Origin: an uncultured Saprospiraceae bacterium
GTDB lineage: Bacteria; Bacteroidota; Bacteroidia; Chitinophagales; Saprospiraceae
Assembly: GCA_937921825.1 (NCBI GenBank)
Contig: CAKZVK010000013.1
Span: forward strand, 1 to 44,005
Reading direction: 5' to 3'
Length of the DNA stretch: 44,005 nucleotides
Position numbers and translations under genes: made by a program. Position 1 is the stretch's first letter. Each line of letters opens with the position of its first letter. Below, one piece after another: positions 1 to 44,005 of the stretch. The notes under the pieces were generated by a model. The model did no database searches, was not told the DNA's origin, and saw nothing but the letters and a program-made list of their open reading frames with translations.

Positions 1-2
1 AA

Positions 3-89
3 GCAGAAGACAGCCCACATTACTTTTCTACAATTCGTAAACAAATATTCTCACTGTTCACTAATCGTATACAGGCTAAGCTTAGTTAG
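3..89 (+). CDS. possible C-terminal tail of an upstream gene
   Basis: The frame starting at base 3 is open from the window edge to a TAG at 87-89 and encodes 28 residues rich in Ser, Arg, Lys and aromatic residues, ending in QAKLS. Its composition is protein-like. However, frame 1 is also open here for about 100 bases, so this assignment is tentative. No family can be named from so short a tail. Confidence 0.3.
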   Translation, partial: AEDSPHYFSTIRKQIFSLFTNRIQAKLS

Positions 90-116
90 AATCTACCTTT
101 ACTAAAAAAAACAATT

Positions 117-866
117 ATGATAGTATCAAAAATTCCAACTCGAAACATAGCCGTAATAATTCTAGCTATAGCATTTCTTTCCAGCTGTTCTCCTGTTTAT
201 TATGCACCGCTAACCAGTGTAGCGCCTGATATCGATGAGCAAGGAGATCTAAGCATCGGTGGTAGTCTAATTGTTGCAGATGCAGGAGGCCATAGCTTTA
301 ATGCTGCCTACTCCCCTGCTGAAAATGTAGGACTTTTTTTAAGAACCAGTAAACTCATTCATACTTATACTGAACTTATTGAGATTGAAGGAGGTTCTCG
401 AGACTTTGGTGATTTGGGTATACCTCGATACAGAAGTTTAAAAAGAACGAATATCCTAAGAAACTATGACTTTGGCGTAGGTTATTATACCAGCATAAAA
501 CCCTGGTTATTGTTCAAAGGCTACCTAGTCTATGGTGAAGGCTCTTTTAATGGGCGCCGGTCTAGAAACAGAAGTATCAGCCTCCATCCTTCTGTTGTCC
601 TCAAGGTGAAATTTTTAGAACTAGGACTACATCCTAGTCTTAAATACCTGAAATTCGGAACTACAAATAATCAAACTTTTAGTATATACAGAAATCATAT
701 GCTGTATGAAACCTTTTGTTCCGCTAAATTGAGATTCAAACATTTCGCATTGAAGGCAGAAATTGGTAGTTCAGAAAACTTGAGCCATCCAGACTTCAAT
801 CAAGCACATGGCACTTTTAACCTTGGTCTGAATATAAACTTGAATACGACGGGTAAGAAGTCCTGA
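117..866 (+). CDS. outer-membrane lipoprotein, beta-barrel-like, unknown function
   Basis: A 249-residue protein with a lipoprotein signal peptide: basic N-terminus, hydrophobic segment around residues 11-21, and lipobox FLSSC with Cys near residue 24. The rest alternates short hydrophobic and aromatic strands with polar turns (for example the FGVGYYTS and LELGLHPSLKYLKF stretches), as in Bacteroidota outer-membrane barrel proteins. Such proteins are normally lipidated at Cys and sorted to the outer membrane. The family and substrate are not recognisable. It stands alone, about 120 bp before the next gene, with no clear promoter; an imperfect -7-like TACCTTTA lies at 94-101. It could instead be a periplasmic-facing lipoprotein without a true barrel. 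Confidence 0.75.
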   Translation: MIVSKIPTRNIAVIILAIAFLSSCSPVYYAPLTSVAPDIDEQGDLSIGGSLIVADAGGHSFNAAYSPAENVGLFLRTSKLIHTYTELIEIEGGSRDFGDLGIPRYRSLKRTNILRNYDFGVGYYTSIKPWLLFKGYLVYGEGSFNGRRSRNRSISLHPSVVLKVKFLELGLHPSLKYLKFGTTNNQTFSIYRNHMLYETFCSAKLRFKHFALKAEIGSSENLSHPDFNQAHGTFNLGLNINLNTTGKKS

Positions 867-989
867 ATAGATAGAAGAAGATAAACCGGTTCGACTTTAG
901 CAGAAAAAGTAGTTCTTAAGCTTATACACTGAAGTCCAGCAACGTAAATCTAAATTCAATTCACTATTTTAAAGCTTGATAAATAAGCT

Positions 990-1988
990 ATGAATAGAAG
1001 AAAATTCAATAAAACAACTAGCCTCTCAGCACTGGGCCTTATTTCTGGCTTAGCAGTGGGCTGTCAAAACTCTGGATCACAGAATGCAGCTAAAGCTGTT
1101 GCGACCGCTGCAGAAGAACTTGTAAAAAAACCTTTTTTCAAACTCTCCCTTGCACAATGGTCCTTACATAAGGCCATCCAAGGCGGAACATTAGATCCCT
1201 TCATGTTTGCAGAAAAGGCAAAAAGTCTGGGATTCTCAGGACTAGAATATGTCAATGATCTCTATAATGATCATGTCAATGCTGCAAGCACAAGAACAGA
1301 AGGAGTAAAATCTTTTACTAAAAAAGCGCTGGCGGCATCGAAAGCAGCTGGAGTAGAAAATGTCCTCATCATGATAGATGGTGAAGGGGATCTAGGCATC
1401 CAAAACAAAACCGAAAGACTCAAAGGCGTAGACAATCACAAGAAGTGGGTAGATGCAGCCAAAGAGCTCGGATGTCATTCTATACGTATAAATCTATTTG
1501 GTGACGGGACTATGGAGCAACAGGAAGAAGCTTCATCAGACTCTATGCGGCTACTTGGAGAATTTGCAAAAGATAAAAACATCAATATTATCGTCGAGAA
1601 CCATGGCGGTTTTTCTTCTGATCCTAATTGGGTCAAACGTGTAATGGGCAAAGTCAATATGCCTAACGTAGGTACCTTACCAGACTTTGGTAATTTCTGT
1701 ATAGCACGTGAAGGTGGAGAAAGATGGGGTGCCCCATGTATCAATGAATATCCAGACATCTACCAAGCAGTAGACATGATGATGCCTTACGCTAAAGCAG
1801 TATCTGCTAAGTCTTATGCTTTTGATGACCAAGGAGATGAGACTAAGATTGATTACTACAAGATGATACGCATCGTAAAAAAGGCAGGCTATACAGGTTA
1901 TGTTGGGGTAGAATTTGAAGGGGATATACCTGAAGAAGAAGGTATTATTGCTACCAGAGATTTATTGATTAAAGCTGGAAGTATCTAA
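990..1988 (+). CDS. sugar phosphate isomerase/epimerase-like TIM-barrel protein (exported)
   Basis: A 332-residue protein of the xylose-isomerase-like TIM barrel superfamily (AP endonuclease 2 fold; hydroxypyruvate isomerase / sugar epimerase relatives). Metal-binding-type acidic and His positions are visible at LEYVND, IVENHGG, LPDFGNF and, near the C-terminus, VEFEGD. The N-terminus carries a twin-arginine-like NRRKFNKT motif followed by a hydrophobic segment and lipobox LAVGC, so the protein is probably exported folded by Tat and then lipidated. In Bacteroidota this family is often linked to breakdown of carbohydrates or secondary metabolites. The sequence does not reveal the real substrate. 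The first ATG fits the signal peptide well. It is a single gene, convergent with the following amidohydrolase. Confidence 0.85.
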   Translation: MNRRKFNKTTSLSALGLISGLAVGCQNSGSQNAAKAVATAAEELVKKPFFKLSLAQWSLHKAIQGGTLDPFMFAEKAKSLGFSGLEYVNDLYNDHVNAASTRTEGVKSFTKKALAASKAAGVENVLIMIDGEGDLGIQNKTERLKGVDNHKKWVDAAKELGCHSIRINLFGDGTMEQQEEASSDSMRLLGEFAKDKNINIIVENHGGFSSDPNWVKRVMGKVNMPNVGTLPDFGNFCIAREGGERWGAPCINEYPDIYQAVDMMMPYAKAVSAKSYAFDDQGDETKIDYYKMIRIVKKAGYTGYVGVEFEGDIPEEEGIIATRDLLIKAGSI

Positions 1989-1995
1989 AGAATGC

Positions 1996-2012
1996 TGAGC
2001 CTTCACGGCTCA
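1996..2012. terminator. small hairpin between convergent genes
   Basis: TGAGCC, a five-base loop, then GGCTCA forms a perfect 6-bp stem in the 28-bp gap between two convergent genes. The flanking T-run is poor (TATATTA), so it is a weak candidate bidirectional terminator. Confidence 0.4.
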
Positions 2013-2016
2013 TATA

Positions 2017-3198
2017 TTAGCAAACTCTGCTGGCACTCGTACCTGCTAGAGTCGTATCTTCTCCTTTCCATTCTAGATCTACATGGACGATGCCAGGCTG
2101 CTTGCCTACTTCTAAGCTGCCCATACTTTTGTGATAGCCTAATGCTTCTGCACCGTTTACCGTAGCCCACGAGAGTAAGTCAGAAAGCGGAACATAAGAC
2201 TGCATTTTTTGGATAGTCTTTAGTTCTTCCCAGATATCGAGTTGCCAGTTAGACATGATGCTATCAGTGCCGACAGTCATCTTTGCGCCAGCGTCTAGAA
2301 ACAGCTTATAGTTCGGTAATCGATTCTCAATATAAAGATTAGCATTAGGACAGGTAGCCCAGTAGGTATTATCAGACCAGCTGTGGGCCTTTTCGATATC
2401 CTCTGCTGTTGTTAAAGTATTATGGACAAAGAGATTGCGCTTCTTAGGTGTCATATTTTTCAGCACATAAGCTATAGAGTTAGTGCCCGTGGCTTCGAAC
2501 TGCTCTAATGACATGCCCAAGCTTTCATAGAAACTTTTAAATCCCCCTGATCCATCTTGGAAGAGCTGATTCTCATCTTGAGTCTCTGTATTATGTATAC
2601 TGATGGTGGAGTGGTCTGGATTGGCTCGATTTAGAAAATCAAACAACTCAGGTGTTACTGAGTAAGGGGCATGAGGCACAAAGCTCTTTTTGTTTCCCCC
2701 TCCTCTAGCCTGCCCAGCAAATACTGCTCTGTAGTTTTCTATCGTCCCCACCGTCAGAGCAGGTTGCATCATGTCAAAACATTCTACAAAAGTATAATAG
2801 CTAATGGGAGATGTTGATTTCTGTGCAGCAGTATCTACCTTATTAGAGATATCTCCTACCGCTTGGATACCTGCAGCCCACATAGCTTCATCTTGTGCCC
2901 TGATGTGATGGAGTATGACATCCTGTTCATATTCTCGCAACTGTACGACTGTAGTGATAAAAGGAATCAACTTGGTCCCTGTAGGACAGACGCCTTGCAT
3001 ATGAGACAGCTCCAGATGACAATGTGTATTAATAAAACCTGGCAACAAAATGCCTCTGTGATATTCTAGATCTACATTGGGATACTCCTCCTTTGTCCCG
3101 ATAGCTTGAATAGTCTGCTCCTCATCTATTACGATAACTCCATTGGCTATCGGTTCAGCACTTATAGGTAGTATATAATCCGCAGTAAGATACCTCAT
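2017..3198 (-). CDS. amidohydrolase family protein (TRZ/ATZ-like deaminase or hydrolase)
   Basis: A 393-residue metal-dependent amidohydrolase. Seen in sequence: the N-terminal metal motif H59-x-H61 (THCHLE), the PHAPYSVTP motif, SIHNTETQDE, LFVHNT, and the TVGTDS motif holding the catalytic or metal-binding Asp, followed by the usual LEVGKQPGIV return strand. This layout matches cytosolic TRZ/ATZ/aminofutalosine-deaminase/guanine-deaminase relatives; the substrate cannot be assigned. The frame is open upstream to 3288, but that would overlap the preceding gene by 86 bp and add a non-homologous basic tail, so the ATG at 3198 (MRYLTADYI) is preferred. It lies 4 bp after the stop of the DUF1015 gene, so the two are almost certainly co-transcribed. 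Confidence 0.85.
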   Translation of the reverse strand: MRYLTADYILPISAEPIANGVIVIDEEQTIQAIGTKEEYPNVDLEYHRGILLPGFINTHCHLELSHMQGVCPTGTKLIPFITTVVQLREYEQDVILHHIRAQDEAMWAAGIQAVGDISNKVDTAAQKSTSPISYYTFVECFDMMQPALTVGTIENYRAVFAGQARGGGNKKSFVPHAPYSVTPELFDFLNRANPDHSTISIHNTETQDENQLFQDGSGGFKSFYESLGMSLEQFEATGTNSIAYVLKNMTPKKRNLFVHNTLTTAEDIEKAHSWSDNTYWATCPNANLYIENRLPNYKLFLDAGAKMTVGTDSIMSNWQLDIWEELKTIQKMQSYVPLSDLLSWATVNGAEALGYHKSMGSLEVGKQPGIVHVDLEWKGEDTTLAGTSASRVC

Positions 3199-3202
3199 AG
3201 TT

Positions 3203-4303
3203 CTATAGGTCTTTGGTGACGATACCACTTTTGAGCCTCGGCAGAAACCAAGTACTCTTAGGGGGTAGGGTTTGTTTCTTGTCCGCAAGTGCCGTTAGTT
3301 CTTTGACTGTCACTGGTGGAATACAGATACCGATACCGATATCCTTTTTCTTGACCGAGCTTTCGATCTTAGTCAATGGCTGGGTACCACCAAAATAACT
3401 GATACGCGTATCTACTCTTACATCTTCTATACCCAGTACACTACCGAAGACATGCTTATTGACCAAGGCACTATCTAGTAATACTTTACCCTTTTTCTTG
3501 TCGATATACTTTACTTTCCACTTTGCCTTATACCATTTGCCATCTATAAAGAAAGTCAAGTGATGTTTTTTCTTTGGTCTTAGAGGGCCATCGATAGGTT
3601 CTAGCTCGAAGTACTTAGAAAGGCCAATAATAAACTCAGATAGAGGTAAGATCTCATTGATATCTACGACTCTGTTATAATCACAAATCTTTAGCTGATC
3701 AAAAGGAAAGTAAGCCGTATAGAGGGACTTGTATTTCAAGGCCTCCGCACCTATTTGCTTGCTTTCACTTAGTAACTTGACAGTGGTGGATCTGTGATGT
3801 CCATCGCCGATATATGCTTTTTTGATCTTAGCAAAATGCTTTTGTATCATATCTATCTGCTCAGGGTTAGACACCTGCCAGATACTATGCTCTTCTTTAG
3901 TATTATCTATGGAGAACTTGATGAGCGGCTTCTTTCTCTTCGCTTTCTTCATCAAGCCATCTATTTTTTTATTGGAGTGGAAACCTAGTAGTACGGGTTT
4001 CACGAAGGCCTTCCTCTGCAGCAAGAGGTGCATCATCTGCTGCTCTTTGGCAGCTAATGTTTTTTCATGCTTCAGCACTTTTCCTGTACTCATATCTTTG
4101 ACATCTGTCAAGGTCAATAAGCCAAGATGGTTAAGTTTTCCTGATTTTATCTGGTATACAAAGAAGCTCTCTTTAGAAAGGTCTTCGTAGATATTATTCT
4201 CTTTGTATTCTCTGTATTGATGTTTGATATTAGAGAAAAAAGATCCGGGAGAGGTTATTAACTCCACCTTGGGATGTGAACCCTTGAAGGGGTAAATTTT
4301 CAT
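3203..4303 (-). CDS. DUF1015 family protein
   Basis: A DUF1015 (COG4198) protein of about 366 residues. It starts with the family's usual IYPFKG opening, has the signature YIGDGHHRSTT in the centre, and ends with a Lys/Pro-rich segment. DUF1015 proteins are cytosolic and poorly characterised; the GHHR motif suggests nucleotide or phosphate chemistry, but no reaction is claimed here. The frame is open to an ATG at 4351, but the internal ATG at 4303 (MKIYPFKG) matches the family N-terminus and the extra 16 residues do not. It is the first gene of a two-gene operon with the amidohydrolase and is divergent from the thr leader/thrS unit. Confidence 0.85.
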   Translation of the reverse strand: MKIYPFKGSHPKVELITSPGSFFSNIKHQYREYKENNIYEDLSKESFFVYQIKSGKLNHLGLLTLTDVKDMSTGKVLKHEKTLAAKEQQMMHLLLQRKAFVKPVLLGFHSNKKIDGLMKKAKRKKPLIKFSIDNTKEEHSIWQVSNPEQIDMIQKHFAKIKKAYIGDGHHRSTTVKLLSESKQIGAEALKYKSLYTAYFPFDQLKICDYNRVVDINEILPLSEFIIGLSKYFELEPIDGPLRPKKKHHLTFFIDGKWYKAKWKVKYIDKKKGKVLLDSALVNKHVFGSVLGIEDVRVDTRISYFGGTQPLTKIESSVKKKDIGIGICIPPVTVKELTALADKKQTLPPKSTWFLPRLKSGIVTKDL

Positions 4304-4397
4304 AGTCTTTAGTAGTTCATTTAGTAGGTAACTCAATATTACTGAATACATTTTTATTAGACCTCATCTTAGAGTTTTATTAGGGAGAAAGTCTGTT

Positions 4398-4430
4398 TTT
4401 GGCATTTGTTATGAGAATTCTATAGCTTTG
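4398..4430 (+). promoter_or_regulatory. Bacteroidota-type promoter of the thr leader / thrS unit
   Basis: TTTG at 4398-4401, a 21-base spacer and TAGCTTTG at 4423-4430 match the Bacteroidota housekeeping promoter (-33 TTTG, -7 TAnnTTTG) at every fixed base. Transcription would begin a few bases before the leader-peptide ATG at 4439, giving a nearly leaderless message. Confidence 0.7.
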
Positions 4431-4438
4431 TATTACTT

Positions 4439-4492
4439 ATGAATCACACTAGAAATACGAGCACCACGACCACGACACCATTAGGTGGCTGA
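4439..4492 (+). CDS. threonine-rich leader peptide (attenuator)
   Basis: This 17-codon ORF reads MNHTRNTSTTTTTPLGG, with seven Thr codons (ACT, ACG, ACC, ACG, ACC, ACG, ACA), five of them consecutive. It begins just downstream of a consensus-like promoter. Its TGA stop (4490-4492) lies inside the antiterminator strand, and an intrinsic terminator follows. This is the layout of amino-acid attenuators such as enterobacterial thrL or pheM, here in front of thrS. By analogy, scarce Thr-tRNA would stall the ribosome on the Thr run and let the antiterminator form. The peptide probably has no function of its own. Function is inferred from architecture, not from homology to a known leader. Confidence 0.8.
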   Translation: MNHTRNTSTTTTTPLGG

Positions 4493-4534
4493 CACGTCTT
4501 GTTTTTCTATCAAAATATAAGCCCTGTCAGCACT
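4476..4534 (+). promoter_or_regulatory. thrS leader: attenuator pairing region (hairpin 1:2 and antiterminator)
   Basis: Two mutually exclusive pairings can be drawn by eye. CACC (4476-4479) can pair with GGTG (4484-4487) across a four-base loop. Alternatively GGT-G-GCTGACA (4484-4494, with G4487 bulged) can pair with TGTCAGCACT (4525-4534) to give about 10 bp, which would disrupt the terminator's left arm. The GCTGACA strand contains the leader stop codon, so a ribosome finishing the leader would cover it and permit termination. Confidence 0.65.
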
Positions 4535-4553
4535 GCTGTTCGGGGCTTTTTTA
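4519..4553 (+). terminator. intrinsic terminator of the thr leader
   Basis: The outer stem AAGCCCTG (4519-4526) pairs with CGGGGCTT (4541-4548), with one G-T pair. The inner stem is CAGC-ACT-GCTG (4528-4538). A run of T's (4547-4552) follows. It ends about 85 bases before thrS, with no gene between, so it can act only as an attenuator (or read-through block) for thrS. Confidence 0.8.
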
Positions 4554-4584
4554 ATTTATTCATATGAGCAGGATATACTTCATA

Positions 4585-4618
4585 TTAGTATTTCTTGTAA
4601 TGTGATTTTTTATCTTAG
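4585..4618 (+). promoter_or_regulatory. possible second, leader-independent thrS promoter
   Basis: TATCTTAG at 4611-4618 matches five of six fixed bases of the -7 box TAnnTTTG, and a TTAG sits 22 bases upstream. The fit is weaker than that of the leader promoter. If real, it would give basal thrS expression that bypasses attenuation. Confidence 0.3.
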
Positions 4619-4635
4619 CGCAATAAATAACAACT

Positions 4636-6564
4636 ATGATCAACATCAAGTTTCCAGATGGCAATGTAAGACAGTACGAGAGTGGGTCTACGGCTATGGA
4701 TATAGCGAAGTCTATCAGCGAAGGACTGGCTAGAAATGTACTATCAGCAACAGTAAATGGGGACCACTGGGATGCCAATAGACCTATCGCCTCAGATGCA
4801 GACCTTGTCTTGCATACCTGGAAAGATGAAGGGGGCAAATACGCTTTCTGGCACTCCTCTGCACATATCATGGCAGAAGCTCTAGAAGCCCTCTATCCTG
4901 GAATCAAGTTTGCCTTCGGTCCGCCGATAGAGAATGGCTTCTACTATGATGTAGATACAGGAGATAAAACCTTGACGCCAGAGGACTTCCAAAAGATAGA
5001 AAAGAAAATGCTAGAACTGGCACAGCAGAAAAATCAGTTCGTCAGAACGGAAGTCTCTAAAGCCGATGCCTCTAAGTACTTCTCAGAAAAAGGAGATGAG
5101 TACAAAGTAGAGCATATAGAGAGTCTAGAAGATGGCTCTATCAGCTTCTACAAGCAAGGCAACTTTACTGATCTCTGTAGAGGTCCTCACATTCCTCACA
5201 CAGGCTACATCAAAGCCGTAAAAGTTATGAGTCTTGCAGGGGCCTACTGGAAAGGAGACGAGAACAGAAAACAACTTACAAGAGTATACGGCATAACTTT
5301 CCCTAAGCAAAAAGAACTCAAGGAGTATCTGCACATGCTAGAGGAAGCAAAAAAGAGAGACCACAGAAAACTAGGTGCTGAGATGGAACTCTTTATGTTT
5401 TCCGAAAAAGTAGGATCAGGGCTACCTATCTGGCTACCTAAAGGGACACAGATAAGAGAACGCCTACAAGCCTTCCTAAGAGAAGAGCAAGAGAAGCTAG
5501 GCTATAAAATGGTCGTCACTCCTCACATCGGTGGCAAGGAACTCTACATGACTTCTGGTCACTATGCGAAGTATGGGGAGGATAGTTTCCAACCGATACA
5601 GACCCCTCGTGAAGGCGAAGAGTTCTTACTCAAACCTATGAACTGCCCACACCACTGTGAGGTCTTTGGTCATCGTCCTCGTTCATACAAGGAACTACCA
5701 TTGAAAATAGGAGAATTCGGAACTGTCTATAGATACGAACAAAGTGGAGAACTCCATGGACTATCAAGAGTAAGAGGATTCACGCAAGATGATGCACATA
5801 TCTTCTGTACTACTGATCAACTCAAAGAACAATTTCTAGAAGTATTACACCTTACAACTAAGGTGCTAAACAAGATGGGCTTCACTGAATTTACAGCACA
5901 GATCTCACTTAGAGATCCTGAGAATCCTGATAAGTACATCGGCTCAGACGAAAACTGGGATGCTGCAGAGTCTGCGATCATAGAAGCTACCAAGGAGGTA
6001 GATATGAAAACTAAAACTGAACTAGGAGAAGCAGCCTTCTACGGTCCGAAACTAGATTTCATGATCAAGGATGCACTCGGCAGAAGATGGCAACTTGGTA
6101 CTATTCAGGTAGATTATAACTTACCAGAAAGATTCGAGCTAGAGTACATCGGTTCTGATAACAAAACCCATAGACCTGTCATGATTCATAGAGCTCCTTT
6201 CGGCTCTATGGAAAGATTCATGTCTATACTCATAGAACATACTGCTGGAAAATTCCCTTTATGGTTAACTCCAGAGCAATATGTGCTGATACCTGTAGAC
6301 AACAAATTCTTGCCTTACTGTGAGGAAGTAAAAGCGCAACTGGCTCAGCAGGACATCAGAGGTTTTATAGACGAGAGAAATGAGACGATAGGAAAGAAGA
6401 TCAGAGATAACGAAATGAAGAAAATTCCTATCCTACTTATCGTCGGCGAAAAAGAAATAGAATCAAAAGGCGTCGCTGTAAGATTACAAGGAGAGCAAGG
6501 TGATCAAGGGACGAAGAGCATTAGTGAATTTGTAGAGTACTTTGGGGAGCTGGCGAATGTGTAA
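4636..6564 (+). CDS. thrS: threonine--tRNA ligase
   Basis: A 642-residue class II threonyl-tRNA synthetase of normal bacterial length, which charges tRNA-Thr in the cytosol. It has an N-terminal TGS domain (about 1-60). The editing domain carries [10 protein letters not shown] and a CRGPH motif. The catalytic core contains the Zn-ligand motif [10 protein letters not shown], motif 2 ([12 protein letters not shown]...[11 protein letters not shown]) and motif 3 ([13 protein letters not shown]). The C-terminal anticodon-binding domain starts near residue 545. All key motifs look intact. The start ATG is supported by the family N-terminus MINIKFPDG. It is preceded by a Thr-rich leader peptide and attenuator at 4439-4553, pointing to control by Thr-tRNA charging. 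No translation initiation factor gene (infC) follows, unlike the arrangement in many bacteria. Confidence 0.98.
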
Positions 6565-6567
6565 GTG

Positions 6568-6595
6568 ATGATTGATGATTGATGATTGATGATTG
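6568..6595. repeat. four tandem copies of ATGATTG
   Basis: Four perfect 7-bp ATGATTG units lie head to tail directly after the thrS stop codon (TAA at 6562-6564). It is a short simple-sequence repeat in the intergenic gap, likely prone to slippage. No function is evident. Confidence 0.9.
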
Positions 6596-6630
6596 AATAA
6601 GGAAACGACATTAAATTATAACTGGAAATA

Positions 6631-7047
6631 ATGAAACACTTTATTCTAACTCTTGGGGTAATGTCTTTTATAATGGCCTGTGCTCCCAAGACAAAATTAA
6701 TTTTAGATGAAAGAGGACAACCTATTCCTCAGATAACCTGGGACGAGCAGACTCAAGATCTAGGAAAGGTATACCTGGGTGAGCAACGTACTTTAGAATT
6801 TTACTTTACTAATACAGGATCCGCAGATCTAGACATAGAACTAGTGACAGCTTGTAACTGCATGGCTCTAGACTGGACCCGAGGAAAAATTGCACCAGGC
6901 GGCAGAGGTAAGGTGGAAATCACCTTTGATAGTAGCTCTCAGAAACTTGGCAAAATCCAAAAGGTCATAGATGTCATAGCTAATACTGACCCCATTGTCG
7001 TAGAAGCCTTCATCAATGTTGAAATATTGTACAAGAATAAAGGCTAA
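6631..7047 (+). CDS. DUF1573 domain lipoprotein
   Basis: A 138-residue exported protein. The signal peptide ends in lipobox FIMAC (Cys near residue 17), so it is a predicted lipoprotein. The rest is one DUF1573 (Ig-like, ASPM-SPD-2-Hydin-related) domain: DLGKVYLGEQRTLEFYFTNTG, then a CNCMALDW segment with two close cysteines, then IAPGGRGKVEITFDS. This family is common in Bacteroidota envelopes and its function is unknown. It sits between thrS and a T9SS cargo gene, 40 bp from the latter, possibly in one transcript. The CxC pair is typical of many DUF1573 proteins. Confidence 0.85.
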   Translation: MKHFILTLGVMSFIMACAPKTKLILDERGQPIPQITWDEQTQDLGKVYLGEQRTLEFYFTNTGSADLDIELVTACNCMALDWTRGKIAPGGRGKVEITFDSSSQKLGKIQKVIDVIANTDPIVVEAFINVEILYKNKG

Positions 7048-7087
7048 TAGTGCTATTATTGTCCATCGATAACAAATAATCTTAGCT

Positions 7088-7879
7088 ATGAAAAAAACTC
7101 TACTCCTTCTTTCTGTACTTTATGCAGCATTTTCAATGTTTTCATTTTCTGGAGGCTTTGGCAGTCCAGCGACTGGAGCCCCTGGCGAAAACGGCACGAC
7201 TTGTGGTCAAGGTGGATGCCATTCAGCAGGTCAGTTTGATGTAGAACTGAATCTCAGCATGATAGATAGTAATGGTGAAAGTGTAGAAGAATTCATAGCA
7301 GGTGAAACCTATACTGTAGCATTAAAAGTAGATCACACGGGTCTTCCTTCAGGATACGGATTTCAGATGGTATGTCTGACAGAAGATGGAGACCAACCAA
7401 TTAATAATTTCAGCGATCTTCCAGATAATGTAAAAGAAACGATGAGAATGAATCGACAATATGTAGAACATAGCAGCAGACTGCCTGTCGATTCTATTCC
7501 TATCACATGGACAGCACCTGCAGCAGAAACAGGTAGTGTGACCTTCTATGCATCTGGTAATGCAGTCAATGGTAATGGAACTTCCTCTGGAGATGGCGCT
7601 AATGTAGGCAGCTTCACTTTTATGGAACTTATGGATTCTTCTTCTGAAGAGATCTCAGCACCGACTATAGATATATTCCCTAATCCTACGACAGATTATA
7701 TATACACTGAGACTGATAAGCAAATATCTGAAATGACTGTCTTGGATATGCAGGGCAAGATTATGACCAGAACGACTAAAGACAAAGTAGATGTTTCAGC
7801 ACTAGCTAACGGACAATACATCTTAAAGATACAAACCATAGATGGCCAACAGCACTCTAAGAAAATTCAAAAAAACTAG
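7088..7879 (+). CDS. choice-of-anchor V (reeler-like) domain protein with T9SS sorting domain
   Basis: A 263-residue secreted protein. It has an N-terminal Sec signal (hydrophobic run around residues 4-18), then a Cys/Gly-rich opening (TTCGQGGCHSAG) characteristic of the choice-of-anchor V domain, then a beta-sandwich with the ETYTVALKVDHTG strand. It ends with a T9SS type A sorting domain starting at IDIFPNPTTDYIY and finishing KKIQKN. The protein is expected to cross the outer membrane by T9SS and stay surface-bound or be released. CxxxxCH resembles a heme motif but has four residues between the cysteines, so heme attachment is not claimed. A strong terminator follows. Confidence 0.85.
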   Translation: MKKTLLLLSVLYAAFSMFSFSGGFGSPATGAPGENGTTCGQGGCHSAGQFDVELNLSMIDSNGESVEEFIAGETYTVALKVDHTGLPSGYGFQMVCLTEDGDQPINNFSDLPDNVKETMRMNRQYVEHSSRLPVDSIPITWTAPAAETGSVTFYASGNAVNGNGTSSGDGANVGSFTFMELMDSSSEEISAPTIDIFPNPTTDYIYTETDKQISEMTVLDMQGKIMTRTTKDKVDVSALANGQYILKIQTIDGQQHSKKIQKN

Positions 7880-7899
7880 GGCAAACCATCTAAGAAAGA

Positions 7900-7930
7900 A
7901 AGCCTTGACAAAATGATTTTGTCAAGGCTT
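7900..7930. terminator. strong intrinsic terminator, probably bidirectional
   Basis: AAGCCTTGACAAAA and TTTTGTCAAGGCTT form a perfect 14-bp stem around the loop TGA, followed by a long T-run on the + strand and preceded by an A-rich stretch that gives some T's on the - strand. It separates convergent genes. Confidence 0.9.
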
Positions 7931-7958
7931 TTTTTTCTTCCTATATCTCTTTGCTTCT

Positions 7959-10070
7959 CTATTTCTGTACCACTATCCGCTCAGACCTCATTTCTCCATC
8001 AGCAAATCGAGCATTGACTACATAGACTCCACTATCCATATCTTCTACAGATACCCTTTCCGTTTGTGTATCAGAATTACTGCCGTCTATAGTCTTCACC
8101 AGAGATCCCGAGAGATCATAGACCGCTATCTGTTCTACCGGTATATCAGAATCTACCTGAAGAGAGAAATCTGTGCTCGCAGGATTAGGGAACATCGTAA
8201 TGCTTGCTTCATTCTGTATTTCTTCAGGCTCTTGCCGTGAAGGATCTACACTGTTTAACTCCTCTCGTATGCGACTCAGAGAAGCAGGTTCGTAATTCAA
8301 AGTTACCAGGCCATCAGCCTCTACAAAGTAATCTGTACTTGCAATATGAGGTTTATTATCCACTAGTTTTATAGAGACAATCTTCACTTCTGAGTTTATA
8401 GGAATATTTTCGAAGGCTGCTCCATTCTCATATCGCTTAGCATGCAAGACACTTCGGAATTCTTTGAAAATCATATAGTACTTTGTCGCCTCATCTCCAC
8501 CAACGACATTCACATCTGTAGTATAATTACTGTTTCTAAATCTATCACAATTGATCCAGCCTAGCTCACTAATACCTGCGATATAACTAGAAAAATCCTC
8601 TTTTGCTATCTGTCCTGTTCTAGCAAATTTCTCTTCTGTAGCTAATCGATGCGCATCAAAAACGAGGGCCTTAAGATCAGGGAAATAATTTCTTCCTACC
8701 GTAGTCATATGCTCCAGTTGCATCACTTCTAAGTTTCTTTCATCTACTATATCTCTAGTGTAATTTCCGAATGCCGACTTAAAGGTGACCCTCTGATCCA
8801 TTTTTACTGGGAAGGGTTTTTTCATAAAGGAGAATATATTCGTCAGCAATTCTACTGGTGCTCTCCTTTTATCCATTCTAGAAAGCGCTTTCACTGCGCC
8901 AAACAATTTACCCGTGTACTGAAACTGAGTGATGGCTCTTTTATGATCTTCGATAGCTTGAATTCTTCTAGTCACTTCTGCTTGCCATGCCCTTTCTGCT
9001 TTTTGATAGGCAGGCTCTTGGTTCTGATAGGTCTCTAAGTTCTGCTTATAATTAGCGTAGAGTTTATTGTATTTCTCTCCACTATAGACATTCTTAGAAG
9101 GGGGAAAAGGCTTATCCATTCTTCGTGGTCGTCGTGGCATTTCCTCAAATTCTAGTACAGGTTTGGTAATTTCTCCAAAGTCATATTCTATGATAGGTGT
9201 AAAGTCTATCATCATAGGATCATTTTTGACTTGCGTCGTCCTCAAAGTCTCACCTGTCGCATTCCATGTAATAGCACCATCGACCTCTTCACCATAGAAG
9301 AGCTCCATACCAGCTTCCTCTTTCTGCACAGGGAATATTAATTCAATCTGTTTGTCTTCTTTTAGTTGGAGAGCTTGGCCATCAGCAGTAGCATTAATGT
9401 AGATCATGCCTCCAGTCTCTAGAATCTCATCTTTACATCTAGTAACCAAGTTCTGAGATACCATATCTGTGTAAGTAAATGCCTCTATGAGTTCTAAATC
9501 AATCGCACCTGATGGTGCACTACCATCTGCGTGAACAAAAGCGGCTGCAGGAATATAGACACTGGTTCCATACTCCAGATCAAAAAACTGTGCATTATGA
9601 TCTACACTGTACCTCTGGATCAGGTCTTCCTCTGAGACACTAGTAATGAGATCATCGACATTCTCAAAATCCCAATATTGGTAGCGTAATTCTACCCTTC
9701 TGTTCTTTTGCTTTGCAGAGTTGGAATTTTCTTGAGAAAGCAAATCTCTCTCTCCTCGCCACTCTACTGCGAGGCGCTCAGTAGGAAATCCGATTGTAGT
9801 CAGATAATCTTCTACAGCTTTTGTTCTACGCTGCGCTAACGCTTCATTATAGGCCATAGTACCGTCCTGGTCTGTGTGACCGATAACTTGGATGCTATAA
9901 TCTGAATGTTGCTCTAGCTGGATTATTAGCTCAGCTAAGACCTTTTGACTTTGCTCATTAAGCGCATGGTCATCGACGTCAAAGTAGACAAACTGGCTGG
10001 AAACTTGCTGAACGGAAATGGGGATAGAGCTACCCAAAAAGAGTAGCGTCATGAAATAGAAAAATTTCAT
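7959..10070 (-). CDS. large secreted protein: N-terminal OmpA-like domain plus T9SS sorting domain
   Basis: A 703-residue protein. After a signal peptide comes an OmpA/MotB-type peptidoglycan-binding domain at about 25-130 (VYFDVDDHALNEQS, IQVIGHTDQDG, LAQRRTKAVEDYL, KQKNRRVELRY). OmpA domains usually lie at the C-terminus, so this position is unusual. The middle is beta-rich with a charged, Pro/Arg-rich, probably helical stretch (about 310-390). The C-terminus is a T9SS type A sorting domain (ITMFPNPASTDFSLQV... to IVVQK). It may bind peptidoglycan transiently or be surface-anchored; both signals in one chain are hard to reconcile with a single location. The gene is monocistronic as far as can be seen. 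Confidence 0.8.
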   Translation of the reverse strand: MKFFYFMTLLFLGSSIPISVQQVSSQFVYFDVDDHALNEQSQKVLAELIIQLEQHSDYSIQVIGHTDQDGTMAYNEALAQRRTKAVEDYLTTIGFPTERLAVEWRGERDLLSQENSNSAKQKNRRVELRYQYWDFENVDDLITSVSEEDLIQRYSVDHNAQFFDLEYGTSVYIPAAAFVHADGSAPSGAIDLELIEAFTYTDMVSQNLVTRCKDEILETGGMIYINATADGQALQLKEDKQIELIFPVQKEEAGMELFYGEEVDGAITWNATGETLRTTQVKNDPMMIDFTPIIEYDFGEITKPVLEFEEMPRRPRRMDKPFPPSKNVYSGEKYNKLYANYKQNLETYQNQEPAYQKAERAWQAEVTRRIQAIEDHKRAITQFQYTGKLFGAVKALSRMDKRRAPVELLTNIFSFMKKPFPVKMDQRVTFKSAFGNYTRDIVDERNLEVMQLEHMTTVGRNYFPDLKALVFDAHRLATEEKFARTGQIAKEDFSSYIAGISELGWINCDRFRNSNYTTDVNVVGGDEATKYYMIFKEFRSVLHAKRYENGAAFENIPINSEVKIVSIKLVDNKPHIASTDYFVEADGLVTLNYEPASLSRIREELNSVDPSRQEPEEIQNEASITMFPNPASTDFSLQVDSDIPVEQIAVYDLSGSLVKTIDGSNSDTQTERVSVEDMDSGVYVVNARFADGEMRSERIVVQK

Positions 10071-10216
10071 CGTTCTGATTTTTTAGTTAAATAATATGCC
10101 CTGGTAACAACAATCGTCTTGCCACCATTAATTTAACTCTAAAACCTAACTTTTATTTCGCTTTAGCGCAGAATAACTTAGTTTTTTAACTGTTTATTGC
10201 GCCGTATTCAAATTAA

Positions 10217-11221
10217 TTAGCTGTCTAGCTTAATAATTGCCTCTTTTGCTTTAGAAAACTCTGAATTTAGATTCACTGAATTTTGGAATTCTGTCCTCGC
10301 GGCTTCTGTGTCTCCCCTAGCGTCATAAATCAATCCTCTGTAATAATAAGGCAGATGATTCTGCGGCTTTATACTGGCCATGATATTGAATTGTTCCATA
10401 GCCTTGTCTAGAGAATCTATGGTCATGTATAGGATACCTGCATTGAGATAGGCATCGAGATAGGACTTATCTATATGATTGATTTTTTTGTAGATTGCTA
10501 TCGCTTCTTTATCCTTACCATTATTCTGTAGATAGAATGCTTTTGAGTGCCAAGCAGAAACATTTTCTGGATCTATATTAATAGCCGCTTCATAATAGTC
10601 CAGAGCTATACTCAAGCCTTTCTGATCAAAAAGATCTCCTGCTATCAGCCAGGCATCTATATGTTCAGGATTCAGCTCTGTCGTCATTTGAAATGCCCCT
10701 ATCGCCTTATCTATCTCACCCATAGCTCGGAAATTCATACCTTTCATAAAATGACCTTCGGGATTATTGGATTCTCTAATCAAGATCTTAGTGACGGTCA
10801 GAAGAGATTGCTCATACTGCTTAAGAATGTATTGTGTCTCAGACAACTTGAGCAGTGAGGGTATTCTATCTGGAAACCTCTCCACCACTTCTTCCATCAC
10901 CATTAGTGCTCGCTTGGATCTGTAATAATCTAGATAGCTATCAGAAAGCAAATGAAAATACTTGGGCTGCAAGGTATCTAGTTCTATCGCCCGCTCTAAA
11001 TCAGCAATCGCTTCATTGTACATCTTTTCTCCATAATATCGCTCACCTCTTAAGAAGTAATTCTCTGCATTGTCCGGATCTGCCTCTATTCTCTTAGTCA
11101 GCTCATCTGAGGCAGTACTAGACTTATCAGTTGTAGTTACCGTACTCTCTTGCTTACAGGCCATCATACTTATGACCACTATACAACTTAGCAAAACACT
11201 TATCCTTTTCAATAGACACAT
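10217..11221 (-). CDS. tetratricopeptide repeat lipoprotein
   Basis: A 334-residue lipoprotein. The signal peptide ends in lipobox SMMAC (Cys near residue 22). A low-complexity Ser/Thr linker follows, then about eight consecutive TPR units covering roughly residues 45-330 (for example AENYFLRGERYYGEKMYNEA and HIDAWLIAGDLFDQKG). TPR arrays mediate protein-protein contacts, and Bacteroidota versions often act as envelope scaffolds. It is transcribed in the same direction as the OmpA-like gene, 146 bp upstream of it, so co-transcription is possible but not evident. The specific partner is unknown. Confidence 0.85.
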   Translation of the reverse strand: MCLLKRISVLLSCIVVISMMACKQESTVTTTDKSSTASDELTKRIEADPDNAENYFLRGERYYGEKMYNEAIADLERAIELDTLQPKYFHLLSDSYLDYYRSKRALMVMEEVVERFPDRIPSLLKLSETQYILKQYEQSLLTVTKILIRESNNPEGHFMKGMNFRAMGEIDKAIGAFQMTTELNPEHIDAWLIAGDLFDQKGLSIALDYYEAAINIDPENVSAWHSKAFYLQNNGKDKEAIAIYKKINHIDKSYLDAYLNAGILYMTIDSLDKAMEQFNIMASIKPQNHLPYYYRGLIYDARGDTEAARTEFQNSVNLNSEFSKAKEAIIKLDS

Positions 11222-11571
11222 ATCGCTGGAATTAATTAGGATTCAAAGATTATGAAAACTTGCTTATAAAACCGTAAAAAGAAAAACTGCTTTGTTAATT
11301 CCCAAGACAAAAAGAAAATTTGTTGACTTTCTGTGCAACGTTTTCATAAACAAAGACATTATTATCTACAGGAAGCACAACACAATCATGAGCTTCTGAG
11401 TTATAGAATTATACAATCATAGAAAAGTAATATACAGCCTAGAACTCTTTCTCGATAGTTCTGTCACACAAGACAAAAAATCGGGAATCTGAAAACAAAC
11501 GAGCGAAACTTCTTCCATTAGTTACAAAGCAAGTCAGCTCGATAATTTTTTAATCATTTAAAATTATTGAC
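11222..11571. other. 350-bp divergent intergenic region
   Basis: No ORF or RNA gene is seen. It must hold the promoters of the leftward TPR lipoprotein and the rightward beta-barrel gene, but no clean TTTG/TAnnTTTG pair was found. ATAATTTT (11542-11549) and AAAATTAT (11560-11567) form a perfect 8-bp inverted repeat ending 4 bases before the ATG at 11572, and could act as an operator or fold over the start codon. Confidence 0.5.
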
Positions 11572-12219
11572 ATGAAATTCCAATTTATGTTCTCAGCTCT
11601 GCTATGCACTTCCTTATCCTTATCTGGCCAGGTTCAGATAGGCGCCAAAGCATTCGTCGCCCCCAATATGACACAAGCGTCTAGTAAAGAATATGCCGAC
11701 CTCTATGCTAATAAGCTGTATGATATCTCATACGAAAAGTCTCAGCCAAGAAAAGGTATAGGCCTTTCGCTCTATGCGCAGAGCGATTTACTTTTCTTTA
11801 TGACTGATGCCTTGTACACTAACAGTAGTAGGCAATTCGCTTTGCTATCAACTAACTTCCAAAGAACGTCCTTAGATCCTCCTCTCAAAATGCAAGCCGC
11901 ACAAAATGATCTACGCCTAGTGGTAAACAGTGGTGTCAAGCTGGGAAACATCAAACTAGGAGTGGGGCCAGAAATAGCACTGACCATGAATTCCGAAGAA
12001 GACCTCAGTAAAATAGAAGGCATAGAAAAAAGTGACACAAAATACAATACGGGATTTAATTTTCTAATTGGCTACATGGTCAATAAGCATATCCATGTAG
12101 ACCTCCGTCATACTTATATATTTCAGGATGTCAGCAATGAATACACCTTCCAGGGTATCCCTATGGACATGAGAAAAAATGCCAAGTATCTAGAGCTCTC
12201 TCTGGCAGCTTATTTCTAG
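11572..12219 (+). CDS. outer membrane beta-barrel protein (OMP_b-brl_2-like)
   Basis: A 215-residue protein with a Sec signal peptide (cleavage near LSLSGQ) followed by alternating amphipathic strands typical of 8-stranded Bacteroidota outer-membrane barrels (PorT-like): VQIGAKAFVAPN, GIGLSLYAQSDLLFF, LRLVVNSGVKLGNIKLGVGPEIAL, FNFLIGYMVNKHIHVDLRHTYIF and a final YLELSLAAYF. The terminal aromatic residue is typical of barrel C-termini. The role is unknown. A small lipoprotein gene follows 48 bp downstream and may share its transcript. Confidence 0.8.
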   Translation: MKFQFMFSALLCTSLSLSGQVQIGAKAFVAPNMTQASSKEYADLYANKLYDISYEKSQPRKGIGLSLYAQSDLLFFMTDALYTNSSRQFALLSTNFQRTSLDPPLKMQAAQNDLRLVVNSGVKLGNIKLGVGPEIALTMNSEEDLSKIEGIEKSDTKYNTGFNFLIGYMVNKHIHVDLRHTYIFQDVSNEYTFQGIPMDMRKNAKYLELSLAAYF

Positions 12220-12267
12220 GAACTATTACTCAGAAATTCTATTTATCAACTTTCAAAACAATAGACA

Positions 12268-12474
12268 ATGAAAAAATCTATCACATACCTCGCTGCATTC
12301 TTAAGTATAGTTCTATTACAATCATGTGCTTCAGCAGGAAAAAATAAAATAGGCTGTCCGTCTTTTACTTCAGAGGAGATCCAGCAAAAAGAAACTGATT
12401 TTGTCAAGGCTAGCTTTCAGGTACATCTTAAAGAAGATGACCTCACAACTATCTATAGCCACACAGTTGAATAA
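12268..12474 (+). CDS. small lipoprotein
   Basis: A 68-residue predicted lipoprotein: signal peptide with lipobox VLLQSC (Cys near residue 20), leaving a mature chain of about 49 residues with a KIGCPSF segment. No family is recognised. It lies between the beta-barrel gene and a strong terminator, so probably forms a two-gene unit with the barrel. The signal peptide and context make it likely to be a real gene despite its size. Confidence 0.65.
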   Translation: MKKSITYLAAFLSIVLLQSCASAGKNKIGCPSFTSEEIQQKETDFVKASFQVHLKEDDLTTIYSHTVE

Positions 12475-12504
12475 GTATTGCCCTACTTATTTTTTTTAAA
12501 AAGC

Positions 12505-12538
12505 AAACCCAGTTATCGCAGATGCAATAACTGGGTTT
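12505..12538. terminator. intrinsic terminator between convergent genes
   Basis: AAACCCAGTTAT (12505-12516) pairs perfectly with ATAACTGGGTTT (12527-12538) around a 10-base loop. T-rich sequence lies on the + side, and an A-rich tract on the other side gives T's on the - strand, so it probably serves both genes. Confidence 0.85.
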
Positions 12539-12569
12539 CTTATATTTTTAATGAAATAAAAGTCTGCTC

Positions 12570-15335
12570 TTATTCTCCTATTTCTTGGTAGGTTTCTAAT
12601 CCACAATCAAGATACTCTTGATACTCTCCTATGCCTTCCTTATAGCCTCGTGGCTTAGCCATTACTTTTTCATCAGGCGTCATCATGACATAAAGTGGCT
12701 GGGAGTTCTGCTGGAAATTAATGATCTGAAAGTCAGCCCACATATTTCCTACGTTACGAATCTTCTTTCCTTTTCTATGCTTAGACACATAAGTCTTCTT
12801 TAGTTTCTTGTCATCATCTACGTAGAGAGAGACGAGCACAAAATCATCTGTCAGTTGGTTCTTGATTTTATCATCTACCCAGATATGCTCTTCTGTCTTC
12901 CGACAGTTCACACAACCATAACCGGTAAAGTCTAAGAAGATAGGCTTATTGTTAGCTTGTGCATAGGCCTTACCCTCGTAGTAATCTTTGAAACAAGGAA
13001 TATTATTAGCACATAAGGTATAGGAAGGATACTGTGCTTTTATGTCTTTGTCCGCTCCAGCACTTGGCTTGTCTAAGAAGAAATTATAATTACTTGGTGG
13101 TGCTAGACCACTCATAGCCGCTAGAGAATTATAACCTCCATTTTCTTTGTCCACAAAAAAGCCTGTTGCTAAGTATAGCGTCCACGCCAATGAGGCTAAT
13201 GCGAAAACCAATCTAGTAGGCGATAGCTTTTTCACTGGACTATCATGAGGGAATTTTATCAAGCCAAATAAATAAGCCGTCATTCCTGCAAAACACAAGA
13301 CCCAGATAGCCATAAATAATTCATACCTCAAGAAGCCCCAATGATTAGTCATATCTGCTACTGATAAAAACTTAAATGCTAAGGCTAGTTCTAGGAACCC
13401 TAAGACAACTTTGACAGAATTCATCCATCCTCCAGACTGAGGAAGACTATTCAGCAAAGCAGGGACAGCTGCAAATACACCAAAAGGTAAAGCCAGCCCT
13501 AGAGCGAAACCACCCATAACTATTGCCGGTCCTAATTTAGATCCCGTGGAGGCGGCTTGTACTATGGCGGTCCCTATTATCGGTCCTGTACATGAAAAGG
13601 AAACTAGAGCCAAGGTAAAGGCCATAAAGAATATCCCTATCAATCCTCCTTTATCTGCCATACCATCACTCTTGGTAGTCCACGAACTCGGTAAAGTGAT
13701 TTCGTAGTAACCAAAAAATGAAAAAGCAAAAAAGATAAATATCAAAAAGAACATGGTATTCGCTATCCAGTTAGTAGATAACCTATTCAAGGCTTCCTCT
13801 CCAAAGACAGCAGTCAGCACCAATCCTAAGGCTACATAAATGACAATAATAGAGGCCCCATATATCAGACCGTTGACCCAGCCCTTTCTCTTAGTATCTT
13901 TAGTAAAGAATGAAACGGTAAGTGGAATCATAGGAAAGACACAAGGCGTCAATAAAGCAATAAGCCCTCCTATCAGTCCAAAGATAAATAGCTTGAACAA
14001 ACTACTGGTTTCTTCTTCTCCACCTTTACAGTTTCCTAACGGACTTGCATAACTGGCAGTAATGGCAGGAATTAAATTATCCAGGAAGTTACCACTGATA
14101 TTAGGACCTGCCTTAGAAGCCAAGCCCGCGCCTGTCATCGGCGCTGCAGCAGTACCAAAATCATCATAGCCTATACGCTGGCCTGTCACGAGATCAAAGG
14201 CAAAATCTACATCTGTCGGTGGCAGACATCTTTCTGCATCACAGGTCATATAGGTTAGATAACCCTTGATCTTTGGTGCTTTAGTTTTTATGGTATGTGT
14301 AATCACAAAAGGCTTATCTGATAAAAATTTGATCACCTCCACATTATCAAAGAGCGGATCAGGTCCTTGCTTCTTCTTTCCTTTCTCAGTACCTTTTCCT
14401 ACCTTTTCGACTCCTTTGGTTTCGTAGGCTACCTCTGTAGGTACCGGTCCATTATCAGAAGTAAACTGTGAGTACACTGTCCATGAGTCATCGATAGTTG
14501 CTGTATATTTTATTTCGTACTTATCACCACCCAATTTCTTCATAGCCAGATCCCAACTCACTGGAGACAAAAATCCATCATCCGCTGGCTGAGAAGTGTC
14601 TGCGGCATTATTCGTAGCTATACCTCCAATCTTGATATTATCACCTGATGAAATATTGATACCACTGGTAGAACCCTTGACTTCCATCTTAGTAGTCGTA
14701 CTCGCTGCTTCTTTCTGAAGATTAGTGCTTAGGGCTGGCTTTACTTTTTCTATAGCTTTCTTTATCGGTTGCTCTACTGCCTCTGTAGCAACGGCAACAG
14801 CTGTAGCTTTTGTAGTCGTCGTTTTTGGAGCCTCAGTCCTTGTAACTTCTTTTACAGAAGTAGGGGCTGATACTTTCTTTGCCGTTCCTTCTAGCTTGAA
14901 TTCAAAATCTACATCTGTAGGAGGGAGACATTTTTCATGGTTACAGGTCATGTAAGTCAGATACCCACTCACTACTGTACCTGACGGTGCTTTTAGTTTT
15001 TGCTTGATAATGAAAGGTTCGTCAGCGAGAAACTTGATGACATCTACACCGAACATTTTGTCCATCCCTTCTTTCTTATGACCTGTCTCTTCAGCTAAGC
15101 CGATTTTTTCAAAACCTTCAGACTCATAATTGATGCTAGTAGGTACAGGGCCTTCATCAGAAGTAAACTGAGAATAGACTGTCCATGGGTCATCCATGTC
15201 AGCTCTGAAAATAAGCATGTGCTCATCTCCACCTAGATGTTCAGTTGTAACTTTCCACTTCACAGGATCTTCTATCTGTGCATAGAAGAGTATCGGTAAG
15301 AGTAATGAGAATAAAAATAGGAGCAGTGATCGCAT
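12570..15335 (-). CDS. dsbD: DsbD-family thiol:disulfide interchange protein with duplicated alpha domain
   Basis: A 921-residue membrane protein that passes electrons from cytosolic thioredoxin to periplasmic thiols. A signal peptide is followed by two DsbD-alpha domains (about 22-130 and 258-390), each with a Cys pair in the form TC-x4-CLPP (MTCNHEKCLPP and MTCDAERCLPP). A Thr/Lys/Ala-rich linker separates them. The DsbD-beta membrane core has about eight helices, with one redox Cys in LTPCVFPM and another in FSCTGP. The C-terminal thioredoxin-like domain carries C808-x-x-C811 (YGCVNC). Family members normally have one alpha domain. A stand-alone third alpha-domain gene lies 78 bp upstream in the same direction. 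The TlpA/cytochrome c maturation link is plausible, as c-type heme proteins occur elsewhere in the window. Confidence 0.92.
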   Translation of the reverse strand: MRSLLLFLFSLLLPILFYAQIEDPVKWKVTTEHLGGDEHMLIFRADMDDPWTVYSQFTSDEGPVPTSINYESEGFEKIGLAEETGHKKEGMDKMFGVDVIKFLADEPFIIKQKLKAPSGTVVSGYLTYMTCNHEKCLPPTDVDFEFKLEGTAKKVSAPTSVKEVTRTEAPKTTTTKATAVAVATEAVEQPIKKAIEKVKPALSTNLQKEAASTTTKMEVKGSTSGINISSGDNIKIGGIATNNAADTSQPADDGFLSPVSWDLAMKKLGGDKYEIKYTATIDDSWTVYSQFTSDNGPVPTEVAYETKGVEKVGKGTEKGKKKQGPDPLFDNVEVIKFLSDKPFVITHTIKTKAPKIKGYLTYMTCDAERCLPPTDVDFAFDLVTGQRIGYDDFGTAAAPMTGAGLASKAGPNISGNFLDNLIPAITASYASPLGNCKGGEEETSSLFKLFIFGLIGGLIALLTPCVFPMIPLTVSFFTKDTKRKGWVNGLIYGASIIVIYVALGLVLTAVFGEEALNRLSTNWIANTMFFLIFIFFAFSFFGYYEITLPSSWTTKSDGMADKGGLIGIFFMAFTLALVSFSCTGPIIGTAIVQAASTGSKLGPAIVMGGFALGLALPFGVFAAVPALLNSLPQSGGWMNSVKVVLGFLELALAFKFLSVADMTNHWGFLRYELFMAIWVLCFAGMTAYLFGLIKFPHDSPVKKLSPTRLVFALASLAWTLYLATGFFVDKENGGYNSLAAMSGLAPPSNYNFFLDKPSAGADKDIKAQYPSYTLCANNIPCFKDYYEGKAYAQANNKPIFLDFTGYGCVNCRKTEEHIWVDDKIKNQLTDDFVLVSLYVDDDKKLKKTYVSKHRKGKKIRNVGNMWADFQIINFQQNSQPLYVMMTPDEKVMAKPRGYKEGIGEYQEYLDCGLETYQEIGE

Positions 15336-15413
15336 TATAGTAGATAATATGATATTAATTAAATCGAAAAAAAACTCAATATGGGCTTCAAGGCCTCAAA
15401 CTGTTCGCTAAAG

Positions 15414-15854
15414 TTAAATTTTTACTTCGAAAGGAATCGTTCTTGGGGGTAGGCATTTCTGTGAGTCACAAGTCATAAAGGTGACATAGCCCTTGATTAA
15501 AGCCGCTTCTGACTTCAATTCAATCTTTTGTCTGAAACTAGCCTTGTCTTTAAACTTCATTACCTCTACTCCAAACATCTCGCTATGCTTGATAATTGGT
15601 GTCGTTAACTCTTCTACTTCTCCTATAAATTCCACTGCTTCATTATCATCAAAATCAAACTGTAAAGGGATAGGTCCTTCAGGATCTGTATGCTGAGAAT
15701 AGATAACCCAATCAGTCTTTAGCTCCGCTTCTATATTCAGGGAGGAACTGGCTTTATCATAAGAGGCCGTCCAGACCACTAGCTGATCTAGAGAATTCTG
15801 TGCCGCAAGAGATATAGAGCAAAGGCAGATTAAGAGGGATAATAATTTATGCAT
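15414..15854 (-). CDS. stand-alone DsbD alpha-like periplasmic domain protein
   Basis: A 146-residue exported protein: signal peptide (hydrophobic run about 4-18), then a single DsbD-alpha-type domain. It contains the same WVIYSQHTDPEGPIP segment and MTC-x4-CLPP redox pair as the two N-terminal domains of the following DsbD. It ends directly after the domain (PFEVKI). It is probably co-transcribed with dsbD and likely accepts or donates disulfide electrons in the periplasm. It looks like a third paralogous copy of the alpha domain that was split off or never fused. Confidence 0.85.
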   Translation of the reverse strand: MHKLLSLLICLCSISLAAQNSLDQLVVWTASYDKASSSLNIEAELKTDWVIYSQHTDPEGPIPLQFDFDDNEAVEFIGEVEELTTPIIKHSEMFGVEVMKFKDKASFRQKIELKSEAALIKGYVTFMTCDSQKCLPPRTIPFEVKI

Positions 15855-15993
15855 TAAGTATAGTTTGTTTAGTAAGACAGAATAAAGGTCTAGCTACAGG
15901 GCATAATATGCACGATTTGTAGGTACAATTATTATAACCTTAACTTTTTACGAATAGATTCGTAGATAAAATAGCTCTTGTTGGCCTAATACC

Positions 15994-16024
15994 TTAGTTA
16001 AAGCTTTCTAATTCCGTACATTTG
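15994..16024 (+). promoter_or_regulatory. promoter of the PfkB kinase gene
   Basis: TACATTTG at 16017-16024 is a perfect -7 box (TAnnTTTG). TTAG at 15994-15997 is a one-mismatch -33 box with a 19-base spacer. The ATG follows 21 bases after the -7 box. Confidence 0.6.
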
Positions 16025-16045
16025 CGCCCTAAAACTACATTAACT

Positions 16046-16957
16046 ATGAGCTTATTGACAGTCGGCACAGTCGCATTTGATGACATACAGACCCCTTATG
16101 GTCACGCTGAAAAAGTAATCGGTGGAGCCTGCACCTACATCTCTTGGGCAGCTTCCTATTTCACTAAGGATATCAGACTGACCTCTATAGTGGGTGCAGA
16201 TTTTCCTCAGGATGAGATCAAGGAACTCGAAGGCAGAGGTGTAAGCATGGAGGGTCTTAAGATCGTCCAAGATGGCAAGACCTTCTTTTGGGCTGGGAAG
16301 TATCATGAAAACATGAATCAAAGAGATACGCTACAGACTGATCTAAATGTCTTAGATGATTTCGATCCTGAGCTACCAGAATCTTACACAGACAGCCAGT
16401 ATATCATGCTCGGTAATCTGACGCCTGATATTCAGATTCGTGTCATGGAGCAACTTAAGAATCCTAAACTCATAGTCCTAGATACAATGAACTTCTGGAT
16501 GGACATCGCTATGGATAGACTGAAAGTCGCTATCTCTAAGGTGGATGTCCTGACTATAAATGATGAAGAAGCAAGACAACTATCAGGAGAATACTCACTG
16601 GTAAAAGCTGCAGAGAAGATATTCACGATGGGCCCTAAGTACCTTATCATCAAGAAAGGAGAACATGGCGCCATGCTCATGTCTAAGGACAAAACCTTCT
16701 ACTGCCCTGCTCTACCACTCGCTGAAGTCAAAGATCCAACCGGCGCTGGTGATACCTTTGCTGGAGGATTTATGGGTGCAATCGCAAAATCTGGCGACAC
16801 CTCTTTCGAAGGCATGAAGAAAGCAGTAGTCTACGGCTCGGCTATGGCCTCATTCTGTGTAGAAGAGTTCAGCTTAGGCAAGATGAAGACCCTGACTGAG
16901 CAAGACATCAATGCACGAGTACAAAAGTTTGTAGATCTGACTTCTTTTTCTTTATAA
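16046..16957 (+). CDS. PfkB-family sugar kinase
   Basis: A 303-residue ribokinase/PfkB-family kinase, which phosphorylates a sugar or nucleoside with ATP in the cytosol. Visible are GGACTYISWAASYF (N-terminal substrate region), the central TINDEEARQLSG segment and the C-terminal catalytic and anion-hole motif DPTGAGDTFAGGF, whose final Asp is the base. The substrate is not decidable. The frame is open a few codons upstream to a TTG at 16022, but that codon lies inside the promoter's -7 box, so the ATG at 16046 is used. It stands alone upstream of a tRNA gene. Confidence 0.9.
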   Translation: MSLLTVGTVAFDDIQTPYGHAEKVIGGACTYISWAASYFTKDIRLTSIVGADFPQDEIKELEGRGVSMEGLKIVQDGKTFFWAGKYHENMNQRDTLQTDLNVLDDFDPELPESYTDSQYIMLGNLTPDIQIRVMEQLKNPKLIVLDTMNFWMDIAMDRLKVAISKVDVLTINDEEARQLSGEYSLVKAAEKIFTMGPKYLIIKKGEHGAMLMSKDKTFYCPALPLAEVKDPTGAGDTFAGGFMGAIAKSGDTSFEGMKKAVVYGSAMASFCVEEFSLGKMKTLTEQDINARVQKFVDLTSFSL

Positions 16958-17064
16958 GAACATAGGCCTACTCATCTTACATATTATAGCTCCAGAAGGT
17001 AATTCTAGACATAGATGCTTGAATCTGAGAGTAGTAACCAAAGGTAAGTTTCTTCTAAAAAGCC

Positions 17065-17095
17065 TTTCTACCTTAGGTGAAATAGGATATATTTG
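17065..17095 (+). promoter_or_regulatory. tRNA promoter
   Basis: TATATTTG at 17088-17095 is a perfect -7 box. TTTC at 17065-17068 is a one-mismatch -33 box with a 19-base spacer. The tRNA begins 15 bases further on. Confidence 0.6.
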
Positions 17096-17110
17096 CACAC
17101 CGAATTAAAC

Positions 17111-17184
17111 GGCGTGGTAGCTCAGCTGGTTAGAGCGCGGCATTCATAATGCCGAGGTCGGCGGTTCAAGCCCGCCTCACGCTA
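17111..17184 (+). tRNA. tRNA with CAT anticodon (tRNA-Met, or tRNA-Ile2)
   Basis: This 74-nt cloverleaf folds by eye: acceptor GGCGTGG/TCACGCT with G-T pairs at both ends, D arm GCTC/GAGC, anticodon stem CGGCA/TGCCG with loop TTCATAA, 5-nt variable loop, T arm GGCGG-TTCAAGC-CCGCC, discriminator A. CCA is not encoded. The absence of the three G-C anticodon-stem pairs of initiator tRNA argues for elongator Met. A tRNA-Ile with lysidine at C34 cannot be excluded from sequence alone. Its 3' end is the left boundary of a small insert. Confidence 0.95.
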
Positions 17185-17185
17185 C
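17169..17185 (+). repeat. direct repeat, left copy (putative attL)
   Basis: AGCCCGCCTCACGCTAC covers the 3' half of the T arm and the acceptor strand of the tRNA plus one base. An identical 17-bp copy lies at 18029-18045. The position fits the preferred target of tyrosine integrases. Confidence 0.75.
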
Positions 17186-17195
17186 AAACATTGAG

Positions 17196-17223
17196 AACCC
17201 TTGAATTAATAACTCAAGGGTTT
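17196..17223 (+). terminator. terminator directly after the tRNA
   Basis: AACCCTTGA (17196-17204) pairs with TCAAGGGTT (17214-17222), followed by a T-rich tail. If the insertion model is right, this terminator came with the insert. Confidence 0.8.
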
Positions 17224-17432
17224 CCTTATTTTACAAGGGTTTCAAGGAAATAAGCTCTTGTACAGCATCAAAAAAATCGACCCCCAATCAGCTTATTATT
17301 TTGCAATCTAAGTAAAGTGTTAAACTGACCATTTGTCATTGTATTCGTCCAAAACTTACCAGTCAAATGCAACTTTAAGTACAGTTTTTGCGTAATATTA
17401 TAACAATAAGTAACAACTTATAAATCACTAAC

Positions 17433-17606
17433 ATGAATGTAAGACTTCGATCTAACAACAAAATGCCTAAGTCAATTAGGTGGGCTGTAGTTACCTGTGT
17501 TGCAGTTTCAGCCTTTATGGTTGCAAGCGTTGTTATCCCATCTGACATATTTTTCCCTACTTGTGCTGCGGTTTTTGCTGGGGCAGGAACGTTTTTTGTA
17601 GCCTAA
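17433..17606 (+). CDS. small predicted membrane protein (57 aa)
   Basis: A 57-codon ORF with a basic N-terminus (RLRSNNKMPKSIR), a transmembrane segment around residues 17-35 and a second hydrophobic Ala/Gly/Phe-rich segment (41-57) that runs to the stop. No family is recognised. Its stop at 17604-17606 is one base before the next ORF. The abrupt end in a hydrophobic segment suggests that the two may be one gene split by a frameshift. It is the only coding content of the tRNA-bounded insert besides the next ORF. Confidence 0.45.
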   Translation: MNVRLRSNNKMPKSIRWAVVTCVAVSAFMVASVVIPSDIFFPTCAAVFAGAGTFFVA

Positions 17607-17607
17607 A

Positions 17608-17907
17608 TTGGACATAGACACAGCTGTTTGGATGGTGTGCTTCTCAGGTAGCTACGCATTCATTTATTGGTCTTACTGTTTTATAACAGATTCTGATTTC
17701 AGCGTCGATCACTTTCTATTTTCTGGTGCAGTTGGTCTAGCTTCTCTAACCTCTTTTGCTGGTTTGTATTACATAAAAGACAACATACAATATATGTCAG
17801 CTGCGTCTATTTCTTGTTCTGTGGTAGGTGCATTATACTTTCAAGCGCAGTCTTTCAAGTGGATAAAATGGGTCAAGGGAGGCTGCAAGAATATGGAATC
17901 AGAATAA
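17608..17907 (+). CDS. small predicted membrane protein (99 aa or shorter)
   Basis: An open frame of 99 codons from a TTG at 17608; an ATG at 17632 is an alternative start. It encodes three hydrophobic segments (WMVCFSGSYAFIYWSYCF, GAVGLASLTSFAGLYYI, ISCSVVGALYF) and ends in a Lys/Trp-rich tail. No family is recognised. It lies in the +1 frame relative to the preceding 57-aa ORF and begins one base after its stop. That fits translational coupling, a frameshifted pseudogene of a four- or five-helix protein, or a sequencing indel. Confidence 0.5.
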   Translation: MDIDTAVWMVCFSGSYAFIYWSYCFITDSDFSVDHFLFSGAVGLASLTSFAGLYYIKDNIQYMSAASISCSVVGALYFQAQSFKWIKWVKGGCKNMESE

Positions 17908-18028
17908 ATATAACGCAACCCATACTATTATTTAGAAGGATTATATAGAGTAAGCTGAAAGAGTGATTATTTATCTTCCTTTAATGACCACCTTAATTTA
18001 TAACTTATTGATAATCAATGTACTTTCT

Positions 18029-18045
18029 AGCCCGCCTCACGCTAC
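18029..18045 (+). repeat. direct repeat, right copy (putative attR)
   Basis: An exact copy of the tRNA 3' end at 17169-17185. The bases on both sides (T before, T after) differ from the left copy, so the identity is limited to the 17 bp. A second terminator-like hairpin follows at once, as expected if this is the displaced original tRNA end. Confidence 0.7.
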
Positions 18046-18047
18046 TG

Positions 18048-18080
18048 AAAAGCCTTTGACTCTGTGAGTTAAGGGCTTTT
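18048..18080 (+). terminator. terminator after the right repeat copy
   Basis: AAAAGCC...GGGCTTTT with an inner GACTC/GAGTT stem forms a long hairpin followed by GTTTTT. It is probably the original terminator of the tRNA before insertion. Confidence 0.75.
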
Positions 18081-18229
18081 GTTTTTAGTGCCTCTACTAT
18101 ACTATTGCGATAAATCAGCTTCGCCATAGCTTCCTGATTATTCAATGGATTACCTATTCTATCCTTACTCACTAATCACCCAAAGGGGTGAACTGCGCCA
18201 ACAAGGAAATGTAGAGATTGTAGATTCTA

Positions 18230-20170
18230 ATGAACTGTCACCAATCAATGTCACCATTCTACCACACTGCAGTCTACTGCTGTCTCATCGTTATGGTCCT
18301 CTGTACTAAGGGACTGGGACAACAAGATTCTCTCAAAGCCCTCATTTCTCATTCGACAGAACAAAAAAAAAGAACGAGTTCCTTCAATGAACTTATAGCC
18401 ACGATCGAGTGGGCCACCCCAGATTCCACTATTAAATATTGTGAACTTTTCCTAGAAGAACCAGGAATAGAAGAAGACCTCTTTTCCATGGGAAACATCT
18501 CATATTACCTGGGACGGGCATATAGGTCTAGAGGGGATTACAGCAAGGCTCTAGAACACTTTGCTCAGAGCCAACTTCTCTACGAGAGTATTTCTGATTC
18601 TAGTAATATCGCTAAAGCAACTTATCAGTTGGGCATACTCAATCTATTCAGAGGCAGTATGAGCACCAGTCTTCAACATCTTAGTAGGGCACTCGACATT
18701 TACCAACAGGTAGGCTCACCTAACGATATAGCCGACATGTACAATGCTCTTGCGAGTTACTATTCTGACAACAATCAATTAGACGCCGCTATAGAAAAAT
18801 ACAAAGAGGCCTTAGTTATCTACGAAGAACAAAACGATACTTCAGGTAGGGCTAATGTCCACGCTAATCTAGGTATGAGCTATATAGAAGAAAAAGAATA
18901 TACACTAGCTGAAGAACATCTTCTGAGGCAAGGAAAACTTGATTCCTTATTAGGTACAAATTGGGGCCTAGGTTTTCATTATGATTTTATGGGATATCTC
19001 TATGAAGAACAAGAACGTTATACACTTGCTCTAAAATGGTATGACCAGGCGCTAAGAACGAGAAAAAAAGAAAAAAGCCACTACAATATATGCGAGTCCA
19101 ATCTGAGTATAGCTAGTGTCTTACACAAGCTGAACAGATACAGGGCAGCACTTCCATATCTAGAAGAAGTTATCTCTTACCAAGACAGTCATCAGTCTCT
19201 ATCTCAACAAGAAAGAGCTTATGCGACACTGAGCAAATGTTACACAGCTTTAGGACAGTATGAAAATGCGCTGTCCTATCACAAGCTACTGAAATCTACA
19301 ACTGACTCTATCTATCAGAAAGAAAAACTAGAAGAACTGGCAAGTATGGAGACAGCAATGAAGAAGTCTGAATTAGATGCAGAAATACAAGTGCTGAATA
19401 AGGAAAATGAAATAGCAGAACTCTCTTTGTTACAGCAAAAAAAACTTGTCCGTGCCAGCATTTTTACCAGCACCATATTCTTGGGTCTTGGTCTCGTACT
19501 CTTTCTACTCTATAGAAAAATAAAAACCCAAAAAACAGAAATAGAAAGTGCGCTAAAAGAAAAAGACATCTTACTCAGGGAGATCCACCATAGGGTAAAA
19601 AACAACCTGCAAATAATCTCTAGTGTCCTCTCTCTACAATCCAGACAAAGCAAGGATAGCAATATCCAACAAGCCATAAACGAAGGGCGAAACAGAGTAC
19701 GGTCGATGGCACTAATACATCAGAATCTCTACCAAAGAGAAAATCTCACTGGAGTAAATGTGACTCACTATCTAGAAAAACTAGTAGAAGAACTCTTTCA
19801 CACTTATAATATAAATAGAGATGTCATCCAGCTCGATCTTGCGATAGAGGAAATAGATCTAGATGTAGACACCATGATCCCACTCGGTCTTATTATCAAT
19901 GAATTGGTCAGTAACAGTCTCAAGCATGCCTTTGATGAAAATGAAAATGGGCAGATTACTATCTCATTACGTGAGGAACATGATAACTTAGTACTGAAAG
20001 TCATGGATGATGGTAAAGGTGTCACAGAAGAAGAATTATTTAAGTCAAACTCATTTGGCAATAGACTCCTTAGGGCTTTTAGCCAAAAATTGAAGGCTAA
20101 GTATAGTATAGAAACCAGAGACGGCACTAAAATCACTATGACAATTTCCAATTATCTAAAAGCCGCCTAG
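18230..20170 (+). CDS. TPR sensor histidine kinase (HisKA_2 type), first of a pair
   Basis: A 646-residue sensor kinase. Layout: signal peptide (about 1-30), six to eight TPR units in the periplasm (about 75-370), a coiled coil (about 375-405), one transmembrane helix (about 408-428), a HisKA_2 dimerisation domain with EIHHRVKNNLQ, where H454 is the expected phospho-acceptor, and a HATPase_c domain with the N box GLIINELVSNSLKHAF and G box DDGKG. It signals ligand or protein binding by the TPR array to a response regulator. An ATG at 18248 is an equally good start for the signal peptide. It is the first gene of an operon, 9 bp before a paralogous kinase and with a LuxR-type regulator third. 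Confidence 0.92.
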   Translation: MNCHQSMSPFYHTAVYCCLIVMVLCTKGLGQQDSLKALISHSTEQKKRTSSFNELIATIEWATPDSTIKYCELFLEEPGIEEDLFSMGNISYYLGRAYRSRGDYSKALEHFAQSQLLYESISDSSNIAKATYQLGILNLFRGSMSTSLQHLSRALDIYQQVGSPNDIADMYNALASYYSDNNQLDAAIEKYKEALVIYEEQNDTSGRANVHANLGMSYIEEKEYTLAEEHLLRQGKLDSLLGTNWGLGFHYDFMGYLYEEQERYTLALKWYDQALRTRKKEKSHYNICESNLSIASVLHKLNRYRAALPYLEEVISYQDSHQSLSQQERAYATLSKCYTALGQYENALSYHKLLKSTTDSIYQKEKLEELASMETAMKKSELDAEIQVLNKENEIAELSLLQQKKLVRASIFTSTIFLGLGLVLFLLYRKIKTQKTEIESALKEKDILLREIHHRVKNNLQIISSVLSLQSRQSKDSNIQQAINEGRNRVRSMALIHQNLYQRENLTGVNVTHYLEKLVEELFHTYNINRDVIQLDLAIEEIDLDVDTMIPLGLIINELVSNSLKHAFDENENGQITISLREEHDNLVLKVMDDGKGVTEEELFKSNSFGNRLLRAFSQKLKAKYSIETRDGTKITMTISNYLKAA

Positions 20171-20179
20171 CTACTGCCC

Positions 20180-22231
20180 ATGTCTCGTTACACTTTTTAT
20201 ATCCTCGCTGCTATTATACTGACCCTCTCCGCAGATCTAAAAGGGGAGAATAAGGAATCGGAAAAAAAAAATCTCTATGCCAAACTAGAGGCAGACACTA
20301 CCTCTGCAAAAAGCAAAGTCAAAATTTTAAACAGACTAATTAAAGTTCTAGGATATACAAATGAAGAATCAGAAAGACTTTTGTATCAAGCTGACAGCAT
20401 CTGTATTAATAATCGATTACACTACTGGAGAGGAAAGACTTACTTCCTGTGGAGCATTCGGTACAATAGACTTTTACAACTGGACAGCACTTGCACTCAT
20501 GCCATAGATATGATTGATTCTATGGCTAGATTAGCCACTGACCCAAAAGAACTCCTACTGTTACACAATAGTGCTTACTCGACATATACTCTTAATAAGC
20601 AAGATTATGCGGCATCTGAAGGCTATGTTAGAAAAGCAATTCGTGTAGCAGACAGCTTAGACTTTAAAGACAAATTACCCAACTTATATAGTGAATTAGG
20701 ATTACGTCAGCGCTTACAGTTTAAGTACTTTGAAGCAATTGAAAGTTATTTCAAGGCATTGGACTTAGGCTATGTCAGGACCTCATATTGCTATTCCAAT
20801 CTCGGTAAGATATACGGAGAAATTTTTGATTATGAAAATCAATTACTTTATTCCGAAAAAGGTAGAGCAGCCGCAATTATAGATAAAAGACCTGGTGTAC
20901 AGATCACTTGCAGAATGGATAAAGCAAAAGCCATGTATAATCTTGGGCAACTTGATTCTGCCGAAATTTATCTTCTGGAAACGATGCCGCTGATAAAAAA
21001 ATCTCGTTACAAGTCTAGAGCTAGAATCGTAAACGAAACCCTAGCAAGAATATATTTTGACAGGAAAGAATGGTCAAAACTTGCTGATCTAGAATCCAGC
21101 TTCCATAACTACAAAGAAGATGCATATCATTCTATGTTCTATGCCCTACTTGGCCATTCCTACATAGAAAGAGGAAAATACCAACAAGCAAAAACTTACT
21201 GCGAAAAAGCATATAACCTTGGTGAGGCGGACAAGGAAAACAATACAAATAATCATAAATACTACCTTTTAGATGCTTGTAATTGCCTCGCAACTGTATA
21301 CGAAAATGAAGGGAGATATCAGAAAGCTCTAGAAATCACAACAGAGGCCAGGAAAATCGACAGCTTTCTTAACGATAAGAAAAAAATAATTAGCATCAGC
21401 CAAGCACTGAATAAAAAAGACCTTAAGCAACAAAAAGAACTGATAGTATTATCGCAGTCAAAAAAGGAACAGCAGGCTAAAATAGAACTATTCAGAACAC
21501 GTTTGATCACTGCCTTCATTCTCATTCTATCCCTTATAGGGTTATTTGCTTATCTCAAATTGCGAGAAAAAAATTCAAAAATTTCAAAGCAAAATTCGAT
21601 TATAAAACAAGCTTTAGCTGAAAAGAATATACTTCTTAAAGAAATTCACCACCGGGTAAAAAACAATCTTCAGGTTATATCTAGTCTTTTTTCCATGCAG
21701 ATGAGGCACTCTTCTGATGACCTTACTAAGCGCATCTTATCAGATGGCAAAAACAGAATCCGATCTATCGCTCTCATTCACCAAAGCCTTTACCAGACAG
21801 ACAACATTAGTAAGATCTCCTTCAAAGGATACCTGACTAACCTCACAAAGAATCTCTATTCTGCCTTTGAGATAGACGACACCGATATTAGGCTGGAAAT
21901 GGATGTAGGTGATATCTACCTAGAATTAGAAACAATGATTTCACTCGGTCTTGTATTGAATGAATTAATAAGCAATTGCTTCAAGCATGCATTTAAAGAA
22001 ACCAAGACTGGTCTTATCACAGTGAGACTAGATGAAATAGACAACCAACTTATCTTGGAAGTCCAGGACAATGGTAAAGGAATGGTGGCGGATAGGTTTA
22101 ATAAAAAATCTTCTTTTGGCAATAAACTTGTCACAGCATTCAGCAAAAAACTAAAAGCCGAACTAAGTGTAGAAGAGGGCAATGGTACTACGGTAACTAT
22201 GATAATTAATAACTACAAAAAAACAGCCTAA
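20180..22231 (+). CDS. TPR sensor histidine kinase (HisKA_2 type), second of a pair
   Basis: A 683-residue paralogue of the preceding kinase with the same order: signal peptide, periplasmic TPR-like array, one transmembrane helix near 440-460 (LITAFILILSLIGLFAYL), HisKA_2 motif EIHHRVKNNLQ with phospho-acceptor H491, then HATPase_c with N box GLVLNELISNCFKHAF and DNGKG. The TPR part has clearly diverged more than the kinase part, so the two probably sense different things while sharing a regulator. Its stop overlaps the regulator start (TAATG). HWE/HisKA_2 kinases can form heterodimers; whether these two do is unknown. Confidence 0.92.
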   Translation: MSRYTFYILAAIILTLSADLKGENKESEKKNLYAKLEADTTSAKSKVKILNRLIKVLGYTNEESERLLYQADSICINNRLHYWRGKTYFLWSIRYNRLLQLDSTCTHAIDMIDSMARLATDPKELLLLHNSAYSTYTLNKQDYAASEGYVRKAIRVADSLDFKDKLPNLYSELGLRQRLQFKYFEAIESYFKALDLGYVRTSYCYSNLGKIYGEIFDYENQLLYSEKGRAAAIIDKRPGVQITCRMDKAKAMYNLGQLDSAEIYLLETMPLIKKSRYKSRARIVNETLARIYFDRKEWSKLADLESSFHNYKEDAYHSMFYALLGHSYIERGKYQQAKTYCEKAYNLGEADKENNTNNHKYYLLDACNCLATVYENEGRYQKALEITTEARKIDSFLNDKKKIISISQALNKKDLKQQKELIVLSQSKKEQQAKIELFRTRLITAFILILSLIGLFAYLKLREKNSKISKQNSIIKQALAEKNILLKEIHHRVKNNLQVISSLFSMQMRHSSDDLTKRILSDGKNRIRSIALIHQSLYQTDNISKISFKGYLTNLTKNLYSAFEIDDTDIRLEMDVGDIYLELETMISLGLVLNELISNCFKHAFKETKTGLITVRLDEIDNQLILEVQDNGKGMVADRFNKKSSFGNKLVTAFSKKLKAELSVEEGNGTTVTMIINNYKKTA

Positions 22232-22839
22232 TGACAGACATAAGAGTGCTTATCGTAGAAGACGAACCACTGATAGCAGAGGACATTGCTGGCTTCTTAG
22301 GTGAAATAGATTACATCTGTGCCGGTATCGCCTATGACAGTGAGACAGCCATAGATATGCTGATGAATAGACATCCTGATATCGCCCTATTAGACATCAC
22401 TATAGAAGGCTCAATGAATGGTATTGAAATCGCCGAAATCATAAATCTAAAATATAACATACCTTTTGTATATCTAACCTCACATAGCGACAAGGCTACC
22501 CTAGATAACGCTAAAAAAACATTACCTTATGGATATATAGTCAAACCGTTCAATGAAAAAGATCTACTATCTACACTAGAAATGGCACTTTTTAGACATG
22601 CGACTGAGCACAAAGGCACACTGCCCGATCTCAGCAAGATCAATTACAAATTAGGTATTTCACTGACTCATAGAGAATATGTTTGTCTCCAAGACTTGAC
22701 AGAAGGCCTCACTAATAAGCAGATGGCTGAAAAGCAATTTGTCTCTATAAATACCATCAAGACCCACCTTAAGAATGTGTTTATAAAACTGGATGTCAAA
22801 AACAGAACTTCTGCAATTCAGAAATCTCTTTCCCTTTAG
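22231..22839 (+). CDS. LuxR/NarL-type response regulator
   Basis: A 202-residue regulator. The receiver domain (about 3-120) has the acidic pair EDE, phospho-acceptor D55 in IALLDI, the conserved T/S in YLTSHSD and K in VKPFNE. A LuxR-type helix-turn-helix follows (about 140-200), with LTHREYVCLQDLTEGLTNKQMAEKQ and SINTIKTHLKNVF. Its start overlaps the stop of the second kinase by one base, so translation is coupled. It is presumably phosphorylated by one or both kinases. Its targets are unknown; the small ORFs just downstream and the PorP/SprF pair beyond are the nearest candidates. Confidence 0.95.
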   Translation: MTDIRVLIVEDEPLIAEDIAGFLGEIDYICAGIAYDSETAIDMLMNRHPDIALLDITIEGSMNGIEIAEIINLKYNIPFVYLTSHSDKATLDNAKKTLPYGYIVKPFNEKDLLSTLEMALFRHATEHKGTLPDLSKINYKLGISLTHREYVCLQDLTEGLTNKQMAEKQFVSINTIKTHLKNVFIKLDVKNRTSAIQKSLSL

Positions 22840-22978
22840 CAGTAAATATTCCCAATATGGTTCCATACAGTGGCGGCACTGCTATAACTATACAAAAAGA
22901 CTAACCCTTTAAATTCACCCTTACGGGTAATAGAACAACTGTCTTCTTGCTGCATCTTTATCCTGTCAACTCGATAAG

Positions 22979-23131
22979 ATGACCGAGAAGAAAGAGAAGA
23001 AGATTATAAAGTACTTGGATAAAAAACTTACCATAGCGCCTTCTATACAGTTCATCCAAACAGAGCTTAAAGAAATATTGAAGAAAATCGAAGCGACCTT
23101 AGAAGAGAAAAATGAAAACAATAATCCATAA
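22979..23131 (+). CDS. small charged ORF (50 aa), unknown
   Basis: A 50-codon ORF rich in Lys and Glu (MTEKKEKKIIKYLDKK...), probably an amphipathic or coiled helix. No family is recognised. It starts 140 bp after the response regulator and overlaps the next small ORF by 20 bp in another frame. The codon pattern is protein-like, but at this length chance cannot be excluded. Confidence 0.35.
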   Translation: MTEKKEKKIIKYLDKKLTIAPSIQFIQTELKEILKKIEATLEEKNENNNP

Positions 23132-23336
23132 TCCAAATTATCAGAAAATGATCTTGATTAAACAATTTACTCTCAGCACATTGCCGAATAAGTTCAACCA
23201 AAAGTTGCATTTCGGAAGCCTTACAAAAACCAACTTCAAAAAACCATCACTCAGAAAACTAATGTATAAGCTTCCGAGTATTCCTACCTTAGAAGGACTA
23301 GAAGAAATTATAGAGGACCTCGAAGATGGAATGTAG
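23112..23336 (+). CDS. small ORF (74 aa), unknown
   Basis: A 74-codon ORF with a basic N-terminal two-thirds (Lys/Asn/Phe-rich, no signal peptide) and an acidic C-terminus (EGLEEIIEDLEDGM). This charge split resembles some precursor peptides, but no modifying enzyme is nearby. It overlaps the 50-aa ORF by 20 bp and ends about 50 bp before the convergent PorP-like gene. Its reality is uncertain. Confidence 0.35.
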   Translation: MKTIIHNPNYQKMILIKQFTLSTLPNKFNQKLHFGSLTKTNFKKPSLRKLMYKLPSIPTLEGLEEIIEDLEDGM

Positions 23337-23385
23337 TAGTTGTCCATCTTCTTAACAAATTTACTCTTGGAGAACTATGACCTCC

Positions 23386-24429
23386 TTAATACCTAGGAAA
23401 GGAATAGTTCTCTTTTTTTTGTCCGCCCAGTATGACACCTGCTGAAATCTCTAGAGCACCATTAGAACTCCCTGCTAGTCCTAATTCTGATATAGTATAA
23501 TCATAAGATACTCCTAGCGTTACTTGTTCAAATTTCAGTGTCCCAATGAAGATAATTGCATCACTATGAATGCCTCCATTCACCTTCCTATTAGTTCTGT
23601 AATAGATACCTCCTTGTAGATAACTTAGAGCAGGTTTCTTACTATTAGAAACTCTTAAATTAGTTCCAACATTAATTTGATTATGAGCACCCTGATTGAG
23701 ATACAAAAAACTAGGGGCTATAGAAAGTTGATTTGTAATAGGAAATTCTCCTCCCCCATGCAAGACTTTTCTAACAGCCAAATTAGCTACGGTCGTATCA
23801 CCGTAAAATGAAATATTTGGCGTATTAACATGATACGCAGCTACTCCTAAGTATAAACTTTTGCGATCTCCAAAAGAGCTCAACCAGGTCAAGCCTATAT
23901 TTACATCAGCATGCAGAAAATTAGGATTAAATCCACTCGGTGATGGGCTATTAATATCAAAACCACCATTTCCATCATGTTGTGATGGCCATCTAGCCCC
24001 TGATAGATCAACTGTTCTTTTTGCAATGCCATATTGAGCACCTCCCACTAAGTAATGGGTCTGACTAGAATCTTTTTTGATCAGCTTACCATAGGCTGCC
24101 GAGACAGTTCCTTGAGTAGTGCCGAAATTAAGCTCTCCAGCAACATCCCGATATCCAGAAAAGCCAAAACCAATAAAGTCTTCAGACACCAACTCTTTTC
24201 TACTATCTACAGAGATACTGTAGCTATTATAAGCATCCCCTCTCAAGACTTGAGACCACTGATTCCTATAGGTGCCGATAGCCCGTACCTCTCCATTAAA
24301 GGCACCCGTCAAGGCGGGATTAATATTAAATGCTGTCTGATTAAATTGTGAGTGGTGAATATCCTGCGCACCTACTGCTGTCAAAAGAGAAGAGACACAG
24401 AGAACGAAAAAGAACTGAAAGTAATTCAT
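23386..24429 (-). CDS. PorP/SprF family type IX secretion membrane protein (copy 1)
   Basis: A 347-residue protein of the PorP/SprF family. It has a Sec signal peptide, the family opening QDIHHSQFNQTAFNINPALTGAFNG, beta strands with VGGAQYGIAKR, a ...LHADVNIGLTWLSSF repeat and YLGVAAYHVNTPNISF, and a C-terminal barrel part (LGVSYDYTISELG). Family members are outer-membrane components of T9SS that often work with a dedicated large surface adhesin encoded alongside. No such adhesin is in this window. It is tandem to a second copy 97 bp upstream and is the downstream member of the pair. Confidence 0.92.
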   Translation of the reverse strand: MNYFQFFFVLCVSSLLTAVGAQDIHHSQFNQTAFNINPALTGAFNGEVRAIGTYRNQWSQVLRGDAYNSYSISVDSRKELVSEDFIGFGFSGYRDVAGELNFGTTQGTVSAAYGKLIKKDSSQTHYLVGGAQYGIAKRTVDLSGARWPSQHDGNGGFDINSPSPSGFNPNFLHADVNIGLTWLSSFGDRKSLYLGVAAYHVNTPNISFYGDTTVANLAVRKVLHGGGEFPITNQLSIAPSFLYLNQGAHNQINVGTNLRVSNSKKPALSYLQGGIYYRTNRKVNGGIHSDAIIFIGTLKFEQVTLGVSYDYTISELGLAGSSNGALEISAGVILGGQKKENYSFPRY

Positions 24430-24526
24430 AATTATGATTTAGTGTATGAATATAATACCTCACACATTTATATTTCGGTTCCTAAGCATTAAAGTTTTTT
24501 CTAAAACCATTCTAGACCAAATAAAA

Positions 24527-25549
24527 CTAAACTCTAGGGAATGAATGAGGCTTTGATTTGTGCCTCCCAATTATATAGCCTACTGTAAATTCAAAAGCTC
24601 CTTTAATCAGACCGGCTTGTCTGAGATCTGTCAAGACATAATCATAGGACAGACCTAACATGAGTGGCCCTAGATTAACAGAACTAGAAAAAACTATTGC
24701 ATCTGTACCAGGCTCTGATCTATAGAAGACACCGCCTTCAAAATAGATTAGTATCGATTTCTTGTCAGAATAATATCTTAGAGAAGTTCCTCCATTAACT
24801 TGGGTATATGCACCCTGAGAGAGATACAAGATACTTGGAGCCAATGACAGTTGCGCAGTGAGTGGAAATTCTCCGCCACCATGTAGCACAATTCTCTTGA
24901 GGAGCTCTGAAGCATTAGCTTCTTCCGAAAACGAGAGGTCTGGCGTATTAGCATGAAAGGCGGCAACCCCAAGATAAAAGCTTTTGCGGTCACCAAAAGA
25001 ACTCAACCAAGCCAAACCAAAATTTACATCAGCATAGAGAAAACTCCGCTCTACTCCAAAGAAACAATCTATAGGACTGGGTGCAATGGTACTTGTTTTA
25101 CTGAGCTCCCTAGATCGTTTCGCTAAGCCAAACTGTGCCCCTCCTACCAAGTAATGGCTCCGAAGAGAATCCGCCTTTACGAGTTTGCCATATGCCAGTG
25201 ACGCTGATACTTGAGTACTAGAAAGTGCCCCATAATAAGACTCATAATTTGTAACAGCAGTCTTATCTTTAAAAGCTGATAAACCGAAGCCTATAAAATC
25301 ACCAGTGCCTAGCTGCTTTCTTGTATCTACACCTATAGCATAGCTATCATTGGAATCTGCTCTAAGAATATCAGATCGATCATCTCTATAATTGGCTATT
25401 ACACGACTATCCCCATTGAATGCTCCTGTGAGCGCTGGATTGATATTAAATGGCGTCCGATTGAATTGGGAATGGTAAATATCTTGCGCTGATAAAGTCA
25501 CAGCAAAAACTATAACACTAAAGACTAATACAAGGCGGCAATAAGTCAT
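24527..25549 (-). CDS. PorP/SprF family type IX secretion membrane protein (copy 2)
   Basis: A 340-residue paralogue of the adjacent copy, with the same signal peptide layout, QDIYHSQFNRTPFNINPALTGAFNG opening, LVGGAQFGLAKR segment and final LGLSYDYVLTDLRQAG strand. The pair clearly arose by tandem duplication. Positions differ throughout, so the duplication is not recent. It is the upstream gene of the probable pair and divergent from the cytochrome/PA14/DUF1080 gene, sharing a 146-bp region that contains an inverted repeat. Confidence 0.92.
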   Translation of the reverse strand: MTYCRLVLVFSVIVFAVTLSAQDIYHSQFNRTPFNINPALTGAFNGDSRVIANYRDDRSDILRADSNDSYAIGVDTRKQLGTGDFIGFGLSAFKDKTAVTNYESYYGALSSTQVSASLAYGKLVKADSLRSHYLVGGAQFGLAKRSRELSKTSTIAPSPIDCFFGVERSFLYADVNFGLAWLSSFGDRKSFYLGVAAFHANTPDLSFSEEANASELLKRIVLHGGGEFPLTAQLSLAPSILYLSQGAYTQVNGGTSLRYYSDKKSILIYFEGGVFYRSEPGTDAIVFSSSVNLGPLMLGLSYDYVLTDLRQAGLIKGAFEFTVGYIIGRHKSKPHSFPRV

Positions 25550-25618
25550 CTATCTGATTTTAAGTTATCCTAACATAACTAATACACCAGAACCAGAACT
25601 TTCGTTGCCCAGAGTAAT

Positions 25619-25646
25619 ATATTGGTCTTTTACAATAGTCCAATAT
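25619..25646. promoter_or_regulatory. inverted repeat ATATTGG-N14-CCAATAT
   Basis: Perfect 7-bp arms separated by 14 bp lie in the divergent gap between the PorP-like gene and the cytochrome/DUF1080 gene. The 21-bp centre-to-centre distance (two helical turns) fits a dimeric regulator's binding site. The regulator is unknown. Confidence 0.35.
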
Positions 25647-25695
25647 TCGTTACTTTAACAGCATAAAGCTTATTCCAACTATGCCTTACACCTAT

Positions 25696-28600
25696 ATGAA
25701 GTTTTCAAAGTTGCTTTTGCTCTCTGCAGCATTCCTTTTTATTTGTTCTAATTGCAGCTCTCCAAAAAATAAAAACAAAAGTGCACAAGACCCTAGCTTA
25801 GGTATAGACAGGCCTATGGAGCCGTGGGTATTCAGATCAGTGCTGGACAAAAAACCCAGGATGATTACCATAGCGCTAAACAAAGAACTCTACATAGCCT
25901 ATGATACTCAGAACAGCTCCATCTATAAAGCATGGAAAGGAGATGTCGATCTTGACGGTGCTGTATACACGACCCATCATGGACCACAGCCGACCGCTGT
26001 TGGAGATGACTACTTTATCAATCAGTATACTCAACCCTGGAAACTGTACAAAGGGGATTCACCACAGAGTATAGAAGTGACTTATCGTGGGCACAGATTT
26101 GAAGCTGGGGAAGTGATCTTAAGGTATGACCTAAGCAGTGAGGGTACGAATATTTCAATAGAGGAAAAACCGAGCTTCAGAAAGACAGGGGCAGGTGTAC
26201 CGATCTTCGATAGAACTTTTAGTGTTACAAATCTACCTGAAAATAGCGCTCTACATTTTATGACTAACTATGCTTCTATCTTTGGGGGAGATGAAGGACT
26301 CAAAACCGATGGCCAATGGCATCACTCAGAAGATACTGGGGCCAAATTAATCAATAATGAATTAATCCTAAATAAATCTGGGAACACCTCTCTCACTCTA
26401 ATGCTAGGAGCTCCGAGCATTATCAACCAAAAACCAGAATCCACTAAAGTCCTTTCCAAAGCACAATCCCTTATCAATGCCAACGATTGCAGAAGTTGTC
26501 ACAATGAAAAAGTAAAAACAGTCGGTCCTTCATATAAAGCTATAGCAGAAAAATACAAGAACACCGAAGCCAATATTAAGATGCTTTCTGGCAAGGTAAA
26601 GTATGGCGGCGTAGGCGTATGGGGAGAATCAGTTATGAATGCCCATCCAGAAATATCTGACGAAGATCTCAAAGTTATGCTAGGCTACATCATGGGTCTA
26701 GATGCAGAAGAAGAAGCCATCAAAGCCACTTTACTAAATAATGATCCTATCAAAGAATCGGAGCTATCCAAAGCCGACAATACCATCTCTCCAGCAGACC
26801 TTAGTTCAGGACTGGTGACAGAAATCTTTACTTTCGAGGGAGATAAAAATGTACTTGCCGAAGTAGACCTGACTCAGCCAGTAGCTACAGATATTTTAGA
26901 TAGGCTCTCTCTAGGTGGTAGTGACTTTGGAGAATGGCAGGAGAAAATAGCCTTTGTAATTACTGGATATCTTAGAATAGATCAGACTAAAAGATTGATA
27001 CTTAGAATAGCAAGTGATGATGGCTCTAAATTATACCTGAACAACAAATTACTTATAGATAATGATGGCCTTCATGGCACCGTAGCCAAGGATGCAAAAG
27101 TTGCTTTAGAGGTAGGCTATCACCCATTCAAAATTGAGTTTTTCGAAAATGGTGGTGGACAGAGTTTGTACTTTCAGTGGCGCACCCAAGAATCTGGAGA
27201 ATTTGTAGATATTCCTAATTCTGCTCTCTTCCACAAGACCAGAACAGACATCAAAAAAGGAACAGCTTTCGGCACTCAATCCACGCAACCTGGTGACGGT
27301 GTACCCTTAGCTGGCGTACATCCTAGCTATGACCTAACACAAGCAAGACCAGATGATTTTGAGCCCAAGGTAGGTGGTCTTGATTTTCTGTCGGATGGTC
27401 GTGCTGTCGTCAGCACCTGGGATGCTCTGGGAGCTGTGTATCTTATAGACGGTGTAGCTTCTGGCAAGCCTGAAAATATGACAGCTACAAGAATTGCAAG
27501 TGGCTTGGCCGAACCTCTAGGACTTAAGGTCGTAGATGACGTCATCTATATTATGCAGAAACAAGAAATGACTAGGTTAGTCGATAATAATAATGACGAC
27601 TTTATAGATGAGTATCAGGTGCTCTCTAATGACTGGGAGGTTACAGCCAACTTCCATGAATTTGGATTTGGTCTAGACTATAAAGATGGCCACTTCTATG
27701 CTACTCTAGCTACAGGGATACAACCTGGTGGTGCTAGTGCTCTAAATCAACCCAAGGATCGAGGCTCTGCTATAAAAGTATCTAAAGACTCAGGCGAAAC
27801 CGAAATACTGGCCAATGGTCTTAGAACACCAAACGGCGTAGGAATAGGTGTAGATAATGAAATATTCATTGCTGACAACGAAGGAGATTGGCTACCTTCC
27901 AGCAAGATAGTACATGTCAGTAAAGGAGCTTGGTTTGGTTCTCGGTCAGTAGACTTTGAGGGCACAGAAAATCTGAAAGAAAAAAAACCAGTGGTCTGGC
28001 TCCCGCAGAATGAAATAGGAAATTCCCCAACCTGCCCGACCTATATCAATGATGGTCCATATAAAGGACAAATGCTACATGGAGAAGTAACTCATGGTGG
28101 CGTCAAAAGGGTATACGTAGAAAAGATTAATGACGAATACCAAGGCTGTGTATTCCGATTCACCCAAGGCATAGAAGCTGGTGTAAATCGTCTACGATGG
28201 GGGCCAGATGGTGCTCTTTATCTAGGAGGCGTCGGTTCTACAGGAAATTGGCAACAGGACAAAAAACTCTGGTTTGGATTACAGCGGATGCAGTACAATA
28301 AAAAATCTACTTTTGAGATGCTGGCCATTAGATTAAAGACAAATGGTGTAGAAATAGAATTCACTGAACCTCTAGCAGAGAGTACAGGAAATAATCCTGG
28401 AGATTATGACATCAAGCAATGGTATTATCTTCCTACTAAAGAATATGGTGGACCCAAAATTGATGAGCAGAATCTAGACGTCTATTCGGTCAATGTTTCT
28501 GAGGACAGAAAAAAAGTATTTTTAGAACTGCGTGACATGAAAGAAAATCATGTTCTCTACGTCCACCTAGACAAGGATATAAAATCTAAAAAAGATCAGA

Positions 28601-29346
28601 GCCTCTGGTCTACTGAAGGCTGGTATACCATGAACAACATTCCGAAAGATCTACCTGGGACAACACCTAAAGTAGATAAGAACATTAATTTATTGACAGC
28701 AGAAGAAAAAGCTGCTGGATGGCGCTTACTTTTCGATGGCAAAACAACGGCAGGTTGGAGAAACTTCAATAAGCAATCTATAGGCAGCAGCTGGAAAGTC
28801 ATTAATGGTGAACTGACTCTAATGGTGACAAAAAAACCAGATGGTGCCTGGCAAGCTGCAGATGGTGGAGACATCATTACAAACAATAGCTACGAAAACT
28901 ATGAGCTGCAACTAGAATGGAAAATCGCTGACTGTGGCAACAGTGGCATAATCTATAATGTATATGAGGGTGGTGATTTTGATTATGTCTGGCAGACAGG
29001 TCCAGAGATGCAGATTCTTGATAATGTCTGCCACCCCGATGCCGAAATCAAAACCCACAGAGCAGGTGATCTCTATGATATGATCTCCTGCTCAGAAGAA
29101 ACCTTTCTAGGGGCCAATAAGTGGAATCAAGTCAAGTTGATTGTTAATCAGGGCAATGTTGAACATTGGCTCAATGGCAAAAAGGTTGTGGCCTTTGAAA
29201 TGTTTACTCCTGAATGGAAAGAGATGATCGCAAACAGTAAATTCAGTAACATGAAAGGCTTTGGCACCTATAAGAGGGGGCACATTTCCTTACAAGATCA
29301 TGGGGACAGAGTCGCATTTAGAAATATTAAAATCCGGGAGCTCTAA
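25696..29346 (+). CDS. multidomain lipoprotein: cytochrome c, PA14, sugar-dehydrogenase-like propeller, DUF1080
   Basis: An exported protein of about 1216 residues. The ATG at 25696 gives a clean signal peptide with Cys of the lipobox in ICSNC; an ATG 15 bp upstream is the alternative. Domains in order: a beta-rich N-terminal region; a c-type cytochrome with CRSCH (about residues 265-269) and a likely axial Met in GVWGESVMNAHP; a PA14 domain (about 370-515) with LRIASDDGSKLYLN; an NHL/GSDH-type beta-propeller (about 540-880); a short beta domain; and a C-terminal DUF1080 (3-keto-disaccharide hydrolase / concanavalin-like) domain opening GWRLLFDGKTTAGWRN. The mix suggests oxidation and hydrolysis of a carbohydrate in the periplasm or at the cell surface. 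It is followed at once by a second heme/propeller gene. Confidence 0.88.
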   Translation: MKFSKLLLLSAAFLFICSNCSSPKNKNKSAQDPSLGIDRPMEPWVFRSVLDKKPRMITIALNKELYIAYDTQNSSIYKAWKGDVDLDGAVYTTHHGPQPTAVGDDYFINQYTQPWKLYKGDSPQSIEVTYRGHRFEAGEVILRYDLSSEGTNISIEEKPSFRKTGAGVPIFDRTFSVTNLPENSALHFMTNYASIFGGDEGLKTDGQWHHSEDTGAKLINNELILNKSGNTSLTLMLGAPSIINQKPESTKVLSKAQSLINANDCRSCHNEKVKTVGPSYKAIAEKYKNTEANIKMLSGKVKYGGVGVWGESVMNAHPEISDEDLKVMLGYIMGLDAEEEAIKATLLNNDPIKESELSKADNTISPADLSSGLVTEIFTFEGDKNVLAEVDLTQPVATDILDRLSLGGSDFGEWQEKIAFVITGYLRIDQTKRLILRIASDDGSKLYLNNKLLIDNDGLHGTVAKDAKVALEVGYHPFKIEFFENGGGQSLYFQWRTQESGEFVDIPNSALFHKTRTDIKKGTAFGTQSTQPGDGVPLAGVHPSYDLTQARPDDFEPKVGGLDFLSDGRAVVSTWDALGAVYLIDGVASGKPENMTATRIASGLAEPLGLKVVDDVIYIMQKQEMTRLVDNNNDDFIDEYQVLSNDWEVTANFHEFGFGLDYKDGHFYATLATGIQPGGASALNQPKDRGSAIKVSKDSGETEILANGLRTPNGVGIGVDNEIFIADNEGDWLPSSKIVHVSKGAWFGSRSVDFEGTENLKEKKPVVWLPQNEIGNSPTCPTYINDGPYKGQMLHGEVTHGGVKRVYVEKINDEYQGCVFRFTQGIEAGVNRLRWGPDGALYLGGVGSTGNWQQDKKLWFGLQRMQYNKKSTFEMLAIRLKTNGVEIEFTEPLAESTGNNPGDYDIKQWYYLPTKEYGGPKIDEQNLDVYSVNVSEDRKKVFLELRDMKENHVLYVHLDKDIKSKKDQSLWSTEGWYTMNNIPKDLPGTTPKVDKNINLLTAEEKAAGWRLLFDGKTTAGWRNFNKQSIGSSWKVINGELTLMVTKKPDGAWQAADGGDIITNNSYENYELQLEWKIADCGNSGIIYNVYEGGDFDYVWQTGPEMQILDNVCHPDAEIKTHRAGDLYDMISCSEETFLGANKWNQVKLIVNQGNVEHWLNGKKVVAFEMFTPEWKEMIANSKFSNMKGFGTYKRGHISLQDHGDRVAFRNIKIREL

Positions 29347-29427
29347 AAAATAGTGGCTCCAAAAACCCTAGGCTTTGTCACCAATCACTCCTTTCCTAAA
29401 ACAATTGACCCTATTCTTCCGTACAGT

Positions 29428-32031
29428 ATGGGAATACCCTATATATTTACTTACGTGAAGTACAAACTGATATACTTAGCTCTTAGCCTAACATTAGTCG
29501 CCTTACTAGGCAATGAGATGAAGCGTCCTACGCCTCCTCCTATTGGACCCTATCTTAATGGTATCTTTTCAGAAACCACTCCAGGTGAGGTAGGATCTTG
29601 GGAAGCAGAAGATGCCTTTCCTAATATTCAAATTCCAGCACCACTCAGATTGAGTGCTTTCCCCGGAACTGAGGACTATCTTATCCTCAGTAAGTTAGGA
29701 ATAATCTATCGTGTGAATTTTGAAAACCAAACCCAAAAAGAAGTTCTCAATATAACAGATCGTGCTTTCAAACTTGGAGAATCAGGAACTACTGGTATCG
29801 CTTTACATCCAGAGTTTGGCAATCCTAATTCTCCTGACAAGCAACAAGTATTTATTTTCTACAGATACAAAGCCAATCCAGATATATGGGAAGAGACAGG
29901 ATTCAATAGAGTCTCAAAATTTACTTGGGATGCAAGTAGTGAAGTATTTAGTTTAGACTCAGAAGAGGTTCTGATCCAACAGTACGATAGAAGTACCTGG
30001 CATAATGGTGGCGGAATGTTCTTTGGGGAAGATGGCTTACTCTACATCTCTGTAGGTGATGAAGGAAAAGATAGATTTCAAGTGGACTCCAATCAGAATA
30101 TAGAACTAGGATTTTTTGGAGGCCTACTCAGAATAGACGTGGACAATGACAGCACTAGAAGTCATCCTATAAGAAGACAACCTGATTCCAAATGGGATAC
30201 CCAAGGAACTGGCGATAACTTCAGTCAAGGATATATGATTCCGAATGATAACCCTTGGTTGAATACAGAGGGCTCTACCCTAGAAGAATTTTATGCTGTC
30301 GGTCTTCGAAGTCCTTACTCTACTTTTCTAGATAAAATGGAAAATCAAATCTGGTGCTTAGATGTAGGTACAGATCGGAGAGAAGAAGTGAGTAAAATAA
30401 ATAAGGCAGATAACCTGCAGTGGCCCTATATGGAAGGCACTCTAGAATCTGAAGTACATGAAAAGCCGACTGACCTGATAGGCAACGAAAAAGCACCAAT
30501 CTTCGAATACGATAGATCGGTAGGTCAAGCCATCATAGCAGGTGGTATCTACAGGGGCTCTACCTTCCCTAGCCTTTTCGGCAAACTATTAATGGCGGAT
30601 TACATCTCCAATAAAGTGATGGCGCTCAGTGTCATAGAAGGAATGACACCTGAATTAAATATCCTCATTCCTAATCTCGAAAATCTTGGTCTTGCCTTGC
30701 CGCACAAACCTGGCATAACGGGTATCCTCATCCTAGACAATGGAGATATTCTAATTTCAGTTATGGAAACTGAAGATCATTCCCAAACTGGGAAAATCCT
30801 AAGGCTCAAACAAAATGTCATTCTACCTGATCCTCCATCCAAACTGTCTGAGCTAGGCGTCTTTACGGACTTGGATAATCTCGAAACTATAGAAGGCGTT
30901 ATCCCTTATTCTGTCAATGCTCCGCTTTGGTCTGACAGAGCACAAAAGAAACGCTGGATGATTGTCCCCGATAATCAACAAATTAAATTTTCAAATTCAG
31001 AGTCTTGGGCATTTCCTGAAGGCACCGTTTTTATAAAACATTTTGATCTGCCTATCACAACAGATGAAGAAGGCCCAGTAGTAAAATTAGAGACGCGATT
31101 TTTCATCCTTGGAAAAAACAACACTGCTTATGGTCTGACTTATCAATGGAATGAAGAAGGTACTGACGCAAACCTACTTCGTGTAGGCGCCCAAAAAACT
31201 TTTGACATTACAGAAGGAGGACAAGTGGCCTTCCAGCAGACCTGGGATTACCCATCTAGAGATCAATGTCTGAGTTGTCATAATAATAATGCCAAGTATG
31301 TCCTCGGTGTCAATACCCAACAACTTAATGGCACACAGTATTATCACAATCTCGGAATGGAAATGAATCAACTGGAATACCTCTCTGACCAGCATATTAT
31401 AGATCAGGAAATAATAGATCCAGAACTGATGAGAAAATCTTATCACATCAGTGATGCCTCTGTGGACCTAGAACTACGTATCAGATCTTATCTAGATTCC
31501 AATTGCGCTTCCTGTCACAGACTAGGAGGCATACCGATGGTCAACATGGACCTACGTAGCAGAATCCCTCTAAATCTAAGTAACCTCATTAATGCTCCTA
31601 CACAAAGTCGAGAATCAGACCAGAATAGATTACTTGTCAAACCCGGAGATCATTCGGAATCAGAACTATGGATAAGAGATGCTAGCGAAGGCTCTGACAT
31701 GATGCCCCCTCTAGCCAGAAATCTAGTAGACGAAGTCTATGTAGCTGCTCTAGCAGAATGGATAGATGGCCTGCCTGAAGATGCGGGTAAGAATGAAGAG
31801 TTTATTTTGTTTCCTAACCCTAGTGATGGAAATCTCATATTGAGATTAAGTGATTCTTGGGAGACACCAATTAAAATCTCTCTTTACTCTATTACCGGAG
31901 AACTGGTATGGGTAGAAAATTATGACACTAAATCCATCTACTTAGAACTTAGTGACTTCCCGGCAGGCACCTATATCTTAGAGGGAATAACCGGAGAGAA
32001 CAAGATTCTAGAAAAGGTCGTCTTCCAATAA
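29428..32031 (+). CDS. PQQ-type sugar dehydrogenase-like protein with two CxxCH motifs and T9SS tail
   Basis: An exported protein of about 867 residues. It has a glucose/sorbosone dehydrogenase-type propeller (GIALHPEFG, WHNGGGMFFGEDGLLYISVGDEG, FYAVGLRSPY), then a region with two heme-c motifs, CLSCH and CASCH, and a T9SS type A sorting domain (FILFPNPSDGNLIL... to EKVVFQ). The frame is open to GTG 29353, but the ATG at 29428 (or GTG 29455) places the hydrophobic signal LIYLALSLTLVALL correctly. It lies about 80 bp after the cytochrome/DUF1080 gene, so the pair may form one oxidative sugar-degradation unit. Electrons would pass from the propeller cofactor to the hemes. The true cofactor is not visible in sequence. 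Confidence 0.88.
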   Translation: MGIPYIFTYVKYKLIYLALSLTLVALLGNEMKRPTPPPIGPYLNGIFSETTPGEVGSWEAEDAFPNIQIPAPLRLSAFPGTEDYLILSKLGIIYRVNFENQTQKEVLNITDRAFKLGESGTTGIALHPEFGNPNSPDKQQVFIFYRYKANPDIWEETGFNRVSKFTWDASSEVFSLDSEEVLIQQYDRSTWHNGGGMFFGEDGLLYISVGDEGKDRFQVDSNQNIELGFFGGLLRIDVDNDSTRSHPIRRQPDSKWDTQGTGDNFSQGYMIPNDNPWLNTEGSTLEEFYAVGLRSPYSTFLDKMENQIWCLDVGTDRREEVSKINKADNLQWPYMEGTLESEVHEKPTDLIGNEKAPIFEYDRSVGQAIIAGGIYRGSTFPSLFGKLLMADYISNKVMALSVIEGMTPELNILIPNLENLGLALPHKPGITGILILDNGDILISVMETEDHSQTGKILRLKQNVILPDPPSKLSELGVFTDLDNLETIEGVIPYSVNAPLWSDRAQKKRWMIVPDNQQIKFSNSESWAFPEGTVFIKHFDLPITTDEEGPVVKLETRFFILGKNNTAYGLTYQWNEEGTDANLLRVGAQKTFDITEGGQVAFQQTWDYPSRDQCLSCHNNNAKYVLGVNTQQLNGTQYYHNLGMEMNQLEYLSDQHIIDQEIIDPELMRKSYHISDASVDLELRIRSYLDSNCASCHRLGGIPMVNMDLRSRIPLNLSNLINAPTQSRESDQNRLLVKPGDHSESELWIRDASEGSDMMPPLARNLVDEVYVAALAEWIDGLPEDAGKNEEFILFPNPSDGNLILRLSDSWETPIKISLYSITGELVWVENYDTKSIYLELSDFPAGTYILEGITGENKILEKVVFQ

Positions 32032-32034
32032 AGC

Positions 32035-32436
32035 TTACTGGATAAATCCCTCGTTTTTACTTTGCGATATCTTGAAGAGCATGAGCTCTTTCATGGTCTG
32101 GGCTCTTTGCTTAGCCTGTTCAGCAAGAGGTCCTGCAAATTGTGCATCTATGGTCTGTATCCAATGTTGATACCAAGTTTCGAAATGTTCAGAGGTCAGT
32201 GCCACTCGACTATTCAATTCAATATGTTTCTGCATGATCTGTCCTCGATAGGTCTGAGTCCCTAGTAGCACAGACTGCCAAAAAGTATAAATCACAGGAA
32301 GGTGCTGCTCTAAAGCTTCTTCCATATGCTCACTAAAAATAAACCCAATAGTTGCGTCATGAGTAATCTTAGCATAGAAGGCATCGACCAGCAGGACAAT
32401 ATCTTCCTCGGTAGTTATATCAAAAAGTGCAGCCAC
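32035..32436 (-). CDS. group III truncated hemoglobin
   Basis: A 133-residue globin of the truncated group III type. It has the N-terminal ITTEEDIVLLVDAFYAKI helix, FIFSEHME, the HLPVIYTFWQSVLLG segment and the proximal His in ALTSEHFETWYQHW. Such globins bind O2 or NO; their physiological roles vary. The start is GTG, overlapping the stop of the upstream FAD oxidase gene by one base (TAGTG), so the two are translationally coupled. Pairing with a flavin oxidase is notable and suggests O2 supply or protection from reactive species. Confidence 0.88.
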   Translation of the reverse strand: MAALFDITTEEDIVLLVDAFYAKITHDATIGFIFSEHMEEALEQHLPVIYTFWQSVLLGTQTYRGQIMQKHIELNSRVALTSEHFETWYQHWIQTIDAQFAGPLAEQAKQRAQTMKELMLFKISQSKNEGFIQ

Positions 32437-33824
32437 TAGCTGTGATCTAAAATTCTACCTCTATTCAATATGCCCTTAGGATCCATGGTCTTTTTCAGTA
32501 ATTTCATTAGGCCTATTTCTTCTTCTGTTCTACACAAACATAAATAGGCCTTCTTATGGGTACCTATACCATGCTCTGCTGACACGGAACCACCTATAGC
32601 CTTTAGGGGACCATAGACTATAGCGTTAATAGCCTTAGTTAACTCTGGTGAACTATTTTTTTTGTCTACAATCAAGTGTATGTTCCCATCTGCTACATGG
32701 CCAAAAGTGACAAATCGTGTTACTCCTGCTAGGCCTTCAAGCTGTCTATTAATCTCTGCCAGCTGATGGCCGATTAAGGGTATAGGCAAGCTGATATCAA
32801 AATGTTGATCCAAATTAAATTGTGATTTTACGGCATGGACATCTTCTCTAATCTTCCAGAACCAATCAAAATCAGATTGGGTATCAGCCAGTGCAGCATC
32901 TTTTATCAGATCAGATTCCAATGCTTCCTCCAGTAGTGTCATCAAAATATTATGCTCCCCTTCTTTATCATTGCCTAGGCTTTCTATAAGCACGTAATAG
33001 GGAGCCTCAGTCTCTAAAGGGGGTTTCATCAAAGAAGGCGGAGAAGTCGCCATCTTATAAAAATTCTGCCACACCAATTCAAAACCACTCAACTTACCAC
33101 CGAAGCTCTTCTCTGCCAACCTGAGTAAACGCATTACTTTATTATAACTCTCTACAGCCACAAAAGCTGTCGTACGACTTGTAGGCAATTCTTGCAATTT
33201 TAAAATAGCTCGGGTTACAATTCCTAAGGTGCCTTCTGAGCCAACAAAGAGCTGCTTGAGATCATAGCCAGAATTATCTTTAATTATTTTCTTCATGCTA
33301 TTGATCACGGTACCATCCGCTAGCACTGCCTCTAGACCCAATACCAACTGTCTCGTCATTCCATATCTGAATACTCGAAGACCTCCCGCATTGGTAGATA
33401 TAATACCACCTATCTGAGCAGAACCTTTTGCCCCAAAATTCAAAGGAAAGAACAAGTCATTTTCCTTAGAGTGACTTTGTATTTGTTCTAGTATGACTCC
33501 TGACTGCACTGTCATCGTTTTGCTTTGGATATCTAACTCCTCTATCGCATTCATCTTTTCTAGAGATAGTACGAGTTCTTCCTGCTTTGTTTCAGTACCG
33601 CCCACTAGATTAGTTAAGCCGCCATGAATAGAGACAGGTTGATTAAGTTCATGACAGATAGAGAGAATCTTAGAGACCTCCTCTGTGCTTTTGGGCAATG
33701 CCAAAGCTACTGCCTGTAGAGGCTTATCCATCTGCCAGATATGACAGTATCGCTGTTGTAATGCGTCTCCCGTCAGAAGGCGTGGCCCCAACAGTTGCTC
33801 TAGTCTATCTTTCACTTCTTGCAC
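32436..33824 (-). CDS. FAD-binding oxidase, GlcD/D-lactate dehydrogenase-like
   Basis: A 462-residue flavoprotein with the PCMH-type FAD domain (PVSIHGGLTNLVGG, GAKGSAQIGGIISTNAGG, RYGMTRQLVLG, FVGSEGTLGIVT) and a GlcD-type C-terminal substrate domain (FGHVADGNIHLIV, SAEHGIGTHKKAYL). Relatives oxidise 2-hydroxy acids such as glycolate or D-lactate. No FeS partner (GlcF) is adjacent. It starts with GTG at 33824, with no better ATG nearby. It is co-transcribed with the globin gene downstream. Confidence 0.9.
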   Translation of the reverse strand: MQEVKDRLEQLLGPRLLTGDALQQRYCHIWQMDKPLQAVALALPKSTEEVSKILSICHELNQPVSIHGGLTNLVGGTETKQEELVLSLEKMNAIEELDIQSKTMTVQSGVILEQIQSHSKENDLFFPLNFGAKGSAQIGGIISTNAGGLRVFRYGMTRQLVLGLEAVLADGTVINSMKKIIKDNSGYDLKQLFVGSEGTLGIVTRAILKLQELPTSRTTAFVAVESYNKVMRLLRLAEKSFGGKLSGFELVWQNFYKMATSPPSLMKPPLETEAPYYVLIESLGNDKEGEHNILMTLLEEALESDLIKDAALADTQSDFDWFWKIREDVHAVKSQFNLDQHFDISLPIPLIGHQLAEINRQLEGLAGVTRFVTFGHVADGNIHLIVDKKNSSPELTKAINAIVYGPLKAIGGSVSAEHGIGTHKKAYLCLCRTEEEIGLMKLLKKTMDPKGILNRGRILDHS

Positions 33825-33938
33825 AGATCAAATTTGTCTTCTAAAAAACTTGAATATAACCACTTCAATGAAACTTCTGTACCTTCGGCATCAACTATCC
33901 TACCTTAAAATAGACCTATTAAAAAAGCCATCCTATAC

Positions 33939-34772
33939 ATGATATTATCTGCACTCAGTTTTGCAGTTATGAATATCATTATCAGATATGTTAATCACCT
34001 CCCTGTATTCCAGTTGGTTTTCTTTAGGTCTATTGGGACTGCAGCTATAACTCTATTCCTTATACATAGAGCACAATTACCTGTCCTTGGTAGTCATAGA
34101 GGTTTACTTATTTCTAGAGCCCTCTTTGGTGTAAGCTCTATGCTCTGTTTCTATAAAGCAATCCAACTCATGCCGGTGGGTACAGCGGTTTCTCTAAGAT
34201 ATCTATCGCCCATTTTTGCCTCTTTCATAGCTATCTTTATGCTGAAGGAAGAAGTAAGACCGATCCAATGGCTTTTCTTTATTGGTGCCTTTTTTGGAGT
34301 AGCATTGATTAAGGGTTTTGACACAAGAGTAAGTATGGAGGGTCTGGCTTTTATCTTGACTGCTGCCTTACTCAGTGCCTTTGTCTATACCACTATAAGA
34401 AAGATATCTACTCGAGAACATCCATTAGTGATCATTAATTACTTTATGGTGCTCTCTACAATTGTAGGTGCTTGCGGTTGTCTGTATGAATGGCAAAATC
34501 CTCAAGGTGTAGAATGGCCTCTACTACTTAGTCTGGGTTTATTAGGTTTTGTCGCTCAGGTATGGATGACTAAAGCCCTGCAAACCGCTGAAACCAATCT
34601 GATAACTCCAGTGAAATATTCAGAAGCCATATTTACCTTATTGGCAGGGTGGATGATTTTTGGAGAAGATCAGAATGCCTATGCTCTTGCGGGAGTACTA
34701 CTGGTCATTTGTGCCTTAGTCGCTAATGTCTACGTGAAACACAAGTCAAGAAAGGCGCTAAATCCAAGTTAG
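33939..34772 (+). CDS. DMT-superfamily permease (EamA family)
   Basis: A 277-residue inner-membrane protein with about ten predicted helices arranged as two EamA repeats (repeat one ending near residue 125, repeat two containing PVKYSEAIFTLLAGWMIFGE). It ends in a basic cytosolic tail (KHKSRKA). EamA carriers export or import metabolites; the substrate is unknown. It is divergent from the FAD oxidase. Confidence 0.9.
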   Translation: MILSALSFAVMNIIIRYVNHLPVFQLVFFRSIGTAAITLFLIHRAQLPVLGSHRGLLISRALFGVSSMLCFYKAIQLMPVGTAVSLRYLSPIFASFIAIFMLKEEVRPIQWLFFIGAFFGVALIKGFDTRVSMEGLAFILTAALLSAFVYTTIRKISTREHPLVIINYFMVLSTIVGACGCLYEWQNPQGVEWPLLLSLGLLGFVAQVWMTKALQTAETNLITPVKYSEAIFTLLAGWMIFGEDQNAYALAGVLLVICALVANVYVKHKSRKALNPS

Positions 34773-34869
34773 TCTGTCATCAAACATCCTGATGATAAGA
34801 TATAGTCTACTTATTATTTGGCAAGTCTCAGAGGATGGTTAACTTGAGAATCTAAATACAAACTAGAAT

Positions 34870-35469
34870 ATGAAAAAACCATTCGTTTCGCCGATAGATA
34901 AAAATGCAAATAAGGAAACGCAGGAAATGGCGGAATTTTATGAAGAGACATTGGGCTTTACACCTAATAGTCTTTTCACTATGATGCATAGACCTAGAAT
35001 CGCCAAGGCTTTTTTAGAAATGAACAAGTCTGTGATGGAGAACAAAGGACGTGTCACGAGTGCCCTCAAAAGAGAGTTAGCGTATCTCTCAAGCATGACG
35101 ACAGGTTGCAGATACTGCGAGGCTCATGCCATAAGAGCAGCAGATAGATATGGCTCCACCCAAGATAGATTAGAACACATCTGGGACTACAAAACCCATC
35201 CCTCTTTTTCTGATGCGGACAGAGCAGTTTTTGACTTTGCTATCTCAGCTTCACAAGTTCCTAATGCTGTCACCGATGAAGTCGCAAATAATATGAGAGC
35301 GCACTGGAATGATGGAGAGATAGTAGAAGTACTTGGTGTTATTGCACTCTTTGGCTATCTGAATAGATGGAATGATAGTATGGGCACTCAACTAGAAGAA
35401 CCTGCTGCCGAAGACGGTGTCAAATACTTAGGCAAGAAAGGCTGGAACAGAGGAAAACATCAATATTAA
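34870..35469 (+). CDS. carboxymuconolactone decarboxylase/AhpD-like protein
   Basis: A 199-residue protein of the CMD/AhpD-like helical family, with the redox motif C80-x-x-C83-x-x-H86 (TGCRYCEAH) and the preceding LKRELAYLSS helix. Family members use the cysteines to reduce peroxides or donate electrons to peroxiredoxins. It is cytosolic, with no signal peptide. It is followed 31 bp later by the DASS transporter, possibly in one transcript. TTTG (34817-34820), a 19-base spacer and TAACTTGA form a loose promoter-like pair upstream. Confidence 0.88.
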   Translation: MKKPFVSPIDKNANKETQEMAEFYEETLGFTPNSLFTMMHRPRIAKAFLEMNKSVMENKGRVTSALKRELAYLSSMTTGCRYCEAHAIRAADRYGSTQDRLEHIWDYKTHPSFSDADRAVFDFAISASQVPNAVTDEVANNMRAHWNDGEIVEVLGVIALFGYLNRWNDSMGTQLEEPAAEDGVKYLGKKGWNRGKHQY

Positions 35470-35500
35470 AATCGATTAGACCAAAGTGCAATAAAGCAAT

Positions 35501-36928
35501 ATGATAAAGAAAGTAGGATTATTACTAGGACCACTTTTCTTTATCATATTCTATAACCTGCCCTTCGTATTACTTAATCCTCAGGCGGATAAAATAATTG
35601 CAGTAGCCCTATGGATGGTCATTTGGTGGATCACTGAGACAGTCTCTATTTCTGTCACAGCCCTGATTCCACTGACTATATTTCCTTTGCTAGATATTAT
35701 GGACATGAAGGCCGTAGCGGCTAGTTACGGTAGTCCTATTGTATTTCTCTTCTTTGGTGGTTTCATCATGGCGCTGGCTCTCGAGAAAGTCAACTTACAT
35801 AAGCGGATAGCCCTCAACATTATAAAGCTAACTGGTACGACTCCGGATAAAGTTATCTTAGGTTTTATGCTCGCCACTGCTCTCTTGAGTATGTGGATTA
35901 GCAATACTGCGACGACTGTTGTCATGTTACCTATAGCCCTCTCTGTCATATCCCTACTCATTCACGATGAAGATGGATTTACTTCCAAAGACAAGAACTT
36001 TGCATTAGCCCTGATGTTGGGCATTGCTTATTCCGCTAACGTAGGAGGTATATCCACCATCATAGGTACGCCACCCAATACTGTCTTGGTTGGATTTCTA
36101 GAGCAGGAATATCAGATGGATATTTCGTTTTTGAAATGGATGCTCGTCGGTGTTCCTTTCAGTGCTTTGCTGCTTGCGATTATCTACTTTGTGTTAGTCA
36201 AATTAGTATACCCTAACGGCTTAGGAGCAATGTCAGGTGCTGATAAGATTATCAAAACCAAACTCACAGAACTAGGACCCATGCAAGCAACAGAAAAAAG
36301 AGTCTTAGCTATATTTCTAGTGACAATGCTCTTATGGATCACCCGTTCATTTATAAATGACTGGCTCCCTTTTATCAAACTCTCTGATGCAGGCATAAGT
36401 ATGTTAGCAGCTTTCGCTCTATTTGCTTTACCCTTTAATTTCGGAAAGCACATCTTTATTCTAGACTGGAAAGACACCACTAGAATACCTTGGGGAATAC
36501 TTATACTCTTTGGCGGGGGGCTAGCATTGGCTAGTGGCTTATCTCAGGCAGGAGTCATTGACTTCATTGGAAATTCCGTCGCAGAGAACAAAACCTTAAC
36601 GGCAGGAGTTGTAGGTGCTCTCTTGATCGTCATTATGCTTTTTATGACAGAGCTGATGAGTAATGTAGCCTTAGTCGCCATCTTTGCTCCAGTGATTGCA
36701 GGTATTGCTATAGGTTTAAATATGGAAATGATGACCCTACTTATTCCTATTGCCATGGCCTCCAGTTGTGCCTTTATGTTACCGATGGCCACACCTCCTA
36801 ATGCGATCGTCTTTGCTAGTGGTCACATCAAAGTACATGAGATGGCAAAAGCCGGATTTGTACTGAATGTAATTTCGGTACTCATTATTATTCTATTTAT
36901 GAATTTTGTTATTCCGATTATATTTTAG
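35501..36928 (+). CDS. DASS (SLC13) family sodium/anion symporter
   Basis: A 475-residue inner-membrane transporter with about 11-12 helices. It has the two SNT-type ion/substrate motifs of the family: ISNTATTVVMLP with GTPPNTV in the first half, and MSNVALVAIFAP with ATPPNAIV in the second. Relatives import dicarboxylates, sulfate or phosphate with Na+. The sequence does not settle the anion; given the sulfur operon 3 kb away, sulfate or sulfite is possible but unproven. Confidence 0.92.
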   Translation: MIKKVGLLLGPLFFIIFYNLPFVLLNPQADKIIAVALWMVIWWITETVSISVTALIPLTIFPLLDIMDMKAVAASYGSPIVFLFFGGFIMALALEKVNLHKRIALNIIKLTGTTPDKVILGFMLATALLSMWISNTATTVVMLPIALSVISLLIHDEDGFTSKDKNFALALMLGIAYSANVGGISTIIGTPPNTVLVGFLEQEYQMDISFLKWMLVGVPFSALLLAIIYFVLVKLVYPNGLGAMSGADKIIKTKLTELGPMQATEKRVLAIFLVTMLLWITRSFINDWLPFIKLSDAGISMLAAFALFALPFNFGKHIFILDWKDTTRIPWGILILFGGGLALASGLSQAGVIDFIGNSVAENKTLTAGVVGALLIVIMLFMTELMSNVALVAIFAPVIAGIAIGLNMEMMTLLIPIAMASSCAFMLPMATPPNAIVFASGHIKVHEMAKAGFVLNVISVLIIILFMNFVIPIIF

Positions 36929-36968
36929 TTATCAGTAAGTCAAGGAAAATAAAACAAAGTAGCAAATT

Positions 36969-36990
36969 GTTAACTTTATAGTTAACTTTG
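36969..36990 (+). promoter_or_regulatory. HigBA promoter with direct repeat
   Basis: GTTAACTTT occurs twice, at 36969-36977 and 36981-36989. The second copy makes the -7 box TAACTTTG (36983-36990), a match at all fixed bases. The GTG of the toxin lies 5 bases later, so the message is probably leaderless. The repeat could bind the antitoxin. No clear -33 box is seen. Confidence 0.5.
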
Positions 36991-36994
36991 AATT

Positions 36995-37345
36995 GTGACA
37001 AATAAAAGAGACATAATATTCTATAAGCAGTATTTTCCCAAATTCTTTGCAGAACAACCTATATCAGTCAAAGAAAAGATAGCATATGTCTTTAAAGTTG
37101 TAAGAACTGTCGAGAAGGTCCCTGAAAAGTTTCTTAGGCACCTTACAGACACCGACGGATTATATGAAATGCGAATAGAAGTCAAATCAAACGCTTATAG
37201 AATATTTTGTTGTTTTGACAAGGGTAAACTAATTGTACTATTCAATGCATTTCAAAAGAAAACACAAAAGACAGATAGAAGAGAAATTAGAAAAGCAATA
37301 AAACTAAAAGATGAGTACTTCAAAAACAAAGGTCAAGAAAAGTAA
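36995..37345 (+). CDS. higB: HigB-like toxin (RelE/ParE superfamily, Gp49-type)
   Basis: A 116-residue toxin of the HigB/Gp49 (DUF891) type. It is a basic protein with the LYEMRIEVKSNAYRIFCCFD and LIVLFNAFQKKTQKT segments typical of the RelE-fold mRNA interferase family, and a Lys-rich C-terminus. It is expected to cut mRNA on the ribosome unless bound by the antitoxin. It starts with GTG and precedes and overlaps the antitoxin gene by 35 bp, the usual toxin-first order of hig modules. Base composition here is visibly richer in A+T than in neighbouring genes, suggesting transfer. Confidence 0.88.
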   Translation: MTNKRDIIFYKQYFPKFFAEQPISVKEKIAYVFKVVRTVEKVPEKFLRHLTDTDGLYEMRIEVKSNAYRIFCCFDKGKLIVLFNAFQKKTQKTDRREIRKAIKLKDEYFKNKGQEK

Positions 37346-37646
37346 AAAGGATAAAATTCTTGAAACACAAAATGTTGATGAATTATTAGATGTACAATTC
37401 GGAAAAATTGGAACAAAAGGCAGAGATGATTTTGAAGAAAAGGCCCAATACTTTGTTATATCTGAAATGCTAAAAGAAGCACGTAAAGAGGCAAATCTTA
37501 CTCAAGAACAACTTGCAAACAAAGTAGGAACAAAGAAAAGCTATATATCAAGGCTTGAAAATGGCAAATGTGACATTCAACTGTCAACACTATATAGAAT
37601 ATTTGAGTCAGGGTTAGGGCGAAAAATAAATTTGCTGATTGGGTAA
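37311..37646 (+). CDS. higA: HigA-like antitoxin (XRE family)
   Basis: A 111-residue antitoxin with a basic N-terminus (toxin-binding or flexible) and a Cro/CI-type helix-turn-helix in the C-terminal half (ARKEANLTQEQLANKVGTKKSYISRLENGK). It neutralises the upstream HigB toxin and represses its own promoter. It starts inside the toxin gene, giving coupled translation. It is intact by sequence. Confidence 0.88.
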   Translation: MSTSKTKVKKSKKDKILETQNVDELLDVQFGKIGTKGRDDFEEKAQYFVISEMLKEARKEANLTQEQLANKVGTKKSYISRLENGKCDIQLSTLYRIFESGLGRKINLLIG

Positions 37647-37744
37647 ATGAAGACCTACTGACAACAAGCGACGAGGATGATCATAGTCTACGACTACGAC
37701 ACCTATCGCCGATCCGTTATATAGATGTAAAAAAATCAAACAAC

Positions 37745-37942
37745 ATGAGTAGACCTTACATTCTCCTCTTCATTTTAGTAACAGCTTCCTGAAAAAATGA
37801 CTTAATTTATTTCGAAGAAGAGGATGGAATATGGGTAGAAGAGTTAAAGCACATAGAAGTTGACAGCACAATAAACAAATGCAATATTGACAATCGAATT
37901 TACAAGCCAGAAGTTGAATACATTATAACTACTTCCAAATAA
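37745..37942 (+). pseudogene. broken small lipoprotein gene (in-frame TGA at lipobox Cys)
   Basis: Reading from ATG 37745 gives MSRPYILLFILVTAS, then TGA (37790-37792), then KNDLIYFEEEDGIWVEE and so on, in frame to a TAA at 37940-37942. The hydrophobic N-terminus and TAS followed by TGA look exactly like a lipobox whose Cys (TGC/TGT) has become TGA. Without the stop this would be a 65-residue lipoprotein. The later codons are still open and protein-like, so the change is recent or a sequencing error. The family is unknown. Confidence 0.6.
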
Positions 37943-38088
37943 AAAACAGAGAAAATAATTAGGTTGTAATATCCTTCGTATCAAAGGGCAGCAGCATGTA
38001 GCCTGCTAGAGTAGCTCATACAGCTTTCACTGAAAAATTAGAGCATCTATCTTCTAGTATCCAAAACAGCAGGAACCAAACTAGCATA

Positions 38089-38136
38089 ATGTTTGTATAT
38101 AGAAACATATATTGTATAATTGTTTTCATATAGAAA
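38089..38136 (+). promoter_or_regulatory. two palindromic operators before hipB
   Basis: ATGTTT-N8-AAACAT (38089-38108) and TTTC-ATATA-GAAA (38124-38136) share the core ATATAGAAA and lie 31 bp apart (three helical turns) just upstream of the hipB ATG. They fit HipB-type dimeric repressor sites that autoregulate the module. Confidence 0.55.
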
Positions 38137-38140
38137 TGTT

Positions 38141-38455
38141 ATGAAGTCTAGAAAGTCCATCTTATTGCCGAAAGAACGTCAAATATTACTTGAATTGGGT
38201 GAAAACATAAAGCTTGCCCGGCTAAGACGACGATTGACAACAGAGCAGTTATCAGAAAGAGCAAACATTGGTAGATCTACTTTGTGGCATGTCGAGAAAG
38301 GAAGTAATCACATTAGTATAGGTATCTACTTACAAGTGCTATCCGCGCTTGGTCTAGCAGACGATCTGAAGCAAATTGCAATAGATGACACTTTAGGACG
38401 GAAGCTACAGGATGCAAAACTGAAAACACCAAAACGAATAAAGAAGCCGAAGTGA
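38141..38455 (+). CDS. hipB: HipB-like antitoxin (XRE family)
   Basis: A 104-residue regulator with a Cro/CI helix-turn-helix (LGENIKLARLRRRLTTEQLSERANIGRSTLWHVEKG) and a basic C-terminal tail. It is expected to bind the HipA kinase and repress the operon. The ATG at 38141 is preferred; an upstream TTG at 38120 would put the start inside the operator. Its stop overlaps the hipA GTG (GTGA). Confidence 0.88.
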   Translation: MKSRKSILLPKERQILLELGENIKLARLRRRLTTEQLSERANIGRSTLWHVEKGSNHISIGIYLQVLSALGLADDLKQIAIDDTLGRKLQDAKLKTPKRIKKPK

Positions 38456-39711
38456 AAGAAATCTTGGTGTATGCAGATTGGATGGAATTAGGTGGGCCAC
38501 ACCGGATGGGAACTCTCAAGGTAGAACAACTAAGAGGAAAAGAAATATTTTCATTTGAATACCATAAGGAATGGCTCAAAAGTGGGAAAGCACTGCAATT
38601 AGATCCTGATCTTAAACTCTTTACAGGGCCACAATACTTGGGAGATGAGAAGCCAAACTTTGGCCTCTTTCTAGATTCTTCACCCGATCGATGGGGTCGC
38701 GTTTTGATGAAAAGACGTGAAGCATACAATGCAAGAAAAGAAGAGAGAAGATCAAATCCGCTATTTGAATCTGATTTTTTACTTGGCGTCAATGACGAAA
38801 CAAGAATGGGCGCCTTACGATTTAAGTTGGATGAAGGTGGAGAATTCTTAGATGTAAATGCGGAAATGCCTACCCCTCCCCTGAGCAGTATAAGGGAACT
38901 CGAACAAGCGAGCCTCAAATATGAAGAAGATGATTTTATAGATGACACTAAAGCCAAAGAATGGCTGAGACTACTGATGGCTCCTGGTTCTTCGCTAGGT
39001 GGTGCCAGACCCAAAGCCAATGTAGTGGACCCCAATGGCAACCTCTTGATTGCAAAATTTCCCAGTAAAAATGACGAAAGAGACAGTGGGGCATGGGAAT
39101 TTATCTGCTATCGGATGGCAACGGACTTTGAGATCAGAATGGCCTCATGTAGAGCAGAAATATATTCCACAGCTCAACATACTTTCCTAACCCAACGCTT
39201 TGATCGATCAGGGAGTGATCGATTTCATTTTGCATCTGCGATGACACTATTGGGCTACAGAGATGGGTACGATCACAAAGAAGGTGGATCCTACCTTGAT
39301 CTTGTGCAGTTAATAGAACAATATGGCGCTGATCCTACAGCAGATATTAGAGAACTGTGGAGACGCATCGTGTTTTCAGTAGCCGTTTCCAATACAGACG
39401 ATCACCTTCGCAATCATGGCTTCTTACTTTTACCGAATGGAGGATGGAAACTGAGTCCAGCCTACGATATCAATCCGATTCCTGATGGCTATGGCCTGAG
39501 CCTTAATATTGATGAAGAGGATAATAGCCTCAGTTTTGAACTTTGTATGCAAGTACATCCATACTTCAGATGGAAAGAGAACGAAGCCATTGAGGAGATA
39601 GAAAAGATAAAAAAAATCCGAAACACCTGGACTCAACGTGCAAAAGAACTGAAAATCAATAGAACAGAAATAGAATCAGTGAGACCTGCCTTCGAAAAAG
39701 GAGTCTTATAA
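38452..39711 (+). CDS. hipA: HipA-like Ser/Thr kinase toxin
   Basis: A 419-residue toxin kinase, full length. It has an N-terminal Couple_HipA domain, a Ser-containing loop at S180-S181 (SSLGGARPKANV, where the paralogous E. coli Ser150 self-phosphorylates), an ATP Lys in LLIAKFPS, the catalytic motif D316-D317-H318-x-x-N321 (NTDDHLRNHGF) and the metal motif YDINP. Such toxins phosphorylate glutamyl-tRNA synthetase in known cases. Conserved catalytic residues suggest activity. It starts with GTG, overlapping hipB by four bases. Confidence 0.92.
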   Translation: MKEILVYADWMELGGPHRMGTLKVEQLRGKEIFSFEYHKEWLKSGKALQLDPDLKLFTGPQYLGDEKPNFGLFLDSSPDRWGRVLMKRREAYNARKEERRSNPLFESDFLLGVNDETRMGALRFKLDEGGEFLDVNAEMPTPPLSSIRELEQASLKYEEDDFIDDTKAKEWLRLLMAPGSSLGGARPKANVVDPNGNLLIAKFPSKNDERDSGAWEFICYRMATDFEIRMASCRAEIYSTAQHTFLTQRFDRSGSDRFHFASAMTLLGYRDGYDHKEGGSYLDLVQLIEQYGADPTADIRELWRRIVFSVAVSNTDDHLRNHGFLLLPNGGWKLSPAYDINPIPDGYGLSLNIDEEDNSLSFELCMQVHPYFRWKENEAIEEIEKIKKIRNTWTQRAKELKINRTEIESVRPAFEKGVL

Positions 39712-39778
39712 CAAAAACTGTGTATCCTTTATATTACCTAGAGGTTCTGATCATGCTCTGCTCACCCCATATTCCCCT

Positions 39779-39855
39779 AAAGGGTATCCTTGACACGGGC
39801 TGAGATTCTCCCTTCGGGGAGTTAGAGGGTAAGAATGGCAATGCTGAGATTGGAG
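39779..39855 (+). promoter_or_regulatory. TPP-riboswitch-like segment, probably decayed or coincidental
   Basis: AAGGGTATCCTTGACACGGG with GGGCTGAGAT at 39797-39806 resembles the 5' half (P1-P3 and the CUGAGA loop) of thiamine pyrophosphate riboswitches. A C(TTCG)G hairpin follows at 39808-39821, and a second GCTGAGAT at 39843-39850. The 3' half with its CCTGA and GNAGGGA elements is missing. The remainder of the 39712-39934 gap holds nothing else evident except the promoter near its end. Confidence 0.25.
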
Positions 39856-39897
39856 CTCTTAAGATACCTCCTCACCAACCATAATTATCCCCAATTT

Positions 39898-39929
39898 TTA
39901 GAAATTAACTAGTAATAATTCTAACTTAG
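39898..39929 (+). promoter_or_regulatory. promoter of the sulfur operon
   Basis: TTAG (39898-39901), a 20-base spacer and TAACTTAG (39922-39929) match the Bacteroidota pattern with one mismatch in each box. The ATG starts five bases later, implying a nearly leaderless message. Confidence 0.5.
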
Positions 39930-39934
39930 AATCT

Positions 39935-41353
39935 ATGAAGAACGTAGAACAGATATACACCAATTGCCTGGCTCAGGGATCTTACTTTATTGAGTCTAAT
40001 GGTGAGGCGGCTGTTATAGATCCGCTGAGAGAAAGTGCGCCATATATCGCAAGAGCCAAAGAAAAAGGGGTTAAGATAAAATACATATTCGAAACCCATT
40101 TTCACGCTGATTTTGTTTCTGGCCACTTAGATCTAGCCAAGAAAACAGGGGCAACTATTGTATATGGCCCTACAGCCCAGACGGGCTTCGCTAAGCATGA
40201 GGCTAAGGATGGAGAAGAATTCAAAGTAGGAAAATTAACTTTTAGAGTATTGCATACTCCTGGGCATACCCCCGAGAGTACTACTTACCTTCTCCTAGAT
40301 GAGAACGGAAAAGAACATGCCATATTCACAGGAGACACTTTATTCATCGGTGATGTAGGCAGACCTGACCTTGCGCAAAAAGCCACGAACCTTACACAAG
40401 AGGATCTTGCAGGTTGGTTGTTTGATAGTCTGCGTAATAAGATCATGCCTCTGCCAGATGACGTTATAGTGTACCCTGCACATGGTGCAGGCTCTGCCTG
40501 TGGTAAGAATATGAGTTCTGAAACCTGGGACCTACTAGGCAACCAAAAGAAAACAAATTATGCCCTTAGAGCAGATATGACCAGAGATGAATTCATCCGA
40601 GAAGTCACAGATGGTCTAATGGCACCACCTCAATACTTTTCTAAAAATGCACAACTGAATAAGGGCGGTTACGAAAGTTTTGATCAAGCCATGGAAAAAG
40701 GTATGAGAGCTTTAGATGTAACGACTTTCAAAAATCAACTAGCTGACAAAGATGTTCTTTTACTAGATGTCAGAAGTAGATGGGATTTTGTCAAGGAACA
40801 CATTCCAGGATCACTTTTTATAGGCCTTGACGGAAGCTTTGCACCGTGGGTGGGAGCACTGGTTCTAAATTTAGATCAGAAAATTCTACTGGTTGTAGAT
40901 AAAGGCAGAGAAGAGGAAGCAGTGAGAAGATTAGCGAGAGTGGGTTACGATAATGCTATAGGATATCTAGATGGTGGCTTAGAGGCATGGAAGAAAGCAG
41001 GAGAAAAAACGGCAAAGCTGGAGACCATCACCGTAGAAGAATTTATAGAACAACAAAAGAATTCTGATAAAGCAGTGCTAGATGTCAGGAAACCTGGAGA
41101 ATACAACTCTGCACATATTGCCAGTGCAGAAAATGTCCCTCTAGATTTCTTTAGAGAAACAGACCTAGCCAAAGTTCTAGATTCCGAAAAAGAATATTTT
41201 ATGCATTGCAGATCTGGGTACAGATCTACAGTCGCGGCCTCTATCTTGTTACAAAATGGCATTTCTAAGCTCACGAATGTCATTGGAAGCTTTGATACAA
41301 TAAAAGAATCTGATCTCAATATAGTAGGCAGTTGTCCTTCCCTAGTTTCTTAA
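39935..41353 (+). CDS. metallo-beta-lactamase-fold / double rhodanese protein (persulfide dioxygenase-like)
   Basis: A 472-residue cytosolic protein. The N-terminal metallo-beta-lactamase domain (about 1-240) has H55-x-H57-x-D59 (THFHAD), TPGHTPES, FTGDTLF and PAHGAGS motifs, as in ETHE1-like persulfide dioxygenases, which oxidise glutathione persulfide to sulfite. Two rhodanese domains follow. The first (about 265-360) has LLLDVRSRWDF but VVDKGREEE in place of the active-site Cys loop, so it is inactive. The second (about 370-465) has C425 in HCRSGYRS and should transfer sulfane sulfur. This fusion is well known in bacteria. It is the first gene of an operon with the FeS/NrfD and molybdopterin genes. 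Confidence 0.92.
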   Translation: MKNVEQIYTNCLAQGSYFIESNGEAAVIDPLRESAPYIARAKEKGVKIKYIFETHFHADFVSGHLDLAKKTGATIVYGPTAQTGFAKHEAKDGEEFKVGKLTFRVLHTPGHTPESTTYLLLDENGKEHAIFTGDTLFIGDVGRPDLAQKATNLTQEDLAGWLFDSLRNKIMPLPDDVIVYPAHGAGSACGKNMSSETWDLLGNQKKTNYALRADMTRDEFIREVTDGLMAPPQYFSKNAQLNKGGYESFDQAMEKGMRALDVTTFKNQLADKDVLLLDVRSRWDFVKEHIPGSLFIGLDGSFAPWVGALVLNLDQKILLVVDKGREEEAVRRLARVGYDNAIGYLDGGLEAWKKAGEKTAKLETITVEEFIEQQKNSDKAVLDVRKPGEYNSAHIASAENVPLDFFRETDLAKVLDSEKEYFMHCRSGYRSTVAASILLQNGISKLTNVIGSFDTIKESDLNIVGSCPSLVS

Positions 41354-41399
41354 TAATAAAAGTGTAACTTATCCCTTAATCCTCTGATCTAGCTGATAT

Positions 41400-43019
41400 A
41401 TGAAATATGGTTTTGTAATAGACAATAGAAAATGTATCGGCTGCCATGCTTGCACCACTGCTTGCAAATCAGAACATCAAGTACCCGTAGGCGTTAATAG
41501 AACCTGGGTAAAACAAGTGGAGAAAGGCACCTTCCCTGATACGAGAAGATTATTCTCCGTCATGAGGTGCAATCACTGCACGGATGCCCCCTGTGTCACT
41601 ATCTGCCCTACTGAAGCATTAAACATTAGGGAAGATGGTATTGTCGATTTTGACAAAGATCGATGCATCGGCTGTAAGTCTTGTATGCAAGCTTGCCCTT
41701 ATGATGCCTTATATATAGATCCAGAAACCCACACTGCTGCCAAGTGTAATTACTGTGCGAGCAGAATAGATGTCGGACTAGAACCTGCCTGTGTCAATGT
41801 ATGTCCAGAGCATGCCATCATATCCGGCGACATGGAAAACCCTCTTACAGAAATATCACAACTGCTCGCAAGAGAAGCTACCAAAGTCAGAAAACCTGAG
41901 AAGGGCACACAACCCAACTTATTCTATATAGATGCTGATGATGTCTCCCTTATCCCAACAGCGACTGAACAATCTGACGTCAGTCTCTGGGGGTCACAGG
42001 CACTAGGCGTCGGACACTTTGCTAAGCAAGCTGAAAAGATGGCCTTCAGTAATGATGATGTCATCGCCGAACTTATAAATCTTAATGGTGGTTACGAAAC
42101 CGAAGACGGCAATCAAGTGAAAGCGCCTAAGAGCATAGAATCAGTCATGGCGAAAGCCAAGCAAGTCTATAATACCCCACAGAAAGGCATCTTATGGGGT
42201 TGGGAAGTTTCTGCTTATGTATGGACTAAGGCCATTGCTGCAGGAATGCTATTAGTGCCAGTGTTAGCATTACTGATGGGTATGAAGACACTTACGTCCT
42301 CACTATGGACTGCAGGTTCTGCTATAGGCTTAATCTTCTTAACGCTTACTGGTATCCTCCTGATCAAAGACTTAGATCAACCCAAGCGATTTGCTTATGT
42401 GTTACTCAGACCTCAGTGGGATTCATGGCTGGTCAAAGGTGGTTATGCCATTACTGCCTATGGTGGACTGCTTGCCCTGATTTTAGGCCTTAATTTCCTA
42501 AGTGATAATTCTTCTCAGGTTCTATACTTTATCGCTGGAGCGATAGCTATAATAGTAGCAGTCTATACAGCCTTTCTTTTTGCCCAAGCCAAAGGAAGAG
42601 ATTTCTGGCAATCCCCTACTATGGCGGTGCACATGTTAGTACATTCATTTATGGCTGGAATAGCGGGCTACTTTTTTGTAAGTTGGGTACAGCAACTAGA
42701 TACTAATTGGCTGCAATATCTAAGTACAGCTGCTATTATTTCTATTCTCATAAATTTAGGGACGATGCTTATAGAACTGACTATGACTCACCCCACTCAG
42801 GATGCTAAGACTGTTGTCAATATGATCACTAAGGGTCGATACAAAAATTCATTTTGGATACTCACTATACTCATTGGCAATATTCTCCCCTTATTGTTAT
42901 TCGTATTCATGGAAGTCAGTCCTCTGACAGGCACTATTGCAGGTGTACTAATGCTCTTCGGCATTTATATCAATAATCATATCTGGGTAGAAGCCCCACA
43001 ACGCATTGCTCTCAGCTAA
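41400..43019 (+). CDS. fused 4Fe-4S electron-transfer and NrfD-like membrane subunit (PsrB-PsrC type)
   Basis: A 539-residue protein. The N-terminal part (about 1-165) is a four-cluster ferredoxin with C12/C15/C18/C22 (CIGCHACTTAC), a CNHC...C...C motif, CIGCKSCMQACPYDA and CNYC...CVNVCPEHA. The C-terminal part (about 255-535) has about eight transmembrane helices of the NrfD/PsrC family, starting WGWEVSAYVWTKAIAAG. In most sulfur or DMSO reductases these are two separate proteins. It passes electrons between the quinone pool and the catalytic subunit encoded next (9 bp downstream), and anchors it to the membrane. Confidence 0.92.
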   Translation: MKYGFVIDNRKCIGCHACTTACKSEHQVPVGVNRTWVKQVEKGTFPDTRRLFSVMRCNHCTDAPCVTICPTEALNIREDGIVDFDKDRCIGCKSCMQACPYDALYIDPETHTAAKCNYCASRIDVGLEPACVNVCPEHAIISGDMENPLTEISQLLAREATKVRKPEKGTQPNLFYIDADDVSLIPTATEQSDVSLWGSQALGVGHFAKQAEKMAFSNDDVIAELINLNGGYETEDGNQVKAPKSIESVMAKAKQVYNTPQKGILWGWEVSAYVWTKAIAAGMLLVPVLALLMGMKTLTSSLWTAGSAIGLIFLTLTGILLIKDLDQPKRFAYVLLRPQWDSWLVKGGYAITAYGGLLALILGLNFLSDNSSQVLYFIAGAIAIIVAVYTAFLFAQAKGRDFWQSPTMAVHMLVHSFMAGIAGYFFVSWVQQLDTNWLQYLSTAAIISILINLGTMLIELTMTHPTQDAKTVVNMITKGRYKNSFWILTILIGNILPLLLFVFMEVSPLTGTIAGVLMLFGIYINNHIWVEAPQRIALS

Positions 43020-43028
43020 TCCCCTACT

Positions 43029-44005
43029 ATGAAAACAAAGAAGAGAACGATAATAGAAAGGTTGGCAGAAGCAGTAAAGCTCATACCTGATCTCAAGAAA
43101 GATAGAGAACCGACACTAGACAGGATGACCACCACCAGTCTAGATAAATTTCCTCCCATGGACAAGTGGGACCACTGGGAAGAATACGAAGCCACGAGCT
43201 GGCCCAAAAAAGAAAAGAAAAGTTACACCATCGTACCGACCACCTGCTTTAACTGTGAAAGCGCCTGTGGATTGACAGCCTATGTAGATAAGGAATCAAA
43301 TACGATTAGAAAATTCGAGGGCAACCCCTATCACCCTGGAAGTAGAGGTAGAAATTGCGCTAAAGGTCCTGCCACTATAAATCAAATTACCGATCCAGAA
43401 AGAATACTCTATCCGCTGAAAAGAGTAGGCAAGCGGGGAGAAGGAAATTGGGAACGGATTACTTGGGATGAAGCTCTAGATACTATCGCTGCCAGAATCC
43501 GAAAAGCGCTTAAAGAAAAAAGACACAATGAAGTCGCCTACCATGTCGGTCGTCCAGGCCACGAAGGCTATGCTAATAGAGTCTTACAAGCATGGGGTAT
43601 AGATGGACATAATAGTCACACTAATATCTGCAGCTCTGGTGCAAGATTCGGTTATAATATCTGGTACGGCCATGACCGTCCGAGTCCTGATCATGCCAAT
43701 GCAAAATTTATACTACTGATATCTGCGCATCTAGAAAGTGGACATTACTTCAATCCACATGCGCAGAGAATCATAGAAGCAAAAATGAAAGGGGCCAAGC
43801 TCGCTACTATGGACCCCCGTCTGTCTAATACAGCAAGTATGTCAGACTACTGGATGCCTACCTACCCCGGTACTGAAGCTGCTGTCCTACTAGCAATGGT
43901 AAAAATAATCTTAGACGAAGAACTCTATAATCGTAAGTATATGGAGACTTGGGTCAACTGGGACAGCTACATGAAAGCGGAGCATCCTGACACGGCCTGC
44001 ACTTT
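43029..44005 (+). CDS. molybdopterin oxidoreductase catalytic subunit (partial, runs off the window)
   Basis: 325 codons are visible, open to the window end. An N-terminal basic region is followed by the 4Fe-4S motif C-FN-C-ESA-C...NCAKG, then the Mo-bisMGD domain with DPERILYPLKRVG, a candidate Mo-ligand Cys in NICSSGARFG, and MDPRLSNTASMSDYW. This is the Complex Iron-Sulfur Molybdoenzyme family (PsrA/PhsA/NapA-like). The neighbours point to polysulfide, thiosulfate or another sulfur substrate. No Tat motif (RR-x-FLK) is seen at the visible N-terminus, which is unusual for a periplasmic enzyme and may mean it faces the cytosol. The C-terminal half lies outside the window. Confidence 0.88.
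   Translation, partial: MKTKKRTIIERLAEAVKLIPDLKKDREPTLDRMTTTSLDKFPPMDKWDHWEEYEATSWPKKEKKSYTIVPTTCFNCESACGLTAYVDKESNTIRKFEGNPYHPGSRGRNCAKGPATINQITDPERILYPLKRVGKRGEGNWERITWDEALDTIAARIRKALKEKRHNEVAYHVGRPGHEGYANRVLQAWGIDGHNSHTNICSSGARFGYNIWYGHDRPSPDHANAKFILLISAHLESGHYFNPHAQRIIEAKMKGAKLATMDPRLSNTASMSDYWMPTYPGTEAAVLLAMVKIILDEELYNRKYMETWVNWDSYMKAEHPDTACT

Follow-up and report, generated by a model that had tools for sequence, protein, structure and literature searches.

We found that the thrS gene of an uncultured Saprospiraceae bacterium is probably controlled by ribosome-mediated, threonine-sensing transcription attenuation, in which charged tRNA-Thr would hold the control; this reading is drawn from the sequence and from folding models. 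The whole stretch of DNA that was analysed (the window, 44,005 nt) belongs to a 4.0 Mb genome, hereafter the source genome, and the top named relatives of its threonyl-tRNA synthetase (ThrRS) are mostly Saprospiraceae. The thrS product matched TIGR00418 with 710 bits, against a cut-off of 384. The parts of the putative attenuator and their possible pairings are present in the sequence between thrS and a DUF1015 gene (Table 1), which adjoins thrS in all ten congeneric loci.

Table 1. Coordinates of the attenuator parts, the neighbouring genes and the related leaders (positions in the window unless a locus is given)
Feature	Position	Strand	Remarks
DUF1015 gene	3203..4306	-	divergent from thrS; start codon assumed at 4306
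Distal promoter P1	4398..4430	+	TTTG 4398-4401, 21-nt spacer, TAGCTTTG 4423-4430
Leader ORF MNHTRNTSTTTTTPLGG	4439..4492	+	7 Thr in 17 codons; ATG 4439, TGA 4490-4492
Region 1 (from the end of leader codon 4 through codon 8)	4450..4461	+	pairs with 4498-4509
Region 2, including leader stop codon	4488..4509	+	partner is region 1 or region 3
Antiterminator hairpin 2:3	4488..4531	+	4488-4506 with 4513-4531, 16 pairs
Intrinsic terminator 3:4	4519..4552	+	stem 4519-4548, T run 4547-4552, -16.7 kcal/mol
Candidate proximal -7 box TATCTTAG	4611..4618	+	one base off TAnnTTTG
thrS, threonine--tRNA ligase, regulated gene	4636..6564	+	642 aa; TIGR00418
Trp-run leaders with terminators	L191:836-980 (source genome C14); L193, L177, L169		before genes best matched by trpE
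MFS leader family	L159:1482-1621 (source genome C2); L160, L152, L156, L158, L163-L166, L168, L213, L214		leader and terminator

An earlier note on this DNA had claimed a promoter with all fixed bases, followed by a 17-codon leader with seven threonine codons, and both are present. We take the two boxes of the distal promoter P1 to be those of the -33/-7 type of Bacteroidota. The leader ATG lies only 8 nt past the -7 box, which suggests that the RNA is probably almost leaderless, as the note had also proposed, and we infer a transcription start a few bases upstream of this ATG. The threonine codons are codons 4, 7 and 9-13, and three of the seven are ACG, which is the least used threonine codon among the window's long ORFs (80 of 639). 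Dinucleotide shuffles of positions 4352-4635 gave an ATG ORF of 8-30 codons containing seven or more threonine codons in 4 of 20,000 cases. No second ATG ORF of this length with seven threonine codons was found in the 44-kb window, and the two others with six are 28 and 30 codons long.

The leader stop codon had been placed inside an antiterminator strand, with GCTGACA (4488-4494) opposite TGTCAGC (4525-4531), and this pairing was confirmed. The location proposed for the antiterminator is correct, but its extent is larger than the claimed 10 bp or so with one bulge: folding gives 16 pairs, and only the base of the hairpin had been seen. Folding also revealed a 1:2 hairpin (4450-4461 with 4498-4509), absent from the earlier note, which completes a four-strand layout of the trp type. 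The claimed intrinsic terminator ahead of thrS was likewise recovered by folding as a stem with a T run. Its energy is -16.7 kcal/mol in the source genome and -18.3 kcal/mol in the sister species G208, each with a T run. A consensus terminator scan and a separate hairpin scan both missed the source-genome terminator that folding detects, presumably because of its bulge. Because the neighbouring DUF1015 gene is divergent, the terminator serves no upstream gene, and its use evidently concerns P1 transcripts running toward thrS.

In the proposed mechanism, RNA polymerase would initiate a few bases ahead of the leader ATG. Under a shortage of Thr-tRNA, the ribosome would stall at the threonine codons and cover region 1, leaving region 2 free; the 2:3 hairpin would then form, and transcription would continue into thrS. 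With plentiful Thr-tRNA, the ribosome would reach the stop codon inside region 2 and block the 2:3 pairing, whereupon the 3:4 terminator would end transcription after about 115 nt. We infer both the coupling of the ribosome to the polymerase and the response to threonine.

The switch was modelled by placing the A site of a ribosome on each codon in turn, barring the RNA up to the ribosome from pairing and folding the free remainder; the RNA upstream of the ribosome was barred from pairing too. The probability of the nascent antiterminator was 1.00 with the A site at codons 2-14 in the source genome and G208 alike, fell to 0.64 and 0.34, respectively, at codon 15, and was 0.00 at codon 16, with 0.14 as the upper limit from codon 16 onward. 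All leader threonine codons, the last of which is codon 13, precede this switch point, which was shifted by one codon with footprints of 6-12 nt past the A-site codon. A looser measure placed the switch one to two codons later, with values at codons 16 and 17 of 0.84 and 0.16 in the source genome and of 0.98 and 0.59 in G208. Within the folding model, the antiterminator and the terminator exclude each other, and a ribosome at the stop codon prevents the antiterminator. At equilibrium with the whole terminator, the source genome favoured the antiterminator at threonine codon 4 (0.94) and the terminator at threonine codons 7-13 (P 0.55-0.99), and in G208 the terminator exceeded 0.96 at every codon. 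Since the terminator is favoured at equilibrium at most threonine codons, the switch must be kinetic; trp attenuation is kinetic as well. Without translation, most shorter transcripts folded best into the 1:2 hairpin, and a transcript ending at region 3 had the antiterminator with a probability of 0.98 in the source genome and 1.00 in G208.

A nascent antiterminator of equal stability was found in 1 of 1000 shuffles of positions 4488-4532, and the energy difference between a stalled and a finished ribosome was matched by 35 of 1000 shuffles for the source genome and by 3 of 1000 for G208. The switch energy and the terminator together were matched by none of 1000 shuffles in either.

Among 14 congeneric genomes, a thrS match was found in 11 (in G206 a fragment only), and the upstream region was available at ten loci. 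The earlier note had proposed an alignment of relatives as a check: the threonine codons and the pairing are kept in G208, but eight of the ten congeneric loci, and the other loci surveyed, are without the leader, leaving the source genome and G208 as its only carriers. In a DNA search of the 14 genomes with positions 4352-4635, G208 was matched at 2.9e-42 and the next match, a short one, at 0.0015. The ThrRS tree groups the source genome with G208 as its sister (support 100/99), and the two ThrRS sequences diverge by about 7%. The leader is absent from G205 and G207 (89% ThrRS identity). As these next cousins are without it, the leader looks like a recent, lineage-specific gain, unlike a conserved saprospiracean feature. 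The gap between the DUF1015 gene and thrS is 332 nt in the source genome and 319 nt in G208, and 129-214 nt in six non-carriers; two further non-carriers have gaps of 296 and 338 nt, so gap length alone is no marker of insertion.

The G208 copy has P1 as TTTG-N21-TAACTTTG, with both boxes and the spacing as in the source genome and a different spacer sequence. Its leader, MTIYRNTSTVTTTPLGD, has six threonine codons among 17 and no indel in the frame; the indels lie past the stop codon. Between the two leaders, codons 8, 14 and 15 differ synonymously, and codons 2-4, 10 and 17 differ in the encoded residue. The antiterminator pair 4488-4531 is G-C in the source genome and A-U in G208, a two-sided change, and the pair 4493-4526 is C-G and U-G, respectively, a one-sided one; in the alignment used, the pair 4506-4513 is not conserved. 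A pair-shuffle control on these two rows, with 255 of 500 shuffles as good, is uninformative at two sequences.

A wider survey took in 116 thrS loci whose upstream DNA was long enough; some genomes enter it twice, once from each of two collections. Seven threonine codons in an ATG ORF of 8-30 codons were found in the source genome only, and six in G208 and L055. A threonine filter (ATG, GTG or TTG as start codon; four or more threonine codons, and 20% or more) was passed by six of 110 loci, the window included; L105, with its ORF more than 800 nt upstream, was left out of the inspection. The ORFs of L055, L064 and L100 were rejected as leaders, since they sit in same-strand stop-free frames of 106-147 codons. 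That of L070 lies in a 98-codon stop-free frame, on the opposite strand only, and that of L010, a locus taken from the wider survey, forms the end of an ORF of 121 codons; both were rejected too. A threonine leader at thrA was considered as a source, and none was seen by eye upstream of thrA in the source genome (L111).

A model based solely on the two thrS leaders (R1) was searched in 398 genomes of the family and gave 11 matches in nine of them (E <=0.01): the two thrS sites, five leaders of MFS-transporter genes, and four sites (L153, L154, L155 and L157) that by eye are not leaders. The MFS leaders lie before related MFS genes in the source genome (E 4.2e-5) and G208 (E 0.0018), and in other genera (G225, G278 and G224). 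As about four chance matches are expected (E 0.01 per genome, 398 genomes), the case for the MFS leaders rests on their shared gene and layout and less on the weaker of the scores. The best solved-structure match of the MFS gene product is NorA (E 3e-16). A further model, R2, gave many terminator-only matches. Of 20 stretches fetched from its search, six were viewed (L191-L196), with leaders at L191 and L193, and a script scan of the remaining 14 and of ten further R2 loci gave no leader candidate. In a survey of the MFS gene itself, which was matched in 106 of 150 genomes, 30 loci were taken. All four with at least 67% identity have a leader (three by scan, L214 by eye); among the 26 with at most 45% identity, of which L232 has only about 116 nt upstream, the scan gave one candidate (L216), which is unlike the others.

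Twelve MFS leaders were read (source genome, G208, G225, G278, G224, G202, G209, G032, G206, G207, G149 and G052). Like the thrS leader, they are mostly of 17 codons (range 15-19), have a similar terminator and, in 8 of 12, carry Arg-Asn at codons 5-6. The clearest of them have AGAAATA at the Arg-Asn codons and, past the stop codon, its complement TATTTCT. The ATG lies 7-18 nt past TAnnTTTG in nine of the 11 measured, the other two being without an exact box. Unlike the thrS leader, the MFS leaders have no cognate codon run; apart from Arg in G225, no clear run of any codon was found in the 12, and none of threonine, so the MFS leader is perhaps a general ribosome-stall sensor. Their switch was less sharp in folding, the antiterminator of the source-genome leader still standing at 0.77 at the stop codon. 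With the ATG and the terminator excluded, similarity to eleven MFS leaders reached z 1.1-7.3 for the thrS leader of the source genome and z 0.3-6.5 for that of G208; the G207 MFS leader was indistinguishable from chance against the two (53 and 107 of 300 shuffles). Two-sided changes occur in 6 of 11 terminator pairs of alignment A5, with none of 500 shuffles as good, and since A5 consists of 11 MFS and two thrS rows, this covariation speaks mainly for the MFS leaders.

From these sequence comparisons, the thrS leader is likely kin to the MFS leaders. The thrS attenuator might even have arisen by recruitment of a copy of an older MFS leader cassette of the Saprospiraceae, with the scaffold (codons 5-7, regions 2 and 3, and the terminator) kept and the codons between rewritten to threonine. 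We hold this idea tentatively, giving it a little less than an even chance; if true, a codon-neutral stall sensor became amino-acid-specific within one genus. The resemblance also bears on a different reading of the element, as an attenuator of the MFS-leader type that answers to translation stress in general, in which any stalled ribosome, for example one held by an antibiotic, would lift termination and the threonine codons would add little specificity. The likeness of the thrS leaders to run-free MFS leaders beyond the terminator (z up to 7.3 and 6.5), together with the common length and Arg-Asn codons, agrees with such a sensor. However, threonine occupies 7 of 17 and 6 of 17 codons in the thrS leaders, the 12 MFS leaders have no comparable run, and the regulated gene is thrS itself. 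We therefore consider a general stress sensor unlikely and favour threonine-sensing attenuation.

The terminator and the short ORF could also be without any regulatory role, for example as a decaying insertion, with thrS driven by a proximal promoter. The presence of the element in two species only would fit this, as would a possible -7 box near thrS in both carriers: TATCTTAG begins 25 nt and ends 17 nt before the gene, and G208 has TATTTTAG at the same distance. On the other hand, the promoter boxes and their spacing, the ORF frame and the pairing are kept over about 7% ThrRS divergence, and the shuffle tests of the threonine ORF, the antiterminator, and the switch with its terminator speak against it, making an element without function very unlikely. 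The proximal box may matter even if thrS is attenuated as we propose. An exact TAnnTTTG occurs at -75 to -8 in 39 of 116 thrS loci and in the next 67 nt upstream in 17 of 116, which makes an ancestral proximal thrS promoter plausible. If active, this promoter would bypass the attenuator; the basal thrS level would come from it, and the share of thrS mRNA due to P1 would be the inducible level.

Finally, thrS is elsewhere controlled by ThrRS binding to a tRNA-like operator, as in E. coli, where the enzyme binds tRNA-Thr-like hairpins beside the start codon, or by a T-box, but for the present gene we give these modes next to no credence; no T-box was found in the thrS upstream region or, as the earlier note had expected of this lineage, in the congeneric genomes (RF00230 matches in 0 of 14, compared with 5 of 14 control genomes, including Bacillus subtilis and Lactococcus lactis, two of them over the cut-off).

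The mechanism itself is textbook; what is new to us is its place at a bacteroidotal thrS, the apparently recent origin of the switch and its resemblance to the MFS leader. The E. coli thrABC leader (Rfam Thr_leader) and the trp, his and pheST attenuators are known ribosome-mediated attenuators. The thrS leader shares with them an ORF with cognate codons, a stop codon in the antiterminator strand, the 1:2, 2:3 and 3:4 pairings and an intrinsic terminator. It differs from the thrABC leader in preceding a synthetase gene, in occurring in Bacteroidota and in its almost leaderless start, and the Rfam Thr_leader covariance model gave no match at the thrS leader, even up to E = 10. Vitreschak and co-workers reportedly predicted attenuators in Bacteroidetes/Chlorobi in a comparative study of 2004. 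As the earlier note had supposed, no bacteroidotal thrS leader appears in the titles and abstracts of the open-access papers that our searches brought up, which is a weak form of absence. In Streptomyces lividans, thrL, a leaderless ORF before thrS with two threonine codons among 18, has been read as a threonine attenuator; where the paper turns to termination, its authors call it unclear, describing one hairpin and no uridine-rich stretch (PMC8079986). Both thrL and the thrS leader described here are leaderless or nearly leaderless ORFs before thrS, but thrL is weaker and has another peptide in another phylum. The relevant passages of a 2010 study, which also name the self-regulation of E. 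coli thrS, state that leader peptides had, to its authors' knowledge, been unshown outside Proteobacteria and Actinobacteria, and add Firmicutes (PMC2965389). With the present case, leader-peptide attenuation would extend to a synthetase gene of Bacteroidota. A seemingly young switch with a traceable origin, seen in only two sister species and resembling the MFS leaders, may show how an attenuator is born and its specificity set, with the close relatives G205 and G207 representing the ground state.

Leaders of the same kind were found at other genes of the genus. In the source genome, MNRITNTWWWLDSKSDDWD precedes a gene that is best matched by the trpE model (below its cut-off) and followed by trpG, and similar Trp leaders precede genes with the same best match in G209, G200 and G204. 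In folding, the antiterminator of the Trp leaders was high at the Trp codons and low near the stop codon and at the first codons. The four show weak sequence similarity to the thrS leaders (z 2.0-2.4 for the source genome, 1.2-4.2 for G208), except those of G200 and G204 compared with the G208 thrS leader. Three of the 14 congeneric genomes, the source genome not among them, have a hisG match, and at all three loci (L241, L242 and L243) a leader with 4-6 His codons lies 150-170 nt upstream, followed, by eye, by a hairpin with a T-rich tail, the T run being broken in L243. Like the thrS leader, these Trp and His leaders combine a short ORF, a codon run matching the product of the gene and a terminator, and the amino acids differ. 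Their presence before trpE-like genes and hisG suggests that leader-peptide attenuation is native to the genus, with the same mechanism pointed to at trpE, hisG and thrS. No leader with promoter and terminator marks was found at 11 of 12 pheS loci (L271, at a contig edge, was left out), and none at 15 of 16 acetolactate synthase loci taken from 34 matches (L257 was left out).

Three further observations were made. The leader model also matched both strands of the window at 7851-7976 (E about 0.007), probably a two-way terminator between convergent genes. Directly after the thrS stop codon, at 6569-6596, TGATTGA is repeated four times head-to-tail. In G406, of the same order, the ORF MIIRHNTYYLPETLTTMNCCCWMKRTMFQRVSRVI with Cys-Cys-Cys, followed by a terminator, precedes a cysteine synthase-like gene (L172:1525-1632).
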